From positions 1 to 64,000 of the forward strand of contig NZ_AYMQ01000116.1 of NCBI RefSeq assembly GCF_000633355.1: a stretch of 64,000 nucleotides of DNA, in the 5' to 3' direction. The stretch comes from Serratia sp. H1w (GTDB lineage: Bacteria > Pseudomonadota > Gammaproteobacteria > Enterobacterales > Enterobacteriaceae). Below the pieces are notes generated by a model. The model saw only the letters and a list, made by a program, of their open reading frames with translations, had not been told where the DNA came from and made no database searches. The position numbers and the translations under genes were made by a program. Positions 1 through 64,000 of the stretch are shown here, piece after piece (position 1 is the first letter of the stretch; each line of letters begins with the position of its first letter).

Positions 1-199
1 TTGAGGTTTATTGGGTATATAACAATTAAAATTATTAATTTCACATTAAATCATAGTGTTACATTTTCACTCCATAACCAGGCTGGTTTTTCCCCACTTC
101 TTTTTGTGTAAGTGAAAATGACTGCTTAATTCTTTATTCTGTGATCGGACAGGAGATATCATAGAACTTTTTGATTTTGGTCAGACCAAAACCATATAA

Positions 200-525
200 A
201 GGAGAGAGGATATTATTCACAACACCAAGGCCGAAAATGCCAAAGCCGGTTTTGGAGCCACAGACACCAGTGGCAGCCCATATGCCGGTCGATGGGCTGT
301 CCCCCCTCCCACAGACGGATACAACGCTAGCTACAATCAGTATTGATAATAAGGGCCGTGTATAGCTCAACGATAAGCAGGTCAACGCAAAAAACCGATG
401 GTGTACTGCTGGTATTCAGCAATTACCCTGTCATTTATACCATTGAAGGAGCCCGTATCCTCAGAGGGGAAGATGTGTGGACGAATAATGAAGCAGGCGC
501 CAAAGGAGTGACTAACGTCAAATAA
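200..525 (+). pseudogene. Decayed coding remnants of unknown origin
   Basis: Two short reading frames here look like real protein rather than chance. One runs open from 200 to a TGA at 344-346 with no usable start; it is rich in Gly, Ala and Asn and ends in NASYNQY. A second, from a TTG at 343 to 525, contains the stretch GVLLVFSNYPVIYTIEGAR. The first frame is also open before a TAA at 197-199, as if a longer gene had been broken by stops and frameshifts. I do not recognise the family. It may be the 3' end of a lost accessory gene next to the tRNA cluster. Positions 1-199 show nothing else beyond AT-rich sequence. Confidence 0.3.
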
Positions 526-572
526 AGGGGAATGGCCGAACTATTTTCAGCCGACAAGCGGATTTCAGGCAC

Positions 573-594
573 AAAAAAACCGCCTCTCGGCGGT
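573..594 (-). terminator. Intrinsic terminator of the tRNA operon
   Basis: Read on the minus strand, a 6-bp GC-rich stem (ACCGCC / GGCGGT with loop GAGA) is followed at once by seven T. It lies just downstream of the leuZ 3' end and closes the glyW-cysT-leuZ transcript. Confidence 0.85.
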
Positions 595-639
595 ACGACA
601 TTACTACATATTGCTTTGATTATTCTTAGTTTATTTTCC

Positions 640-725
640 TGGTACCCGGGGCGGGACTTGAACCCGCACAGCCATAAGCCGAGGGATTTTAAATCCCTTG
701 TGTCTACCGATTTCACCACCCGGGC
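640..725 (-). tRNA. leuZ: tRNA-Leu(UAA)
   Basis: The minus strand reads as a class II tRNA with a long variable arm, a TTTAAAATC anticodon loop giving UAA, the T-loop GGTTCAAGTCC and an encoded CCA (640-642). It is the last of three tandem tRNA genes in the same order as E. coli glyW-cysT-leuZ. Confidence 0.96.
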
Positions 726-735
726 TCGGGAAAAT

Positions 736-809
736 TGGAGGCGCGTTCCGGAGTCGAACCGGACTAGACGGATTTGCAATCCGCTACATAACCGCTTTGT
801 TAACGCGCC
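736..809 (-). tRNA. cysT: tRNA-Cys(GCA)
   Basis: This 74-nt minus-strand cloverleaf has a GGCGCGT/ACGCGCC-type acceptor stem, anticodon GCA within TTGCAA, the T-loop GGTTCGACTCC and an encoded CCA at 736-738. It is the middle gene of the tRNA operon. Confidence 0.96.
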
Positions 810-864
810 TTAATTTTGTTTGCCTTTGCAGGCTAAAGCTCGCAATCACCAGCTTTACTAAATT

Positions 865-940
<76 letters not shown>

Positions 941-1006
941 AGTAATCAGAACTTGCTGATTTTTTTCAATCTTTTTGCAACTCATCGCTGCCGTCCGATG
1001 CGATGC

Positions 1007-1034
1007 ATTCTACTTATCTGGCGTGATGAGTCAA
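1007..1034 (-). promoter_or_regulatory. Sigma-70 promoter for glyW-cysT-leuZ
   Basis: On the minus strand a -35 TTGACT (1029-1034) and a -10 TAGAAT (1007-1012) are separated by 16 bases. A GC-rich stretch follows the -10, as is usual for stringently controlled stable-RNA promoters. It lies in the pgsA-glyW gap, so the tRNAs need not depend on read-through from pgsA. Confidence 0.75.
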
Positions 1035-1084
1035 TAAAATTGTTGTCTCATCGGGTTCGTTTGACGATTTTTACATCGCTTCGA

Positions 1085-1633
1085 TCAAGGTTCCAGCAAA
1101 TCGCGGCGTGCAGCGTTCAAATATTGGAACATTGACCAGAAAGTCAGCACGGCAGCGATGTACAGCAGACCGAACGACAGATACTCCACCGTACGCTCTG
1201 GACGCCACAGCAAGCCAACCAATGACATCATCTGTGCCATGGTTTTCACTTTACCAATCCATGATACGGCCACGCTGCTGCGCTTGCCGATTTCCGCCAT
1301 CCATTCGCGCAGCGACGAGATGATGATCTCGCGAGCGATCATGGTGGCAGCAGGCAGAGTGATCCACCAGGTGTGATAATGCTCTGCCACCAGCACCAGG
1401 GCCACCGCCACCATCACCTTATCGGCAACCGGGTCGAGGAACGCACCAAAGCGGGTAGTCTGCTTCCAACGGCGGGCCAAAAAGCCGTCAAACCAATCGG
1501 TTACAGCAGCAAATACAAAAATGACCGCACAGAGCATCGGTGCCCAGACGAACGGCAGATAAAATGCCAGAACGAAGAATGGGATCAGAACTACGCGGAA
1601 CAGGGTAAGCCAAGTCGGTATATTCAATTGCAT
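1085..1633 (-). CDS. pgsA: CDP-diacylglycerol--glycerol-3-phosphate 3-phosphatidyltransferase
   Basis: PgsA is the integral inner-membrane enzyme that makes phosphatidylglycerophosphate from CDP-diacylglycerol and glycerol-3-phosphate, the committed step to phosphatidylglycerol and cardiolipin. The 182-residue length equals that of E. coli PgsA. The CDP-alcohol phosphotransferase signature DG-x2-AR-x8-G-x3-D-x3-D is seen near residues 45-70 ([11 protein letters not shown] ... [10 protein letters not shown]), and hydrophobic segments flank it. It lies downstream of uvrC on the same strand, with a gap of about 56 bases, and just upstream of the tRNA operon. This is the standard [15 protein letters not shown] arrangement. 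The identification is secure. Confidence 0.97.
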
Positions 1634-1689
1634 AATGCTGGTAACTATCTGGCTGGAGTGGAAATTAAGAGTATGTTGCTACATTGCCC

Positions 1690-3522
1690 TCAGTGTTTCA
1701 ATGCATTGTAGATCTTTTCTGCCAATGCTTGTGAAATACCCGGCACTTTTGCAATTTCCTCAACGCTGGCGTTCAATAATGGTTGAAGTCCACCCATATA
1801 CTTCAACAGCACCTGACGCCGTTTTGGCCCAACGCCGTCGATCAGTTCCAAGGCGCTGGTGTTTTTGACTTTCGCCCGTTTCTGACGATGGCCGGTGATC
1901 GCATGGTTGTGGGAGTCATCACGAATATGCTGGATCACGTGTAATGCCGGTGAGTCCGAAGGCAGTGAAATCCCCTCCCCCTCTGGCACGAAGAACAGCG
2001 TCTCCAGGCCGGCTTTGCGATCGGTTCCTTTCGCGATGCCAATCAGCAACGGTTTATGCTTGTCCCAGGTGACGTTCAACGCATTGAACACGTCGATCGC
2101 CATACCCAGTTGCCCCTTTCCCCCATCAATAAAGATGACGTCCGGGATTTTGCTCTCTTCCAATGCTTTACCATAGCGCCGTTTCAGCACTTGCGCCATG
2201 GCGGCGTAGTCATCGCCCGGCGTGATACCGGTAATGTTGTAGCGCCGATACTCCGAACGCAACGGGCCGTTGCTGTCGAATACCACGCAGGAGGCGACGG
2301 TCTGCTCCCCCATCGTATGGCTGATATCGAAACACTCCATCCGGTTAATTTCGGTCAGATTCAGCGTTTTGGCCAGTTCTGCCAGCCGCTGATGGATGGT
2401 CGATTGCTGAGAAAGCTTAGTGACCAGCGCCGTAGAGGCATTGGTACGCGCCAGTTTTAAATAGCGGGCACGATCGCCACGCGGCTTGCTCTGGATTTGG
2501 ATCTTGCGGCCAGCCAATTCGCTGAGCGAGCTAGCCAGCAGATCTTTTTCCGGTAGCGTAAAGTCCAGCAAGATCTCAGACGGCAAGGTGCGAGCCTGGC
2601 TACCTTGCAAGTAGAACTGACCCACGAAGGTTTGCACCACTTCACTCAGCTCGGTACCGCCCGGCACTTTCGGGAAGTAGCTGCGACTGCCCAATACCTT
2701 GCCCTGACGAATAAAGAGCACGTGTACGCAAGCCATGCCAGCATCGAAGGCTACGCCGATCACGTCGAGATCGTCGCTGTCTCCTGAGACAAACTGCTTC
2801 TCCGTTACCCGCCGTACCGCCTGGATCTGATCGCGGATACGCGCCGCCTCTTCAAAATTAAGCAGCTTGCTGGCGTTTTCCATCCGCGCAATCAACTGGT
2901 GCAGCACCTGCTGATCCTTACCGGATAAAAACAGACGTACATAATCCACTTGCTGGCGGTAATCTTCCTCACTCACCAAACCGGCAACGCATGGCCCCAG
3001 ACAGCGGCCAATCTGATATTGCAGGCAAGGACGGGAGCGATTGCGGTAAACGCTGTTATCGCACTGACGCACGGGGAACAGCTTTTGCAACAGCGCTAGC
3101 GTTTCACGTACGGCGTAAGAATTGGGAAATGGGCCAAAGTATTCACCTTTGGCATGCTTGGCACCACGGTGCACCGTCAGCCGTGGATGGCTATCGGCAC
3201 TTAAAAATATCAGCGGATAGGATTTATCATCGCGCAGCAGAACATTATATCGCGGCTGATACAGCTTGATATAATTATGCTCCAGTAATAACGCCTCAGT
3301 TTCCGTATGTGTAACGGTAACGTCAATTTGTGCAATATTTTTGACTAGCGTTTCCGTCTTGCTGCTACTGACCTGTGTGCGAAAATAGCTCGCGAGACGT
3401 TTTTTCAGATCCTTGGCTTTACCGACATAGATCACCGTTCCCGTCAGATCATACATACGGTAAACGCCAGGCTGGCTGGTTACGGTTTTAAGAAATGCTT
3501 GAGCATCAAAACGATCATTCAC
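1690..3522 (-). CDS. uvrC: Excinuclease ABC subunit C
   Basis: UvrC makes both incisions in nucleotide excision repair after UvrA and UvrB have located the lesion. The 610 residues match the E. coli length. The N-terminus carries a GIY-YIG nuclease domain (GVYRMYD ... [14 protein letters not shown], about residues 19-45) for the 3' incision. A UVR motif for UvrB binding follows near residues 205-240, then an RNase H-like domain for the 5' incision, and a C-terminal helix-hairpin-helix pair ([11 protein letters not shown] and [12 protein letters not shown]). The start codon lies 8 bases inside the 3' end of uvrY, so the two are translationally coupled. This uvrY-uvrC pairing is conserved in enterobacteria. 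Confidence 0.98.
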
Positions 3523-4171
3523 TGCTTAACAATGTCTCCGTGCTGAACAACCCATGTCTGATCGCCAAGTGGGTCAATTCAACATCCCCGCTAATATTCA
3601 GCTTGCTGAACATACGATAACGATAACTATTCACCGTTTTAGGGCTGAGATTCAGTTGCTCCGAGATCTCATTCACTTTCTTCCCTTTAGTGATCATCAA
3701 CATAATTTGTAGCTCGCGCTCAGACAAGGTGCTGAACGGGTTTTCCGCCTGCGGTTCCAACTGGCTTAACGCCATTTGCTGCGCGATGTCCGAAGCGATG
3801 TAACGCTGGCCCGCATGCACCGAACGAATAGCGTTAATCACTTCTTGCGGTGCGGCGCCTTTGCTCAGATAGCCAGCCGCACCCGCCTGCATCACCTTGG
3901 CAGGCAACGGATTCTCAGTATGAATGGTCAACATGATGACCTTGATGTCGGGCGTATAACGGACAATCTTACGGGTGGCTTCCAGTCCACCGATACCCGG
4001 CATATTCATATCCATCAAAACGATATCGGCAGAGTTGCCGCGGCACCATTTGACGGCATCTTCGCCGCATTGTGCTTCGCCAACAACTTTAATGCCTTTG
4101 ATGTCTTCCAGAATGCGTCGTATCCCTGCGCGCACCAGTTCGTGGTCATCAACAAGAAGAACGCTAATCAA
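3515..4171 (-). CDS. uvrY: Response regulator UvrY of the BarA/UvrY system
   Basis: UvrY is a FixJ/NarL-family regulator phosphorylated by the hybrid kinase BarA. It activates the CsrB/CsrC small RNAs that titrate CsrA. An N-terminal receiver domain carries the phospho-acceptor Asp54 (LMDMNMPG), and a C-terminal LuxR-type helix-turn-helix follows ([12 protein letters not shown] ... [13 protein letters not shown]). I chose a TTG start at 4171, giving 218 residues beginning MISVLLVDD. That matches the E. coli protein length, and a GGAG ribosome-binding site sits about 8 bases upstream. A longer frame opens at 4207 but adds 12 residues with no homology. It overlaps uvrC by 8 bases. Confidence 0.96.
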
Positions 4172-4958
4172 GGAAAATTCTCCAAAATAGGGGAGTAACG
4201 CAATCAATCAGCCTCTGTCATCGAAACAGATATTACTTGGTTTTCAGCAAAGAATGAATACAGATTAATACTTACTCTCGGTTAACTCTGGCCAGCTTTG
4301 CAGAACCCTGCTCCACCCTGGTTACGATTAATCCACTGGTTGGCGGATAAAAAACCATCAAAACTATTAGACTCAATACAATAACACTATGATACGCCAT
4401 TTTACGCCATCTGGCGGGAAAATTAATCGCTGTTTTCTCTAAGCCAGATAATAACCGCGCGACCAAATATCACTCGTAACCATATGAATTACAAAAAAAT
4501 AACAAACTTACGTCATTTTTAATCACGTACAAACCGCTGTAGGGAAACCCATATTCAGAATACATAACCGGTGTTTGCACTGAAAAGGGTGCCATTTCCA
4601 ACGAAAATAACCGACTTAAATGTCAATAGCTTGCAGATAAAATAGTTATTCATCGCGTCGAATAAAACCAGTAATAGTTTATAAAAGTCGTCATGCCCTG
4701 GAGCACATATCTCACCGCTAACTATAAATGAGTATACAAAGGAATTACACCTCTAGTCGCAAAAAATGCCTTCTCTTCCCCTTCTGACAGGCTTAACCCC
4801 TCTGCCACGGGGCCTCACGCGATACGAACCGCCAATGCTATGCTATACTCCGCGCCCTAAATGAGGCTCGGGAGTTGGTCTGGATAGGTCGGCAACCGCT
4901 AGTTGAGCATCAAACCACATTTCATTTCAGGCTTACGCCTTAAAAATCAGGAGATAAA
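4172..4958. other. Long intergenic region between uvrY and yecF
   Basis: These 787 bases carry the uvrY promoter region at one end and the yecF leader at the other. The middle is AT-rich with no convincing gene. E. coli has sdiA near this position; no sdiA-like reading frame is present here. A minus-strand frame at 4272-4466 has a hydrophobic stretch but only a TTG start and no clear ribosome-binding site, so it is not called. Confidence 0.5.
4842..4849 (+). promoter_or_regulatory. Possible extended -10 promoter for yecF
   Basis: The sequence GCTATACT contains a TATACT -10 hexamer (4844-4849). A good -35 is not obvious. It would give a leader of about 105 bases before yecF, whose ATG is preceded by AGGAG. 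Confidence 0.35.
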
Positions 4959-5183
4959 ATGAGCAACGTTGACTTCACTACGTCTGCAAACCCGGAAGCG
5001 CTGGCCACCGAAGTTGCCTGCCTTAAAGCAACTTTAACGCTGATCTTAAAGGCAATTGGCCAGGCCGATGCCGGTAAAGTGATCATTAATCTGGAGCGCT
5101 TTGCCGCGCAGGTGGATGACCCGGATCAGGCTGAAATTTTCAAAAACAGCATTCAGCAGATCAAACACGCCTACCGCCAATAG
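4959..5183 (+). CDS. yecF: DUF2594 family protein YecF
   Basis: This 74-residue soluble protein matches the [15 protein letters not shown] YecF/DUF2594 family in length, composition and position next to uvrY. No catalytic motif, signal peptide or membrane segment is visible. The sequence is acidic and predicted to be helical. The family has no firmly established function. The start is well supported by AGGAG seven bases upstream of the ATG. A GC-rich inverted repeat downstream (5191-5222) may end its transcript. Confidence 0.85.
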   Translation: MSNVDFTTSANPEALATEVACLKATLTLILKAIGQADAGKVIINLERFAAQVDDPDQAEIFKNSIQQIKHAYRQ

Positions 5184-5190
5184 TCCGTGT

Positions 5191-5222
5191 GCTATTAGGC
5201 CGCCAGTCTGGGGCCTGATAGC
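5191..5222 (+). terminator. Hairpin after yecF, possible terminator
   Basis: GCTATTAGGCC at 5191-5201 pairs with GGCCTGATAGC at 5212-5222 with one mismatch and a 10-base loop. There is no T run after it, so factor-independent termination is uncertain. Confidence 0.4.
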
Positions 5223-5553
5223 AATTTGGCCGTCCCCCCTAACGGCTAAATGATAAGTTTTGTAAAAGAATATTCCAGTTATTGCCTAAATCAACATTCC
5301 TTCTGACTTGCCAAGCCACCAATAAATAAGCAGCAATAGGATTTGTCCCAATTTAACATTAAAAATATTGTGGGATTTTTATTACCCAATATTGTTCGCG
5401 TCGCGAATAAATAGCCCAGCAGACTAGGAGTTATCTGGCAAACGGCAGCTAATCGGCCGAGTATCGACGCCAGCATAAGCCACGCAGTGATTTTATTTGG
5501 GGTAATCGGCCCGCAGGACGCAGGCCGGGTTTGATGAAAACGCTAGCGAGCCA
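5223..5553. other. Intergenic region, no gene seen
   Basis: These 331 bases lie between the yecF hairpin and the stress-protein gene. A minus-strand frame at 5291-5476 has no ribosome-binding site and no recognisable protein features. Nothing else is supported. Confidence 0.4.
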
Positions 5554-5982
5554 TTATCTGACAACCATCACCGAGATTTTGGCGTGACGGACAATGGCGG
5601 CCGCATTCGAGCCAAGCAGGTAGGTTTTGACGCTAGGGCGGCGGGAACCAATCACGATCAGGTCGGCTTCGATTTCCTCGGCAAGTTGCAGCACCTCGTC
5701 ACGTGGCGAACCGAAGCTGATGGTATAAGAAAGACGCTCCAACGGCAGGTCGATCTCCGCCATGATCTTCTTCAGCCCCTCGATGGCTTTCACTTCCGCC
5801 TGATTTTCAAACTCTTTGATGCCAAACGAATAGGCGGTCACAAACGCCGAAGCATCCGGCAGGGCATGGAAGAAATGCACCTTGGCCCCAGACATCTTGG
5901 CCAGATACACCACATGCTCGAGCGCATGTTCAGTCAATACGTCTTCGGCGATATCTACCGGTACTAAAATGGTCTTGTACAT
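5554..5982 (-). CDS. Universal stress protein, UspF/UspG type
   Basis: A 142-residue UspA-fold cytoplasmic protein. The N-terminus (MYKTILVPVD) forms the first strand and the Asp of the fold. The C-terminal nucleotide-binding motif G-x2-G-x9-G-S/T is present as IGSRRPS ... LLGSNAAAIVRHA, which in the UspF/UspG branch binds ATP. The starting MYKT and the FGSPRDEV segment resemble UspG, while the end resembles UspF, so no symbol is assigned. Such proteins are induced on growth arrest and contribute to stress survival and adhesion. It is a single-gene unit facing away from cycA. Confidence 0.9.
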   Translation of the reverse strand: MYKTILVPVDIAEDVLTEHALEHVVYLAKMSGAKVHFFHALPDASAFVTAYSFGIKEFENQAEVKAIEGLKKIMAEIDLPLERLSYTISFGSPRDEVLQLAEEIEADLIVIGSRRPSVKTYLLGSNAAAIVRHAKISVMVVR

Positions 5983-6600
5983 ATTCCATCCCTTCTCTGG
6001 TTACCGTGATAAGCATAGCTTACCGCTTGCCACCGGGTGCGAGTACCAGTTTATGGTGCTTTTGTGATCGGCAGATGTTCCCGGCGGTTAACTCGCCATT
6101 TGCTCAACCAATGATTTTTACTTTTGTGATTTGAACCGCAAAACTAGCGAAATGTGCGCGACGCCCCCGGTGATCCACCGCCAAGCCACGCCAGCCGCTG
6201 CCATAAACTGATTAGAACTCAACTGCTCCACGCGCCCACGCCGATTATCTCTCCCTGACTCCCGTCTTACCGTCAGGATTAGTTAAATCGCCTTTTAGCA
6301 TTAGTTTTTCTCATGCGAGTTTTATAACGCCCTGTTTAATCAATAAGATAACGACTGGCGGCACTGTTCATTTGCCCCGGTAAAGAGTAATCTTCCGCCC
6401 CCTGAACGTCCGATTTGCCTCCCCTGAGTAAAGAATAATCGGCTTTAATCCCACCGAATTATGTTGTAAATATGTTGCACAAAGGTGGTGATATTGAGTT
6501 ACCTTAACTTTTGTCGGAAAAACCGGCCCATACAGATAAAACAGAGCCACATCAGAGCTCGCCATTCCACTCATGACAGGTAAAAACAGGACAGCATACG
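5983..6600. other. cycA upstream region
   Basis: These 618 bases separate the divergently transcribed stress-protein gene and cycA. No gene is supported; a minus-strand frame at 6368-6574 has a Lys/Arg-rich, low-quality composition. Because of its length the region probably carries a long cycA leader. In E. coli the cycA mRNA is repressed by the sRNA GcvB, but I cannot confirm a GcvB site by eye. The Shine-Dalgarno element before the cycA ATG (CAGGACAG) is weak. Confidence 0.4.
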
Positions 6601-8001
6601 ATGGTAGATCATTCTAAAATAGCAGTGGACGCCACGCCCGGATCAGAAGATCACCTAAGGCGAAACCTCTCAAACCGACATATCCAACTGATCGCTATCG
6701 GCGGTGCCATTGGTACAGGTTTGTTTATGGGTTCCGGTAAGACCATCAGCCTGGCCGGGCCTTCCATCATCTTCGTGTACATGATCATCGGATTTATGCT
6801 GTTCTTCGTGATGCGCGCGATGGGCGAGTTGTTGCTCTCAAATTTGCAGTACAAATCTTTCAGCGACTTTGCCGCCGATCTGCTCGGCCCCTGGGCAGGG
6901 TTCTTCACCGGTTGGACTTACTGGTTCTGTTGGGTGGTCACCGGCATTGCCGACGTGGTGGCCATTACCGCCTATGCGCAGTTCTGGTTCCCCGATCTGT
7001 CCCAATGGATTGCTTCACTGCTGTGCGTGCTGTTGTTACTCAGCCTGAACCTGGCAACGGTGAAAATGTTCGGTGAGATGGAGTTCTGGTTTGCGATGAT
7101 CAAAATCGTCGCGATTGTCGGCCTGATCATCGCCGGTCTGGTGATGGTGGCGATGCACTTCGAATCCCCAACCGGCAGCGTAGCCTCCTTCTCCCATTTA
7201 TGGAATGACGGCGGCATGTTCCCGAAAGGCATCAGCGGCTTCTTCGCTGGTTTCCAGATTGCGGTGTTCGCCTTTGTCGGCATCGAGCTGGTGGGAACCA
7301 CCGCCGCCGAAACCAAAGATCCGGAAAAAGTGCTGCCGCGCGCGATCAACTCCATCCCAATCCGCATCATCATGTTCTATGTGTTTGCGCTGATCGTGAT
7401 CATGTCGGTAACGCCGTGGAGTTCAGTGGTAGCCGATAAGAGCCCGTTCGTAGAACTGTTCGTGCTGATCGGTCTGCCAGCCGCAGCCAGCGTGATCAAC
7501 TTCGTGGTACTGACCTCTGCCGCTTCTTCTGCCAACAGCGGCGTGTTCTCCACCAGCCGTATGCTGTTCGGGCTGGCGCAGGAAGGCGATGCGCCTAAAT
7601 CCTTTGCCAACCTGTCCAAGCGCGCGGTACCGGCGAACGGCCTGACCTTCTCCTGCATCTGCCTGCTGGGCGGCGTGGTGCTGATCTACCTGATCCCGAA
7701 CGTCATGACGGTATTCACGCTGGTAACCACCGTGTCGGCCATTCTGTTCATGTTCGTCTGGACCATCATTCTGTGCTCGTATCTGGTCTACCGTAAGCAA
7801 CGCCCGGCGCTGCACCAGAAATCGATCTACAAGATGCCTGCCGGTAAGTTGATGTGCTGGGTATGTATGGCATTCTTCGCGTTCGTGCTGGTGTTATTGA
7901 CGCTGCGCGAAGATACACGGCAGGCGCTGATCGTCACGCCACTGTGGTTTGTCATTCTGGGGATCGGTTATCAGTTTGTCCGCCGTAAAAAGGCAGCCTA
8001 A
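6601..8001 (+). CDS. cycA: D-serine/D-alanine/glycine:proton symporter
   Basis: CycA is an inner-membrane amino-acid permease of the APC superfamily that imports glycine, D-alanine, D-serine and D-cycloserine. The 466-residue sequence has twelve predicted transmembrane segments and the APC signature near the N-terminus (IGGAIGTGLFMGSGKTISL). Long stretches (NRHIQLIAIGG, SYLVYRKQRP) match the E. coli protein as I recall it. It stands alone and ends at a strong intrinsic terminator (8014-8043). The identification is very secure. Confidence 0.96.
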   Translation: MVDHSKIAVDATPGSEDHLRRNLSNRHIQLIAIGGAIGTGLFMGSGKTISLAGPSIIFVYMIIGFMLFFVMRAMGELLLSNLQYKSFSDFAADLLGPWAGFFTGWTYWFCWVVTGIADVVAITAYAQFWFPDLSQWIASLLCVLLLLSLNLATVKMFGEMEFWFAMIKIVAIVGLIIAGLVMVAMHFESPTGSVASFSHLWNDGGMFPKGISGFFAGFQIAVFAFVGIELVGTTAAETKDPEKVLPRAINSIPIRIIMFYVFALIVIMSVTPWSSVVADKSPFVELFVLIGLPAAASVINFVVLTSAASSANSGVFSTSRMLFGLAQEGDAPKSFANLSKRAVPANGLTFSCICLLGGVVLIYLIPNVMTVFTLVTTVSAILFMFVWTIILCSYLVYRKQRPALHQKSIYKMPAGKLMCWVCMAFFAFVLVLLTLREDTRQALIVTPLWFVILGIGYQFVRRKKAA

Positions 8002-8013
8002 CCAGATTATTGC

Positions 8014-8043
8014 AACGCCGCGTTTCTACGCGGCGTTTTTTTT
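8014..8043 (+). terminator. Intrinsic terminator of cycA
   Basis: AACGCCGCG / CGCGGCGTT forms a 9-bp stem (8014-8022 with 8029-8037) around a TTTCTA loop, followed by a run of T to 8043. The run touches the stop codon of the convergent EamA gene. Confidence 0.92.
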
Positions 8044-8993
8044 CACGTCAATTCTGCTGGCTTTGGTTTACGCCGGATACGTATCTCACTGACAATCACC
8101 CCCAGCACAATCAATCCCGCACCAATCAGGGCCAACCCCGGCAGGCGCTCACCGGCAATACGGCCGACAATCCCGGCCCAGACCGGTTCACCGGCATAAA
8201 TGACCGTTGCACGTGTCGGCGAAACGCTGCGCTGCGCCCAGTTCATCGTCAGTTGGATCACCGCACTGGCTATCCCCAACCCTATCGCGCTGTACAGCAG
8301 ATAGCTGGAAAATGCCGGCACCGACTCCCCGGTGGGGACCATCATCACAAACGATAACAACGACGCCGTCGCCAGCTGTACGATGGTCACCCGCCGCACG
8401 TTGACCTTGCCCGCAAAAGCGCCGATCAAAATCACCTCGATGGCGATCGCCAACGCACTGATCAGGGTCAGGAACTCCCCGCCGCTGAATGCCAGGCTGG
8501 AACTGCTCGGCCCGCTCAACAGCATCAGCCCGATAAAGGCCAGCAAAATGCCAATCCAGGACATAATCCCCGGCATACGGCCCAGCACCAGCCACTGCAA
8601 TAGCGGCACAATCGGCACGTACATGGCGGTAATAAACGCCGACTGGCTGCTGGTGATGGTTTGCAGCCCCATGGTTTGCAGGCCGTAGCCGACCATGATT
8701 GAGGTGCCGATAAACACCCCGGCCTTGATTTCGTACCAGGTCATCCCGCGTAGTGAACGCAGGGAAAACAGCACCAGCGCCAACGTTGCGGTACCAAAAC
8801 GCAGCCCGACAAAAAAGAATGGCCCGCTGACCAGCATCGCCTGATGTACGGCCAGAAAGGTGCCGCCCCAGATCATGGTGATCAGGACCAGCACGGCTTC
8901 CTGGGGTTTGATTTTCAAAAACAGCGTGGGAATAGAGTTTTTCTTGACCGTTGACACTGACTTGCCCTTCCTGCTGGGTACAATAAAATGCAC
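8043..8993 (-). CDS. EamA/DMT-family drug or metabolite transporter
   Basis: An inner-membrane protein of the drug/metabolite transporter superfamily with two EamA repeats and about ten predicted transmembrane helices in 316 residues. Typical segments are WGGTFLAVHQAML in repeat one and SALAIAIEVILIGAFAG opening repeat two. The conserved end of repeat two, YAGEPVWAGIVGRIAGE, is where the family has a conserved Glu-Pro. The first 20 residues are Lys- and Ser-rich, and a start at a GTG (VSTVKK, residue 13) is also possible. The substrate cannot be deduced. The gene converges on cycA, and a short unknown gene lies upstream on the same strand. Confidence 0.85.
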   Translation of the reverse strand: MHFIVPSRKGKSVSTVKKNSIPTLFLKIKPQEAVLVLITMIWGGTFLAVHQAMLVSGPFFFVGLRFGTATLALVLFSLRSLRGMTWYEIKAGVFIGTSIMVGYGLQTMGLQTITSSQSAFITAMYVPIVPLLQWLVLGRMPGIMSWIGILLAFIGLMLLSGPSSSSLAFSGGEFLTLISALAIAIEVILIGAFAGKVNVRRVTIVQLATASLLSFVMMVPTGESVPAFSSYLLYSAIGLGIASAVIQLTMNWAQRSVSPTRATVIYAGEPVWAGIVGRIAGERLPGLALIGAGLIVLGVIVSEIRIRRKPKPAELT

Positions 8994-9103
8994 AATTTCT
9001 ACCAGTATGGGGGAAAAGGTCAGCAGTCGGCAACAGTATGCCGAAGCGGCGGTAGGAAACGCCGCCCGATGCCAAGGGGGGCAGCCTACACCCCGGGGCC
9101 TTG

Positions 9104-9277
9104 CTAGTCTTCCTGCGCAGGCACTTCCGGCAGTTTTTCCAACGGTGGCTGGATCCCCTCAGAAATATAATCCCTGGCGGCCAGAGTTCGCTCGTTGCCC
9201 ATAGCATCTTCCACCACCACATGTTTGATAGCGCCATCAGAAAGTATCACTCGCTTAATGCCACGTTCAGGTTCCAT
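9104..9277 (-). CDS. Small conserved-looking protein of unknown function
   Basis: A 57-codon frame beginning MEPERGIKRV and ending in PAQED. It is preceded by a strong GGGAGGAG ribosome-binding site, which is the main support for it being a gene. The product is acidic, without cysteines, signal peptide or membrane helix, and the C-terminal third is Pro/Glu-rich. I do not recognise a family. It lies about 110 bases upstream of the EamA transporter gene on the same strand, separated by a GC-rich spacer, so they may or may not share a transcript. Confidence 0.6.
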   Translation of the reverse strand: MEPERGIKRVILSDGAIKHVVVEDAMGNERTLAARDYISEGIQPPLEKLPEVPAQED

Positions 9278-9558
9278 ATCTCCTCCCTGTGTTGATATCT
9301 GCTCCTCAAGTTTAGCCTGTATGACGCCAGACAGGTTAAGGTCTGAGCGTTTATCTGGATGCCATTCGCATTATTTATCCCCTCCCCGGCCAGCAGAACT
9401 CCGTGCCCGTTTAGGTTCCTCACAACTCATCACAGCCAGTTATACATAGAAGCTAAATCATCCATCATCCCTATCTTGTTTGCGGCCCCCCGGCAGGGTT
9501 AAAATGCCGCTCAACCTACCGCACATCTGCTGAACGTCCGGTCGATTCATGCTGTGTC
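9278..9558. other. Intergenic region with possible small RNA gene
   Basis: No protein gene is supported here. A TATACA -10-like element lies at 9441-9446 on the plus strand, and a strong terminator follows at 9559-9596, so an RNA of roughly 145 bases could be made between them. Confidence 0.4.
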
Positions 9559-9596
9559 CGCCTGGCTGCCAACCAAAGCCAGGCGTTCTGTTTTTT
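9452..9596 (+). ncRNA. Candidate small RNA ending at an orphan terminator
   Basis: The 3' boundary is a canonical terminator (9559-9596) that has no coding sequence before it on this strand. The 5' end is a guess from a TATACA box at 9441-9446, with no clear -35. The sequence matches none of the [15 protein letters not shown] sRNAs I could recall (RprA, CyaR, RyhB). It could instead be a long attenuated leader of the downstream small gene. Confidence 0.3.
9559..9596 (+). terminator. Strong intrinsic terminator without an upstream gene
   Basis: CGCCTGGCT (9559-9567) pairs perfectly with AGCCAGGCG (9577-9585). TTCTGTTTTTT follows to 9596. It stands only about 25 bases before the likely start of the next plus-strand gene. 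Confidence 0.75.
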
Positions 9597-9621
9597 GCGT
9601 ATTGCAAAGGGAAATAAGTCA

Positions 9622-9969
9622 GTGTCTAAAGATTTTGATGAACTAATAAGAGACATGGATCTTATTATTGAAAATGTAGACAGTTTCAAGGCTATGGCCC
9701 CACGCATGCCGCCACCGGCGGTAGAAGCGGCGCCAGCAGCCCACTCCTACGATTCATTCTGCGAAAATATTGCGCTGAAAGTGGTGTTGAAGGTACTGCT
9801 GTCATCGGTAGACAAGATCGTCAAGGTGCAGATCGCAAATCGGGTTGAGCAAGAAATCGCTCAGATCGAGCAACAGGTGGTGTTAGCTGGCGGTGGTCCA
9901 GTGGCTCCCGAAGACTTGGCACAAATGACCCACTATGTACGCCGTACCGTTCACGACTTGCTCAACTGA
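9622..9969 (+). CDS. Hypothetical protein, predicted helical
   Basis: A 115-residue frame if started at the GTG at 9622 (VSKDFDELIRDMD), which follows AAGGG by about ten bases. A longer frame begins at a TTG inside the preceding terminator and is less likely. The protein has a helical N-terminus, a Pro/Ala-rich linker near residues 33-43 (APRMPPPAVEAAPAA) and a helical C-terminal half containing the heptad-like EQEIAQIEQQ. No signal peptide or membrane helix is seen. I do not recognise it. The gene runs toward a convergent small gene. Confidence 0.55.
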   Translation: MSKDFDELIRDMDLIIENVDSFKAMAPRMPPPAVEAAPAAHSYDSFCENIALKVVLKVLLSSVDKIVKVQIANRVEQEIAQIEQQVVLAGGGPVAPEDLAQMTHYVRRTVHDLLN

Positions 9970-10070
9970 GTGACTGTTCCGCAGCGGGTGCGGGTAGTTT
10001 GGCATCGAATGGGAAGGTTTGGTGGGGACGGCGCCAGGCACCGGATAATCAACGAGCAACTCTCCCCCTC

Positions 10071-10304
10071 TCAGGCGTACTCCAGGCGTTTCGGCAGCAT
10101 ACCCGGCGTTTGGAGTTTCGTCACCTTGACGGCTTTCGCCGGATCGCCCGCCACAAATTCCAGCGTGGGCGAGTAGTAAAAAGGCAACCACGCTTCGAAA
10201 CTGTCTTCCCACTCCCATTTGACCGGGCAGGGCCACAGAATATCTTCGTGCAGAATGTAATAGATCCACCGTCCATGCGGGCGGCGCGGCTTAAGTGTTT
10301 TCAT
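10071..10304 (-). CDS. Hypothetical Trp/Tyr-rich small protein
   Basis: A 77-residue frame starting MKTLKPRRPHGRW. It is unusually rich in Trp, Tyr and Pro (WIYYILHEDILWP, WEWEDSF, FYYSP), which is hard to produce by chance and suggests a genuine small domain. There is no signal peptide or transmembrane segment. The ribosome-binding site is weak (GATGG). The family is not recognised. It is a stand-alone gene convergent with the frame at 9622-9969. Confidence 0.5.
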   Translation of the reverse strand: MKTLKPRRPHGRWIYYILHEDILWPCPVKWEWEDSFEAWLPFYYSPTLEFVAGDPAKAVKVTKLQTPGMLPKRLEYA

Positions 10305-10449
10305 AATGCCATCAATACTTGCTCACCTGTTGCGAACTGGCCGCGAATTCGGTCGTTCAGCCATAATACCCCAGTGGAGCCACTTGAGGCGAGGAACAGC
10401 ACCAAATGCGGTGATTAGCAGGTAATTATACAATATCGGCGCGGATTGT

Positions 10450-10486
10450 GCGGCAAAGCAGCGGAATTCAGTCCGCTACTTTGCGC
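10450..10486. repeat. Inverted repeat, 15-bp stem
   Basis: GCGGCAAAGCAGCGGA (10450-10465) pairs with TCCGCTACTTTGCGC (10472-10486) with one bulge and one G-T type mismatch around a 6-base loop. No T run follows on either strand, so it is a stable hairpin of unknown role. Confidence 0.55.
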
Positions 10487-10704
10487 AGGTGATAACTACG
10501 AGGTGATGATAAGACTTACTACATATTGATGAGGCATAATGCTGTTGGCAAGTTAGCTTGCTCTAGTCACTATCCTCTGCCCTAAAGGGCGTTCCCTGGT
10601 GAAGCACAATATTTTCTATTCGGTATACTGTTGAGAAAGGTCAATTATTCCCGTCTCTAGGCACAACATACCCATTTTTTGCCACCGGGGAAACAGGTGA
10701 GAAA

Positions 10705-10723
10705 CACCCTTGTAATCATTATC
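10705..10723. promoter_or_regulatory. Possible Fur box upstream of the GNAT gene
   Basis: Aligned by eye with the 19-bp Fur consensus, 13 positions match, including an unbroken AATCATTATC half. It lies about 80 bases before the GNAT start codon. This is a visual match only. Confidence 0.3.
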
Positions 10724-10803
10724 AATAAATGTTAACTAAATCTAATCAATACCAACACCTTAATGACAGCTTGAATTATTAGCATGAAAAGGAACGATTA
10801 GCC

Positions 10804-11214
10804 ATGAAGATTAACGTTACGGACACCCCTAATCCACAGGACGAAGAGTTCGTGATTGACAGCCTCTGGGCGCACAACCACCAGTATGATGCGGTCGATA
10901 TTCATCCGCTATTTCTGACCGTCACCGATGATGACGGGCAGATTGTCGCCGGATTAGTCGCCAGAACCTGGTGGGGTGGATTAGAAGTGCAGTATCTCTG
11001 GGTGGGTGACGAATATCGCAAAAAAGGCTATGGTCGTGACCTGATGCTGCAAGCGGAACAGGAAGCCGTGAAGCGCGGCTGCCATATGGCCTATGTCGAT
11101 ACCTTCAGTTTCCAGGCACAGGCGTTTTACGAAAAACTGGGGTACCAACCCTACGGCAACTTGGCTGGCTATGCGCATCGTCATACCCGTATCTATTTAG
11201 CAAAAAACATCTGA
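10804..11214 (+). CDS. GNAT family N-acetyltransferase
   Basis: A 136-residue single-domain GNAT protein, expected to transfer an acetyl group from acetyl-CoA to an unknown amine. The acetyl-CoA loop of motif A is visible as VGDEYRKKGYGRDLM (about residues 67-81; the family pattern is Q/RxxGxG/A). The C-terminal motif B follows with VDTFSFQAQAFYEKLGY, and the protein ends with a strand (RIYLAKNI). AAGGA precedes the ATG. It lies 24 bases before the LuxR-type gene and in the same direction as the following permease, suggesting one transcript. The acceptor substrate is unknown. Confidence 0.88.
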   Translation: MKINVTDTPNPQDEEFVIDSLWAHNHQYDAVDIHPLFLTVTDDDGQIVAGLVARTWWGGLEVQYLWVGDEYRKKGYGRDLMLQAEQEAVKRGCHMAYVDTFSFQAQAFYEKLGYQPYGNLAGYAHRHTRIYLAKNI

Positions 11215-11238
11215 TAGCGCCGAGGCTAAGAGGTTCAC

Positions 11239-11928
11239 ATGGATTCATTTTGGCAGAGTAATGAATTATATTTAAAAGGTCTCATCACCATGATGGGGCA
11301 TTTAAATGAGCCTTGGGGCATTAAAGATTTATCCTCGCGCCATATTTATATGAACAAGGCGGCCTACCTTTATACCAATACGCCTCTCAATTTCGATATT
11401 GCCGGCAAGCTGGATGCCGAGTTCCCCGCCGACTGGGCGGAGTTCTCTCCAGACTTCCAGGAGCACGATCGCAAAACCGAAGGGACGCGGGATCGCGTAG
11501 CGGTTATCGAAACCCATTTCTGGTATGGCAGCGACAGTCTGGTCCCTTATGTCAGCGAAAAACTGCCTATTTATAATGACAAGGAAGAACTGGTTGGCAC
11601 CATGTGGAACGCCCGTCCGCTGGACAGTCTTTCACCGCTTAAATATATCAACCAGCAAAAACCCAGCGTCTTGACCACCGAAGTCAGCATCCAGACCTTT
11701 ACCCAATCGGAGCTGGATATCATCTTTTTGATGTTGCAACGCTACACCAACAAAGAGATTGCCAGGTTATATAACGTCAGTAATAAAACCATAGAAAACC
11801 GCATCTACAACATCTACCAAAAAGCCGATGTGCATACGCTCCAACAGTTCGAAGAGTATTGCAAACTGGTGCATTTGGACAGCTACATTCCAGTACGCCT
11901 GATTGAAAAAGGCATCCAATTTATTTAA
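11239..11928 (+). CDS. PAS-like sensor with C-terminal LuxR-type DNA-binding domain
   Basis: A 229-residue transcription factor. The first 130 residues look like a PAS-type sensor (WGIKDLSSRHIYMNKAAY, then the strand pair VSEKLPIYNDKEELVG). Residues about 155-210 form a LuxR/GerE helix-turn-helix (FTQSELDIIFLM, TNKEIARLYNVSNKTIENRI). The recognition helix with KTIENRIYNIYQK is typical, although this type of domain usually carries more basic residues. There is no receiver domain with a phosphorylatable Asp, so it is not a two-component regulator. It probably controls its neighbours, the acetyltransferase and the permease. The ligand is unknown. Confidence 0.82.
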   Translation: MDSFWQSNELYLKGLITMMGHLNEPWGIKDLSSRHIYMNKAAYLYTNTPLNFDIAGKLDAEFPADWAEFSPDFQEHDRKTEGTRDRVAVIETHFWYGSDSLVPYVSEKLPIYNDKEELVGTMWNARPLDSLSPLKYINQQKPSVLTTEVSIQTFTQSELDIIFLMLQRYTNKEIARLYNVSNKTIENRIYNIYQKADVHTLQQFEEYCKLVHLDSYIPVRLIEKGIQFI

Positions 11929-11947
11929 ACGTCAACGAGAGATTATC

Positions 11948-13237
11948 GTGATTAAAATTGAAGACTACCCATTGAGCCGGGTACCACAGGATAAGCGGGT
12001 ATCCTTTCTCAGCGTCGCCATTGTGCATATGGGTATGCTAACGGCCCTGGATCAGTTTATGTTGGGGGCCGTCCTGGGCAACTCAATGACCCTGACCGAT
12101 GCCTTTATCGCCATCTTTATCGGCAGCCTGATCTTTGGGGTCGTCACCTTCGGGCTAGGCCTGGCGGGAATGAGAGAAGGGATTTCCGGCAGCCTGCTGG
12201 CTCGCTGGTGTGGTTTTGGCCGCATAGGTTCGGTGCTGATTGGCCTGGTGGTGGCCGTCAGCCTGTTGGGCTGGTTTGGCATTCAGAATGCCATCTTTGC
12301 CAAGTCGCTTAACTTTGCCCTCGGCGATCGCCTGGGCTTCCCATTGGCAGCGTCGCTGTCGGGCCTGTTTTTGACGGTGTTGGTCGCGTTCGGATTTAAA
12401 GCGCTGCGCATCACCGCACGTATCGCGGTGCCGCTGTTTATCCTGCTGGTGTTCTTTATCTCGTATAACGTTCTTTCCGGGCAGAAACTGCACGAAGCCA
12501 TTCTGCTGGCCCCAATGGGCGATGCAATGACCATCAGCGCGGGTATTACTATCGTGGTCGGCGGTGCCATCGTTGCCAGCCTGATGACCCCAGACCTGAC
12601 CCGCTATTCCAAAAACAAGCGTCACGTATTTGGCATTACGCTGCTGACCATCATTGCCGGTGAGTTCGTGGTTAACGGCCTGGCGATTTTTATCGCCAAA
12701 ACGCTCGGCACCGCAGACGTGGTGACGATCATGGCCCAGAGCGCGGGCGGTATCGGTTTGCTGGTGGTGGTGTTCTCCACCCTGCGCGTTAACGACCTGA
12801 ACCTCTATTCGTCGTCGTTGGGGGTGGTGAATGCGGTTGAAGGTATTACCGGCAAAAAACTGAAATATACCGCGACTACGGTGGTTATCGGTCTGTTGGG
12901 GACTCTGCTTTCGGTATTGGGGATTCTGGATCGGTTCGTGGATTTCCTGACCATTCTGGGTGTGGTCTTCCCGCCAATCCTCGGCGTGATGCTGGTGGAT
13001 TATTTTGTGCTGCGCAGCCACCGGGATGCGCTGGATGCCAGCCGTCAGCTTGGGCAGCTACCGCAGCAGACGCCGCTGATCGGCTGGGCCGCGATTGTCG
13101 CCAGTATCGTCGGCAGCGTGATCGGTCTGGTGACCGAATGGGGCGTGCCGACCATTAACTCACTGCTGGCAGCCAGCGTGATTTACTGGCTGTTCAAACG
13201 CCTGTTCAACCGGGCAACCCGTTTGCAAACTGCGTAA
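11948..13237 (+). CDS. NCS1-family permease, cytosine permease (CodB) type
   Basis: An inner-membrane nucleobase:cation symporter-1 family protein of 429 residues with about twelve predicted transmembrane helices. The RVNDLNLYSSSLG segment corresponds to the conserved DNALYASGLG-like motif of CodB, and the helix-one region (LTALDQFMLGAVLG) also aligns. I chose the GTG at 11948 because it gives the expected N-terminus (IKIEDYPLSRVP) and has a weak purine-rich ribosome-binding site. A TTG at 11903 inside the upstream gene would add 15 unlikely residues. No deaminase gene follows, so uptake of cytosine specifically is not shown. Other purines, pyrimidines or related rings are possible. Confidence 0.82.
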   Translation: MIKIEDYPLSRVPQDKRVSFLSVAIVHMGMLTALDQFMLGAVLGNSMTLTDAFIAIFIGSLIFGVVTFGLGLAGMREGISGSLLARWCGFGRIGSVLIGLVVAVSLLGWFGIQNAIFAKSLNFALGDRLGFPLAASLSGLFLTVLVAFGFKALRITARIAVPLFILLVFFISYNVLSGQKLHEAILLAPMGDAMTISAGITIVVGGAIVASLMTPDLTRYSKNKRHVFGITLLTIIAGEFVVNGLAIFIAKTLGTADVVTIMAQSAGGIGLLVVVFSTLRVNDLNLYSSSLGVVNAVEGITGKKLKYTATTVVIGLLGTLLSVLGILDRFVDFLTILGVVFPPILGVMLVDYFVLRSHRDALDASRQLGQLPQQTPLIGWAAIVASIVGSVIGLVTEWGVPTINSLLAASVIYWLFKRLFNRATRLQTA

Positions 13238-13247
13238 TTCATAACCT

Positions 13248-13289
13248 GAACGGGCGCTGCTAATCGGGCGCAGCATGCGGCGCCCGTTC
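13248..13289. repeat. Compound palindrome between convergent genes
   Basis: GAACGGGCGC (13248-13257) pairs with GCGCCCGTTC (13280-13289), enclosing a second palindrome around GGGCGCAGCATGC. The same core recurs at 30748-30765. It may serve as a bidirectional transcription barrier between the permease gene and cobT, but it lacks T runs. Confidence 0.55.
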
Positions 13290-13291
13290 GG

Positions 13292-14350
13292 TTAGTTCGC
13301 GCTGCCAGGAATAACGATATTACTGTCCGCCAACGATCCCATCTGGCTATACATCACGCAGGCCGCATCCACAATATGCATGGCGATGGCGGCACCGCTG
13401 CCCTCCCCCAGCCGCATATCCAAATGCAAATAAGGCGCTAATTGCAGATGCTCAAGTGCCGCCGCCGCGCCTTTCTCCGCAGAGAAATGAGATGGCAACA
13501 GATAGTCGCGAGCCAGCGGGGCAATGCCGCAGACCGCCAGCGCAGAGGCATAAGACAGGAAACCATCGAGGATCACCGGTAAACCGGCGGCCGCAGCCCC
13601 CAACATCACGCCAGCCATTCCCACCAGATCGTAGCCTCCGAGCTTAGCCAACACATCCAACGCATCTTCGGCATCCGGCTGGTTGACCTCAATGGCCCGG
13701 CGTACCACGTCCACCTTGTGGTGCAAACGATCGCTGGGGAAATTGGCACCGATGCCCACCACCTCTTGCGGGTCGCGGCCGGTAAACACGCTGACTAACG
13801 CTGCGGCCGGGGTGGTATTGGCCATTCCCAATTCCCCAACGCCAAACAGTTTCACCCCAAGCGCTGCCTGCTCCAGCGTCAGCTGAGCCGTGGCTACCAG
13901 CAATTCCTCCGCCTGCTGGCGTGTCATTGCCGCCCCGCGAGCAATGTTGCCGCTGCCGCGCGCGACTTTCATGTTGATCAGGCCCGGCAGTGGTTCGCTG
14001 TCGATCCCCACATCCACCAGCTTTACCTCGGCACCGGCATTGGCTGCCAATACGCAGACACCGGTATTGCCTTTCACCATATTCAGCGCCTGGATCACCG
14101 TCACTTCACGCGGTGACACAGCGACCCCTTCGTCATAAACACCGTGATCGGCCATCATGACGATAATCTGCTTGCGGCTGGCAGTCATGCCACTGAACCC
14201 GCGCATCCCGGCTAACTGCGTTGCCAACTGTTCCAGGCGGCCAAGGCTGCCCGGTGGCTTCAGCAAGCCATCGATCCTTGCCGCCGCCTGTTGCATGGCG
14301 GCCGCGTCCAACGGCTTGGTCAGGTCGATTAACGATGACAATGTTTGCAT
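13292..14350 (-). CDS. cobT: Nicotinate-nucleotide--dimethylbenzimidazole phosphoribosyltransferase
   Basis: CobT activates the lower ligand of cobalamin by moving phosphoribose from nicotinate mononucleotide to 5,6-dimethylbenzimidazole, giving alpha-ribazole phosphate. The 352-residue length is normal. The catalytic Glu316 lies in RLGEGSGAA, matching Glu317 of the Salmonella enzyme. The N-terminal [15 protein letters not shown] and the [10 protein letters not shown] motif are family hallmarks. It is the last gene of the cobalamin operon, 4 bases after cobC. Confidence 0.97.
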
Positions 14351-14354
14351 AACT

Positions 14355-14972
14355 TTATTCTCTGGTTGCAGGCTGCCAATGAGCCTGGCTGTTAAATACT
14401 TTTAGTGTGACAAAGCCCTGGTCGATATCCAGCACGCTGTAGGCCCCCTGAGTAAAAGGGAAGTGCCACATTCCGGCGGCGGGCAACTTTAGCAATCCGG
14501 CCAGCAGCAAGCTTAGGGAGCCTTGGTGCGCCACCAGCAGACGGTCGCCATCGCCCTGTTCACTCAACAGACGTTGGGCCTGTTGGCTAATTCGCTGTGA
14601 AAACAGCGGAAAAGACTCGCCCGCTGGCGGACAGGCCTGTTGCCAATCTGCCACCCAGTCTGCCCAGGCTGCCGTATCCTGCTGTTGCAAATCCTGATGA
14701 TGGCGCATTTCCCAGTCGCCAAAATTCATTTCGTTAAAGCCGCCATCGGGCTGGATCGCCAGTTCCCGCTGCCCAAGCACCAACTCGGCGGTATGCCGGG
14801 CGCGCAGTAACTCACTGCTAATCGCCTGGGTAAAAGGCACCTCGGCCAACCAAAGTGCCACCTGCCGTGCCTGCTGCTCACCTTGTTCAGTCAACGGTAA
14901 GTCGGTCATGCCGCAAAATACGCCCTGCCGATTCGCCACCGTTTGCCCGTGTCTTACCAAAAATAGCCGCAT
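14355..14972 (-). CDS. cobC: Alpha-ribazole phosphatase (histidine phosphatase family)
   Basis: CobC dephosphorylates alpha-ribazole-5'-phosphate or adenosylcobalamin-5'-phosphate in nucleotide-loop assembly. The phosphohistidine motif RHG is at residues 7-9 ([11 protein letters not shown]). The second catalytic His lies in [12 protein letters not shown], and the acid region is [13 protein letters not shown] chose the ATG at 14972 because it aligns with the usual MRLxLxRHG start. A GTG three codons earlier directly follows the cobS stop and could also be used. In Salmonella cobC sits apart from the operon beside cobD, whereas here it is inserted between cobS and cobT. Confidence 0.92.
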
Positions 14973-14981
14973 CACGCTCAC

Positions 14982-15728
14982 TCACAGCAGTGCCAATAAG
15001 AAGACCAGTTCAGCAATTTCTATCGCCGCCCCCAGAGTGTCACCGGTTTGCCCACCCAGGCGGCGGCGCAGATAGGTGCGCAGTATCAGTATGGCGATCA
15101 GCGCACAGCCAAGCGCAAACAGCCCCTGGCCATGCCCCAACAGGACGACCAACGCCGCCCCCAGCGCCAGGGTGAACAGCGTTTGCCCACCGCTAATTTT
15201 GCCGATATACAGATTGCCCAGCCCATTACCTTCACGGGCATAGGGCTGGCGGTACATCATGATAGCCACCAGGCTCCGGCATGCCACGCCAGCTGCCGCC
15301 AGCGTGGCCAACATCGGCACTCCGCGCAGCGCCAGTTCGCTGATCACCAACACCTTCGCCACCACGATAAAGATCAGCGCTAGCCCGCCATTGGTGCCAA
15401 GGCGGCTGTCGCGCATGATCTCCAGCATTTTTTCCCGGCTGCGGGCCGAGAATACGCCATCACAGGTATCGGCCAAGCCGTCCAGGTGAAAAGCTCCGGT
15501 CACCAGCGCCAACGCCAGCACATAACCCAACGCCGCTAGCGGCACCCCACACCAGGGAGCCAGCAGAGTAAACACCACGCCACCGATCGCACCGACAATC
15601 AGGCCAATCAAAGGAAAACCGACGATGCCGCGCTGGTAGTTATCCATCGCCAACCCCTGCGTCCAACTGGCGGGCAGCGGGATACGCGTCATCAATTGCA
15701 GGGTGGCCCAAAACAGTCGCAAACTCAT
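14982..15728 (-). CDS. cobS: Adenosylcobinamide-GDP ribazoletransferase (cobalamin synthase)
   Basis: CobS is an inner-membrane enzyme that joins adenosylcobinamide-GDP to alpha-ribazole (phosphate), completing the nucleotide loop of cobalamin. The 248-residue protein is strongly hydrophobic. It carries the family motif with acidic residues for divalent metal ([15 protein letters not shown], about residues 80-95). It overlaps cobU by 4 bases (ATGA) and precedes cobC. Confidence 0.96.
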
Positions 15729-16270
15729 TTAATCTTGACCTCAATACCCGAAACGACCAAAAACACCGACTCGGCGGCGGCGGCCAGACGCTGGTTGACT
15801 CGCCCGGCAATATCACGGAAGTGTCGTGCCAAGCGATTTTCCGGCACGATGCCCATTCCCAATTCGTTGGTGACCAGATAGATCGTTGCCGGGCTACGGG
15901 CGCAGGCGGCCAGCAGTTCATCGATTTGCCGTTGGATCGCCGTTTCTACCGTGGCGAAGTCGATGGTTTCCACCGGCGTTTCCCCGGTCAATGCAAACAT
16001 CAGGTTGGCGATCAGCGTAGTGATACACTCCAGGATGACCGCCTCGCCCGCCACCGCCTGTTGGTCGATCACGCTAGCCAACTGCTGGCTTCCTTCCCAG
16101 GTACGCCAGTGCGCAGGCCGGGCCTGACGATGCAGCCTGACCCGCTCAGCCATTTCCTCATCGGTCACCTCCGAGGTGGCCATATACAACACCCGGTCGC
16201 TGACGCCAGACGCCAGCCTTTCGGCCAGCGAACTTTTGCCGCTGCGTGCCCCGCCGGTGATCAGGATCAT
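15725..16270 (-). CDS. cobU: Adenosylcobinamide kinase / adenosylcobinamide-phosphate guanylyltransferase
   Basis: CobU is bifunctional: it phosphorylates adenosylcobinamide and then transfers GMP from GTP, priming it for CobS. The 181 residues start with a P-loop (GGARSGKS, residues 6-13). The region around [13 protein letters not shown] carries the His that is guanylylated in this family. The C-terminal part ([21 protein letters not shown]) is diagnostic. Four-base overlaps join it to cbiP upstream and cobS downstream. Confidence 0.97.
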
Positions 16271-17808
16271 GGGGCCACCGTCTGCTGGTGTTCGGTCATC
16301 AAGCGGTAAATTTTTTCCATATCAATATGTTCCCGCATTTTATCGGCCAGGATATCAAACTGTTGCTGCTTGTAATCGGCATAGTCGAAAGCCGGGCCGT
16401 CGTAAATCGGCAGCCCTTTACGCTGACGCAGTCCGTTCAGTAGCGCGCGGCAAAAGGGCGCACTATCGAATAAGCCATGAATATAGCTGCCCAGCACGTT
16501 ACCGGCGGAGTTCACCGCCCCGTCAAAGGCGCTGTCCGGCTGGCCGTTGCGCAGGGAAAGACGGGCAAAAGGCGCGGCATCTGGGCCAAGCTGGGTGGTC
16601 CCCATATGGATTTCATAGCCAACCACGCCCTGCTCGCCACAACCAGACCACAGGCCGGGCAGCGTTGGCTGGCATTGCGCGGCCACCTGCGTAGTGACTT
16701 TTTGCGGCGCAAACCGGGTGGTGACATCCAGTAATCCCAGGCCCGCCATCTGATCCACGCCAGATTCCACACCATCAACAATGTGCTTGCCCAGCATCTG
16801 ATAGCCACCGCAGATACCCACAATCGGCACCCCGGCCCGATGCTGATCCTGCAACGCCGCCGCCAGCCCGCTTTGTTGCAGCCATTGCAGATCGCTCAAG
16901 GTATTTTTGCTACCCGGCAGGATAATCAGATCGGCACCGGCCAGCGCCGCCGGATGCGTAACATAGCGCAGTCCTACGTCCGGTTGCGCGGCCAGAGCAT
17001 TAAAATCGGTAAAGTTGGACATATAGGGCAGTTGCAACACCGCAATATCCAGCTCAAGGCGGGTACCTGCCGGGGCATATTTGCCATTTTGCAGCGCCAC
17101 GCCGTCTTCATCTTCCAGATCGATATTCAGCCAGGGCATCACGCCCAGTATCGGTACGCCGGTCAGGGCTTCGATCTGCTCCAGCCCCGAATAGAGCAAG
17201 GCAATATCACCACGGAATTTGTTGATGATCACCCCTTTCACCCGCGCTTTCTCTTCAGGTTCTAACAGTGCCAGCGTGCCATAAATGGCGGCAAACACCC
17301 CGCCGCGATCGATATCGGCCACCAGCAATACCGGTGCATCGGCAATCGCTGCCATCCCCATATTGACGATGTCTCGATCGCGCAGGTTGATTTCCGCCGG
17401 GCTACCAGCCCCTTCCAGCACCATGATGTCGTAACCGCTAGCCAGGCTGTGGTACACCTCGCTGATCTGTTGCTGCAACTGCGGTTTGTACTCGTGATAG
17501 CTGACCGCGTCCATATTGCAGGCCACCTTACCCATCAATACCACCTGCGCCTTGCAGTCGCTGGTGGGTTTCAGCAGGATCGGATTCATCCGCACATCGG
17601 GGGCGATGCCTGCGGCCTCGGCCTGAAAAATCTGCGCCCGCCCCATCTCTTCACCACGGGCGGTGATGCCAGAGTTGAGCGCCATATTCTGCGACTTGAA
17701 CGGCGCACAGCGATAACCATCCTGCATGAAGATCCGGCACAAACCGGCAACCAGCACGCTTTTACCAACATCGGATGCTGTTCCCTGCACCATGACACAC
17801 CGTTTCAT
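16267..17808 (-). CDS. cbiP: Cobyric acid synthase (glutamine-hydrolysing)
   Basis: CbiP (CobQ) performs four ATP-dependent amidations of adenosylcobyrinic acid a,c-diamide to give cobyric acid. An N-terminal P-loop-type ATPase domain begins [19 protein letters not shown]-terminal class I glutamine amidotransferase-like domain has its Cys in GICGGYQML and its His in YIHGLFD. I chose the ATG at 17808 (MKRCVMVQG, 513 residues). It overlaps the cbiO stop by one base, and the longer frame from 17865 lies inside cbiO. Confidence 0.97.
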
Positions 17809-18617
17809 CACATCTTCTCCGCGTCGCGCTTGAGCCGCGCAAACAGCTGTTGTTCCGTCTTGCACAGCGGCAAACCGAGTTCGCCGTGTAATTTCACCAG
17901 CCAGGGTTGCACCAACCCGGCGGCCGCTATCTGTTCCTGTTGCATAAACACCTGAGCAGGCTCCCCTGAGCAGACCAGCCGCCCATGGGAAAGCACGTAC
18001 AGGTGATCGCAGATCGAGTAAATCAAATCGATATCGTGGCTGGAGATAATCACCCGCTTCCCCTCGGCCACGATGCGCTCGATAATGGCGATCATCTGTT
18101 GCCTGCCAGACGGATCCAGCCCGGCGGTCGGTTCATCCAGCAGCAGATATTCCGCCTCCATCACCAGCGCACCGGCAATCGCCACCCGTTTTTTCTGGCC
18201 GTGGCTTAAATGCTGGATGGATTTATGCCGGAACCCCTGCGCATCCACCAGCGTTAATGCCCGATCGACCCGTTGAGCAATCAATTGCTTATCCAGGCCG
18301 AGATTATGCAGACTGAACGCGATATCGCTATCGATATCGGTATAAAATATTTGCTGCTCCGGATCCTGAAACACGGTGGCGACCCGCTGGCGCAGTGCCC
18401 GCAGGCTGCCTTTATCGTAGCGCAGCGGCTCCCCTTGCCATAATACCGCCCCCTGCTGCGGGCGCAGTATACCGGTCAGATTCATCAACAGCGTCGATTT
18501 ACCGCAGCCGTTGGCCCCCAGCAGCCCGGTTACGGCATGCTGGCTAAAATCCAGGGTCAGATCCTGTAGCACCGCTTCATTCTGATAGCTGAAGCTCAAT
18601 TGTCGGGTCGTCAGCAT
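17808..18617 (-). CDS. cbiO: Cobalt ECF/ABC transporter ATP-binding protein
   Basis: CbiO is the cytoplasmic ATPase of the CbiMNQO cobalt importer. In 269 residues it shows Walker A (GANGCGKST, about residues 36-44), Q-loop (FQDPEQQIF, with the extra residues typical of ECF ATPases), signature LSHGQKKR and Walker [13 protein letters not shown]. The frame is open far upstream, but the true start is the ATG at 18617 (MLTTRQLSF), which shares a base with the cbiQ stop. It gives way to cbiP with a one-base overlap. Confidence 0.97.
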
Positions 18618-19300
18618 TACAGGTGGAATTCCCCTTGATAGAGTTTGCTGTCGAGCGCTATCACCATTTGCTGATAGCGGATCATCACGCGGGTAAACAG
18701 CATGCTCACCAGCAGCGCCGTAGAGCGGTAGCTGCTCGCCAGCGAAATATAGCCAAATCGCAGCGACTGGGCGCGATGGATCGCTGCCGCCTCTTCGGCA
18801 AAGATAAAAATAAACCGCCAGGTCAGCAGGATCTGTTCGGTCAACAGCCGTGGTACATGGCAGCGTTTCAGCAGTTGAATCAGCTGTGGGAACGGCGTGT
18901 TCATCATAAACCAGAAAGTGGCAGCCAAGGCGGCCAGGCTGCGCCACAGCGTCTGATTGGCGGTGTGCAGCCCAAGCCTGTCGATACCCAACCACCAGTT
19001 TCCCAACTGCACTCCCCACCACAGGCTATCCGGCTGACGGGAGAGCGAAACCATAATGGTCAGTATGCCAATCAGCAGAAACGACAGCGGGATCGCCAGC
19101 CAGCGCAGATAGCGCAGCGGGCCGATGCGCAGCAGGTAGCAGGTTGATGCCGCGATCAGTAGCAATAACAACGCCTGATAAAGCGGCGGCAACACCATGG
19201 CCAACAGTAACAACAGGCCGTAGAGCCGCAGTTTTACCATCGGATCGCGCTGCCGCCAGCGGCTTTGCTCGCTGAGCCGATCAATCCCCAGCAGGCTCAC
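18617..19300 (-). CDS. cbiQ: Cobalt ECF transporter T component
   Basis: CbiQ is the transmembrane coupling (T) subunit of the cobalt importer and links CbiO to CbiM. The 227 residues contain four to five hydrophobic segments and the conserved cytoplasmic coupling helix near the C-terminus, with the Ala-x-x-x-Arg-Gly-like region seen as AAAIHRAQSLRFGY. It overlaps the 3' end of cbiN by 20 bases. Confidence 0.95.
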   Translation of the reverse strand: MSLLGIDRLSEQSRWRQRDPMVKLRLYGLLLLLAMVLPPLYQALLLLLIAASTCYLLRIGPLRYLRWLAIPLSFLLIGILTIMVSLSRQPDSLWWGVQLGNWWLGIDRLGLHTANQTLWRSLAALAATFWFMMNTPFPQLIQLLKRCHVPRLLTEQILLTWRFIFIFAEEAAAIHRAQSLRFGYISLASSYRSTALLVSMLFTRVMIRYQQMVIALDSKLYQGEFHL

Positions 19301-19562
19301 GGCGTTTGCCCCGGTAGTAACCCAAAATGTAGAAGATCACCGCCGTCCCCAACGAACCTTGCAGGGTGAACAACAGGCTTTCGATCTCACCGCTGGCCGG
19401 TTCATACAGCGGAGTAAACCACGGCGTATAGTCCGGGGCGGTTTGTTGGATCAGGGCTTCAGCCTCACCATCGGAGCCGCCATACTCACCACCGTGATTG
19501 ATAAAGAACGGCAGAATAACCAGAGCGATCACCATCGCCAACAGGATCAGGGTCTTTTTCAT
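19281..19562 (-). CDS. cbiN: Cobalt transport protein CbiN
   Basis: CbiN is a small two-helix membrane protein needed with CbiM for cobalt uptake. The 93 residues show an N-terminal helix (LILLAMVIALVILPFF), a periplasmic loop rich in acidic residues with GGSDGEAEALIQ, and a second helix (LGTAVIFYILGYYRG). It starts one base after the cbiM stop and overlaps cbiQ, as in other cbiMNQO loci. Confidence 0.96.
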   Translation of the reverse strand: MKKTLILLAMVIALVILPFFINHGGEYGGSDGEAEALIQQTAPDYTPWFTPLYEPASGEIESLLFTLQGSLGTAVIFYILGYYRGKRREPAGD

Positions 19563-19563
19563 C

Positions 19564-20295
19564 TTAATGCCCCTCAGCCGGAATGATCCGGCGTTTGGTT
19601 AACTGGTCATAGATCATGACCGTCAACAAGCCTTCCGCAATGGCGATCGGGATCTGCGTCAGGCAGAACACTCCCATAAATTTCACGCTGGAGCCGAAGA
19701 CGCCAAACTGCGGGTCAGGGAAAGCCATCCCCAGTTGGATCGAGGTGACAAAGTAGGTCGCCAGATCGGCAACAGCCGCACACAGGAACACGGCCACGTC
19801 CCGCCGCACCCCGGATTTACACGCCAACTGCCAGACCAGATAGCCCACCACCGGCCCAATCACCGCCATCGACATGCCGTTAGCCCCCAGCGTGGTCAAC
19901 CCACCATGGGCCAACAACAGCGCCTGAAACAGCAGCACAATCGCCCCCAGCACCGCCACCACGCCTGGACCGAACAGGATCACCGCCAGCCCGACGCCGG
20001 TTGGGTGTGAACAACTGCCGGTGACCGAGGGGATCTTTAGCGCCGAGAGCACAAAAATAAACGCCGCGCACAGCGCCAGTAGCACCTTCTGATTGCTATC
20101 GTCGCTGACGATCTGCTTGAGCCGCCGTATGCCGATATACAGGCAAGGCAAAAACAGCAGCCACCAGGCCATCGCCCAGAGCGGCGGTAAAAAACCTTCC
20201 ATGATATGCATGGCAAACGCGTCTTGTGGCAACGCCATCATCAGCAGCGCACAGGCCAGGCCCAGCAGCGAAAGCTTCCCGGTTGGTGTTTCCAT
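19564..20295 (-). CDS. cbiM: Cobalt ECF transporter substrate-binding subunit
   Basis: CbiM is the membrane substrate-capture subunit. After an N-terminal hydrophobic leader that ends near AFA (residues 26-28), the mature chain would begin MHIMEGFLPP. The amino group and the His at position 2 form the metal site in this family. A second His in GSCSHPTGVGLAV also matches the site. About six transmembrane helices follow. It is 3 bases after cbiL and one before cbiN. Confidence 0.97.
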   Translation of the reverse strand: METPTGKLSLLGLACALLMMALPQDAFAMHIMEGFLPPLWAMAWWLLFLPCLYIGIRRLKQIVSDDSNQKVLLALCAAFIFVLSALKIPSVTGSCSHPTGVGLAVILFGPGVVAVLGAIVLLFQALLLAHGGLTTLGANGMSMAVIGPVVGYLVWQLACKSGVRRDVAVFLCAAVADLATYFVTSIQLGMAFPDPQFGVFGSSVKFMGVFCLTQIPIAIAEGLLTVMIYDQLTKRRIIPAEGH

Positions 20296-20298
20296 CAG

Positions 20299-21012
20299 TT
20301 ACTCCTTGGTGAGCCAGTGTTTGTTCACCACAACGGTTGAGAAATAGGGTAAGATCTGGTCAGCAGGCACCTGATCCAGCCGCCGCCAGCACTGTTCCCC
20401 AGGCAAAGAGGCTTCTGCCATCAGCACCGCGTGCTCGAACAGATCCAGCCGAGCCAGCAGCGACTGCACCAGCGGCAGGCGGCCATACACTTTCATCAGC
20501 ACCACGCTGTCGTGAGTCAGCAGCGCCTGCTCCAGCTCAGCCTCGGGGGCAGTACAGGACATCACGGCCAATGACTGTGATTCCATGGCTAATGGCAGCG
20601 CCGCACGGGCCGCAATCGCCGCAAATGAGGTGACGCCCGGCACTATCTCCAACCATTCCGGACGGCCAAGGCGCGCCAACAGAAATACCCAGGTGCTGAA
20701 CAACATCGTGTCGCCCAGGCTGATAAATCCCACCTGTTTCCCTTGGCCCACCTCTGCTTGAAGCTGCTGGGCAACCTCATCCCATACCGCCAGCTTTTCG
20801 CCGTCATTGGCGCTCATCGGGAAATGGCAGGTGCGGATTTCGGTGTGTGGCAGCAGATATTCCCGTACGATCGACAACGCCAAACTGTCGCCCCCTTTCT
20901 TGCCTGCTGGCGCATACAACACGTCCAGCGTTCCCAGCAGCCGGGCGGCACGTACCGTGATCAGATCGCTGGCCCCTGGGCCGACACCCATGGCATACAG
21001 TTTTCCGCTCAT
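20299..21012 (-). CDS. cbiL: Cobalt-factor II / precorrin-2 C20-methyltransferase
   Basis: CbiL methylates C20 of cobalt-sirohydrochlorin (cobalt-precorrin-2) with S-adenosylmethionine, the first ring methylation after cobalt insertion. The 237-residue tetrapyrrole methylase fold starts with the glycine-rich loop GVGPGASDLITVRAARLL. The family's PAGKKGGDS segment distinguishes it from CbiH and CbiF. It overlaps cbiK by 4 bases. Confidence 0.96.
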   Translation of the reverse strand: MSGKLYAMGVGPGASDLITVRAARLLGTLDVLYAPAGKKGGDSLALSIVREYLLPHTEIRTCHFPMSANDGEKLAVWDEVAQQLQAEVGQGKQVGFISLGDTMLFSTWVFLLARLGRPEWLEIVPGVTSFAAIAARAALPLAMESQSLAVMSCTAPEAELEQALLTHDSVVLMKVYGRLPLVQSLLARLDLFEHAVLMAEASLPGEQCWRRLDQVPADQILPYFSTVVVNKHWLTKE

Positions 21013-21806
21013 GCCACCCCCTCCAACTCACTCTGGTTCAGCGCGGCGGCAAGATGATCGACAAACATCTGGCGGATCAGCGGGTTCTCCCCCAGTCCTT
21101 GCAGCCAACTTTGTGTCTCAATTCCGGCCGCCGTGATTTGTGAGCTCCAGGAGTCCGGTTCCTCCGAGGCCATATCATTAATCGCATGATCGCCAGCCAC
21201 CAGCATCAGCGGCATCAGGTGAACCTTACGCACCCGCTGCTGCTGCAAACGTGCAATCACCCCGTCCACTTCCGGGTAGCTTTCAACTGCCCCCACCAGG
21301 GCCGGGAAGTTCTGTGACGTCATCAGGTGGTCAAGGCAGGCATAGGCGGCAAACGAGTGATGGCTGGCTCCGTGCCCCATAAATACCACGCGCTCATCGG
21401 CGGCCAACGGCGGCATCTGTCCGCGTAATGCCTGCAACAATTGCTGATAGTCTTCATAGCCGGTAAGCAACGGCTTACCCAGCACCAGGCGATGGAAAAG
21501 GTGGCCACAAGCCCGCACCTGGCTCGCCACTTTTTCATACTCATCGCCGTTAATGATGTGCAGCGACTGGACGGCAACGTCCTGATAGCCCGCCGCCGCC
21601 AGACGATGCAGCGCCTGTTGCGGGTTGTCGATCGACAAACCATCACGCTGGCGTAGCTTGCGAATAATCATTTCGGAGGTGAAGGCACGAAACAGCTGGC
21701 GATCGCCGTGGTCGGCGGCCAACTGCTGCTCACAGGCTTCGATGTTTTTTTGCCGGGTACCCGGATAACTGGTGCCAAAACTGATCACCAACAGCGCTTT
21801 GTTCAT
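21009..21806 (-). CDS. cbiK: Sirohydrochlorin cobaltochelatase (anaerobic)
   Basis: CbiK inserts cobalt into sirohydrochlorin without ATP, the entry point of the anaerobic pathway. The 265 residues form the class II chelatase fold. Metal-site candidates are the His residues in VFMGHGASHHS (about residues 141-151) and in LVAGDHAINDMAS (about residue 207), matching His145 and His207 of the Salmonella enzyme. The N-terminal LLVISFGTSYPGTR is typical. There is no signal peptide, so it is the cytoplasmic form. Confidence 0.96.
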   Translation of the reverse strand: MNKALLVISFGTSYPGTRQKNIEACEQQLAADHGDRQLFRAFTSEMIIRKLRQRDGLSIDNPQQALHRLAAAGYQDVAVQSLHIINGDEYEKVASQVRACGHLFHRLVLGKPLLTGYEDYQQLLQALRGQMPPLAADERVVFMGHGASHHSFAAYACLDHLMTSQNFPALVGAVESYPEVDGVIARLQQQRVRKVHLMPLMLVAGDHAINDMASEEPDSWSSQITAAGIETQSWLQGLGENPLIRQMFVDHLAAALNQSELEGVA

Positions 21807-22594
21807 TCGGTTTCTCCTTGTGATAGTTGCCAGCCAGACAGCAACTGGGCAAAGGCTGGCAGTGAGTCCACCTGCTCATCCCAGGCTTCACTGGCTAACG
21901 GCTGCGGGCGGCGCACGACAATGCAGGGAATATTCAAGGCCAGGCTCGGCTCGACCTTCTGCAGATACCCCCCTTGATTGCCGGACTCTTTGGTGATCAC
22001 CACGTCCGGTTGGCAAAACTCATACAGCGCACGATTAAATTCGGCGCTAAATGGGCCGCGCAGGGCAATAATGTTGTCTACCCCCAGACCCAATGCTTCG
22101 CATTGCGCCAATACCTCTGCGGTGGGCAACACCCGCACCAGCAACACTTTTTCTGGCAGCCCATGCCGATACTCTGCCAGCTGTTTGCTACCGGTGGTCA
22201 ACAGCACCCGTGGCCCTAACGTCTGGGCCAAACGGCAGGCCTGGGCGACATCATCAACCTTGTGCAGCAGCGGATGGGATAGACGATCGATATCGCTGGG
22301 CCGCTGATAGCGGGTTAACCGCACACCTTGCCGTTGGCAGGCCGCCAGCACGTTGTCGCTCAGCGCCGTGGCGTAAGGGTGGGAGGCATCAATCACCCAA
22401 CGGATAGCGTGCTGTTGCAGGTAGGTGGCGATCTCGTCGCAATCCATCCGCCCGACCACCACCTCGCCAAGAATGCTGCCCGCCAATTGCCGCCCCGCGT
22501 CGCTAGCTACCGACAGGCTGTAGCGTTCCCCTGCCTCATCGAGCAACTGGCAGATGACGCGCGCATCGCTGGTGCCGCCAAAAATATGGATCAC
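21803..22594 (-). CDS. cbiJ: Cobalt-precorrin-6A reductase
   Basis: CbiJ reduces cobalt-precorrin-6A to 6B with NADH in corrin-ring synthesis. The 263-residue protein starts with the dinucleotide-like motif IHIFGGTSDARVICQLL. It contains the conserved VIDASHPYATALS segment and the C-terminal VITKESGNQGGYLQKVE signature of CbiJ/CobK. It overlaps cbiH and cbiK by 4 bases each. Confidence 0.95.
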   Translation of the reverse strand: MIHIFGGTSDARVICQLLDEAGERYSLSVASDAGRQLAGSILGEVVVGRMDCDEIATYLQQHAIRWVIDASHPYATALSDNVLAACQRQGVRLTRYQRPSDIDRLSHPLLHKVDDVAQACRLAQTLGPRVLLTTGSKQLAEYRHGLPEKVLLVRVLPTAEVLAQCEALGLGVDNIIALRGPFSAEFNRALYEFCQPDVVITKESGNQGGYLQKVEPSLALNIPCIVVRRPQPLASEAWDEQVDSLPAFAQLLSGWQLSQGETE

Positions 22595-23319
22595 AGGACA
22601 TAGCCTCTGGGGGTGATCATCAGCCCGTTACGGCAATAGGTGGTATGGTTACCCACGATCACCAGGCTGGTCATATCCACCGGGGTGAAGTCCATCTCGC
22701 CCAACGTCGTTAGCCATTTCTCCTGCTTTTTGCGCCCCGCCGCCTTGACCACGCCAACCGGCGTCTCCAGGGATTTATGCGGCTTCATCAGTTCGAACGC
22801 GCGGGCCAGATGCCCTTCCCGGCCACGGCTGCGCGGGTTATAGAAGCAGATCACAAAGTCGGCCTGTGCCGCGGCAATGATGCGCTTTTCGATCACCGGC
22901 CACGGGGTCAGCAGATCGCTCAGGCTGATATGGCAGAAATCATGCATCAGCGGTGCGCCCAGCAAAGAGGCCGCAGCGATGCTCGCCGTGATCCCTGCCA
23001 CCAGCTTGACCTCCAGATCCAGTTGCTGCTGACCGACCAGTTCCAGCACCAGCCCGGCCATGCCGTAGATACCGGCATCACCGCTGCTGATCAGGGCGAC
23101 TTTATGGCCCGCCATGGCCAGATCGATCGCCGTCTGGCAGCGCTCAATCTCCTTGCACATGCCGGTTTTGATCACCTGTTTATCCCCGGTCAGGGACTTC
23201 ACCAGATGGGTGTAGGTTTTGTAGCCAACGACAATTTCCGCTGCACGGATCGCCTCAATGGCGTCCTGAGTCATCATCGTTTCACTGCCCGGCCCAATCC
23301 CGATTACGCTTAACATCAC
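22591..23319 (-). CDS. cbiH: Cobalt-precorrin-3 C17-methyltransferase
   Basis: CbiH methylates C17 with ring contraction, turning cobalt-precorrin-3 into cobalt-precorrin-4. The 242 residues show the tetrapyrrole methylase loop SVIGIGPGSETMMT, the SSGDAGIYGMAGL motif and the CFYNPRSRGREGHL segment typical of CbiH/CobJ. It has 4-base overlaps with both neighbours. Confidence 0.96.
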   Translation of the reverse strand: MMLSVIGIGPGSETMMTQDAIEAIRAAEIVVGYKTYTHLVKSLTGDKQVIKTGMCKEIERCQTAIDLAMAGHKVALISSGDAGIYGMAGLVLELVGQQQLDLEVKLVAGITASIAAASLLGAPLMHDFCHISLSDLLTPWPVIEKRIIAAAQADFVICFYNPRSRGREGHLARAFELMKPHKSLETPVGVVKAAGRKKQEKWLTTLGEMDFTPVDMTSLVIVGNHTTYCRNGLMITPRGYVL

Positions 23320-24371
23320 TCTGACACTCCCAATGTCATGGTGATCCCTTGCTCACGCAGGGTGTCACCTACCAGTTTTCCTGCGCTCATCAGCCAGGCG
23401 ACCGGCTGTGAAACGCTACCGACGCCAACCGTGGCACGCACAAACTCGGAGGCCGGAAAGCGCTGTTCGTGCTGGCGTAGCTCATCGCTACTGAACAGCT
23501 CGAACGGTACCCGCCACGCTTGCGCCAACTGCTGCAAGGCGGGTTCATCTTGTTTGAACGTGACGCTGCCGATGGCCCGCAGCGCCAAAGGATCGAAATG
23601 GTTGGCTGTCAGCTGCTGTTCTAGCAGCTGATTCAGCAGCGCAAATGACGTCCCCCGGCGGCAACCGATACCCACGACGATCCGACGCGGCACCAGCTTG
23701 TAGACCGGCAACGGCAGTTCAGGCAAGCAATTGCGCAGACTGACGCAGACCAACGCATCCAGCTCAGGCAACGTCCCAAGATCGGTAACGTCAACAAAAC
23801 CCCGGGTATCGCAATGCGCCTGCTCATGGCGCAAAGGTTCGTCCCACCACAGCCCAACCCGTTGCCCACTGACCAACTGCTGATTAATGGTTTTCACCGC
23901 CAGGCGAAAATCCCGCATCCCGGCGTCCAACTGCGCCGCCAGCGTATCCAGCGCCGCCAGCTGATTCACATCGGTAGCGGTGGTGATCACTGGGTCGGCA
24001 CCCAACAACCCGGCCAGCCGTAGCGTTAAGGCATTTGCCCCGCCTACGTGACCAGACAGCAGGCTGATCGCATGCTGCCCACGCTCGTCGATCACCACGA
24101 CCGCCGGATCGGTCAGCTTGTCCTGGATCAGCGGCGCAATGACCCGCACCGTCAGGCCGGTCGAACCAATCACCACCAGCGCCGAATAGCGCTTGAACGC
24201 CTCACACAGCGTCTGTGCAAAGCTGCCGTTGAACGGGATAAAACCGGGGGCCAGCAGTTTTTCACTGGTAAAGCAACTGAGTTGCAGTTGCGCCTGTAAG
24301 CGTTGCGCCAAGCGCACGCCGTTCGGCGTCAAGCAAAACAGTGCAATGGATTCAGGCTTGGCGGTATTCAT
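23316..24371 (-). CDS. cbiG: Cobalt-precorrin-5A hydrolase
   Basis: CbiG opens the delta-lactone ring of cobalt-precorrin-5A and releases acetaldehyde, a step unique to the anaerobic route. The 351 residues contain the N-terminal domain with [14 protein letters not shown] and the C-terminal CobE/GbiG domain ([20 protein letters not shown]). Both parts are intact. It overlaps cbiF by 20 bases. Confidence 0.95.
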
Positions 24372-25131
24372 GGCTGAACCCTGCGTCGTAGAGGCGGGAA
24401 TAGTGATATTCCTCCCCCAGAAAAGCCCCCACCAGGATCAACGCCGTTTTGCGGATGGCGGCATCCCGTACCTGCTGTGCAATATCCGTCAGCGTACCGC
24501 GCACCGTCTGGCTCTCTTGCCAGGTGGCCTTATAGACCACCGCAACCGGCGTCTGCGGGGGATAACCGCCCGCGAGCAGCTGTTCCACCACCCGATCCAT
24601 TTCCTGCACGGAAAGGAAAATCGCCATCGAGGTCTGGTGCGCGGCAAAGGACGCCAACTGCTCAAGCGGCGGCATCGGCGTACGCCCCTCGATACGGGTG
24701 ATGATCAGACTTTGCGCCACCTCGGGAACGGTATACTCCACCCCCAATTGGGCCGCCGCGCCCAGGAAGGCGCTCACACCAGGCACCGAGACAAAGCCGA
24801 TGCCGTGCTCACCCAGCTTCTCGCCCTGCTCACGGATCGAGCCATATAGCGAAAGGTCACCGGTTTGCAGCCGCACCACCAGTTTGCCCGCACGCACGCC
24901 ATCCACCATCAGCGTGATGATTTGCTCCAGCGTCAGCCCCGCGCTGTCGTGCAGTTCGCCCTGAGGCGGGCAATACTCCAACAGTTCGGGATTAATCAGC
25001 GATCCGGCGTAGATCACCACCTGGGCCTGTTGCAGCAGCCGGTAACCTTTGAGGGTGATCAATTCGCGATCCCCCGGCCCTGCGCCGACAAACCAGACTT
25101 TCCGCGTGTCCCACAGAGGTTGCTCAGACAT
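24352..25131 (-). CDS. cbiF: Cobalt-precorrin-4 C11-methyltransferase
   Basis: CbiF methylates C11 of cobalt-precorrin-4. The 259-residue methylase has the glycine-rich loop [15 protein letters not shown], the [11 protein letters not shown] motif and the product-site segment [13 protein letters not shown], all typical of CbiF/CobM. It is joined to cbiT by an 8-base overlap. Confidence 0.96.
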
Positions 25132-25693
25132 CGTTATCTTCCTTGTAGCAAGAGATGAGATAAGTCGGATTGTTGGGCTTGAAGAAGTGACCGCTGCCCA
25201 ACGGCGTCAGGGCCGAATATTGGATCTGCTCCCCGGCAAGCGCGGTCACACCACGCGTTTGCAGGCAGGCCAACGCTTCACTGAGGTTGTTGAGCAAGAT
25301 GAACGTCAGCACCAGACGGCCGCCCGGATGTAACCGCGCCAACGCCCAATCGATCAGCTCCGTCAATTGCCCACCGCTGCCCCCGATAAACACGGCGTCG
25401 GCCTTGGCCTCCAAAGGCATCGGCGCCGTACCGGCCACCACGGTGACGTTTTCAACGCCCAGCCGCTGGCAGTTTTCTGCAATCAGTTCCAACGCAGCCG
25501 GATTGCGTTCAATCGCGGTGACCTGCAAGCCGGGGAAACGCAGCGCCGCCTCCAAAGCGACACTGCCAGTACCGGCACCAACGTCGATCAAGTGCTGCGC
25601 CGTGCTCAGTTCCAACCGTTCTAATGCCAGGATCCGTACCGCCTCTTTGGTCATCGGCACCCGCTGGCCACGTAAAAAAACGTCATCTTTCAT
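25124..25693 (-). CDS. cbiT: Cobalt-precorrin-6B C15-methyltransferase (decarboxylating)
   Basis: CbiT methylates C15 and decarboxylates the C12 acetate side chain. The 189 residues form a Rossmann-type methyltransferase with the AdoMet motif [15 protein letters not shown] (about residues 39-53). The N-terminal [13 protein letters not shown] is specific to CbiT. As in Salmonella, it is encoded separately from CbiE, whereas many bacteria have a fused CobL. Confidence 0.96.
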
Positions 25694-26288
25694 TGAGGAT
25701 CACCACTACGTTGATGTCATAGCGCTGCGCTACTGCTTCCGGTGGCAGGCGATAAATGCGTTCGGCAGGCAACGAGAGGTTTTCACCGATAATCAGTTGG
25801 CGTAGCAAGCCGCGCTGCAAGATGGCATCGGCGATAGCTCGTGGCCCGGTGATGGCATCGGTCACCATCGCCACCTTGTCGTGCTGCAACAACCAGTCAA
25901 AATCCGGCGTGCGGCCGTGGCTGCTGGTGAGATAGATATCGTTCATGTCCAAAGGGATTTGCGCGCACAGATACTGGATGGCGCTGATGCCGGGAATAAT
26001 GCGCAGCTCGGCAGGAGGGAAATGCGCCGCCAACCACTTGCCAATGCCGTACAGCAGCGGATCGCCCGAAGCCAGCACAACAACGCGCCGCTGTGCCATT
26101 GAGTGGCGGAGCCAAACTGACAAACCATCCAGGTCAGCATCCAGGCGCCGGGTGCTGTGCTGTGCAGTCGCAAAGGTGTCCAGATGACGAGCGCCCCCGA
26201 CCAGCACTTCGGCGGCAGCAATAGCCGTCTGCGCCTCTAAGGTCAGGAAGTGGCTCTCGCCGGGGCCAACGCCCACTACGGTGATCAT
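25683..26288 (-). CDS. cbiE: Cobalt-precorrin-7 C5-methyltransferase
   Basis: CbiE methylates C5 of cobalt-precorrin-7. I chose the ATG at 26288 ([19 protein letters not shown], 201 residues). It overlaps the cbiD stop in an ATGA, and the upstream extension to 26327 lies inside cbiD. The [15 protein letters not shown] motif is typical of the family. It overlaps cbiT by 11 bases. Confidence 0.96.
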
Positions 26289-27424
26289 CGCATCGCCTCC
26301 ACGATGTCCTGCAATGGCCGGTTGCAACCCAGGATCTGTTGGTCAAACGAGAACAGGATGGCGTCGCTGCCGGGAGGGGTGGTGCTAAAACGCAACATCT
26401 CCTGCACCCGCTGGCAGATACGTTGGGCAATACGCGGGAACACGTCCTGCCACCCCTGTTCACAAATCAATTCCAGAGCCGCCTCGGTGGTTGTGCATTG
26501 TTCCACCTGCCGCAGCAGTTCAACCGGCGCACCCATTAACGCCAAATGAGCGATCAGGGTTTCCATCCGCCCATCGGCAATATGGCTGTGAGTGTGAAAG
26601 ATCCCTGCCGCGACCTTAATCAGCTTGCCTGGGTGGCCAACCAGCAATACCTGGCGGAATCCCAGCCGCACCGTTTCCTGCAACATGTAGCCGACAAAAT
26701 TACTCATGGTCACCACCAGTTGCCCGTCCAACCCCAGTTGCTCACGCACGAAGCGTTCACCGTGGTTGCCTGGCACCAGGATCACCCGGTCTTGCCCCGC
26801 CGCCCGTTTCATCTCCAGTTCAAGCGCCAGCGAACGCTTCCAGCTCTCTTCCGACATCGGGGTGACTATCCCGGTAGTGCCGATGATTGAAATGCCCCCC
26901 AGAATACCTAAGCGCCCGTTATAGGTTTTAGCTGCGCGCTCGACACCCTCCGGAGCAAATATTTCAACCACTGCGCCCCGCTGCGGGCCGATGGCTTCCC
27001 GCACGGCTGCCTCAATGGTTTGGCGCGGAGTGCGGTTGATGGCCGCGCTGCCTATCGGCAGGCCAATGCCTTTACGGGTGACAGTGCCAACGCCTTCCCC
27101 TCCCTGTAGCAGGATCTGTTGATGCTCTTCAGTCAGGCTGACGCGGGCGCAGATCAACATGCCGTGCGTCGCATCCACGTCGTCACCGCCGTCTTTGCGG
27201 ATCGCCGCCGTGGCTTGCTGCCCTTCAATCAATGGCTGCTCCACGTTCAGATTGAGCGTCACGCCGGAGGGCGTCACGATCGACACCTGGTGGATAACCT
27301 GTTGGCGTAGCACCATCAGCGCCGCAACCTTCGCTGCCGCCGTGGCGCAAGAGCCGGTGGTATAACCTTTGCGATAGCGCTTGCCGTGATGCCAAACGCT
27401 GTCTTGCAGACCTACCTCGCTCAT
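26285..27424 (-). CDS. cbiD: Cobalt-precorrin-5B C1-methyltransferase
   Basis: CbiD methylates C1 of the corrin ring and is specific to the anaerobic pathway. It does not share the CbiF/H/L fold. The 379 residues begin with the conserved [18 protein letters not shown]. Glycine-rich motifs [14 protein letters not shown] and [18 protein letters not shown] follow. It has 4-base overlaps with cbiC and cbiE. Confidence 0.97.
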
Positions 27425-28053
27425 ATCCCCCCCCGCAGGTGATACAGCGTGGCATTGATAATCGCAGCGGCCACGTTACTGCCGCCCTTGCGCCCACAGG
27501 CCACAATGCTGGGCAGGCCGCTACTTTTCAGCGCCGCTTTGGATTCTGCCGCGCCAACAAACCCCACCGGCACGCCGATCACCGCCGTCGGATTGGCCTG
27601 TTGTTCCAGTAGCTGGAACAGCGCGGTTGGCGCATTGCCAAACACAAACAGTTTCTCGCCGCTTTCCGCCAGCGCGATATCCACGGCAGCCATGGAACGC
27701 GTAATGCCCTGAGCTTTGGCCGCCGCAACCACTCGCGGATCGCTGATATAGCAACGGCACTCGCATCCCAACTGTTGCAGCAGAGTTTTATTGATGCCGG
27801 ATAGCGCCATCGTGGTGTCGGTATAGAGCGTGCAGCCACGGCGCAGCCCATCGATCAGCGCGCGCATCACCCCTGGCGAAAACCAGAGAATATCCAGCCA
27901 GTCAAAATCGGCGGTGGTGTGGATCACCCGCTTGATCACCGCTTCCTGCCAGGCGTCGCTAAAGCGGTAGTCTGGCCGTTCGTTGGCAATGATCTCAGCG
28001 ATGATCTGGAAACTTTGTTGCTCGATACGTTGGGGTTGTTTGAGGTAGTCCAT
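27421..28053 (-). CDS. cbiC: Cobalt-precorrin-8 methylmutase
   Basis: CbiC moves the methyl group from C11 to C12, giving cobyrinic acid. The active-site His lies in [14 protein letters not shown] (about residue 42). [12 protein letters not shown] and the C-terminal [15 protein letters not shown] are conserved. I chose the ATG at 28053 ([12 protein letters not shown], 210 residues), preceded by AAAGGGA. The nine-codon extension to 28080 overlaps cbiB and is unlikely. Eleven bases separate it from cbiB. Confidence 0.96.
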
Positions 28054-28064
28054 GATTATCCCTT

Positions 28065-29021
28065 TCAAGCGCCAAGCCACAGCAGGCGCAACGCTGCAAA
28101 CAGCAGCAGTGCCAACAGCGAAGCCGTCATCATCAGGTGCGTGCTGCGGGGAATATCAGCCAAAGCGATCTCCCGGCGCGCCTCACCGATCCACGGTTTT
28201 TCGACCCGCTGCCCAAAGTAGTCGTTGGGCCCGCCCAGCCGCACTCCCAACGCTCCGGCCACCGTGGCTTCTGACCACGCACAGTTGGGGCTGGTATGCT
28301 GATAGCGATCGCGCCAGCCAATGCGCAACGCCTGGCGATAGTCCAGCCCATGCAGCCACGCCGCACAACTCAGCAGTAGCCAACTGAGCCTGGCCGGTAT
28401 CCAGTTGGCGAAGTCATCCATCCGCGCCGAGACATAGCCGATAGCGCGGTACTTCGGCGTTTTGTAGCCCACCATCGAGTCGAGGGTATTGACCGCCTTA
28501 TACGCCATTGCTAACGGTGCACCGCCAATCAGCAAAAAGAACAGCGGTGCAATCACGCCATCCACGCTGTTTTCCGCCACCGTTTCCACCACTGCCCGGG
28601 TAATTTGCGGCTCGGTCAGTTGCGAGGTATCTCGCCCGACAATCCACGACAGTTTGCGGCGGCTCTCCGCCAAATCGGCACTTTGCAACGCTCGATGCAC
28701 CTCCATCGCCGCCTGTTGCAAACAGCGTCCGGCGAGCAAGGTGTAAATCAGCCAGACTTCCGCCAGCCAACCCAACCACGGATGGATATGTCCCATCAGC
28801 GTTAACAAGCCCCAACTGGCCAACCAGACCAGCCCCACCACGGCCAGCCACAGCACTCCGCCGCCAAGCTTGAGCGCTCCCTCGCTATGGCATACCCGGC
28901 GGATAGCCCGTTGCAACACCGTGATCAGGTTGCCGATCCAGCGCACCGGATGGGGCCAATGCGGCGGATCGCCGAGCAGTTTGTCGAGCAGAAAAGCGAT
29001 GAACCAGGCCAGCAGCGTCAT
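28065..29021 (-). CDS. cbiB: Adenosylcobinamide-phosphate synthase
   Basis: CbiB is an inner-membrane enzyme that attaches (R)-1-aminopropan-2-ol phosphate, made by CobD from threonine phosphate, to adenosylcobyric acid. The 318 residues start with the family's LLGDPPHWPHPVRWIGNLI. The conserved VAENSVDGVIAPLFF lies mid-protein and GALGVRLGGPNDYFG near the C-terminus, with several transmembrane helices. It overlaps cbiA by 4 bases. Confidence 0.96.
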   Translation of the reverse strand: MTLLAWFIAFLLDKLLGDPPHWPHPVRWIGNLITVLQRAIRRVCHSEGALKLGGGVLWLAVVGLVWLASWGLLTLMGHIHPWLGWLAEVWLIYTLLAGRCLQQAAMEVHRALQSADLAESRRKLSWIVGRDTSQLTEPQITRAVVETVAENSVDGVIAPLFFLLIGGAPLAMAYKAVNTLDSMVGYKTPKYRAIGYVSARMDDFANWIPARLSWLLLSCAAWLHGLDYRQALRIGWRDRYQHTSPNCAWSEATVAGALGVRLGGPNDYFGQRVEKPWIGEARREIALADIPRSTHLMMTASLLALLLFAALRLLWLGA

Positions 29022-30400
29022 AGCACACGCCTCGCGGCTGCCAACCAGCCATCGAGCAGGCCGGGGCGCTGGGCGAAGTGAACGTGTAAATAGCTGGCCT
29101 GAGTCTGCTCAAGCTGGTATCCCCCTTGCCAACGCTGAACGGCCACCCCATCGCGCCATTTGGCACAGTCGAACGCCGGAGTCAGTGCGGTGGTAAAGCC
29201 GGAATAGTGAAACTCATGGCCGAGCAGCATTTCGCCACGGGCCGCCAGCAGGGTGTCGGTGCGCGCTTGCCATTGGCAATAGCCGAAACGGGTCAGGCGA
29301 GTGCCCATATGGCTTTCCCCTGGCAGGACACCGCTCATCCGGTGGCGTACTCCGGCGCGGTCGGTCAAGCCGTTGCCGAGGTACATCAGGCCGCCGCACT
29401 CGGCATACAGTGGGATTTTCTGACGGTGGGCACGTTGCAACGCGCTGTGCATGGCAACGTTCGCCGCCAGCCGGGCCGCATGGACTTCGGGATAGCCGCC
29501 GCCCAGATAAATCATCTGGCAATCTGGCAAACGCTGGTCGTGCAGAGGACTGAAACGTTGGATGCGCACGCCCGCCTGCTCCAGCAGGTCGAGATTATCC
29601 GGGTAGTAGAAATTGAAGGCTTCATCTTCGGCCAGTGCCAGGGTGAGTCCCTGCGCTAATGCGGGATCGGGTAACTGCGGTGGCTCGCCGACCGGTGGCG
29701 ATGCACAGGCGCTCAGCGCCAACAGGCGATCGATATCGATAAACGCCTCAACCTGCTGTGCCAACCGTTGCCAACGCAGATCGTCCAGCCGATTTTCCTG
29801 GGCAGGTACCAATCCCAGATGCCGGGATGGCAAGACGACCTCGTCCAGCACCGGCAAGCGGCCCAATACCGGCACCCCGCAATAGCGCTCAATGGCTTGG
29901 CGGATCAGTTGATAATGCGTCTCTGAGTTGACCCGGTTGACGACAACGCCAGCCAGTTTCAAGGCGGGATCAAATTGACGGAAACCTAGCACGGTAGCGG
30001 CCAGTGAGGTCGAGACGGCCTTGCCATCCACCAGCAGGATCACCGGGCAATCCAGCTGCTTGGCCATCGCCGCACTACTGCAGTAGTTCGGATCGCTGCC
30101 GTAGCCGTCGTACAGCCCCATCACGCCCTCAATGACCGCCACATCGGCGTGACGCCGATGCTGGTTATACAGACCGTTGAGCGTAGCGGTCGGCAGCATA
30201 AAGGCATCCAGATTGCGGGAGGTCACGCCGCAAACCGCGCTATGCCAGCCAGTATCCAGATAATCGGGGCCGACCTTGAAGGGTTGCACCCGCAGGCCAC
30301 GTTGCTGTAACGCACGCAGCAGGCCCAGCGTCAGCGTGGTCTTGCCACAGCCGCTACCGGTGCCCGCGATAAGAAATGCCTTGTTGCCCGTCGGTTGCAT
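29018..30400 (-). CDS. cbiA: Cobyrinic acid a,c-diamide synthase
   Basis: CbiA amidates the a and c acetates of cobyrinic acid with glutamine and ATP. The N-terminal domain has the P-loop AGTGSGCGKTTLTLGLL (residues 12-28). The C-terminal glutaminase-like domain has Cys in YAECGGLMYLG and His in GHEFHYSGF. It is the first gene of the operon. Its ATG directly follows the T run of an intrinsic terminator, and the only ribosome-binding-site candidate (GGGA) lies within that hairpin's 3' arm. Expression should therefore depend strongly on the upstream riboswitch. Confidence 0.96.
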   Translation of the reverse strand: MQPTGNKAFLIAGTGSGCGKTTLTLGLLRALQQRGLRVQPFKVGPDYLDTGWHSAVCGVTSRNLDAFMLPTATLNGLYNQHRRHADVAVIEGVMGLYDGYGSDPNYCSSAAMAKQLDCPVILLVDGKAVSTSLAATVLGFRQFDPALKLAGVVVNRVNSETHYQLIRQAIERYCGVPVLGRLPVLDEVVLPSRHLGLVPAQENRLDDLRWQRLAQQVEAFIDIDRLLALSACASPPVGEPPQLPDPALAQGLTLALAEDEAFNFYYPDNLDLLEQAGVRIQRFSPLHDQRLPDCQMIYLGGGYPEVHAARLAANVAMHSALQRAHRQKIPLYAECGGLMYLGNGLTDRAGVRHRMSGVLPGESHMGTRLTRFGYCQWQARTDTLLAARGEMLLGHEFHYSGFTTALTPAFDCAKWRDGVAVQRWQGGYQLEQTQASYLHVHFAQRPGLLDGWLAAARRVL

Positions 30401-30431
30401 AAAAAAATCCCGGCCTGTCGGTCGGGATTTT
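30401..30431 (-). terminator. Intrinsic terminator abutting the cbiA start codon
   Basis: On the minus strand AAAATCCCG pairs with CGGGATTTT over a 10-base loop (ACCGACAGGC). The T run of seven ends at the base before the cbiA ATG. The 3' arm also holds the only GGGA that could bind the ribosome. Confidence 0.85.
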
Positions 30432-30438
30432 GGGCGTC

Positions 30439-30478
30439 AAAAAGATACGGCCGTGCAGCGCCAATGGCCGCACGTATC
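30439..30478 (-). terminator. First, upstream terminator-like hairpin in the cbi leader
   Basis: On the minus strand GATACG pairs with CGTATC, with nested GTGC/GCAC and GCC/GGC pairs inside. Five T follow. It lies between the riboswitch and the second terminator, giving a tandem arrangement. Confidence 0.6.
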
Positions 30479-30509
30479 CTATGACAACCTCTTCCCACCG
30501 AAGGAGTTG

Positions 30510-30690
30510 AATGTTCCAACCAACTGGCCGGTCTTCTGGCTTAGCGTCATCCTCATTCACGCCTTCCCAATCCGTAGATCAGTGGTCACAGTGAACTCGT
30601 CGGCATCACAGCAGCGGGGGCTGCGGGGGAGTTACACCCCCTTCCCAACCACAACCCGAAACTGTTCGGGTGATGGTGTTATCCAGTTGG
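30510..30690 (-). promoter_or_regulatory. Cobalamin (AdoCbl) riboswitch of the cbi-cob operon
   Basis: The minus strand carries the conserved core elements of the cobalamin element in order. These are GGTTGGGAAG with GGGTGTAACTCCCCCGCAGCCCCCGC, then CTGTGATGCCGACGAG, the B12 box (GTGACCACTG), GGATTGGGAAGGCGTG, and finally ACGCTAAGCCAGAAGACCGGCC. It is followed by two terminators before cbiA, so high cobalamin should stop transcription, as established for this class. Exact ends are approximate because the P1 stem was judged by eye. Confidence 0.9.
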
Positions 30691-30740
30691 CAATAATCGT
30701 TTTAATGAGGCTGCTGACAAACCTGCGCCGGTCTCACCGC

Positions 30741-30796
30741 GTAGGGGCGCTGCATGCTGCGCCCGTCTGAATAGACCGAACATGTTCGGCCCCTAC
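30741..30796. repeat. Compound palindromic repeat
   Basis: GTAGGGGC (30741-30748) pairs with GCCCCTAC (30789-30796). Inside are two further palindromes, one around GGGCGCTGCATGCTGCGCCC and one CGAACATGTTCG. The first inner palindrome shares its CGGGCGCAGCATGC core with the repeat at 13248-13289. Confidence 0.6.
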
Positions 30797-30869
30797 GAAT
30801 TCAGCAACAGTGCCACTTTGTCATCAATCTGAATGCTTTTAGCAATATGCCGAATATACGCCAGTTGAT

Positions 30870-30966
30870 TGATAAAAAAAGGCCCAGTTTATTCATCCCC
30901 GGGAAAAGCGTGCCATTCCAGAGAGTTCATTGATCTCAGACAATTAGCCTGGCCTTTATTACACGG
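30870..30966 (-). ncRNA. Candidate small RNA between the cbi riboswitch and cobD
   Basis: On the minus strand a sequence starting AATAAAGGCCAGG ends in CTGGGCCTTTTTTT. The ends are complementary, and an inner CCCGG/CTGGG hairpin with a T run resembles a terminator. No reading frame of quality is present on either strand. A small RNA is possible but unsupported by a clear promoter. The wider gap 30691-31107 shows nothing else besides the palindrome and the cobD leader. Confidence 0.2.
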
Positions 30967-31107
30967 TTCGCTTGCGTAGGTTCATATTTCTGACAAAAAA
31001 GGGTTCTCAGAATCCGGCCGGAAAATTGACACGAATAGACTGGGTAACCGCCATTCCCTCGGCAATGTTATCCTGTGCGCAGACTTGTCAGGGGGAAGAG
31101 TAAAAGC

Positions 31108-32181
31108 GTGAGTGAACATGGTGGTAACGTACTGGAAATGGCGTTGAAAACCGGCTTGGATCCGGCCGAGATTATTGATTTCAGCGCCAATATCAATCCA
31201 TTGGGCATGCCCGCCAGCCTGAAGGCGGCAATTATTGAGCAACTGACCAGCGCCGAATGCTATCCCGATGTCGAATACCGGCGTCTGCATGCGGCGTTGG
31301 CACGGGCTCATCATTGCCCAGCGGAAAATATCATGGCGGGTAACGGGGCCACCGAACTGATTTACGCTATCGTCCATCGGCTACACCCCCGCACGGCGTT
31401 GCTGCTGACACCGGGGTTCGCCGAGTATCGCCGGGCCTTGCAGCGAATTGACTGCCAGATTGATGACTATCCGTTGGATGAAGCCGATGGCTTTCAACCC
31501 GATGAGCGGCTGTTGCAGGTGTTGGCCGAACGCCAGCCAGACTGCCTGTTCCTGGCCACCCCCAACAATCCCACCGGGCTGATGCCAGACCCTGCGCTGT
31601 TGCAGGCCATTTTAACCTGCTGCCGCCAGCACGATATTGCGTTGATTATTGATGAGGCCTTTATCGATTTTCTGCCGGATACGCCGGGGCTGATCCCGCA
31701 AATGGCGGAGTATTCCCGGCTGTATATCCTGCGTTCATTGACCAAGTTCTTCGCCATTCCCGGACTACGGCTCGGCTATCTGGTCAGCAGCGACCGCGAG
31801 TCTTTACAGCAGATGAAACAGCTGCGCGAACCCTGGACCATCAATGCCTACGCAGCACTGGCGGGTGAAGTGATCCTCGAGGACCACGGTTACATCCAGC
31901 AGACCCATCAATGGTTGGCGGCACAGCGCTCATGGCTGTTTGACGCACTGAACGCTCTGCCGCATTTACGCGTCTGGCCCGGGGCAGCGAACTATATTTT
32001 GCTACGCTGCCTGCGGCCCGGCGTCGATCTGCAACAGGCGTTATTGCAGCACCGCATCCTGATCCGCCACTGTGCCAACTACCCAGGCCTTTCCGCCGAC
32101 TACTACCGGGTGGCGATCAAGAGCGAAGAAGCCAACCGCAAACTGATCGCCGCGCTGCAACAGGTGTTGGTGGATGGCTGA
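31108..32181 (+). CDS. cobD: Threonine-phosphate decarboxylase
   Basis: CobD is a pyridoxal-phosphate enzyme that decarboxylates L-threonine O-3-phosphate to (R)-1-aminopropan-2-ol phosphate, the linker used by CbiB. The 357 residues have the class I aminotransferase fold, with PLP lysine Lys213 in RSLTKFFAIPGLR and the NPTG turn at residues 153-156. I chose the GTG at 31108 (VSEHGGNVLEMA), which follows GGGGGAAGAG. The extended frame to 31075 adds 11 residues before the conserved HGGN. It diverges from cbiA and overlaps pduX by 8 bases. Confidence 0.96.
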   Translation: MSEHGGNVLEMALKTGLDPAEIIDFSANINPLGMPASLKAAIIEQLTSAECYPDVEYRRLHAALARAHHCPAENIMAGNGATELIYAIVHRLHPRTALLLTPGFAEYRRALQRIDCQIDDYPLDEADGFQPDERLLQVLAERQPDCLFLATPNNPTGLMPDPALLQAILTCCRQHDIALIIDEAFIDFLPDTPGLIPQMAEYSRLYILRSLTKFFAIPGLRLGYLVSSDRESLQQMKQLREPWTINAYAALAGEVILEDHGYIQQTHQWLAAQRSWLFDALNALPHLRVWPGAANYILLRCLRPGVDLQQALLQHRILIRHCANYPGLSADYYRVAIKSEEANRKLIAALQQVLVDG

Positions 32182-33034
32182 GGCGAAATGCCCCGCGTCC
32201 TGCGGTGAATTGATCCAGGGGTGGATCCTGGGTGGCGAAAAGCTGGTGTCCTGCCCGGTCAACTGGTTTAGCCACGTCAGCGTGGGCGACGGAGTGCCGG
32301 GCAAGCATGAGCGTCCGCTGATGCGCCAGATGCTGATCAATGTGCTGCAACAGCTTGGCATTGCCGCCGAGGCAGCCAAGGGGCTGCGCATCGATTTTGA
32401 CTCCAGCATTCCGCTGGCGAAAGGCATGGCCAGCAGCACCGCCGATATTGCTGCCACCGCCCAGGCCACGGCGCGCCATTTCGGCCGCAATCTGGACGAA
32501 AGCACGTTAGCCACGCTCTGCGTAAAGCTGGAACCCACCGACAGCACGCTGTTTCGCCAATTGACGTTATTCGATCATCAGACGGCGGCCACCCAAGTCC
32601 CTAATGAATGGTTACCCAACATGGATATCCTGCTGTTGGAAAGCCCGCAACGTCTGAATACCGCCGATTACCACCGCCGCGATCGCCGTCATAGCCTGTT
32701 AGAGCAGGCTGCCACCCTGTCCCAATCCTGGGCGCTATTTTCTCAGGCAATGCAGGAACACGACCATCACCAGTTGGGCGCAGCCACCACGCTCAGCGCC
32801 TGCGCCAGCCAGCAGTTGCTGCCTAAACCCAGGTTCGACGAGCTACTGACGATCGTCAAACACAGCGGGATTTATGGCCTTAACGTGGCGCACAGCGGCA
32901 GCGTGGTCGGGCTGCTGTTTGACGCCGCTCGGCACGATGTCGAGCAACTTTGCTGGCTGCTGCAACAGCGGCGTATAGCCGACGATTACCCGCAACAGCA
33001 TCGCCTGCGGTTGATCCACGGCGGCGTACGCTAA
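32174..33034 (+). CDS. pduX: L-threonine kinase
   Basis: PduX is a GHMP kinase that phosphorylates L-threonine, supplying the substrate of CobD. The 286 residues begin with the family's CPASCGELIQGWILGGEKLVS. The GHMP phosphate-binding loop IPLAKGMASSTADIAA is at about residues 79-94. The overlap with cobD couples the two consecutive reactions. In Salmonella pduX ends the propanediol operon; here no pdu genes are near, so the locus gives its biosynthetic role directly. Confidence 0.95.
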   Translation: MAEAKCPASCGELIQGWILGGEKLVSCPVNWFSHVSVGDGVPGKHERPLMRQMLINVLQQLGIAAEAAKGLRIDFDSSIPLAKGMASSTADIAATAQATARHFGRNLDESTLATLCVKLEPTDSTLFRQLTLFDHQTAATQVPNEWLPNMDILLLESPQRLNTADYHRRDRRHSLLEQAATLSQSWALFSQAMQEHDHHQLGAATTLSACASQQLLPKPRFDELLTIVKHSGIYGLNVAHSGSVVGLLFDAARHDVEQLCWLLQQRRIADDYPQQHRLRLIHGGVR

Positions 33035-33043
33035 AACTGGCGA

Positions 33044-34372
33044 TTATGGCGGCGTGGCTGTTTCATACACCAGACCGTCGCCATTACCCAATTTCGGGTA
33101 ATTATAATCGTGGGTGGGGAAGCGGAACAGGCGGTTACGCCAGCGGTCAAACTGCACGCGATAGTCATAGCTATCAGGCAGTTTTTTCATTCTGAACCAA
33201 TGCTGGCCGTCATCGGTAGACACGGTCATATGCAGCGGGTCGTTGAACTCTTTATTCATCATCAGCAGATGATTGCCCGCATAGAGCGTACCCAAGGTTT
33301 TTTTGCCGGTTTCCAACAGCGGTTGCAGCGTACCGTTTTCCTGCCAGCGATTCAGGCTATACAACTGCCGTGGGAGCTGGCGCAAAATTAAGTCAACCTC
33401 CCCCTGCGGGCTGATGTCGGCCGCAATAATCTCACCGTTGACCCACTGGCTGGCCTGAACTCGCGCAGACCTCAGATTGAAATCGAGCAGTAGTGAACCG
33501 GTTAACGATTCCTCTCCCCCAGTATTTTGGGGTTGGTTACTGACAATCACCCGATCGCCGCCGTTATAATACCAATTGGCCGCATAGAGGGCAGGATCGA
33601 TCCCGCGCTCTGTTAACAACCTTGGCAGATCGAATAGCGGTTGCCAATGCTGGCCGAGATCGTCTGATCGGTAGAGTTTTCCCTGTTGCACCAACAGCAC
33701 GCTCTGCGCCCCAACAAGGCCCAGGAGTTGAGATGTTTGATAATCCTCGGGTTCTCGCCATTGTGATAACCAGCGCCAGTGGCGTCCACCATCGGCCGAA
33801 TAAAATACGGCATCTTTGCTATATGAGCGGGTGCCGAACACAATCAGGCAATGCCCTTGCGCATCACACTGCTGCTCTGCCACGTACCCCAAAAAACGGG
33901 CGCTAACGCGCAGTTGGCCATTCTCTTCGATAATGACCTGGCTGACTGGGATCGTGGCACGCTCATCATAGCTCCGATTGCGGATGGTTCCACGGCCAAC
34001 CTTGGCCTCCAGTATCAAGCGAAGCAGGGTGGTATCAGGAGAGATCTGCAGGTTTAACAAGGGAGGCCCATGCTCAGCCAGCAAATCGATCTGCACCGTA
34101 TTGTCGTAGTGATAGATCAACGCATTCTGATCGCGCTCAATTTTGGTGTACTCGGTATGGATCGCATCGCTAGCGCCCGTGATAAGCACTCCCTGCTGAA
34201 AACTGCTCAGGCGCTGATTGTTCACCACCACCGCCGGAACCTCCGCCTGATAGGCTTGCCGCCACTGCCAATCGGGGGCAAGCCCGGCGAAGCCGTCGAA
34301 ATAAAACAGCATCCAGGAAGCAATGACTCCCAAGGTCAGCAGAGTAATGCGCGTTTGGCTTTTACTGAACAT
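33044..34372 (-). CDS. Membrane-anchored Asp-box (BNR) repeat protein, unknown function
   Basis: A 442-residue protein with an N-terminal signal-anchor helix (ITLLTLGVIASWMLFYF, about residues 9-25) and a large predicted extracytoplasmic domain. Three Asp-box motifs (S-x-D-x-G-x-x-W) are visible: YSADGGRHW, RSDDLGQHW and STDDGQHW. They suggest a beta-propeller as in sialidases and photosystem-assembly factors, but no sialidase catalytic Arg triad is evident. The stop of the next gene upstream overlaps its ATG by one base, so it is in the same operon as the two membrane-protein genes. The family is not recognised beyond the repeat. It could bind a ligand or a partner at the cell surface. Confidence 0.7.
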   Translation of the reverse strand: MFSKSQTRITLLTLGVIASWMLFYFDGFAGLAPDWQWRQAYQAEVPAVVVNNQRLSSFQQGVLITGASDAIHTEYTKIERDQNALIYHYDNTVQIDLLAEHGPPLLNLQISPDTTLLRLILEAKVGRGTIRNRSYDERATIPVSQVIIEENGQLRVSARFLGYVAEQQCDAQGHCLIVFGTRSYSKDAVFYSADGGRHWRWLSQWREPEDYQTSQLLGLVGAQSVLLVQQGKLYRSDDLGQHWQPLFDLPRLLTERGIDPALYAANWYYNGGDRVIVSNQPQNTGGEESLTGSLLLDFNLRSARVQASQWVNGEIIAADISPQGEVDLILRQLPRQLYSLNRWQENGTLQPLLETGKKTLGTLYAGNHLLMMNKEFNDPLHMTVSTDDGQHWFRMKKLPDSYDYRVQFDRWRNRLFRFPTHDYNYPKLGNGDGLVYETATPP

Positions 34373-35631
34373 TAGGGCACTTCCTGAATATAGGGCTTTA
34401 CACCGGTGCGTTGTTTAAACAGCACCAGCAACTGGCGGGCAAAGACAAACCGTGCCGCGCCAAGCGAGTTCCTGCGCGTAACCCAACAGCTGATTTCCAT
34501 CACCAGCATCAGCACACAGAAGATCATGATGCTCATCAAACCAAAGTCATAGAACATACCTGCGACATACTGCCAATCCCAGCGATCCGGCATGTCGCCC
34601 TGCTCCCACCAGTCATGGAGAGTGATAAACACCATCATCACCATGGGCAACGAGCAGCAGCCAAGGATCACTTTATACATCAGCTTGAGCTGGTGAAAAG
34701 AGACGGCCAGGCCGCCAAGTTTCAGATAGGCGCTACCATCCCTTTCGTTACACATACCCAGCACCGCATTATCTTGCTGATTGACCACCAGCATCACCGG
34801 GTCTTCGGCCGCCAGGAAAAAAGGATGCTGCCGATAGAACAACGGATCCAGACCTTCGGTCATCGAGTTAAACCCGCTGCGAAACAGGTATTTCACACCG
34901 TTACAGCTAAACTGGTATTCAACAAAATCCCGGCGGCTTTTGCCGCTGCCGGTAAAATCGCGGTGTGCACTGACATTGGCCGCCTCTCCGCTCACACTGG
35001 TCAGAGTCACCTTATCGGCCAGCAGAAAATCGCTCGGCTGGAGCGTATCGAGATCGTTATCCCGCTCATTGCTGGCTTGTAGTGAAGGTGCACCGCTCCC
35101 CGGCCCGGTTAACAACGCTGTGGCGGTGCGGCACATTGAGGTATCGCCTTGTTTGACGCTCTCCAGCCCTTGCAACAGCCTGCGCGTGTTACAGCTGATG
35201 CCAACCAGTAACCGATGAAACGACGCCACGAACCACCAGCAGCCGAAGGTGAACACCAAGAACATCAACAGCATGAACCAGATATTCGGCAACTGAAAAT
35301 AGCCCAACGCCGAGAGCACCAACACCAAGGTTGCGCCGGTCAGTTTCATCAGCGCGGCCGGTTTATCGATGTCGGCCAATGTCGGTTGCAGGTTGCCCTT
35401 TTCCGGTGACACCAGCCAGTGCAGCCAGTAACTGCCGTCGACCAGTTGATGGGCGCCGATAAATACCCGGTCCCCCGCTACCAGGCGGTTTAATACCTTG
35501 GCATCGGTAAACTGTTTACTGTAGGTATAGAACACCTTGTCCCCGGCCAAAATACGCCGCAACGTGCCTTCACTCGGCGCATTTTGATCGTGGCGAACAA
35601 AGGGCAGATCGTAGAAGCAGATTTTTTTCAT
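34372..35631 (-). CDS. Multi-pass membrane protein of unknown function, paralogue A
   Basis: A 419-residue protein with about four predicted transmembrane helices: a pair near residues 92-145 and a pair near residues 320-390. A soluble domain of about 170 residues lies between them. The first 80 residues (FYDLPFVRHDQ ... GDKVFYTYSKQF ... WLHWLVSPEKG) form a conserved N-terminal module. It is a clear paralogue of the gene at 36452-37654, with the same layout and the shared LLRRILAGDKVFYTYSxQF-type segment and ARQ-rich tail. No enzyme motif is seen. It overlaps the Asp-box gene by one base and lies 12 bases after the secreted-protein gene. Confidence 0.7.
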   Translation of the reverse strand: MKKICFYDLPFVRHDQNAPSEGTLRRILAGDKVFYTYSKQFTDAKVLNRLVAGDRVFIGAHQLVDGSYWLHWLVSPEKGNLQPTLADIDKPAALMKLTGATLVLVLSALGYFQLPNIWFMLLMFLVFTFGCWWFVASFHRLLVGISCNTRRLLQGLESVKQGDTSMCRTATALLTGPGSGAPSLQASNERDNDLDTLQPSDFLLADKVTLTSVSGEAANVSAHRDFTGSGKSRRDFVEYQFSCNGVKYLFRSGFNSMTEGLDPLFYRQHPFFLAAEDPVMLVVNQQDNAVLGMCNERDGSAYLKLGGLAVSFHQLKLMYKVILGCCSLPMVMMVFITLHDWWEQGDMPDRWDWQYVAGMFYDFGLMSIMIFCVLMLVMEISCWVTRRNSLGAARFVFARQLLVLFKQRTGVKPYIQEVP

Positions 35632-35643
35632 GACGGCTACGGA

Positions 35644-36393
35644 TTAAAAACGGTGATCGAGCAGCTTATCCTGTGCCACCGGATAAGCCTTACCATCGAA
35701 CTTGAGCTCGACGCGGGTTTTGGCAACGACTTTGCTGTTTTCCACGCAGTCCGCCCCTTTTTTGCTCGCTCCCTTGTGCGTCGCCAGGGTCTGTATCTGC
35801 AGATCCTGGAAACCATTATGCACCTGCTTACCAAGCGCCAATGCGCGATTGGTCAAGACAAAATCCCCCGCACACTGGCCATCCCACTCACCGCTATATT
35901 CATTCATGGTGAGATTATTGAGCACCAGCGATAATTGCTGCTCTTGCAGGGTATAGAGGTTAAGCCGTTCGATGTTGATGGGATTGACCGATGAAGATCC
36001 CCGGTGGTTAAAGCGCACCCCAAAAGCACGTAATTCTGGAGACAACTGGTAGCGCGCAGTGTCGATACTCACGCTACTGGTATAGATGGCATCATCCATA
36101 ATCGCTCTGGAATGATATTTGCTGGCCAGCACCTTGCCGCTCTGGCTATCGACCACGTAGACGGCAACGTCATAGTCGGTAAAATCGGGCTCGGCCTGTT
36201 CTTTAGCTTCCAGCATCAGTACCGCAATGGTTTTTTCCGGGGCGTAAGGCCACACCTTGCAGGTGGACAGCTCGGTATTCAAGGTAGTTTTGGCGGCGAA
36301 AGGCTTGGCCAATTCGCTCAGCAGCGGCTGACAATCTGCCAGCGCAGTGCAAGAAACCAAACCTAACCCCAATACAGCTATTACTCTTTTCAT
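35644..36393 (-). CDS. Secreted protein of unknown function
   Basis: A 249-residue protein with a clear signal peptide (MKRVIAVLGLGLVSCTALA, cleavage before DCQP at about residue 20) and no transmembrane helix afterwards, so it is probably periplasmic. It has three cysteines in the mature part and a high content of polar strands. I chose the ATG at 36393 because it starts the signal peptide; the frame extends to 36420 without homology. The 5' end closely resembles the relic at 37651-37713, showing that this gene once existed twice. It lies between the two membrane paralogues. Confidence 0.68.
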   Translation of the reverse strand: MKRVIAVLGLGLVSCTALADCQPLLSELAKPFAAKTTLNTELSTCKVWPYAPEKTIAVLMLEAKEQAEPDFTDYDVAVYVVDSQSGKVLASKYHSRAIMDDAIYTSSVSIDTARYQLSPELRAFGVRFNHRGSSSVNPINIERLNLYTLQEQQLSLVLNNLTMNEYSGEWDGQCAGDFVLTNRALALGKQVHNGFQDLQIQTLATHKGASKKGADCVENSKVVAKTRVELKFDGKAYPVAQDKLLDHRF

Positions 36394-36451
36394 CACTCGA
36401 TTCCCTGTCTGCAATTGCATTAATTTTTTTGTGTGTCCTGTGGATGAGGGC

Positions 36452-37654
36452 TCAGGTCACATCCTGTAAATAGGCCTGCTTGCCACCGCGGCGTTTGAAC
36501 AGCGCCAGTTTTTGCCGCGCCAAGACAAAACCCGCCGCGTCCAATGAGTCTCGGCGGGCTAACCACCCCGCCACCTCCAATAACAGCATCAGGCCGCAAC
36601 AAAACATCACGCCCAGCACACCAAGGGTTCCCAGCGTATCGGCAGCAGCGAGCCAGTCCCATTTATCCGGCACACCACCCTGATGCCACCAATCATTCAA
36701 GGTGAAACAGATCAGCAGCAGCATGAATAACAGCCAGCAAACGGCCAAGGTTTTATACAGCCATTCCAGGCGTTGCAGCGACACGGCCAAACCACTCGGC
36801 CGGTTGAGATAGGTACTGCCGTCGCGTCGATTGTAAATGCCGATCACGGCGTTGCTCGGGCGGGCAATCAACAGCGTCAACGGATCGTTGGCTGCCAGGA
36901 AAAAAGGGTGCTCCCGCAGCAGCAGCGGGTTAAGGTTTTCCTGCATGGGGTTCACGGCGGTGCGAAACGTTAACCTCCCGGCGCGACAGCTAAATTGATA
37001 GTCGATCACCTCACGCTGGTATTCACCTCTGCCAATAATCTCGCGTCTGGCACTCACGCGAGTCGCCATACTTGATACGTAAGCAAGGAGGGGGTCATCA
37101 GGCATCGGTTCATCATCGAACCGATCGGGAGGCGGTGTGCCAGAGGTTTGACAGAGGGTTACATCGCCATGCATGACTTGCTCAAACCCTTGTAGCGACT
37201 GGCGCGTCCTACGGGTAGCGTTCGTCGTCAATTGGCAGAATGCGCTAAAACAGCCCCATCCACCAAAGCATAACAGTAACGCCAGAATAGCCGCCATCCA
37301 GAGGCTGGAGAACCAGGAAAAACCATAGAGAGCCAGCGCAGACAACACAACGGAACCCACCATCTGCAAGATCAGCATGGAAGGATGACGTTCATCAGCC
37401 GCTTGCGGTTGCAGAGTGCCTTTTTGCTCACTCACCAGCCAGTGCAGCCAGTAGCTGTCGTCGTTCAACTGATGCGCACCAATATAGACACGATCCCCCG
37501 ATACCAATTTTTCCAGCACGCTGGCATCGGCAAACTGATCGCTGTAGGTGTAGAACACCTTATCCCCGGCCAGAATGCGCCGTAGCAGGCTTTCGCCAGT
37601 GGCGTTTTTATCGTGGTGAAGAAACAACAGATCGTGGCAGCCCATTCTTTTCAT
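36452..37654 (-). CDS. Multi-pass membrane protein of unknown function, paralogue B
   Basis: A 400-residue paralogue of the protein at 34372-35631. It shows the same N-terminal module (LLFLHHDKNAT ... GDKVFYTYSDQFADA ... YWLHWLVSEQKG), two helix pairs and a soluble middle domain. Its ATG overlaps the stop of a 20-codon relic of the secreted-protein gene in an ATGA, suggesting translational coupling. It is the first full gene of the cluster. No recognised family. The repeated secreted/membrane order implies that the two proteins work as a pair. Confidence 0.7.
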   Translation of the reverse strand: MKRMGCHDLLFLHHDKNATGESLLRRILAGDKVFYTYSDQFADASVLEKLVSGDRVYIGAHQLNDDSYWLHWLVSEQKGTLQPQAADERHPSMLILQMVGSVVLSALALYGFSWFSSLWMAAILALLLCFGGWGCFSAFCQLTTNATRRTRQSLQGFEQVMHGDVTLCQTSGTPPPDRFDDEPMPDDPLLAYVSSMATRVSARREIIGRGEYQREVIDYQFSCRAGRLTFRTAVNPMQENLNPLLLREHPFFLAANDPLTLLIARPSNAVIGIYNRRDGSTYLNRPSGLAVSLQRLEWLYKTLAVCWLLFMLLLICFTLNDWWHQGGVPDKWDWLAAADTLGTLGVLGVMFCCGLMLLLEVAGWLARRDSLDAAGFVLARQKLALFKRRGGKQAYLQDVT

Positions 37655-37713
37655 GGCTGATCATCGGGAGGACGCGAAGAGAAACAAACAAAACCACTGG
37701 TTACTTTTTTCAT
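37651..37713 (-). pseudogene. 5' relic of a second secreted-protein gene
   Basis: A 20-codon frame (MKKVTSGFVC ...) starts at an ATG whose surroundings match the start of the gene at 36393. Both read TTAATGCA, then ACAGGGA, then ATGAAAA-AGTAA at the same spacings. After about seven codons the similarity ends and the frame closes on the start codon of paralogue B. It looks like the stump left by deletion of a duplicated secreted-protein gene, now acting as a coupled leader. Confidence 0.6.
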
Positions 37714-37853
37714 TGCCACAATCCCTGTTAGCACCTGCATTAACCGCCAATGGAATTTAACCAAAAAGCGCGCGTCAATCCAGCCGTTAACAGGAATTAT
37801 GCTGACATTGCCAACCTCTTGGTCAGCAATTTGCCGTCGTTAGCACCAGGCTA

Positions 37854-38444
37854 TCAAAGGATACCGCTGAGCAGGCCGATACCCAGCAGCGATGAGCCAC
37901 CGCCAATCACTCGCGCCCAACCGCTGTGCGTGGATGAAGACGCCAGCAGATAACCGATACCCAAACCAATCAGGTGCAGCATCGCCGTAGCGATCACCAT
38001 ACCGGAAAGCGCCGCCACCGAATGGGAAAGCTCCGCACCGTGGGCCAAACCGTGGAAAATGGCGAAAGCGCCAATAATCAACGCCCCCATCACCGCCGAC
38101 AATTTCAACTGTAAGGCCACCATCACCCCAATGCCCAGCAGTGAGGCAGCAACGATGATCTCAGTACCAGGCACGGTCACACCAGCCATGCCAACCAGCG
38201 CGCCGGTCAGCAGCAAACCGGCAAATGCCAGCGGCGCCAGCCACCATTGCCTGGTGTTCATGGCGCTCCAGATCCCCACCAGGACCATGGCGACCAGGTG
38301 GTCCATCCCGGTCAGCGGGTGGATAAAACCTTCGGTAAAGCTTATTACGTGATGCGCGCCACCGTCATTGCCCACATGAGCAAAGGCCAACATGGGGAAC
38401 AGCGCCAGCAGGGATACAGCCACAATTTTGACATTAATACGCAT
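37854..38444 (-). CDS. hupE: HupE/UreJ family nickel/cobalt transporter
   Basis: HupE proteins are inner-membrane metal permeases that supply nickel (or cobalt) to hydrogenases and ureases. The 196 residues have a cleavable signal peptide (MRINVKIVAVSLLALFPMLAFA, before HVGNDGG) and about six helices. The His-x4-Asp-His signature is seen in IHPLTGMDHLVAM (about residues 42-53), and another His in FHGLAHGAELSH. It lies 58 bases downstream of hypF, at the end of the hydrogenase cluster. Nickel is the most likely substrate from context, but cobalt for the neighbouring B12 operon cannot be excluded. Confidence 0.92.
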   Translation of the reverse strand: MRINVKIVAVSLLALFPMLAFAHVGNDGGAHHVISFTEGFIHPLTGMDHLVAMVLVGIWSAMNTRQWWLAPLAFAGLLLTGALVGMAGVTVPGTEIIVAASLLGIGVMVALQLKLSAVMGALIIGAFAIFHGLAHGAELSHSVAALSGMVIATAMLHLIGLGIGYLLASSSTHSGWARVIGGGSSLLGIGLLSGIL

Positions 38445-38502
38445 AATGAATACCTAAATTTTCTAGTGAATGAAGGTGTTTTTTACTCTTTAAAACAGTG
38501 AA

Positions 38503-40839
38503 TTACGTTATAAACTCATCCTTGTGTATACCTTGATTAAATCGGTTGGCGGCGATCAACGCCTGCCCCAACGCCAGACCGCCATCGCCTGCCGGTAGGC
38601 TTGATGGCAACAGCACCCGTGATCCTTCGAGCTGCTGCAACAGCAATTGCCGCAACAGCGCGTTATGCAATACCCCGCCAGACAAGGCGACGGTATTGAT
38701 AGCGTATTGCTGCATAGCTTTGCGGGCCAATGCAGCAAATCCCTGGGCTAATGCCACATGAAACGCATAGGCCCGCTGCGCTGGGGTAGCCTGATAGGCC
38801 AGCCATTGCCGCCAGAAGGTGGCCAGATCCAACTGGTTACCGAGCAGCGGCAGTGAAACCGGAGGCTGATGAGCTGCACTTTGCCACGCCAGTGCTTCCA
38901 GTTGGCAGGCAGCCTCACCCTCCCAGGAAAGTTGTGGCGGCACGATCTGCAACGCTGCGGCCACCGCATCAAACAAGCGCCCGGTGGAAGAGGCCAACGG
39001 CGAGTTGATTTGCCGTTCCATCGCCCGCAGTAAGATCGTCGCCTGTGGTTGTGGGATCGCGGCAGCCTCAGGCAAAGATGGCCAATCAGGGACAAAACGC
39101 TGCAACTGTGCCAACAGATTGCGCCATGGCTGGCGAGAGGCAACATCGCCCCCCGGCAATGCCACTGCTGGCAACCCGCCAAAATGCTGGCAATGCTGAT
39201 AATCCACCAGCAAACATTCTCCGCCCCACAGCTGCCCGCCAAGGCCATACCCCAGACCGTCCAGCGCCAATCCAATCACCTTGCCCCCGTTACGTGGCCA
39301 GGCATGCTCTGCTAGGCAGGCGACCAGATGGGCATGATGATGCAGCGTGGTGACACAGGGGATCGCCAGTTCATGAGCCAAGGCTTGACCCTGTTGGTGG
39401 CTGAGATAGCCAGGGTGGGCGTCAATGGCAATCGCCTGCGGCGTCACGCCATAGATTTCGCCAAACAACGACATCAATTGCTGCTGTTGCTGCCGGGTGG
39501 TCTCATCCTCCAGCGAGCCAAGATGCTGGCTGACGACCGCTTTGTCCCCCCACAGCAGGCAGAAGGTATTCTTGCTGTCAGCCCCCAGCGCCAGAATGGC
39601 CGGTTGAGCAGTAAAATCAGGGGGGAGAGCCATAGCATCCGGAACATAGCCACGCGCCCGGCGCAGCATCTCGCTGCCCTGCCCGGTCAAACGCACTAGC
39701 GAGTCATCGGCCCGCTGGACGATCTCGCGGTTATGCAGCAGCCAAACGTCGGCCACGCCAGCCAATTCGGCCAGTGCCTGTTGATTGCTCAATGCGGGAG
39801 GTTTACCTGACGGATTGCCGGAAGTCATCACCAGAGGCCGCGCGACCTGTTGCAACAACAGATGTTGCAGCGGATTCGCTGGTAACATCACCCCAATCTC
39901 ATTGAGCCCCGGCGCAATCGCGTTGCACAACGGGCTTGGCGAACGAGCAGGCACCAATACTATCGGTGCCGCCGGGCTACGTAGCAGGCTTAACAGTGCC
40001 GTCGGTTCCGCGTCTTGAATGCACTTTTGCAGCCAGTGGATATCCGGCATCATCACCGCCAGAGGCTTGGACGGGCGATGTTTGCGCGCACGCAGGCGCT
40101 GTACCGCAGCCAGATTGGTGGCGTCACAGGCCAAATGAAAACCGCCGATCCCCTTCACCGCCACGATCTGCCCGGCGAGCAGCGCCTGAGCGGCCTGTTG
40201 CAATGCATCATCGCCGCTGGCGGTGGTTTGGCCTGCAGCATCGCTGAGCCACAGGTACGGGCCACACTCTGGGCAGGCGGTAGGCTGTGCATGGAAACGA
40301 CGGTCGGCGGGATCCTGATACTCCGCCAGGCACTGTGGACACAGCGGGAAAGGCTGCATTGAGGTATTGGGCCGATCGTAAGGCATCCGGCGGATAATGG
40401 TAAAACGCGGGCCGCAATGGGTGCAGTTGATAAATGGATAGTGATAGCGCCGGTTATGCGATGAGTTCAGCTCTGCCAGACAGGCATCGCAGGTGGCCGC
40501 ATCCGCCACGATATGGGTATCCACTTGCCCCGCGCCGCTGCTGGCAATGGTGAAACTCGCTGGACGTTGCGGCCAGTGAAAAGGTGCAGAGGTGACGCTG
40601 TCGATCCGTGCCAAGGGTGGGCACTCTTGCGGCAGTATCCGCAAGAAATCCGTTATGGCGGGCGATTGCCACAGTTGGACGGTCACCCCGGCACCGTCAT
40701 TGCTGACCTCACCGCACAGGTTAAAACGCCGCGCCAGCAGCCAGACATAAGGGCGAAACCCCACCCCTTGCACTTTGCCCTTGATCCGCAGGCGAAGGCC
40801 GTTGCTGCTGGCAATGTTCTCCGGCTCAAATTCTGCCAT
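38503..40839 (-). CDS. hypF: Carbamoyltransferase HypF
   Basis: HypF makes thiocarbamate on the C-terminal Cys of HypE from carbamoyl phosphate, the source of the cyanide ligands of the NiFe centre. The 778 residues have four parts in order: an acylphosphatase domain ([14 protein letters not shown], residues 18-31), two zinc-finger motifs (CDACLAEL ... [14 protein letters not shown] ... CPECGP), a YrdC-like domain ([14 protein letters not shown]), and a Kae1-like domain ([15 protein letters not shown]). It is slightly longer than the E. coli protein because of N-terminal residues before the acylphosphatase domain. It is separated from hypE by a palindromic repeat. Confidence 0.96.
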
Positions 40840-40860
40840 CTTGTCTCGATCCTTCTGTTG

Positions 40861-41019
40861 CCCTCACCCCAACCCTCTCCCACAGGGAGAGGGAGCTGAT
40901 TTGGTGTCGTTGGCTAGTACTGTTATCCCTCACCATCGACCGTGTTCAGGTGATTATCTGTTACTAATCACGAACTCGATCGGTCCCCTCTCCCTATGGG
41001 AGAGGGTTAGGGTGAGGGG
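40861..41019. repeat. 159-bp inverted-repeat element, copy 1
   Basis: The left end reads CCCTCACCCCAACCCTCTCC and the right end is its near-perfect inverse (GGAGAGGGTTAGGGTGAGGG-type), each arm being itself palindromic around CCTCTCCC/GGGAGAGG. The inside is unrelated unique sequence. It fills the hypF-hypE gap and abuts the hypE stop codon. A second copy is at 54486-54633. Confidence 0.8.
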
Positions 41020-42048
41020 CTAGCAGATGCGCGGCAAAGGCTCATCCAGCGGCAGATCCAGGCGGCGGGAAACCCCGAACAGCCCAGTGAGGCTCACCTG
41101 CTGTCGCTCGGTAGTATGGCCAATCACCGCCGCATCGCGCCCCAGCGGATGCTGATGCAACGCCGCCAGCACCTCCGCCTCAGCCTCGGGTGCCACTACC
41201 AGCACCAGCTTGCCTTCGTTGGCAAAGTTGAGCGCATCCAGCCCCAGCAGTTCACAAATTCCCCGCACCGCAGGTTTCAGCGGCAACGCCGCCTCGGAAA
41301 TCGCCATGCCACAGCCGCTGGTCGCCGCAAACTCATGCAGCACCGCGGTCACGCCACCGCGAGTGGCATCGCGCAAGGCGCGAACCCCAGCAATCGCCAG
41401 TAACGGAGCGATTAGCGGAGCCAACAACGCACAATCGCTGCTCAATTCACTTTCCAGTCCCAGCCCTTCACGCAGGTTCAAAATGGTCGCGCCATGATCG
41501 CCCAAGGTCCCGCTGACGATAATGCAGTCCCCTTGACGGATGTTAGCCGCTCCCCAGTGAACACCTGCCGGGATGGTTCCTAAGCCGGTGGTATTGATAA
41601 ATATTTTGTCTGCCGCACCACGGGGCACCACTTTGGTATCACCGGTGACAATCTGAATACCGGCCTGCTGTGCCGTACCGGCCATCGATTGGACGATGCG
41701 TTCCAGCGTGGCATACGGCAGCCCTTCCTCCAGGATCATGGCGCAGCTCAGATAACGCGGCTGTGCGCCACTGACGGCAACGTCGTTAGCGGTACCACAC
41801 ACCGCCAGTTTGCCAATGTCGCCGCCGGGGAAGAAAATGGGGTCAATGACATAACTGTCGGTCGACACCGCTAGGCGATCGCCCGAAGTGACAAGCTCAT
41901 CCAATCCAATACGTGCCTGATCTTCGCGCGCATTTAACGCTGGATTGGTAAAGGCGGGCAGAATAAGTTCTTCAATCAGGGACTGCATGGCGCGGCCACC
42001 GCTGCCATGGGCCAGGGTAATTTCCCGCCCGTTGTTCTGTTCACGCAT
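41020..42048 (-). CDS. hypE: Hydrogenase maturation protein HypE
   Basis: HypE dehydrates the thiocarbamate on its C-terminal Cys to thiocyanate and donates cyanide to iron. The chain ends in PLPRIC, the required Pro-Arg-Ile-Cys tail. The AIR-synthase-like ATP site is visible (TLAHGSGGRAMQSLI, TSGDRLAVSTDSYVI). I chose the ATG at 42048 (MREQNNGR, 342 residues), which overlaps the hypD stop as TAATG. The open frame upstream to 42174 lies inside hypD. Confidence 0.97.
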   Translation of the reverse strand: MREQNNGREITLAHGSGGRAMQSLIEELILPAFTNPALNAREDQARIGLDELVTSGDRLAVSTDSYVIDPIFFPGGDIGKLAVCGTANDVAVSGAQPRYLSCAMILEEGLPYATLERIVQSMAGTAQQAGIQIVTGDTKVVPRGAADKIFINTTGLGTIPAGVHWGAANIRQGDCIIVSGTLGDHGATILNLREGLGLESELSSDCALLAPLIAPLLAIAGVRALRDATRGGVTAVLHEFAATSGCGMAISEAALPLKPAVRGICELLGLDALNFANEGKLVLVVAPEAEAEVLAALHQHPLGRDAAVIGHTTERQQVSLTGLFGVSRRLDLPLDEPLPRIC

Positions 42049-43163
42049 TATGCAGTCTCCCTGCGATACTGATAGTAAGCCGAGCAGGCCCCTTCCGAGG
42101 ACACCATCAGGGCTCCAAAAGCATTCTCTGGCGTACATTGCTTGCCAAACAGCGGGCAGGCATCCGGCTTGCAACGCCCGGTCAACACCTCGCCACAGCG
42201 CGAACGCGGATCGTCCGCCACCCGCTGCGCCTGCGGCTTGAAGCGCAGTTCGGCGTCAAAATCCGCATACTCGGGTTTGAGCTGCACGCCGGAGTGGGCG
42301 ATCTCACCCAAACCACGCCATTCGCTACTCTCTTTCAGGCAAAACACCGCTTCCATCGCCCGCTGGGCCAGCAGATTGCCCTGTTCCGGCACGATACGTC
42401 GGTATTGGTTTTCTACTGCACGGCGTCCATCACGCAATTGTTCCAACAGCATCACCAGGCCTTGCAAAATGTCCAACGGCTCAAAGCCAGTCACCACCAG
42501 CGGTTTGTGATAATCCGCAGCGATAAATTGATAAGGCGCGTTGCCGATCACCATGCTGACGTGGCCCGGTGCCAGGAAGCCGTCGATGCGGACATCGGGC
42601 TGCTGCAACAGGCTGCGTAAGGTGGGGATCAGGGTGATATGCTGGCAAAACAGAGTGAAATTACGTAGCTGGCGCAGACGAGCCTGCTGCAAGGTCAAAG
42701 CACTGGCGGGCATGGTGGTTTCAAAGCCCAGACCAAAGAACACCACTTCGCGCTGTGGGTTATCGGCGGCCAGCTGTAGCGCATCCAGCGGCGAATATAC
42801 CACCCGGATATCGGCACCACGGCGGCGGGCATCCAGCAACGACCCATTGCGGCCGGGAACACGCATCGCATCACCGTAGGTGCAGAAAATCACCTCTGGG
42901 TGAGCGGCAATCTCCAGGCAGCTATCGATGCGCCCCATCGGCAATACGCAAACCGGGCAGCCGGGGCCGTGGACAAACTCCAGGCTGTCCGGCAGCAGTT
43001 GATCAATACCGAATTTGAAAATGGCGTGGGTGTGTCCACCACAGACCTCCATCACCTGTAGCGGCATGCGCTGCGACTGGGGGATAGCCAACATCAGCGC
43101 TTCAATGCGCCTTAACAGCGCTTGGCACAGCACCGGATCGCGGAATTCATCAACGTAGCGCAT
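42048..43163 (-). CDS. hypD: Hydrogenase maturation protein HypD
   Basis: HypD is an iron-sulfur scaffold that with HypC assembles the Fe(CN)2CO unit. Cys residues in [13 protein letters not shown] and in [12 protein letters not shown] and the C-terminal iron-sulfur Cys set ([18 protein letters not shown] ... CTPENAFG) are present. I chose the ATG at 43163 ([10 protein letters not shown], 371 residues), overlapping hypC by 14 bases. Longer frames begin inside hypC. Confidence 0.97.
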
Positions 43164-43425
43164 CAAAATCCTCTTCATCCCGAGCCAGCCCGACGGCACG
43201 CATATGCTGCAATGCCGCCAGCGTTACCAGCGCTTCCTGTTCGTCGAGCAGGCTCATGGCAAACCCGACGTGCACCAACACCCACTGGCCTATCAACTCC
43301 TGCGGCGAGCCTTCACAGACCAGCGCAATATTGATCCTGACCGCTACACCGCACACGTCTGCCCAGGCCAGTTGATGGATATCTTCCCCAACCTCAGTCA
43401 CTTTACCGGGAACGCCAAGGCACAT
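43150..43425 (-). CDS. hypC: Hydrogenase maturation chaperone HypC/HybG
   Basis: HypC holds the iron with HypD and delivers it to the hydrogenase large subunit. The 91-residue protein begins MCLGVPGKV, with the essential Cys2 at the mature N-terminus. The beta-barrel core ([16 protein letters not shown]-like region near residues 45-60) is intact. In a cluster serving HybC this is the equivalent of E. coli HybG. Overlaps of one base with hypB and 14 bases with hypD make it part of one transcript. Confidence 0.96.
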
Positions 43426-44375
43426 TATTGCGCCTCCAGCCAGTTCAGCCAGAGATCCATTCCCTCACCGCTGGTGGCCGACAGCGCGATCACCTGGATT
43501 GACGGATTAACCTGACGGGCATACTCAATGCATTTTTCCACCGAGAAGTTCACGTACGGCAGCAGGTCGATCTTGTTGATAATCATCAGGGTGGCGGCGG
43601 CAAACATGTGAGGATACTTCAGCGGCTTGTCTTCTCCTTCCGTCACCGACAAGACAGCCACCTTGTGTCGTTCCCCAAGATCAAAGCTGGCTGGGCAGAC
43701 CAGATTACCCACGTTCTCGATGAACAGCAGGCTGTGATCCTGCAATTCCAGGCGGTGTGCCGCGTCATGCACCATCTGCGCATCCAGATGACAGCCCTTG
43801 CCGGTATTAACCTGAATGGCCGGTACGCCGGTAGCACGAATACGTTCCGCATCGTTGCTGGTTTGCTGATCGCCTTCAATGACCGCGCAGGGCATTTTGC
43901 CTGCCAACCGTTGCAGCGTGGCCGTCAGCAAGGTGGTTTTGCCCGAACCGGGGCTGGAAACCAGATTCAGCACCAGGATCTGCTGCGCGGAAAAATGTTC
44001 GCGGTTGTGGCCTGCCAGATGGTTGTTCTTGCTCAGCACGTCCTGTTCAATCTGCACCAAGCGGCGTTGCCCGATCCCCGGCGCATGGCTCCCCGCTTCG
44101 CCGTGTCCATAGTGCAGGTCCTGCGAGTGAGGTTGCACGTCTGGCGTAAAGCGTTCCGCCTGCGCGATACCCGCATAATGATGATGCACATCGCCTTGGT
44201 GGTAATAGTGATGATGGTGATGGATCACTACGGCCGATTGTTCGCCGTGGTGGTGATGATCAGGATGATGATGGTGAGCATCATGATGGTCGTGGTGATG
44301 GTGGTCGTCGTGATGATGATGATCGTCACCCTCGATGGTTTTTTCGCCGCTAGCGCAGCCGCAAGTCGTACACAT
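43425..44375 (-). CDS. hypB: Hydrogenase nickel incorporation GTPase HypB
   Basis: HypB is a GTPase that with HypA loads nickel into the hydrogenase precursor. The N-terminal CTTCGCASG is the high-affinity nickel motif. It is followed by a stretch of about 70 residues packed with His (dozens of His with Asp, residues 18-68), which can store nickel. The G domain has the P-loop [24 protein letters not shown], switch Cys/His (GCHLDAQMV) and NKIDLL. The His tract makes it longer than the E. coli protein. It overlaps hypC by one base. Confidence 0.97.
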
Positions 44376-44394
44376 CGTTATTCACTCCTCAAAA

Positions 44395-44736
44395 TTATTC
44401 CACTTCCAACTGCTTTAGCCGCAGGCTGTCACCGCTCTCGACACGCAGCTGGTGGCCGCCGCACTGTGGACAGCCTTCATCATGTTTTTCAATCAGCACG
44501 CTCATGCTGCAGGTCCAGCACCAGGCGCGGGCCGGTAGGTATTCAATTTCCAATTGGCAGCCTTCCGCCAACGTATGGTGAGCGGCCGAGGCAAAGCTGA
44601 AACGCAGCGCATGCTCCTCAATGCAGGAGAGCGCCCCAATTTCCAGCCACACCGCCGTCACCCGTTTGGCACCGTGCTGCCGAGCCTGCTGCTCAATCAA
44701 TTCCATCGCACTCAGGCACAGGCTGATTTCATGCAT
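44395..44736 (-). CDS. hypA: Hydrogenase maturation nickel metallochaperone HypA/HybF
   Basis: HypA delivers nickel with HypB. The 113 residues begin MHEISLC, with the nickel-ligand His2. The zinc site is formed by two CxxC pairs (CWTC and CPQC near residues 73-76 and 91-94). The gene starts right after the hybE stop (TAGATG). With hybE upstream it corresponds to E. coli hybF. Confidence 0.96.
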   Translation of the reverse strand: MHEISLCLSAMELIEQQARQHGAKRVTAVWLEIGALSCIEEHALRFSFASAAHHTLAEGCQLEIEYLPARAWCWTCSMSVLIEKHDEGCPQCGGHQLRVESGDSLRLKQLEVE

Positions 44737-45222
44737 CTACGCCGTTCCCTGCGGCAGGCGGAATAGCGCCCTGCGCCCCGGGTTGCTGGGGATGTTGCCA
44801 TCCACCACCGGTAACGAAAGTGCCATCCGCGCGCTCTGTTGTGCCAACGCCAGCGCCTGTTCGGCTCCCAGATGTCGATCCAATGGTGACATCAGTGAAC
44901 AGGCCAGATATTGCCCGCAGCCCTCAACCTCACCGACGATAAACCGTACGCTGCCGCAAGGCAGGCTCAACGCCAGTTTGTCCCCCACGGCGCGAGGTTC
45001 CCATTGCTGTTCAGGGCCGGGTAACACCAGCAGGCTGAGCATCCACGGCGTGAGCAAAGTGCCAACCCACTGCTGTTCAAACAGTTGAAAGCCGCAGGCG
45101 CGCACTGGGATTTGCGGTTGGGAAAACGGCAAGTCCTGCATCCCTCCGTCGGCGACCGCCTGAAAGGCGGCTTCCAACAATGCGCAGGGATTGAGCGCAA
45201 AACCGTTAGCCACAGTCTGCAT
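44737..45222 (-). CDS. hybE: [NiFe]-hydrogenase assembly chaperone HybE
   Basis: HybE is a cytoplasmic chaperone that holds the HybO precursor until the enzyme is ready for Tat export. The 161 residues match E. coli HybE along their length (LEAAFQAVA, FEQQWVGTLLTPWMLS, GPEQQW, YLACSLMSPLDR, RRALF). I chose the ATG at 45222 (MQTVANGFAL). It overlaps hybD; an in-frame extension to 45252 is not needed. Confidence 0.93.
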   Translation of the reverse strand: MQTVANGFALNPCALLEAAFQAVADGGMQDLPFSQPQIPVRACGFQLFEQQWVGTLLTPWMLSLLVLPGPEQQWEPRAVGDKLALSLPCGSVRFIVGEVEGCGQYLACSLMSPLDRHLGAEQALALAQQSARMALSLPVVDGNIPSNPGRRALFRLPQGTA

Positions 45223-45706
45223 TGGCCACCTCTTTTCGCTCCGCCACCACACCGCTCTCTTGCAGCGCTAGCAAGATCTGAGCCAATGCGGGCTCAATCG
45301 CTTGACTGACCACTGTTGTCAAACCAATGCCGGGCTCCAACGACTCTGGCACCACGCCCACCAGGGTGAGCCGACGAGGAAACTCGTCCGTCAGCCGCAG
45401 CGCCATCAGCACATCGGAAAGCCCCAGTTGATGGGGCGACACCTTACGGGTGAACAGCGCCGGGATTTCCTCGTCGTACAACACGGCAATGCTGCCTGGT
45501 GCAGCACCGGTCAGCACCGCGTCCGCAACTATCAAGTGATCGCGATCGGCCATGATTTCCATCAGCTCCATCCCCGAGGTACCACCGTCCAGCACCTCGA
45601 CATGGGCTGGCAAGCGATAGCGCTGTTCGAGGGCTTCGACGATGCGCACACCCACCGCCTCATCGCCCAACAACAGATTACCTATGCCTAATATCAAAAT
45701 TCGCAT
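45206..45706 (-). CDS. hybD: Hydrogenase 2 maturation protease HybD
   Basis: HybD removes the C-terminal tail of HybC after nickel insertion. The 166 residues have the nickel-sensing Glu16 in GIGNLLLGDEAVGVRI, the Asp in DGGTSGMELM, VVADAVLTG, and the His in SPHQLGLSDVL. The gene overlaps the HybC stop by one base. Confidence 0.97.
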   Translation of the reverse strand: MRILILGIGNLLLGDEAVGVRIVEALEQRYRLPAHVEVLDGGTSGMELMEIMADRDHLIVADAVLTGAAPGSIAVLYDEEIPALFTRKVSPHQLGLSDVLMALRLTDEFPRRLTLVGVVPESLEPGIGLTTVVSQAIEPALAQILLALQESGVVAERKEVANADCG

Positions 45707-47400
45707 TACAACACCTTGACCCTGGTCACTTCATTGCCAGTGGTATCCACAATATGTACCGCACAGGACATGCACGGGTCGAACGAGTGGATGGTGCGCA
45801 CCACTTCAAGCGGCTTGCTGGGATCGGCCACCGGTGTGCCAACCAGCGAACGCTCGTATGGGCCGGGTTCATCGTTAAAGTTGCGTGGCCCGGCGTTCCA
45901 GGTTGAAGGCACTACCGCCTGATAGTTGGCGATCTTGCCGTCTTTGATCACGATCCAGTGCGACAATGCGCCGCGCGGAGCTTCGATAAAGCCCACACCG
46001 CGGATCTCACCGGTCAGCGGGATATTCGGTGGAATAAAGGTTTCATGGTCGCCGCTGCCGATGTTGCTCACCAGCGCCTGCCACTGTTGGCCCAGGGTTT
46101 CATGCAGCACACAGGCATGCACCGTACGCCCGACAATACGGCCTAAGGTAGATGGCAGTTGATCGGCGGTTAATGCTTTGCCGGTCAGGGCCTGGTAGTA
46201 ACTGTTGGCCTTGGCAAAATATTTCTGGGTAGGTGGATGCTCGGCTTGCAGGGTACACATCAGCCAGGCCAACGGCCCCATTTCTACCGCCTTGCCGTAA
46301 AAGGTAGGTGCCTTCACCCAGGAGTATTTGCCATCTTCCTGCCAGCCGGTGTATTTGGGCCGGGTCAGCCCTTCCCACGGTGCCAGTGGTTCATCGTCCT
46401 GATACCAGGCGTGCTTGCCGCTCTCCTGAATGCCCTTGATCAGATATTCATCGCGCTGGTTGGCAATCGGTCTGAACTTGCCGTTTTCTAGGTAACCCCC
46501 CGGCATCAGGAACTGGTCACCTTTACGGTCGATGGGTAACTCCGGCACGCAGAGATAGCAGTCCGCACCTTTACCGATGGTTAGCCACTCCGGGTAATGC
46601 GCTGCGATCACCGCGCTGTCCACCAGATAAACCTGTTCAATAAAGTCACCCAGGCGATCGATAAAGGTTTTCAGATACATCAGCCGTTCGAGGTTCAATA
46701 CGCTAGGCGCATCGAGGTTGATCGGGTTAGCTACCCCGCCCACCGCCAGGTTCTGGATATGCGGCGTTTTGCCACCCAGTATCGCCACCACCCGGTTGGC
46801 ATCACGCTGGCATTCCAGCGCCTGCAAATAGTGGGCGACGGCGATCAGGTTAATCTCCGGCGGTAACGCCATTGCCGGATGCCCCCAGTAGCCATTGGCG
46901 AAGATCCCCAGTTGGCCGCTGGCGACCAGATCCTTGATTTTCTGCTGAACTCGGCTGAACTCGGCAGCGCTATTTAGCGGCCAACTGGACAGGCCACTCA
47001 GCAAATCGGCAGCCTTCTGCGGATCCGCTTTCAGGGCCGAGGTGACGTCCACCCAGTCCAGTGCTGAGAGCTGATAAAAATGCACGATATGGTCGTGGAT
47101 GCTGTGAGCGGCGGCAATGATATTGCGGATGTACTGGGCATTGACCGGTATCTCCATCCCCAATGCATTTTCCACCGTCCGCACCGAAGCCAGTGCGTGA
47201 ATGGTGGTGCACACGCCGCAGATCCGCTGGACGATCATCCACGCATCCCGCGGGTCGTTACCTTGCAAAATCTCTTCCATACCGCGCCACATGGTGCCGG
47301 ATGACCAGGCTTTCACCACCTTGCCGTCTTCGATTTCACAGTCGATACGCAGGTGGCCCTCAATACGGGTGACGGGATCAATGGTGATGCGTTGGCTCAT
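45706..47400 (-). CDS. hybC: Hydrogenase 2 large subunit (Ni-Fe catalytic)
   Basis: HybC carries the NiFe(CN)2CO centre and oxidises hydrogen. The nickel ligands are the N-terminal CxxC in RICGVCTTIHALAS (about residues 59-72) and the C-terminal DPCMSCAVH. The 15 residues after that His form the tail removed by HybD. The 564-residue length fits HybC. It has no Tat signal and is exported as a complex with HybO. It overlaps hybB by 23 bases. Confidence 0.98.
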   Translation of the reverse strand: MSQRITIDPVTRIEGHLRIDCEIEDGKVVKAWSSGTMWRGMEEILQGNDPRDAWMIVQRICGVCTTIHALASVRTVENALGMEIPVNAQYIRNIIAAAHSIHDHIVHFYQLSALDWVDVTSALKADPQKAADLLSGLSSWPLNSAAEFSRVQQKIKDLVASGQLGIFANGYWGHPAMALPPEINLIAVAHYLQALECQRDANRVVAILGGKTPHIQNLAVGGVANPINLDAPSVLNLERLMYLKTFIDRLGDFIEQVYLVDSAVIAAHYPEWLTIGKGADCYLCVPELPIDRKGDQFLMPGGYLENGKFRPIANQRDEYLIKGIQESGKHAWYQDDEPLAPWEGLTRPKYTGWQEDGKYSWVKAPTFYGKAVEMGPLAWLMCTLQAEHPPTQKYFAKANSYYQALTGKALTADQLPSTLGRIVGRTVHACVLHETLGQQWQALVSNIGSGDHETFIPPNIPLTGEIRGVGFIEAPRGALSHWIVIKDGKIANYQAVVPSTWNAGPRNFNDEPGPYERSLVGTPVADPSKPLEVVRTIHSFDPCMSCAVHIVDTTGNEVTRVKVL

Positions 47401-48577
47401 GCTCTACCTCTAACTGGTTGTTTTCATTCTTATGTTGATGCGCAGGCAGCACCGGTAACAACCGGATCAACAGGATGTACGCACAAACTTCAATTGCCAC
47501 AAAACCGATGGAGATCAGCAGTTCGCTGGCCGTCGGGAAATAGTGGTAGCCATTGCCTGGGTCGTAGGCCAGCAACGCGTAATTCAACCGCCAGAACGAC
47601 GCTCCGCACACCATGCTCAGCGCGCCGAGGAACAGCAGGCGTGAGTTGCGGCGGTTACGCTTCCAGCGGAACATCAGCAGCGGTACCAGCATCAGCAATA
47701 TTTCCACCCAGAACGAGATGGCAAAGCGATCGAGATGCCACAGATAGGCCGTTTTGCCGCGCCAGATCAGTTCCCCGAAGCGCAACACGATAAACAGCAG
47801 CAAAAACACGTCGATGATGTAGGTCATGCGGGCAAACAGCGGCGTTTCTTCCGGCCCTTTGCCCCGTAACCCGGCCTGCACCAGCGAACCTTCGAAAATC
47901 ACAATCGAGAAGCCCAGAATGCCCGCGGTCAACAGGGAGAACAGCGGTAGCATTTCGTAACTTTGCCACAGCGGATGGATTTTGATCCCCGCAGCAATCA
48001 TCAGCGACCCCATGGAGGACTGGTGCATCGTTGGCAGTAATGCACCCAGTGCGATCACCAGGAACATCACTTTATTGAGCCGTTTGAGCGATACCTTCCA
48101 GCCCAGCCGCTCCAGCAGCGCCGGGGCGAACTCCAGCGCCACTATGCCAACGTAGATCGTCATACAGACCGCGGTTTCAAACAGCACCGAGGAGGTGTTG
48201 AAATGGCCGGGAATATAGAAGTAAGGCAGGTTCCAGTAACGACCGACGTCGATGGTGATCGACAGCCCACCCAGCGAATAGCCGAACAGGCTGGCTAACA
48301 GCGCTGGCCGCACCAGCGGATGGTACTCCCCCCGGTTGAACACGTACACCGCCCAGGCTAACGCCCAGCCACCGCAGGCCAAACCGGTGCCCACCAGCAG
48401 ATCGAAAGCGATCCAGATCCCCCAGGGATAGCCGCCGTTCAGATCGGAAACATCGCCTAACCCCATCACCAAGCGTTTGAGGATCAGCAACAGGCACAGC
48501 ACCACAAAAGGTGCCAACAGCATGACCGGCCAGCTCACCAACCGCCCGCCGAGTGGCTGCGTTTTATGCGTCGTCAT
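47378..48577 (-). CDS. hybB: Hydrogenase 2 membrane subunit HybB (NrfD-like)
   Basis: HybB is an integral membrane protein of the NrfD/PsrC family that passes electrons from HybA to the quinone pool. The 399 residues have about ten helices with the family's [16 protein letters not shown] and [22 protein letters not shown]-type segment (given in part). I chose the ATG at 48577 (MTTHKTQ), which has AAGGAAG six bases upstream. A start two codons earlier has no room for that site. It overlaps hybA by 14 bases. Confidence 0.96.
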
Positions 48578-49574
48578 GTTCATCTTCCTTCTTGTCCTGA
48601 CGCTCGTTACGCTGATTGCGCTGCACCAGGAAAGTGATCCCGGCCAACGCGGCAAACGGTAACACCATGCCTTTATACAGCGTGTGCTGGATATGCTCGG
48701 AGCGCGCACCGGTAGACAACTCCTCCAGCGCTGGCAAGTCGAGATTTTCGAAAGGCACGCCGGTCAGCACCAGCACTTGCGTTCCGCCGCCCTCATGCTC
48801 GCCATACAGGTGCGGTTGGTAATGTGGCACCGGGTGTTCGTAACGGTCGTTTCCTTGCAGGGTTTGGCGTGGGTAACGGTAATTTTCACCTGGCTTGCTT
48901 GCCAGACGCTGTTTGGCCTCGGCCATTAACTGCTCGCGGGTGCCAAAGATCACCGCTCCGGTTGGGCAGACCTCAACACAGCCTGGCAACCCCCCCTGAT
49001 CCAGTCGAGCAACCCCTTTTTGATTACAGAGTTCGCATTTGTGGATCTTGCCGAACGGGTTGTCGTAGTCGTATTTCGGTACGTTGAACGGGCAACCCAC
49101 CATGCAATAGCGGCAACCGGTACAGACATCCGGGTTGTAATGCACGATGCCGGTTTTGGCATCTTTATGCAGCGCCTGCACCGGGCAGACGGAAACGCAG
49201 TTGGGATCGACACAGTGCATGCACTGCTTTTTAATATAGGCGTAGCCGTTGTCCACCTGATCTTTGTGTTTGCCGTCTCCGCTGGTCCACACCTGGATAA
49301 TATTGTTGGTGTAGGGGCTGAGCTTGTCGTTGTTCGACCAGGTCGCTTCGGTACCCGCATAGGCATAGGTTTCCCCATGCGGTTCATCGGTATGGTTGAT
49401 ACGCTGGCACTGGCTGACGCAGGCCTGACAACCTACACATAACGTCGAGTCATACAGCATGCCTAGCGAATTGGGGATTGGCGGCTTGTTCTCCGCCCCG
49501 GCCTGCGCCGCAGGAGCAACCCCTGCCAGCATCGCGCCGCCGCAAGTCAGTTTGATAAAGTTACGTCGATTCAC
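48564..49574 (-). CDS. hybA: Hydrogenase 2 iron-sulfur subunit HybA
   Basis: HybA is a periplasmic four-cluster ferredoxin that bridges HybO and HybB. The chain starts with a Tat signal ([14 protein letters not shown], cleavage near AAQA). It has the four Cys groups ([39 protein letters not shown] ... GCVEVC) for [4Fe-4S] clusters. A C-terminal helix ([15 protein letters not shown]) anchors it in the membrane. 336 residues in length. It lies 3 bases downstream of hybO. Confidence 0.97.
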
Positions 49575-49577
49575 GGC

Positions 49578-50711
49578 TCACTCCTTGCTTGGCGGCTGCT
49601 CGTCATCTTTACGCTGCGTTTTCTGCTGCCGCCCCAGCTCTTTCACCGCCATCAGGCTGACACCGGCGACCAGGCCGACCACGCCGCCAAGCAATCCCAT
49701 CGCCGTTGGGCTGACGTGCCCACCTTCAGCGCTAAGCACCTCGGGTTTGGCGTTGCGCGGGGTAGGATTTTCGACGCTGGCCAACTGGGCGATCCCTTTG
49801 CTAAAGCCGACGCCCTGCTCGTTGCAGCCGTAGCAAGGGTGGCCGATCCCGACCGGCCAGATGCCACCGCCCACGTCACAGAACTCCAGCGTTGAGCAGT
49901 TACCGTAGGTTTCCGGCCCTTTGCAGCCAAGGTGATACAGGCACCACCCCTGCCGATGGCCGTCATCACCAAACTGTTTGGCGAAGCGCCCGGCGTCAAA
50001 ATGCGGGCGACGCTCGCAGTTTTCATGGATCAGGCGGGCGTAGGCAAAGTCAGGTCGATTTTTGGCATCCAGCTTCGGTGGCCGTTGATAGGTGATGATG
50101 TGGGCCACCGTCGCCAGGAAGTTGTGCGGGTTTGGCGGGCAGCCGGGGATATTGATCACGGTTTTGCCTGGCAAAATCTCTTGCAGGCTGACCGCACCGG
50201 TCGGATTTGGACCGCTGGCGGCAACACCGCCCCAGGCGGCGCAAGAACCGATGGCGATCACCGCAGCGGCGTGTTCCGCCGCATTACGGATATGCTCAAC
50301 GATCGGCTTACCGGCCACCATGCAGTAAACGCCGCCATCCTTCATCGGAATGGACCCGTCGACCACCAGCACGTATTTGCCCTTGTACTGCTCAATCGCA
50401 CGGTGCTTGTTCTCTTCTGCCTGTTCCCCGAACGCGGCAGAGAGGACTTCGTGGTATTCCATCGAAACCACATCCAGCAACAGATTCTCGATCGTGGGAT
50501 GAGTGGCCCGCAACAAGGACTCCGTGCAACCGGTACATTCCTGAGCACCGATCCAGATAACCGGTGGCCGCTGTGGCGAGCCTACCGAGTGGGCTATTTC
50601 GGCGGCGGCCTTGGTGCTAAGCCCCATCGTGGCGGCCAGTGCCGCACATAGCTTCATAAAATCGCGGCGGTTCACGCCTTCCCGGAAAAATGTTTGATTT
50701 TCCCTTATCAT
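49578..50711 (-). CDS. hybO: Hydrogenase 2 small subunit HybO
   Basis: HybO carries three iron-sulfur clusters between HybC and HybA. The N-terminal Tat signal (NRRDFMKLCAALAATMG) exports the HybOC pair. The proximal-cluster motif ECTGCTESLLRATHP and the distal motifs (CERRPHFDAGRF, GWCLYHLGCKGPETY, HPCYGCNEQGVGF) are complete. A C-terminal helix (GLLGGVVGLVAGVSLM) is a membrane anchor. I chose the ATG at 50711 (MIRENQTFF, 377 residues), which follows AGGGG. An upstream in-frame ATG at 50741 is less well placed. Confidence 0.97.
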   Translation of the reverse strand: MIRENQTFFREGVNRRDFMKLCAALAATMGLSTKAAAEIAHSVGSPQRPPVIWIGAQECTGCTESLLRATHPTIENLLLDVVSMEYHEVLSAAFGEQAEENKHRAIEQYKGKYVLVVDGSIPMKDGGVYCMVAGKPIVEHIRNAAEHAAAVIAIGSCAAWGGVAASGPNPTGAVSLQEILPGKTVINIPGCPPNPHNFLATVAHIITYQRPPKLDAKNRPDFAYARLIHENCERRPHFDAGRFAKQFGDDGHRQGWCLYHLGCKGPETYGNCSTLEFCDVGGGIWPVGIGHPCYGCNEQGVGFSKGIAQLASVENPTPRNAKPEVLSAEGGHVSPTAMGLLGGVVGLVAGVSLMAVKELGRQQKTQRKDDEQPPSKE

Positions 50712-50772
50712 TATTATGTTTCCCCTGTTGATAACCGACATGCAAGCCCGTAAACACAGTGTGCGGGTGGTT

Positions 50773-50816
50773 AATATATTGTTATTTTTAGGCTACCCGG
50801 AGTTGATCTTCATCAA
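50773..50816 (-). promoter_or_regulatory. FNR-activated promoter of hybO
   Basis: TTGATCTTCATCAA at 50803-50816 is a perfect FNR consensus palindrome. On the minus strand a TATATT -10 (50773-50778) follows, placing a start near 50767 and the FNR site centre about 42 bases upstream of it, the classic activating position. It lies about 100 bases before the hybO ATG. Confidence 0.8.
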
Positions 50817-52015
50817 CCTTTAGTGAGGTAAGGATTAATATTTCCGTAACATGAGAAAAATCGCTTCAGCAAAAAATATTTTTCTTGCATATTTTCCTGG
50901 CAAGCCTTATTTACGCCCGTATTTAAATAACAATAAATCTCATTATCCTTTAAATATTAAAATACCAATCTTCCTACCAATGATTAATATCTTTTAATCA
51001 TTACCTAGCGAAAGAGGATCAGTGTTTTACCTATTCCTGCCAAGCGATTTAAGTTGATGAGTGCATTGGTGATCAACACTCCAGCTATAACTCCCTGCCA
51101 TCAATCGCAACATTATCTATCAAGCTGTCTGCCGGATGGCGTGTTTTTATGTAACCAAACACCAAACCTTGACCTTAAACAAATTTCACCCGCTATAGAG
51201 CAAAATACACTCACTGATATTAAAGCTTCATTTAGCGGCTAAAAAAAACAAGACAAACAGCAAGCTTAATAAGATGATAGTCCTCGCTATTTTGTAACCA
51301 TTAATGATTACCCTCCAGGACTCCTGCATGCAGGCCTTGCCTGGGCTGGACCTCGGCAACAAGTATAGGAAAGGCTGGGGTAGGAAAACACGTAATATAC
51401 CGTTTTAGTTTATAATTTTGTTGCTGAATAATAGGCTGGGGCCGTTGCTGATACAGTGGTTGTAACATGTCGCTCTTTTGCCACATTGTTGGCCCACCTT
51501 TCACTGCTGGCGGGGTTTCGGTAGCAGGTAATCCCGCGGGAGTTAATCAATAAAATACTTTGCTAATACCTGTGTCGCTGGCTAAACAGGGGGTTTATTT
51601 TGCATGAGGACATAACAATATTGTATCAAAGCTGGATTTAATTCACCGGCATACCCTAATCTTGCCAACCAAATATGCTATAGATCGCTACCTCTGTCCG
51701 ATCACCTCGCTTCCTGCCGCTGATAAAGGGAAACAAGCCGCTTTATTATCTGCCGCCAAGCTAAAACTTGACCTCAAGCAAACTCTCTCGGTCCTGCGCA
51801 CGCGTATACTCATTAAGGGTTAATCAAAAAATCAGGCTGCGAGCTGAACAAATTACCCGCAGCTAAAGCCGGATGGCTTATATCAACGCCAAATTGATTA
51901 AGGCAGCCGTTTTTATTCGCTACAGGTTAGCGCTATTAATACATCATTGCTTACTGGCCAATTAACCACCCAACGTATCAGGCAGTATCGGTTGGCCAGC
52001 ACAGGGAGCATTATC
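50817..52015. other. Long non-coding gap with decayed frames between hybO and dmsA
   Basis: These 1.2 kb are AT-rich and lack a convincing gene. A plus-strand frame open from about 51609 to a TAA near 51825 has no start but keeps sensible composition (LPAADKGKQAALLSAAKLKL near the end). Another at 51054-51242 ends in a similar LDLKQ stretch. A minus-strand frame at 51301-51504 is of low quality. The region looks like the remains of one or more lost genes plus the dmsA regulatory region. No FNR consensus like the one at hybO is obvious near dmsA. Confidence 0.35.
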
Positions 52016-54454
52016 ATGAACGATAACAACAACCCGGATTTGCTTCATTACCCATTCAGCCGTCGTAAGCTCATCAAGACCGGCTCGGCTACCGGCTGTT
52101 TATTAGCTGCCACCTCAGGGCTGGTTTTGCCCTTCCGTAAAACCGCTGCCGCCGAGACGCAGGCCAACACCCAACAGCAGGCAGACAAAGTGGTCTGGAG
52201 TTCCTGCACCGTTAACTGCGGTAGCCGCTGCGCGCTGCGCCTGCACGTGCGGGATGACGAAGTTTACTGGGTTGAAACCGACAATACCGGCAGCGACCAA
52301 TATGGCAATCATCAGGTGCGGGCCTGCCTGCGCGGCCGCTCGATCCGCCGCCGCATGAACCACCCGGATCGCCTGAAATACCCGATGAAACGCGTCGGCA
52401 AACGTGGCGAAGGCAAATTCAAACGCATCAGTTGGGAAGAAGCGCTGGACACTATCAGCGGTCAACTGAAGAACACTCTGGCGGAATACGGTAATGAAGC
52501 GGTACACGTGCTGTACGGCACCGGAGTCGACGGCGGCAACATCACCAACTCCAACGTCCCTTACCGCCTGATGAACTCCTGCGGCGGCTTCCTCAGCCGT
52601 TATGGCAGTTACAGCACCGCGCAGATCACCGCCGCTATGCCTTATCTGTACGGCGCACAACAGGGCAACAGCCCGGATGATATCGCCAACAGCAAGCTGG
52701 TCGTCCTGTTCGGCAATAACCCGGCAGAAACCCGTATGAGCGGTGGTGGCGTCACCTATTATCTGGAACAGGCTCGGGCCATCTCCAACGCCCGAATGAT
52801 TGTCATCGATCCGCGCTATACCGATACCGCCGGTGGCCGGGAAGATCAGTGGGTGCCAATCCGCCCAGGCACCGATGCAGCTTTGGTGGCAGGTATCGCC
52901 CACGTGTTGATCAGCGAAAACCTGGTGGATCAGCCGTTCCTGGATAAATACTGCGTGGGCTATGATGAAACCACTCTGCCCAGCAGCGCACCGAAAAACG
53001 GCCATTACAAAGCCTATATCCTTGGCCAGGGTGATGATGGCATCGCAAAAACGCCTGAATGGGCGGCACGCATCACCGGCATTCCGGTCAACACCATTAT
53101 CCAACTGGCCCGCGAAATCGGTATGACCAAACCGGCCTATATCTGCCAGGGCTGGGGGCCGCAGCGTCACGCCAACGGTGAACAAACGACCAGAGCCATC
53201 GCCATGTTACCGATCCTGACCGGCAACGTCGGCATCAACGGCGGTAACACCGGCTGCCGCGAAGGCAGTTTCGATCTGGGCGTAGAATGGTTCGACATGC
53301 TGACCAACCCGGTACAGGCCAAGATTTCGGTGTTTACCTGGACCGATGCCATCATACGTGGCCCAGAGATGACCGCCAAGCGTGACGGCATTCGTGGCAA
53401 GGACAAGCTGGACGTGCCGATCAAGTTTATCTGGTGCTACGCCAGTAATACCCTGATCAACCAGCATGGCGATATCAGCCGCACCCATCAGATCCTGCAA
53501 GATGACAGCAAGTGTGAAATGATCGTTGGCATCGAGCACTTTATGACTTCGTCGGCCAAATACTGCGATATTCTGCTGCCCGATCTAATGCCGACCGAGC
53601 AGGAAGACCTGATCTCCCATGAGTCCGCTGGCAATATGGGTTATGTGATCCTGGGCCAGCCCGCTACCACTCGCAAGTTTGAACGCCGCCCGATTTACGA
53701 AATCCTTTCCGAGGTCGCCAAACGGGTTGGGCCACAGGCCGAAGCGACCTTCACCGAGGGCCGCAACCAGCAGCAGTGGATCGAATATCTGTGCGAGAAA
53801 ACCCGTGAACGCAACCCGGAGATGCCAAGCTATCAAGAAATGAAAAGCGCCGGCATCTATAAGCGCAAATGCCCGGAAGAACACGTGGTGGCCTTCAAGG
53901 AGTTCAGAGAAGATCCGCAGGCTAATCCGTTAAAAACGCCATCGGGCAAGATTGAGATTTACTCCGAGCGGCTGGCAGAGATCGCGGCTAGCTGGGAGTT
54001 GGCTAAAGAAGACGTCATCCACCCGTTGCCGGTGTATGCCGCGGGGTTTGAAGGTTGGGAAGATCCGCTGAGCAGCCAATACCCGCTGCAACTGTTTGGC
54101 TATCACTACAAGGCCAGAACCCATTCCAGCTACGGCAATATCGATGTGTTGCAGCAGGCCTGCCCGCAGGAGGTGTGGATCAACACGCTGGATGCCCAGG
54201 CGCGCGGCATCATGAACGGCGATCGGGTTAAAGTATTTAACGGCAGGGGCGAAACGCAGCTTCAGGCGAAAGTCACCCCACGCATCATGCCGGGCGTCAC
54301 GGCGATGGGCCAAGGTGCCTGGCTGGCGGCGGATATGTTTGGCGATAAGGTCGATCACGGCGGCAGCGTAAATATTCTGACCAACCACCGCCCTTCCCCG
54401 TTGGCCAAGGGTAATCCGCAACATACCAATCTGGTGCAGATTGTGAAGCTGTAG
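52016..54454 (+). CDS. dmsA: DMSO reductase-type molybdopterin oxidoreductase, orphan catalytic subunit
   Basis: A periplasmic bis-MGD molybdoenzyme of 812 residues that closely resembles E. coli DmsA throughout. The N-terminus has a Tat signal (FSRRKLIKTGSATG, residues 14-27). The [4Fe-4S] motif is C-x3-C-x3-C at 64, 68 and 72 plus Cys104. The molybdenum ligand Ser200 lies in YGSYSTAQ, equivalent to the DmsA serine. LFGNNPAETRMSGGG and the C-terminal PSPLAKGNPQHTNLVQ are MGD-site motifs. No dmsB, dmsC or dmsD follows; the next plus-strand gene is 6 kb away. I chose the ATG at 52016, preceded by GGGAGC; the frame extends to 51947. Confidence 0.9.
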   Translation: MNDNNNPDLLHYPFSRRKLIKTGSATGCLLAATSGLVLPFRKTAAAETQANTQQQADKVVWSSCTVNCGSRCALRLHVRDDEVYWVETDNTGSDQYGNHQVRACLRGRSIRRRMNHPDRLKYPMKRVGKRGEGKFKRISWEEALDTISGQLKNTLAEYGNEAVHVLYGTGVDGGNITNSNVPYRLMNSCGGFLSRYGSYSTAQITAAMPYLYGAQQGNSPDDIANSKLVVLFGNNPAETRMSGGGVTYYLEQARAISNARMIVIDPRYTDTAGGREDQWVPIRPGTDAALVAGIAHVLISENLVDQPFLDKYCVGYDETTLPSSAPKNGHYKAYILGQGDDGIAKTPEWAARITGIPVNTIIQLAREIGMTKPAYICQGWGPQRHANGEQTTRAIAMLPILTGNVGINGGNTGCREGSFDLGVEWFDMLTNPVQAKISVFTWTDAIIRGPEMTAKRDGIRGKDKLDVPIKFIWCYASNTLINQHGDISRTHQILQDDSKCEMIVGIEHFMTSSAKYCDILLPDLMPTEQEDLISHESAGNMGYVILGQPATTRKFERRPIYEILSEVAKRVGPQAEATFTEGRNQQQWIEYLCEKTRERNPEMPSYQEMKSAGIYKRKCPEEHVVAFKEFREDPQANPLKTPSGKIEIYSERLAEIAASWELAKEDVIHPLPVYAAGFEGWEDPLSSQYPLQLFGYHYKARTHSSYGNIDVLQQACPQEVWINTLDAQARGIMNGDRVKVFNGRGETQLQAKVTPRIMPGVTAMGQGAWLAADMFGDKVDHGGSVNILTNHRPSPLAKGNPQHTNLVQIVKL

Positions 54455-54485
54455 GGCGTTTGGGGCGGTCAGGAGCAGTGATCGC

Positions 54486-54633
54486 CCCTCACCCCAACCC
54501 TCTCCCACAGGGCGAGGGAGCAGATACGGTGCTATGTTCAGACTCAGAGATAGATCTGCCAGAGGGTGAATGCTGCAATCAAATTGTGGCACGTTCGGTC
54601 CCCTCTCCTTTTGGGAGAGGGCTAGGGTGAGGG
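54486..54633. repeat. 148-bp inverted-repeat element, copy 2
   Basis: The ends match copy 1 at 40861-41019: CCCTCACCCCAACCCTCTCC on the left and GGGAGAGGGCTAGGGTGAGGG-type on the right, each with an inner palindrome. The centre differs from copy 1. It fills most of the gap between dmsA and the convergent lyase gene and may act as a terminator on both strands. Confidence 0.8.
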
Positions 54634-54662
54634 AAACAGACGACTCCAACCCCAAAAAACAT

Positions 54663-55799
54663 CTAACAACACCACATCAGCCGTTCACGTAAACCGAGCG
54701 TCTCTTCCGCTAAACCCGCCAGCACCGCTTTATAGCGCGGAGCATCCTGCGGATAACCGCGAATCGATTGCAGCAACAGCCGCAGCGCGCTATCCCAGAC
54801 AATGCCCTGCAAATCGCTATACGGCCAAAGTTCCGGATCGGCAATAAACGGCACCAGATAATCGATCCCCAGCTTGACACTCCTGCCGTCCCGCACCTCG
54901 TTCCAACGGTCAAATTCCACGTGTTCGGCATAGCGGTTAAGCAACAGGTGGGCCTCCAGGTTGAACAGTGAATAATGGAACGGCACCGGCCGTTCCAGCT
55001 CCATGGTCTGTTTGCCGTCCTGGTCGATCTGCGCCGCCATCCGCTGGGTGATACCCTGCTGGATAATCCGCGCCACCAGCCCCTTATCACCATAAAATAG
55101 CGCATTCACCGTGCGCTGCGCGTCATACCAGGTACCATGGTTGTTGTGCCACACGTACTCGGAATGGCCGACCTCGCTGTGATACATCCAGTGGTTAAAA
55201 TCCCGGAACCACTGATGCAACCCGATGATATCGTCAGTATCCAGCACGCCCGCCGGGCTGATCAAACCAATGGTGTCGATCACCATCCACATCAACCGCG
55301 TGTCGATAAGGCCAGTACCCCGCCCGGAAACAATCCCCGGTATCGCCTGGCCGTAGTTCAGATGCGGGTTCATCAGGGTTTCGCCATTGAGGAACCAGCA
55401 GCGGATCTGCTCTGCAGCGGCCAACGCATAATTGCGCTGACCGGTAAAGAACCAAGCCAAGCCCAACGTCAGGCAACGCTCACACATACGGATAATCCGC
55501 GTGGTGTCGGTATCGTTGTTCTGACACTGTGGATTGGTATGCCCGTCACGCCGAATATAGGGTAATCCGTTGGGTCGCCGTGGGTTCGGCCACCAATAAG
55601 TACCCAGGCTGTAATAGTCATGGGGATCGCCACTGACCGGGCGCAGCTTTTTATTGACCACCGTCTCCAACGGTTGCCTGCGCAGTTTGTCGGCATCGCT
55701 CACCAGTTGGCTCAGCGCAGACTGTAGCGGCGAAAAAGGCTGCTGTAGCCGCCGTTGAGATCGCTCCAGGCTGGCAATGTCCAGGGTATACAGCTTCAT
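54663..55799 (-). CDS. Alginate lyase (PL5-like) domain protein, cytoplasmic
   Basis: A 378-residue alpha/alpha-barrel lyase-like protein without a signal peptide. The residues that act in A1-III/AlgL-type lyases are present: Asn220-His221 in WHNNHGTWYD, Arg270 and Tyr276 in ELERPVPFHYSLF. The N-terminal DYYSLGTYWWPNP and the LNYGQAIPGIVSGRGTGLID stretch are family hallmarks. It would cleave acidic oligosaccharides by beta-elimination after uptake. It is the last gene of the ABC-importer operon, 12 bases after the ATPase gene, and is a paralogue of the exported enzyme at 60518. Whether alginate is the true substrate is not known. Confidence 0.85.
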   Translation of the reverse strand: MKLYTLDIASLERSQRRLQQPFSPLQSALSQLVSDADKLRRQPLETVVNKKLRPVSGDPHDYYSLGTYWWPNPRRPNGLPYIRRDGHTNPQCQNNDTDTTRIIRMCERCLTLGLAWFFTGQRNYALAAAEQIRCWFLNGETLMNPHLNYGQAIPGIVSGRGTGLIDTRLMWMVIDTIGLISPAGVLDTDDIIGLHQWFRDFNHWMYHSEVGHSEYVWHNNHGTWYDAQRTVNALFYGDKGLVARIIQQGITQRMAAQIDQDGKQTMELERPVPFHYSLFNLEAHLLLNRYAEHVEFDRWNEVRDGRSVKLGIDYLVPFIADPELWPYSDLQGIVWDSALRLLLQSIRGYPQDAPRYKAVLAGLAEETLGLRERLMWCC

Positions 55800-55811
55800 C
55801 TTTCCCTCTCT

Positions 55812-56906
55812 TTATCCGGCACGATAAGGCACGCGCAGTCCACTTGCGGCATCAAAAATATGGATCCCGGCCAGCTTCGGCTGTAGCCACACCGTTTCCC
55901 CTTCCTGCACATCAAGGCGCTGCTTGAATACCGAAGTGAACGCCCCGCCGCCGGTATTACAGAACAACTGCATATCTGAACCGGTATTTTCGATAGCGGT
56001 AATCGTGGCTTGCAGCGCCCCATGCTGTTCATTTTCACCCACCACGTTGACCTGTTCCGGACGAATGGCATACACCACTTTTTGCCCCGCCTGCACCTGC
56101 AACCCCGCAGGCAGACGCAGCTGCGAATCATCCGCCAGACGCAGCAGAGTTTCATCGCCCGCGATCACAATTTCACCCTTTAACTGATTGATTTCCGGCG
56201 AGCCGATAAAACCGGCTACGAACAGGTTGGCCGGGCGATCGTATAGCTCCAACGGCGTGCCAACCTGTTCAATACGCCCATCCCGCAGCACTACAATCAT
56301 CTGCCCCATAGTCATGGCTTCGATCTGATCGTGGGTAACGTAGACCGAGGTGGTTTTCAGGCGGCGGTGCAACTCGCGGATCTCACCACGTACCTGGGTA
56401 CGCAGTTTGGCATCCAGGTTGGAGAGTGGTTCGTCGAACAGGAACACCTGCGGATTACGCACTATCGCCCGCCCCATAGCCACCCGCTGGCGCTGACCGC
56501 CGGAGAGATCTTTCGGCAGCCGATCCAGCAGCACGCCTAACCCCAGCAGATCCGCCGCATCTTCCACCTTGCGCTTAATCTCCGCCTTCGGCAACTTGGC
56601 CATTTTCAGCGCAAAGCCCATGTTTTCCCGCACCGACATTTGCGGATAGAGCGCGTAGCTCTGGAACACCATCGCGATATCTCGCAGCTTGGGTTCTACG
56701 TCGGTGACGTCTTTTTCGTTAATCGCTACCTTACCGCCGGTGATTTCCTCCAGCCCGGCAATCATCCGTAGCAGCGTCGATTTTCCGCAGCCGCTGGGGC
56801 CAACCAACACGCAAAACTCACCCTCCGGAATAGTCAGAGAGACATCTTTGATGACGTGCACATCGCCATAAGACTTACAGACATTATTCAGTACCACGGA
56901 ACCCAT
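55812..56906 (-). CDS. Sugar ABC transporter ATP-binding protein (MalK/UgpC type)
   Basis: A 364-residue CUT1-family ATPase. It shows Walker A ([17 protein letters not shown], residues 34-50), Q-loop (MVFQSYALYPQM), signature LSGGQRQRVAMGRA and Walker B FLFDEPLSNLDAKL. The C-terminal OB-type regulatory domain (YAIRPEQVNVV) is present. Such proteins can be shared between importers, but the operon position gives it to the permeases just upstream. It lies 10 bases after the second permease gene. Confidence 0.93.
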   Translation of the reverse strand: MGSVVLNNVCKSYGDVHVIKDVSLTIPEGEFCVLVGPSGCGKSTLLRMIAGLEEITGGKVAINEKDVTDVEPKLRDIAMVFQSYALYPQMSVRENMGFALKMAKLPKAEIKRKVEDAADLLGLGVLLDRLPKDLSGGQRQRVAMGRAIVRNPQVFLFDEPLSNLDAKLRTQVRGEIRELHRRLKTTSVYVTHDQIEAMTMGQMIVVLRDGRIEQVGTPLELYDRPANLFVAGFIGSPEINQLKGEIVIAGDETLLRLADDSQLRLPAGLQVQAGQKVVYAIRPEQVNVVGENEQHGALQATITAIENTGSDMQLFCNTGGGAFTSVFKQRLDVQEGETVWLQPKLAGIHIFDAASGLRVPYRAG

Positions 56907-56916
56907 AGGTCACTCC

Positions 56917-57756
56917 TTATCCTTTGACCGCGCCGGACATAATCCCGCGGTTGAAATGTTTTTGCAGGCCGAGATAAACGATGATGCTAGGCAGCATCGC
57001 CAGTAAGGTGATGGCAATAAAGATGTTCGGGGTGATGCTTTCGTCGGTACGCAGCGTGCCGAGGATCACCGGGATGGTGTTCAGGCTGTCGCGGTTAATC
57101 ACGATCAGCGGCAATAGGTACTGGTCCCAGATCATGATGAAGCCGAAGGTCACCACCGTGCCCAGCGCCGGTTTCACCAACGGTAAAATGACGTGGAAGA
57201 AAATCTGCCATTCGTTGGCCCCGTCGATACGCGCCGCCTCTTCCAGCTCTTTGGGAATGGCAGCCATAAACTCGCTGAGCACAAAGATGGAGAACGCCCA
57301 GCCCACTACCGGCATGATCATGCCGAGATAGGTGTTATAGAGCGAAGCGTCGATCAGCGGCAGCTTCCAGTTGATGATCATATACAGCGGGATGGCGATC
57401 ACTTCTTCCGGCAGCATCATGGTGGAGAGGATCACCAGGCTGACCAGCGAAACGCCAACGAACTTCTTGCGTGCCAGCGCATAGGCCGCCAACGCGCTGA
57501 CTGACACTTGCAGCACGGTGCCGAAGAACACCACCACCATCGAGTTCAGCAGGTATTGCCAAACGCCGATGTCATTCCAGGCGAAGATACAGTTTTCCAG
57601 CGAGAACTGGTTCGGCCACGCCAGCAGTTCCCCCGGTTTGACCGGTGCACCGCTGAACGCGGTGGCCACAATGCCCCAGAACGGGCCGACAAATACCACC
57701 AGCAGCAAGGCATAAATCATCCAGCGGCCAAAGGTATCCCAACGTTTACCTAACAT
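56917..57756 (-). CDS. Carbohydrate ABC transporter permease (MalG type)
   Basis: A 279-residue inner-membrane permease with six predicted helices. The cytoplasmic EAA loop that contacts the ATPase is clear (EEAARIDGANEWQIFFHVILP, about residues 180-200). It is 10 bases downstream of the other permease and pairs with it to form the channel of a CUT1 importer. Confidence 0.92.
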   Translation of the reverse strand: MLGKRWDTFGRWMIYALLLVVFVGPFWGIVATAFSGAPVKPGELLAWPNQFSLENCIFAWNDIGVWQYLLNSMVVVFFGTVLQVSVSALAAYALARKKFVGVSLVSLVILSTMMLPEEVIAIPLYMIINWKLPLIDASLYNTYLGMIMPVVGWAFSIFVLSEFMAAIPKELEEAARIDGANEWQIFFHVILPLVKPALGTVVTFGFIMIWDQYLLPLIVINRDSLNTIPVILGTLRTDESITPNIFIAITLLAMLPSIIVYLGLQKHFNRGIMSGAVKG

Positions 57757-57766
57757 GAGCGGCTCC

Positions 57767-58654
57767 TTAATAACGTGCGATGCGTTTTTTCAGCGTGAGA
57801 TGACAAATGGTCAACAGCACGGTGAAGGCGAATAACAGGAACGACACCGCCGAGGCATAGCCGTAGTCAAACTGCTCAAACCCGAGTTTGTAGATGTGCG
57901 TCATGATCATTTCGGTGGCGTTGGAAGGCCCCCCCCCCGTAGTGGCATACACTTCGGCAAACACGCGGAAACCACGGATAAACGAGAGCATCAACACCAC
58001 GGAAAGCGCCGGGATCATGCCGGGCAGGGTCACGTAGCGCAGGCGATTCCACCAGTTGGCACCGTCAACATTGGAGGCGTCATACAGATCGCGGCTGATG
58101 CCAGCCAGCCCGGCGATGAAGATCACCATGTTGTAGGGGATCGCCTTCCAGATATGCAGCAGCATAATCACCCACAGCGCCTGATCGGAACTCGCCAGGA
58201 AGCCTTGATCCGCCACGCCAAACCAGCTCAACACCTGGTTCATCACGCCATTGGGCGTCGGGTTGAACAGGATGCGCCACATTTCGGCGACGATCGCGGC
58301 ACTGGTGACCGCTGGTAGGAAGATGGCGGTACGAATAAAACGCAAGTGGCGTGCCGGGCCTTCAAGCAGCATTGCCAGGAAGAAAGCCAGCACCGCCGCC
58401 ACCACCATGGTGACGATGACGTACAGGAAGGTATTGAACACCGCCGCATGCAGTTCGGCATCCGCAAAGGCGCGGGAGAAGTTGGCAAACCCGACCCACT
58501 CGTTCTGTTGATTGAAATTCACCTTGTAGAAACTCATCACCAGGCCTTGCAGCATCGGGATGAATTTAAACCAGGTAAAAATGACCAAGGCCGGGGCCAG
58601 GAAAATCCACGGCACCAGGTTCCGTTTCTGGCGGGAAGTTAACATCGTTATCAT
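57767..58654 (-). CDS. Carbohydrate ABC transporter permease (MalF/UgpA type)
   Basis: A 295-residue permease with six predicted helices. The EAA-like loop is YDASNVDGANWWNRLRYVTLP, and the conserved YATTGGGPSNATEM segment follows. The triple glycine is encoded by ten consecutive G on the coding strand (57929-57938), a tract able to slip during replication. The frame is intact here. It lies about 50 bases after the binding-protein gene. Confidence 0.92.
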   Translation of the reverse strand: MITMLTSRQKRNLVPWIFLAPALVIFTWFKFIPMLQGLVMSFYKVNFNQQNEWVGFANFSRAFADAELHAAVFNTFLYVIVTMVVAAVLAFFLAMLLEGPARHLRFIRTAIFLPAVTSAAIVAEMWRILFNPTPNGVMNQVLSWFGVADQGFLASSDQALWVIMLLHIWKAIPYNMVIFIAGLAGISRDLYDASNVDGANWWNRLRYVTLPGMIPALSVVLMLSFIRGFRVFAEVYATTGGGPSNATEMIMTHIYKLGFEQFDYGYASAVSFLLFAFTVLLTICHLTLKKRIARY

Positions 58655-58703
58655 CGCTCTAAAGGAGTAACAAGACGCCGCACAGCTGCGGCGCCCAGGA
58701 GGA

Positions 58704-59996
58704 TCACTCGGCCAGCATCTGCTGTTTGGCCAGTTCGGCGTTGACCTTGCCGTTGCTGGCCTTCAACTCGGCGGCGATATCGCTATTGCAGTCCGCAAGG
58801 ATGCGGTTAAAGCCATCGGCGGTGATCTGGCGGATTGGCGTCCAGTTCGGTACCTGCGGCACATAGCGGCCCTGTTCGGTATACAGCTTGGCGAAGGTGG
58901 CCCAGCGCGGATCGTCGTAAACAGACTGGATATCGACCTGCTGATTTACCGGCAGACGCACCACTGGCATATTTTTGCTGCCTTTGCCCATGCCGATCTC
59001 TTGCCCTTCCTTCGAAATCATAAATTCGATGAACTGCCGGGCGGCCTCTTTCTTCTGGCTGCTCTTCATCAGGAACACCGTGGTCCCTTCCGCCAGCGTG
59101 GCCCCACTCTTCGGCCCCTGCAGGGCGACCACTTCGAAGTTATCCTTGCCCGGATCTTTATCAAACAGCGCGATATGGTAAGGCCCGGTAAAGAACATAC
59201 CGGTCTGGCCGGAACGGAATGACGGGATCACATCGGCAGTCGTGGCATTAATGGCACCAGGCTGCACCACTTTTTCGCACAGCATGTTGCGCATAAATTG
59301 CAGAGTTTCTGCCGCCGCAGGCTCATCGAGCGAGGCTTTAAATTTGCCCGGTGCCGATTCGCGGATAAAGTCACCACCGGCCTGCCAGAGGAATGCGCTC
59401 ATAAACCAACTGGCATAGCCACGGGTGGTGGATGCCGGCAGCAGAAAACCGTAGGTATCGTGTTTGCCGTTGCCGTCCGGATCTTGCGTGGTGAAGGCTT
59501 TGGCCAGCGCAGCCACGTCCTGCCAGGTTTTAGGTTCAGGCAGCCCCAGTTTTTCACGCCAGTCTTTACGTACAAACAGGGCAAAGGTCTGGGCAGAGGT
59601 AGGCACACCGTAATATTTGCCATCGGTATAGCGGGTACTTTCCCAGGCGATGGGGTAGAGATTGTCATGCCCGGCAATGCTCTTCGGCTCAATCTCTTCA
59701 ACGATACCGAGCTGGATAAACTGCCCAATAGCGACCGCATCGTTGAAGATCAAATCCGGCAAGGCATTCCCCGCCGCAGCGCGGGCCAGGCGTTGTTCGA
59801 AATCGGTGGTGGCGTTGAAATACTCAATTTTGATGCCGGTTTTCTTCTCGAAGGTTTCGGCCTCTTTGGCATAAATGTTTTTTGAATCGTTACTGGCACG
59901 GATCCAAATATTAAGCGTTTCTGCTGCATAAGCCGGTGTCGCTCCCAGGCCAAGCACAGATAGCAACAATAATGATTTAATTTTGCTAACGGACAT
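58704..59996 (-). CDS. Extracellular solute-binding protein, family 1
   Basis: A 430-residue periplasmic binding protein of a CUT1 sugar importer. The signal peptide (MSVSKIKSLLLLSVLGLGA, cleavage near AYA-AETLNIW) is clear. No lipobox Cys is seen. The mature protein has the family's ETLNIWIRAS start and the DLIFNDAVAIGQFI and TYGFLLPAST regions. I chose the ATG at 59996, which has AAAGGA ten bases upstream. A GTG three codons earlier is too close to that site. It is the first gene of the importer operon, so it is likely to be expressed at the highest level. Confidence 0.92.
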   Translation of the reverse strand: MSVSKIKSLLLLSVLGLGATPAYAAETLNIWIRASNDSKNIYAKEAETFEKKTGIKIEYFNATTDFEQRLARAAAGNALPDLIFNDAVAIGQFIQLGIVEEIEPKSIAGHDNLYPIAWESTRYTDGKYYGVPTSAQTFALFVRKDWREKLGLPEPKTWQDVAALAKAFTTQDPDGNGKHDTYGFLLPASTTRGYASWFMSAFLWQAGGDFIRESAPGKFKASLDEPAAAETLQFMRNMLCEKVVQPGAINATTADVIPSFRSGQTGMFFTGPYHIALFDKDPGKDNFEVVALQGPKSGATLAEGTTVFLMKSSQKKEAARQFIEFMISKEGQEIGMGKGSKNMPVVRLPVNQQVDIQSVYDDPRWATFAKLYTEQGRYVPQVPNWTPIRQITADGFNRILADCNSDIAAELKASNGKVNAELAKQQMLAE

Positions 59997-60517
59997 TTTA
60001 TTCACATCCTTTTTTTAAGAGGTTTGATAATCACGAAAATGGAGTGAACCAGGGTAGAGATATTTTTAAATGAATGCCCAGCCATTAAATCGAATGCCCT
60101 TTTTAAATACAACGCCATAAAATAGAAATCGTGTTTCAAAATTAAAAACTTTGCTGTTGGTCACACCGATAAGTGAGCGAAAAACGCAAAAATTAAATTA
60201 TTACATTAAAAACAGCACGTTAAAAAATTCAACTTATTGCATTAAGAATAAAAATTATTTGATAAAGCCGGTTTTTCGTGATCGAAAGCCGATTTTTGAC
60301 GTCAATTCTCATCGCAAAGGTTAAATTTGATGTATATCACAAAAAATTATCACTCTTCTCTTAAACTGCGTCACCAGCACCTTGAAACATTATTTCAATT
60401 TAAACATAAATAGCAGAAATAACGTTTAAAAAGCATAAGCGTTGTTCCGGGCTTGTCGCCTGGAAATATTAATCACCTACAATTAATAACACTATCCTCT
60501 GAGAGACGGAGAAAATC
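59997..60517. other. Divergent control region of the polyuronide locus
   Basis: These 521 bases separate the importer operon from the exported lyase gene and are very AT-rich, fitting a control region for two divergent promoters. A CRP-like site lies at 60326-60341. No reading frame of quality is present. Confidence 0.6.
60326..60341. promoter_or_regulatory. Probable CRP-cAMP binding site
   Basis: TTTGATGTATATCACA at 60326-60341 matches the TGTGA-N6-TCACA pattern with one half perfect and one base off in the other. It sits between the divergent lyase and importer units. This is a visual match only. Confidence 0.5.
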
Positions 60518-61753
60518 ATGCTGCCGATAAAAATGGCTTTATTACCCCGTTTACCTTTGCTGGCATTGACCATAGCGGCATTATTCCATGCAGGCGGAAC
60601 CTTTGCCGCCGAGGCGCACCCGCAGATCGTCAAGCTGGATGACTTGCAGTACAGCCAGCAACAGCTGGCGGCGAAAACCCCCGCGTTTGTCGGTGCCTAT
60701 AACAAGCTGATCTCTTCCGCCGATCGCGCCCTCAAGCAGCCGCTGTACTCCGTCATGGACAAAAGCCTGACCGCCGCCAGTGGCGACAAACACGACTATT
60801 ACAGCTTCCCTCCTTATTGGTGGCCAGACCCAACGAAAAAGGATGGCCTGCCCTATATTCGCAAGGACGGGGAAACCAATCCGGACGCCAACAGCGATGC
60901 TACCGACAAAAAACGGCTGATTGGCATGAGCAATGACGTCTCCAACTTGGCATTAGCCTGGTACTTCAGCCAAAACCCGGCCTATGCACAGAAGGCACGC
61001 GATCAGCTGCTGAACTGGTTTATCAACCCACAAACCCGCATGAATCCGAACCTGCAATATGCGCAGGCGATCCCAGGGATTAATGACGGCCGTGGTATCG
61101 GCCTGATTGACAGCCGCGCGTTGGTGGACGTGATCGACGCCATCGAACTGCTACGCCCGGCCAACGTTATCAGCGAGCACGAATACCAACAACTCAAACA
61201 GTGGTACGGCGATTTCTACCACTGGATGACCACCAGCCAGAACGGCTTTGAGGAAGATAATTGGCATAACAACCACGGCACCTACTTTGACTTACAGGCC
61301 GCCTCTTTTGCCCTGTTCAGCGGCCAAACCGACGCCGCCAAGCAACGACTGCAAATCACCCAGCTAAGGCGCATTGCCAACCAGTTTGATAATCAAGGCC
61401 GCCAGATGGCCGAGCTGGAACGTACCCGACCTTGGCACTACAGCAACTTCAACCTTGAAGCCTACAACAAGTTGGGACGTCTGGGGGAAGTGGCGGGCGT
61501 CGACGTGTGGAACTTCAGCCTGGACGATCACAGCCTGCGCAAGGGCTACAGCTACGTTGCCGGGTTTGTTAATAGCGACACACCGTGGCCGTGGAAAGAT
61601 ATCGACAAAATGGATGACAAGAAAGCCTTGGTCAATATCGTCAGCGCCGCCCGCGCCTGGCCAGAGAACCCACTGTTCCGTGAAAAAGCACAGTGGCTGA
61701 TGGCCAGCTACCCCGACGATATCACCACGCTGATCGCCCCATTGAAACCTTAG
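60518..61753 (+). CDS. Alginate lyase (PL5-like) family protein, exported
   Basis: A 411-residue lyase-like protein with a signal peptide (hydrophobic residues 13-28, cleavage after TFA at residue 30), so it acts in the periplasm. The catalytic set of the AlgL/A1-III fold is present: Asn252-His253 in WHNNHGTYFD, Arg302 and Tyr308 in ELERTRPWHYSNF. DYYSFPPYWWPDP and LQYAQAIPGINDGRGIGLID match its cytoplasmic paralogue at 54663. GGAGA precedes the ATG. It starts the divergent operon and is followed 25 bases later by the heparinase-type gene. It would produce oligosaccharides for the importer. The substrate is an acidic polymer, with alginate only a candidate. Confidence 0.86.
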   Translation: MLPIKMALLPRLPLLALTIAALFHAGGTFAAEAHPQIVKLDDLQYSQQQLAAKTPAFVGAYNKLISSADRALKQPLYSVMDKSLTAASGDKHDYYSFPPYWWPDPTKKDGLPYIRKDGETNPDANSDATDKKRLIGMSNDVSNLALAWYFSQNPAYAQKARDQLLNWFINPQTRMNPNLQYAQAIPGINDGRGIGLIDSRALVDVIDAIELLRPANVISEHEYQQLKQWYGDFYHWMTTSQNGFEEDNWHNNHGTYFDLQAASFALFSGQTDAAKQRLQITQLRRIANQFDNQGRQMAELERTRPWHYSNFNLEAYNKLGRLGEVAGVDVWNFSLDDHSLRKGYSYVAGFVNSDTPWPWKDIDKMDDKKALVNIVSAARAWPENPLFREKAQWLMASYPDDITTLIAPLKP

Positions 61754-61778
61754 GCTCCGGGAAGAAGGATTTATCGCA

Positions 61779-63797
61779 ATGAAGCAGTTCACCACGCAAC
61801 AACTTATTGCGTTGCGAGATCGGGCGGCCAGACAACCTTCGGTGCTGGAACAGCTGCTGGCGGATAACGCCGTAGTGCTCAACACCCCGTTGCAGGTGCC
61901 AGCAACCGCCGTCGCCACCTGGAATCTGTATTATTTCTGCCCGGATCATGGCGTGCGGTTGGTCTGGCAACACGACTCGCCCAAAGCACATTGCTGCCCG
62001 ATAGACGGGCGGCGCTTTAGCGGCGAGCCTTATGACGGTGCCTGGTGGCGGGAGATGAACGGCCTGAACGCCAAGGCCTGCCGCCAGTTGGGGCTGCTAT
62101 GGCAACTCACTGGTGAACAGCGCTATCTGGATAAGGTGCGCGATATTTTACTGCGTTACGCGCACTACTACCCAGACTATCAGGAGCATGGCGGCATCCC
62201 TTATAACGGGCCAGGCAAAATGAATGCCCAAACCCTGTGCGAAGCCAACTGCCTGCTCGACTTTACCCTGGGCTATGACTTTATCTGCGAGGCGTTAACA
62301 CAGGCACAGCGGGATGCTATTGAACAACGTTTGCTACGTTGCGGCGCAGAATTCCTGATGGCACACCGCACACCACAGTTACATAACCACGAGGTGAAGA
62401 TCGGTAGCGCCATCGGCGTGCTGGGCTTTATTTTGCAAGACGATGCGCTGCTGGAGTTTGCCGTTAATCAACCCTATGGATTGCGCTATCAGTTAGAGCA
62501 CGGGTTGTTCGACGAGGGGCTATGGTTCGAGGGATCGATTCATTACCACTTTTATGCGCTGCAAGGGTTTCTGGCGTTCGAAAAGCTGGCGCAGGGCAGC
62601 CGTTGGAGCCTGCTTGCCGCGCCTTACTACCGCAAGATGCTCAGTTTCCCACTGCAACTGCTAATGCCGGACGGCAGCTTCCCACGGATTAATGACTGCA
62701 TTTATGGCCAGGAACGGCTCGATCACAGCGATGTCTACGAATTTGCCTGGGCCTGCTATCAACAACCGGAGTATGCCGCAGCGCTACAGGCCATCTACCG
62801 CGACACGCCACGGGCCAATATTGATGCACTGCTCTACGGGGCAGAGTTGCCTACGCAGACGCTGAATGTGATCCCCCAACAGCATCTGCACGCACCTGAT
62901 TGCGGCATCACCATTTGGCGCAAGCCAGAACAACGACGTGCGCTGTTGGTGAAACATACGCCTTACGGCGGTGAGCATGACCATTACGATCGCCTGAACC
63001 TGATTTTGTTCGACCAGGGTAAAGAGATCCTGCCCGATCTCGGCACCACCGGTTATGGCGCACGGATGCACTACGCCTACTACAAAAACAGCGCCACCCA
63101 TAACACGCTGACGGTCAATCAGGCGAATCAACCGCCCGCGATCCCGCAGGTACAACGTTATCACCAAGATGAGGAGTTCTGCTGGCTGGATGTTGAAGTT
63201 GATTGGCAGCAAAACCCACCGCCGCTGGATAGCCATACGAGGATCGAATGGGATAGCCAGGCCTATCGTGATATCCGTTTCCGCCGCCGCTTGCTGTGGA
63301 TGCCTGGCGCGTTGATCGATATCAGCCATATCGACAATCCGCATTGCCAGCAGTTGGATTGGACGTTGCATCTGCAAGGTAAAGCGCTGGATGCGGTAGG
63401 TGAAGCTGCCCACTTCAGCCCACAAGGGCCACTGACTGTCATGCATGATGCCCTGGTGTCGCAGCTTAACAACTGCCAACCGCGCCACTTTGCCACCTCG
63501 CGTAAAGGACAGGCTTTGTGGCTACATGGCGAGGCGATGCTATGGCAAGGCTATGCGCCAGCCAATCCGGCGGTGACGGATCTAAGTTATCTGACACTGC
63601 GTAGCCATCAGTCACGGGCGGAGTTTATTGGCGTCTGGGATTTTGACGATCGGCAACCGATAACCGATATGTATGTCAGCCGGGATAACGGTGGCTTGCG
63701 TATTCAACTGCGACGCGGTGAGTTGGTGCTGACGGTAGAAGTGGGTGACGACTGCGAGCAGCTTCCGCAATTACATACCACACAAGGTGCAGTGTGA
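61779..63797 (+). CDS. Heparinase II/III-family lyase, PL15/oligo-alginate-lyase-like
   Basis: A 672-residue protein without a signal peptide, so it is expected in the cytoplasm. The alpha/alpha toroid N-terminal half has the candidate catalytic Asn203-His204 in LHNHEVKIG and Tyr256 in SIHYHFYAL. The beta-sandwich half has the GGEHDHYDRLN motif (His400, His402), which is the hallmark of heparinase II/III and of PL15/PL17 exolytic lyases. An early Cys/His group (CPDH ... HCCP) may bind a metal. It would reduce imported oligosaccharides to monomers. It forms an operon with the exported lyase. A hairpin follows at 63835-63860. Confidence 0.85.
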   Translation: MKQFTTQQLIALRDRAARQPSVLEQLLADNAVVLNTPLQVPATAVATWNLYYFCPDHGVRLVWQHDSPKAHCCPIDGRRFSGEPYDGAWWREMNGLNAKACRQLGLLWQLTGEQRYLDKVRDILLRYAHYYPDYQEHGGIPYNGPGKMNAQTLCEANCLLDFTLGYDFICEALTQAQRDAIEQRLLRCGAEFLMAHRTPQLHNHEVKIGSAIGVLGFILQDDALLEFAVNQPYGLRYQLEHGLFDEGLWFEGSIHYHFYALQGFLAFEKLAQGSRWSLLAAPYYRKMLSFPLQLLMPDGSFPRINDCIYGQERLDHSDVYEFAWACYQQPEYAAALQAIYRDTPRANIDALLYGAELPTQTLNVIPQQHLHAPDCGITIWRKPEQRRALLVKHTPYGGEHDHYDRLNLILFDQGKEILPDLGTTGYGARMHYAYYKNSATHNTLTVNQANQPPAIPQVQRYHQDEEFCWLDVEVDWQQNPPPLDSHTRIEWDSQAYRDIRFRRRLLWMPGALIDISHIDNPHCQQLDWTLHLQGKALDAVGEAAHFSPQGPLTVMHDALVSQLNNCQPRHFATSRKGQALWLHGEAMLWQGYAPANPAVTDLSYLTLRSHQSRAEFIGVWDFDDRQPITDMYVSRDNGGLRIQLRRGELVLTVEVGDDCEQLPQLHTTQGAV

Positions 63798-63834
63798 TGG
63801 CGATTCAACTCGCCAGAAAACGATAATGAACCAG

Positions 63835-63860
63835 GCCCCAGACTGCTAACTGTTTGGGGC
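63835..63860 (+). terminator. Hairpin after the heparinase-type gene
   Basis: GCCCCAGAC pairs with GTTTGGGGC around an 8-base loop. No T run follows, so it may slow transcription or protect the 3' end rather than terminate it alone. From 63861 to the window end I see only non-coding sequence. Confidence 0.4.
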
Positions 63861-64000
63861 TAGCTGAATTAGGCTAGCGATCCGTTTGACTCCCTGCTTA
63901 CAGGATGCCGAATACGGTTATGAGGTTTATTTTTTGCAGTAAATCGACATATCCTGATCGTTGGCGATTAGAAAAGACTTGCCAGATATCGGATAGATGT

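What the first reader, a model, noticed from the sequence alone, without database searches (positions are those of the whole stretch)
33044..37713. Unknown four-gene cluster: Asp-box protein, paired membrane paralogues and a secreted partner
Seen: two paralogous four-helix membrane proteins with a shared N-terminal module, one secreted protein, and an anchored protein with three Asp-box repeats, in one operon-like run. I recognise no family beyond the repeats. The repeated secreted/membrane order suggests functional pairs. The cluster is wedged between cobalamin and hydrogenase genes but shows no motif linking it to either.
Basis: partly seen in the sequence, partly recalled or inferred. Interest (0 to 1): 0.65.

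Follow-up and report, generated by a model that had tools for sequence, protein, structure and literature searches.

The report
Membrane protein with periplasmic propeller partner
Two of the four genes form a fixed pair, an inner-membrane protein and a propeller-shaped partner on its outer side, scattered through enterobacteria; the best guess is that the pair shields the cell against membrane-piercing toxins injected by rival bacteria, but this is untested.

Summary
All four ORFs are real. The unit that travels is a pair: MEM (four-helix membrane protein, here MEMB) and ASP (Asp-box propeller), start overlapping stop. In 392 sampled genomes of the GTDB family, ASP occurs in 19, in 18 directly behind MEM; MEM occurs in 26, in 8 without ASP. 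Flanking genes differ between lineages. The secreted gene belongs to NCBIfam NF052451 (PA3715 family, 8.9e-67) and is separable. The "repeated secreted/membrane order" is a local duplication whose first secreted copy is a 20-codon relic.

MEM's only consistent profile relative is NF041560 (T6SS_Burk_ExIF): reported for 11 of 22 MEMs scanned singly, 10 of the 11 in one register, best 1.9e-6, far below cut-off, absent for MEMB. Two Xanthomonas proteins of that superfamily are experimentally immunity proteins against VasX-type T6SS effectors (PMC12542774, passages). A MEM loop motif is present in 11 of 14 ASP-paired and 0 of 10 solo MEMs; in the Serratia marcescens complex MEM's second half and ASP switch together. 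I propose an orphan two-part immunity complex: the pairing is well supported, the function inferred.

The parts
34372..35631 (-). MEMB: 419-aa inner-membrane protein. Unit 1 = OB-like beta domain (about 1-85) plus helices 90-113 and 117-145; low-confidence linker 173-195; unit 2 = beta domain (210-304) plus helices 312-344 and 350-388; TM3-TM4 loop DWWEQGDMPDRWDW
   Evidence: AlphaFold2 model mean pLDDT 80.9; VIA-align OB-type matches for residues 1-78 at Z about 7, a level that may mean only a common arrangement; hydropathy
33044..34372 (-). ASPB: 442-aa protein with a probable N-terminal anchor helix (5-29) and a beta-propeller with three Asp-boxes; Cys169 and Cys175 invariant
   Evidence: model mean pLDDT 75.6, anchor helix low; best Foldseek match by E-value Ycf48 5oj3 2.2e-8; Cys invariant in alignments of 12 and 11; Asp-boxes
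36452..37654 (-). MEMA: 400-aa paralogue of MEMB, loop motif kept, no ASP gene directly behind it
   Evidence: 48% identity to MEMB; orthologue 77% identical in G004; one clade of two in the tree, support 100/100
35644..36420 (-). SECR: secreted protein of the PA3715 family; separable from the pair
   Evidence: NF052451 E 8.9e-67, 224.4 bits against a cut-off of 70; in G486 it lies beside a pst-like cluster with no MEM or ASP in the mapped stretch (flank names recalled)
37652..37713 (-). 20-codon relic of a second SECR copy, overlapping the MEMA start by ATGA
   Evidence: its leader resembles that of SECR in L055; translation
34370..34374 (-). TAATG: MEMB stop and ASPB start share a base (translational coupling, inferred)

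Best explanation
The core of the cluster is a two-gene module, MEM-ASP. MEM sits in the inner membrane with both ends and both beta domains in the cytoplasm and two short periplasmic hairpin loops. ASP is a propeller tethered in the periplasm that docks on the TM3-TM4 loop of MEM. Together they act as an orphan immunity (resistance) complex against membrane-inserting effectors delivered into the periplasm by rivals' type VI secretion systems: unit 2 of MEM, the part that resembles the T6SS_Burk_ExIF immunity proteins, would block the toxin in the membrane, and ASP would catch it or widen specificity on the periplasmic side. Shown: the genes, their pairing, the joint switch of MEM unit 2 and ASP in one species complex, the loop correlation, the remote family match. 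Inferred: topology, docking, the immunity function, the target. MEMA is a second copy of the MEM core; SECR is an independent secreted protein that shares the site.
For: (1) Pairing: ASP in 19 of 392 family genomes, in 18 directly downstream of MEM on the same strand; also adjacent in G492, another GTDB family. (2) Family: NF041560 is reported for 11 of 22 MEMs scanned singly; in 9 it covers MEM 261-277 to 361-385 against profile 80-83 to 180-193, in L038 a part of the same register, E 1.9e-6 to 0.17. X. oryzae PXO_RS08595 and PXO_RS08605, assigned to that superfamily, neutralise the VasX_N effector PXO_00500 and its 92%-identical copy PXO_00498, with pull-down and competition data for the first pair (PMC12542774, passages). 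(3) Loop: [DG][KRY]W[DE]W in 11 of 14 paired, 2 of 2 MEMA-type, 0 of 10 solo MEMs; solo L035 and L045 lie among paired ones in the tree with modest support. (4) Cassette: in the S. marcescens complex identity falls from 0.92-0.94 (600 bases upstream plus the first 188-193 codons) to 0.64-0.66 (rest of MEM) in all 12 between-class pairs, chi2 195-260 against 9-19 in 3 within-class pairs; for L068 against L064, dS is 0.22 in MEM 1-190, 1.02 beyond, 0.69 in ASP. (5) MEM persists alone (8 of 26 genomes) and in tandem (K. pneumoniae), as immunity genes can. (6) TssC in 28 of 29 MEM genomes against 12 of 18 picked MEM-less ones, Fisher p 0.009.
Against: No effector or T6SS gene was recognised beside any copy (flanks only partly scanned with profiles); in the seven genomes where I read off both on one contig, the nearest TssC is 66 kb or more away. 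NF041560 is far below its 90-bit cut-off and is not reported for MEMB, L054, L088 and eight of the ten; for MEMA it aligns elsewhere. The Tli3 match of ASP covers only about 17-45 residues. G229 has the pair but no TssC; the controls were picked and not corrected for kinship. G004 keeps the loop motif in its MEMA though no ASP was found there. S. marcescens-type paired MEMs lack the strict motif. ASP outlives MEM in G235 and perhaps G303, whose MEM is in pieces. Two-part immunity complexes of this build are unknown to me (recalled), so ASP's role is a guess.
Confidence: 0.4

Rival explanations
1. MEM-ASP is an inner-membrane receptor or assembly complex unrelated to antagonism: the periplasmic propeller binds a ligand or client protein, as Ycf48 does for a photosystem subunit, and MEM carries this to the cytoplasm through its OB-like domains.
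For: Best sequence matches of ASP among solved structures, and its best fold match by E-value, are Ycf48, with sortilin-type propellers near; both soluble MEM domains are predicted cytoplasmic; strong purifying selection; no T6SS gene recognised beside any copy.
Against: Patchy distribution at changing sites (26 of 392 family genomes) and allele switching are unusual for assembly factors; the ExIF match is unexplained.
Confidence: 0.32
2. MEM is itself a T6SS-delivered membrane toxin and ASP its periplasmic immunity protein.
For: Gene order and overlap fit effector-immunity pairs; a conserved first half with a variable second half that switches with the next gene resembles polymorphic toxins; a periplasmic partial propeller serves as immunity protein (Tsi1, PMC3391265 passages); in G235, without TssC, MEM is reduced to a C-terminal relic while ASP is intact; NCBIfam names the ExIF family an effector.
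Against: 8 of 26 MEM genomes, and extra copies elsewhere, have no ASP, which would be suicidal; K. pneumoniae ATCC 13883 has two MEMs and no ASP behind them; the tested ExIF members are immunity proteins.
Confidence: 0.1
3. All four genes are one functional system with SECR as secreted ligand of MEM/ASP.
For: Co-directional; the SECR-MEM order was duplicated at this site; SECR-MEMB-ASP in G001.
Against: SECR was seen in 2 of the 39 loci mapped (some are one place fetched twice); in G486 it lies without MEM or ASP near it; G003 has MEMB-ASP without SECR.
Confidence: 0.08

Closest known systems
T6SS_Burk_ExIF family (NCBIfam NF041560); PXO_RS08595, immunity protein to the VasX_N effector PXO_00500
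   Same: Unit 2 of MEM (end of the beta domain plus the last helix hairpin) aligns in one register in 10 of 11 MEMs that report the family; the X. oryzae genes are duplicated, as MEM sometimes is
   Different: MEM is about 400 aa against a 234-position profile, scores 27.8 bits at best against a cut-off of 90, has no VasX-type effector recognised beside it, and has an ASP partner
Ycf48 / sortilin (VPS10) Asp-box propellers
   Same: Asp-box motif and propeller fold of ASP
   Different: ASP is tied to MEM and has a probable membrane anchor and two invariant Cys; only a short stretch matches by sequence
Tsi1 (partial propeller) and Tli3 (outer-membrane lipoprotein), T6SS immunity proteins
   Same: Beta-sheet immunity proteins exposed to the periplasm (PMC3391265 and PMC9860674, passages)
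   Different: No relation to Tsi1 was tested by sequence; the Tli3 profile matches only a short Asp-box-like stretch; their partners are enzymes, not membrane proteins
PA3715 family (NF052451)
   Same: SECR is a member by score
   Different: Function unknown; no link to MEM-ASP seen outside this genus in what was sampled

Membership tests
T6SS_Burk_ExIF (NF041560) | Score over the curated cut-off of 90 bits | tested here: not met
   best 27.8 bits (L041, L044); not reported for MEMB; 5 of 21 members of A1 at E up to 0.1
T6SS_Burk_ExIF (NF041560) | Alignment over most of the 234-position profile | tested here: not met
   best stretches cover about positions 80-193 only
T6SS_Burk_ExIF (NF041560) | Gene next to a VasX_N-type effector (as in X. 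oryzae) | tested here: inconclusive
   none recognised in ORF maps, but flanks were not all scanned with profiles
T6SS immunity proteins | Neutralises a cognate effector | not testable with these tools
   needs an experiment
Asp-box propellers | S-x-D-x-G-x-x-W boxes in a propeller fold | tested here: met
   three boxes in ASPB; propeller-type model and matches; Pfam scores stay below gathering cut-offs
Tli3 (PF24316) | Score over the gathering cut-off of 27 bits | tested here: not met
   best 19.2 bits over 29 residues, in L034
PA3715 family (NF052451) | Score over the cut-off of 70 bits across the domain | tested here: met
   SECR 224.4 bits, profile positions 2-196 of 196
Known anti-phage systems (PADLOC) | Match to a model | tested here: not met
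   8 proteins scanned at E up to 1; two hits (0.058 and 0.14), none for the 4 window proteins

The most novel reading that the evidence does not exclude
MEM-ASP is a new class of two-component orphan immunity: a membrane receptor built from two similar units, whose second, ExIF-like unit and periplasmic propeller are exchanged together as a specificity cassette, giving cells that lack the matching effector resistance to a range of membrane-piercing T6SS toxins.
Probability: 0.25. Interest if true: 0.8.

Novelty: new variant of a known kind. Interest (0 to 1): 0.55.

Why it matters
If the immunity reading is right, enterobacteria carry an unannotated resistance module against membrane-acting T6SS effectors, with members in Serratia, Morganella and (MEM alone) Klebsiella, and the joint switch of MEM unit 2 with ASP points to the specificity surface. 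It also bears on the NCBIfam name of the ExIF family, called 'effector' though its tested Xanthomonas members are immunity proteins. If wrong, a conserved membrane-propeller pair still needs a function, and the predicted docking loop makes that testable.

Tried and rejected
Mirror-tree comparison: over 18 pairs the protein distances of both MEM halves track ASP almost equally (r 0.97 first half, 0.96 second half; the halves with each other 0.92), so the family-wide comparison does not single out the second half as ASP's partner; that rests on the S. marcescens switch and the loop.

Internal duplication of MEM: profile alignment of the two halves puts GD-x-V...DGS-x-W against a like stretch, at hhalign probability 42-46% for long halves but only 1.7-1.8% for the beta domains alone: not shown.

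Folds: no Foldseek match of MEM with E of 0.001 or less in the PDB or viral libraries; OB-type matches for residues 1-78 only at Z about 7. No match of SECR to solved structures; MEM against PDB sequences gave 3 weak hits (0.0036 and above), none meaningful.

Collections: the first genome-contig scan, with MEMA, confirmed nothing (22 pattern matches); the second, with A3, gave 15 loci. Viral contigs: 88 pattern matches, no relative. Phages: a K. pneumoniae MEM found nothing. Plasmids: MEMB and the L041 MEM the same 2 Klebsiella records, ASPB 1 Morganella record. NF041560 in 185 class genomes: one hit, in a long ORF that reads to me like a histidine kinase, dropped. NF052451 in 274 class genomes: 3 with the window, one of them below cut-off and with stops inside.

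Promoter scan: 1 promoter-like site against 4.7 expected, 10 terminator-like against 6.1: no help. Anti-phage role: no PADLOC support. Foreign origin by composition: GC3 of the four genes 0.61-0.68 against 0.68 (sd 0.05) for 45 window ORFs: not decisive.

Print: searches for PA3715; Tli3 with immunity; ExIF with type VI; Asp-box/BNR with immunity; BNR repeat with T6SS; beta-propeller with immunity; Asp-box with Enterobacteriaceae; the NCBIfam names; VasX with TsiV2. No listed title or abstract start concerned the MEM-ASP pair; listings were capped, so this is not proof of absence.
Full report
What is there. The window (contig C116 of a 6.13 Mb genome) holds four intact minus-strand genes, in order of transcription MEMA, SECR, MEMB, ASPB. 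They lie between a hupE-type gene (Pfam HupE_UreJ in the G004 neighbour) with a hypF-like gene beyond it, and cobalamin genes; the hypF, cobC and pduX names are recalled from sequence. The genus appears to be the one that holds Serratia oryzae: G003's contig C53 and the S. oryzae J11-6 record are both 368,300 bases long and carry the same genes.

ASPB has three Asp-boxes against 0.0065 per shuffle; MEMA and MEMB share 67% identity over residues 1-89 and 48% overall. Pfam has nothing above cut-off for any of the four. SECR belongs to NF052451, the PA3715 family, at 8.9e-67. dN/dS is well under 1 in all pairs compared.

The locus has a history. Upstream of MEMA lies a 20-codon reading frame (37652-37713) whose leader resembles that of a SECR gene in a related genome. 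I infer that a SECR-MEM unit was duplicated and the first SECR almost wholly deleted: this is the 'repeated secreted/membrane order'. In the 7 genomes of the genus the content varies: all four (window), MEMA+SECR (G004), SECR+MEMB+ASP (G001), MEMB+ASP (G003), SECR with no pair behind it, contig end in front (G002), no MEM or SECR match (G005, G006).

The pair. I searched 392 genomes of the GTDB family with profiles of MEM (A1) and of ASP (A2); the two draws look the same from their handles. MEM: 26 of 392. ASP: 19 of 392. In 18 of the 19, ASP lies immediately downstream of MEM on the same strand. In G008 and G272 that ASP is interrupted, in G303 the MEM is in pieces. The exception, G235 of the Morganella genus, keeps an intact ASP behind a relic of the last codons of MEM; a named M. 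morganii record shows the same relic. Eight MEM genomes have no ASP. In the class sample of 274 only the window and G492 have MEM, and G492, in another family, again has ASP directly behind it. Flanks of the pair differ between lineages: hupE/cobalamin; methyltransferase/MFS; LysE/BOF; a lytic transglycosylase; pyrophosphatase; MFS/GntR; a sigma-70 factor/mutS. Solo MEMs lie by tsx, tamB, a helicase, HlyIII or an M48 peptidase (Pfam; maps). This is how accessory cassettes behave.

Structure. MEMB models (pLDDT 80.9) as beta domain, helix hairpin, linker of pLDDT under 50 at 173-195, second beta domain, second hairpin. The first beta domain matches OB folds at Z about 7, which may mean only a common arrangement. 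The two inter-helix loops are short with one K/R between them, and positive charge lies on the other side, so both ends and both domains should be cytoplasmic (inference). ASPB models (pLDDT 75.6) as a helix and a propeller. The helix at 5-29 is of low confidence and was not flagged by my hydropathy scan, so the anchor is probable, not shown. Its best match by E-value is Ycf48 (2.2e-8); by Z, S9 peptidase propellers come first (17.5) and Ycf48 reaches 15.7. Two Cys are invariant in 12 of 12 ASPs, fitting a periplasmic disulphide (inference).

Contact site. In 26 representative MEMs the TM3-TM4 loop motif [DG][KRY]W[DE]W is present in 11 of 14 with an ASP behind them, 2 of 2 MEMA types and 0 of 10 solo MEMs (Fisher p 0.00015 without regard to kinship). 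The three paired misses are two S. marcescens-type variants and G008's copy, whose ASP is interrupted. Eight of the ten solo rows form one group with G008's copy, so they are not independent; L035 and L045 sit among paired MEMs, with modest support, and lack it too, while the remote G492 has it. Against: G004's MEMA keeps the motif though no ASP was found in that genome. I infer that this loop docks ASP.

Cassette. Eight loci of the S. marcescens complex fall into two allele classes (2 and 6). Between classes, 600 upstream bases plus the first 188-193 codons of MEM are 0.92-0.94 identical, the rest of MEM 0.64-0.66, in all 12 pairs (chi2 195-260; 3 within-class pairs 9-19). For L068 against L064 dS goes from 0.22 to 1.02; in ASP it is 0.69, and 0.29 in the upstream gene. 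Behind ASP one class has an extra 261-aa gene at a place where homology with L063 and L064 breaks off. The breakpoint corresponds to the linker. So unit 2 and ASP were replaced together, in this one complex. In four other genera compared (one or three pairs each) there is no such sharp switch: background level in g114, somewhat diverged in g117 and g4, the whole pair diverged in g106 (mostly 0.5-0.77 against 0.78-0.92 in the flanks).

Family. The one profile MEM resembles repeatedly is NF041560, named 'putative type VI secretion system effector'. Of 22 MEMs scanned singly (2, 10, 10; E limits 1, 0.5 and 10) 11 report it: 1.9e-6 in L041 and L044, 6.9e-6 in L042, 4.8e-4 in L034, 1.1e-3 in L056, 0.012-0.17 in L055, L148, L037, L036 and L038, all ten on unit 2 in one register; MEMA at 0.27 elsewhere. 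MEMB, L054, L088 and eight others do not. L041, L042 and L044 are close kin. All are far below the 90-bit cut-off, so I do not file MEM as a member. In X. oryzae, PXO_RS08595 and PXO_RS08605, assigned to this superfamily, protect against the VasX_N effector PXO_00500 and its near-copy PXO_00498 (PMC12542774, passages). A Salmonella paper calls another member a candidate anti-eukaryotic effector, on prediction (PMC13304343, passages). VasX acts on the inner membrane from the periplasm and TsiV2 protects (PMC3857813, passages).

Type VI link. TssC is found in 28 of 29 MEM genomes (26 plus G001, G003, G492) and in 12 of 18 MEM-less ones that I picked from the listed larger genomes (Fisher p 0.009; by genus 14 of 14 against 8 of 14, p 0.016); G235, with ASP but no MEM, has none. 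Not corrected for kinship. In the seven genomes where I read off MEM and TssC on one contig (G001, G004, G009, G125, G250, G272, G637) they are 66 kb or more apart. Effector-immunity genes far from T6SS clusters are known, such as Ssp4 inside the ilv cluster (PMC12669606, passages).

Reading. MEM persists alone and in tandem; ASP rarely lacks MEM. If MEM were a toxin and ASP its antidote, solo MEM should be lethal. If MEM is the protective core and ASP an aid, solo MEM is harmless. With the ExIF match, the switching unit 2 and the T6SS association, I favour an orphan immunity complex (0.4). A receptor or assembly complex without any role in antagonism is a serious rival (0.32).

Noticed in passing
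L063-L068, L048, L049, L150 (S. marcescens complex), MEM codons 189-193: Sharp allele switch inside MEM with joint change of ASP and, in one class, an extra 261-aa gene behind ASP; its 236-aa inner form has no Pfam match.
   Followed up: yes
NCBIfam NF041560 (not in the window): The family is named a putative T6SS effector, yet two X. oryzae proteins of the superfamily are experimentally immunity proteins (PMC12542774); a 2026 Salmonella paper lists a member as an anti-eukaryotic effector on prediction.
   Followed up: partly
NZ_CP070536.1 (50.6 kb) and NZ_CP129856.1 (550 kb linear), PLSDB: Records labelled plasmids carry what look like chromosomal neighbourhoods (the Morganella ASP site; ytfQ-ppa-tamB of Klebsiella) and may be chromosome pieces.
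   Followed up: no
L147 about 8190-8290 and L151 about 3900-4001: Morganella lineage in which MEM is reduced to a C-terminal relic while ASP stays intact; the genome of L147 (G235) has no TssC match.
   Followed up: yes
L149 7456-8761: Second MEM copy in G641, split over two frames, downstream of an unknown 352-aa ORF.
   Followed up: no
L065 10001-12510: K. pneumoniae ATCC 13883 has two MEM genes in tandem in the ppa-tamB region, where Entomohabitans (L062) has MEM with an interrupted ASP.
   Followed up: partly
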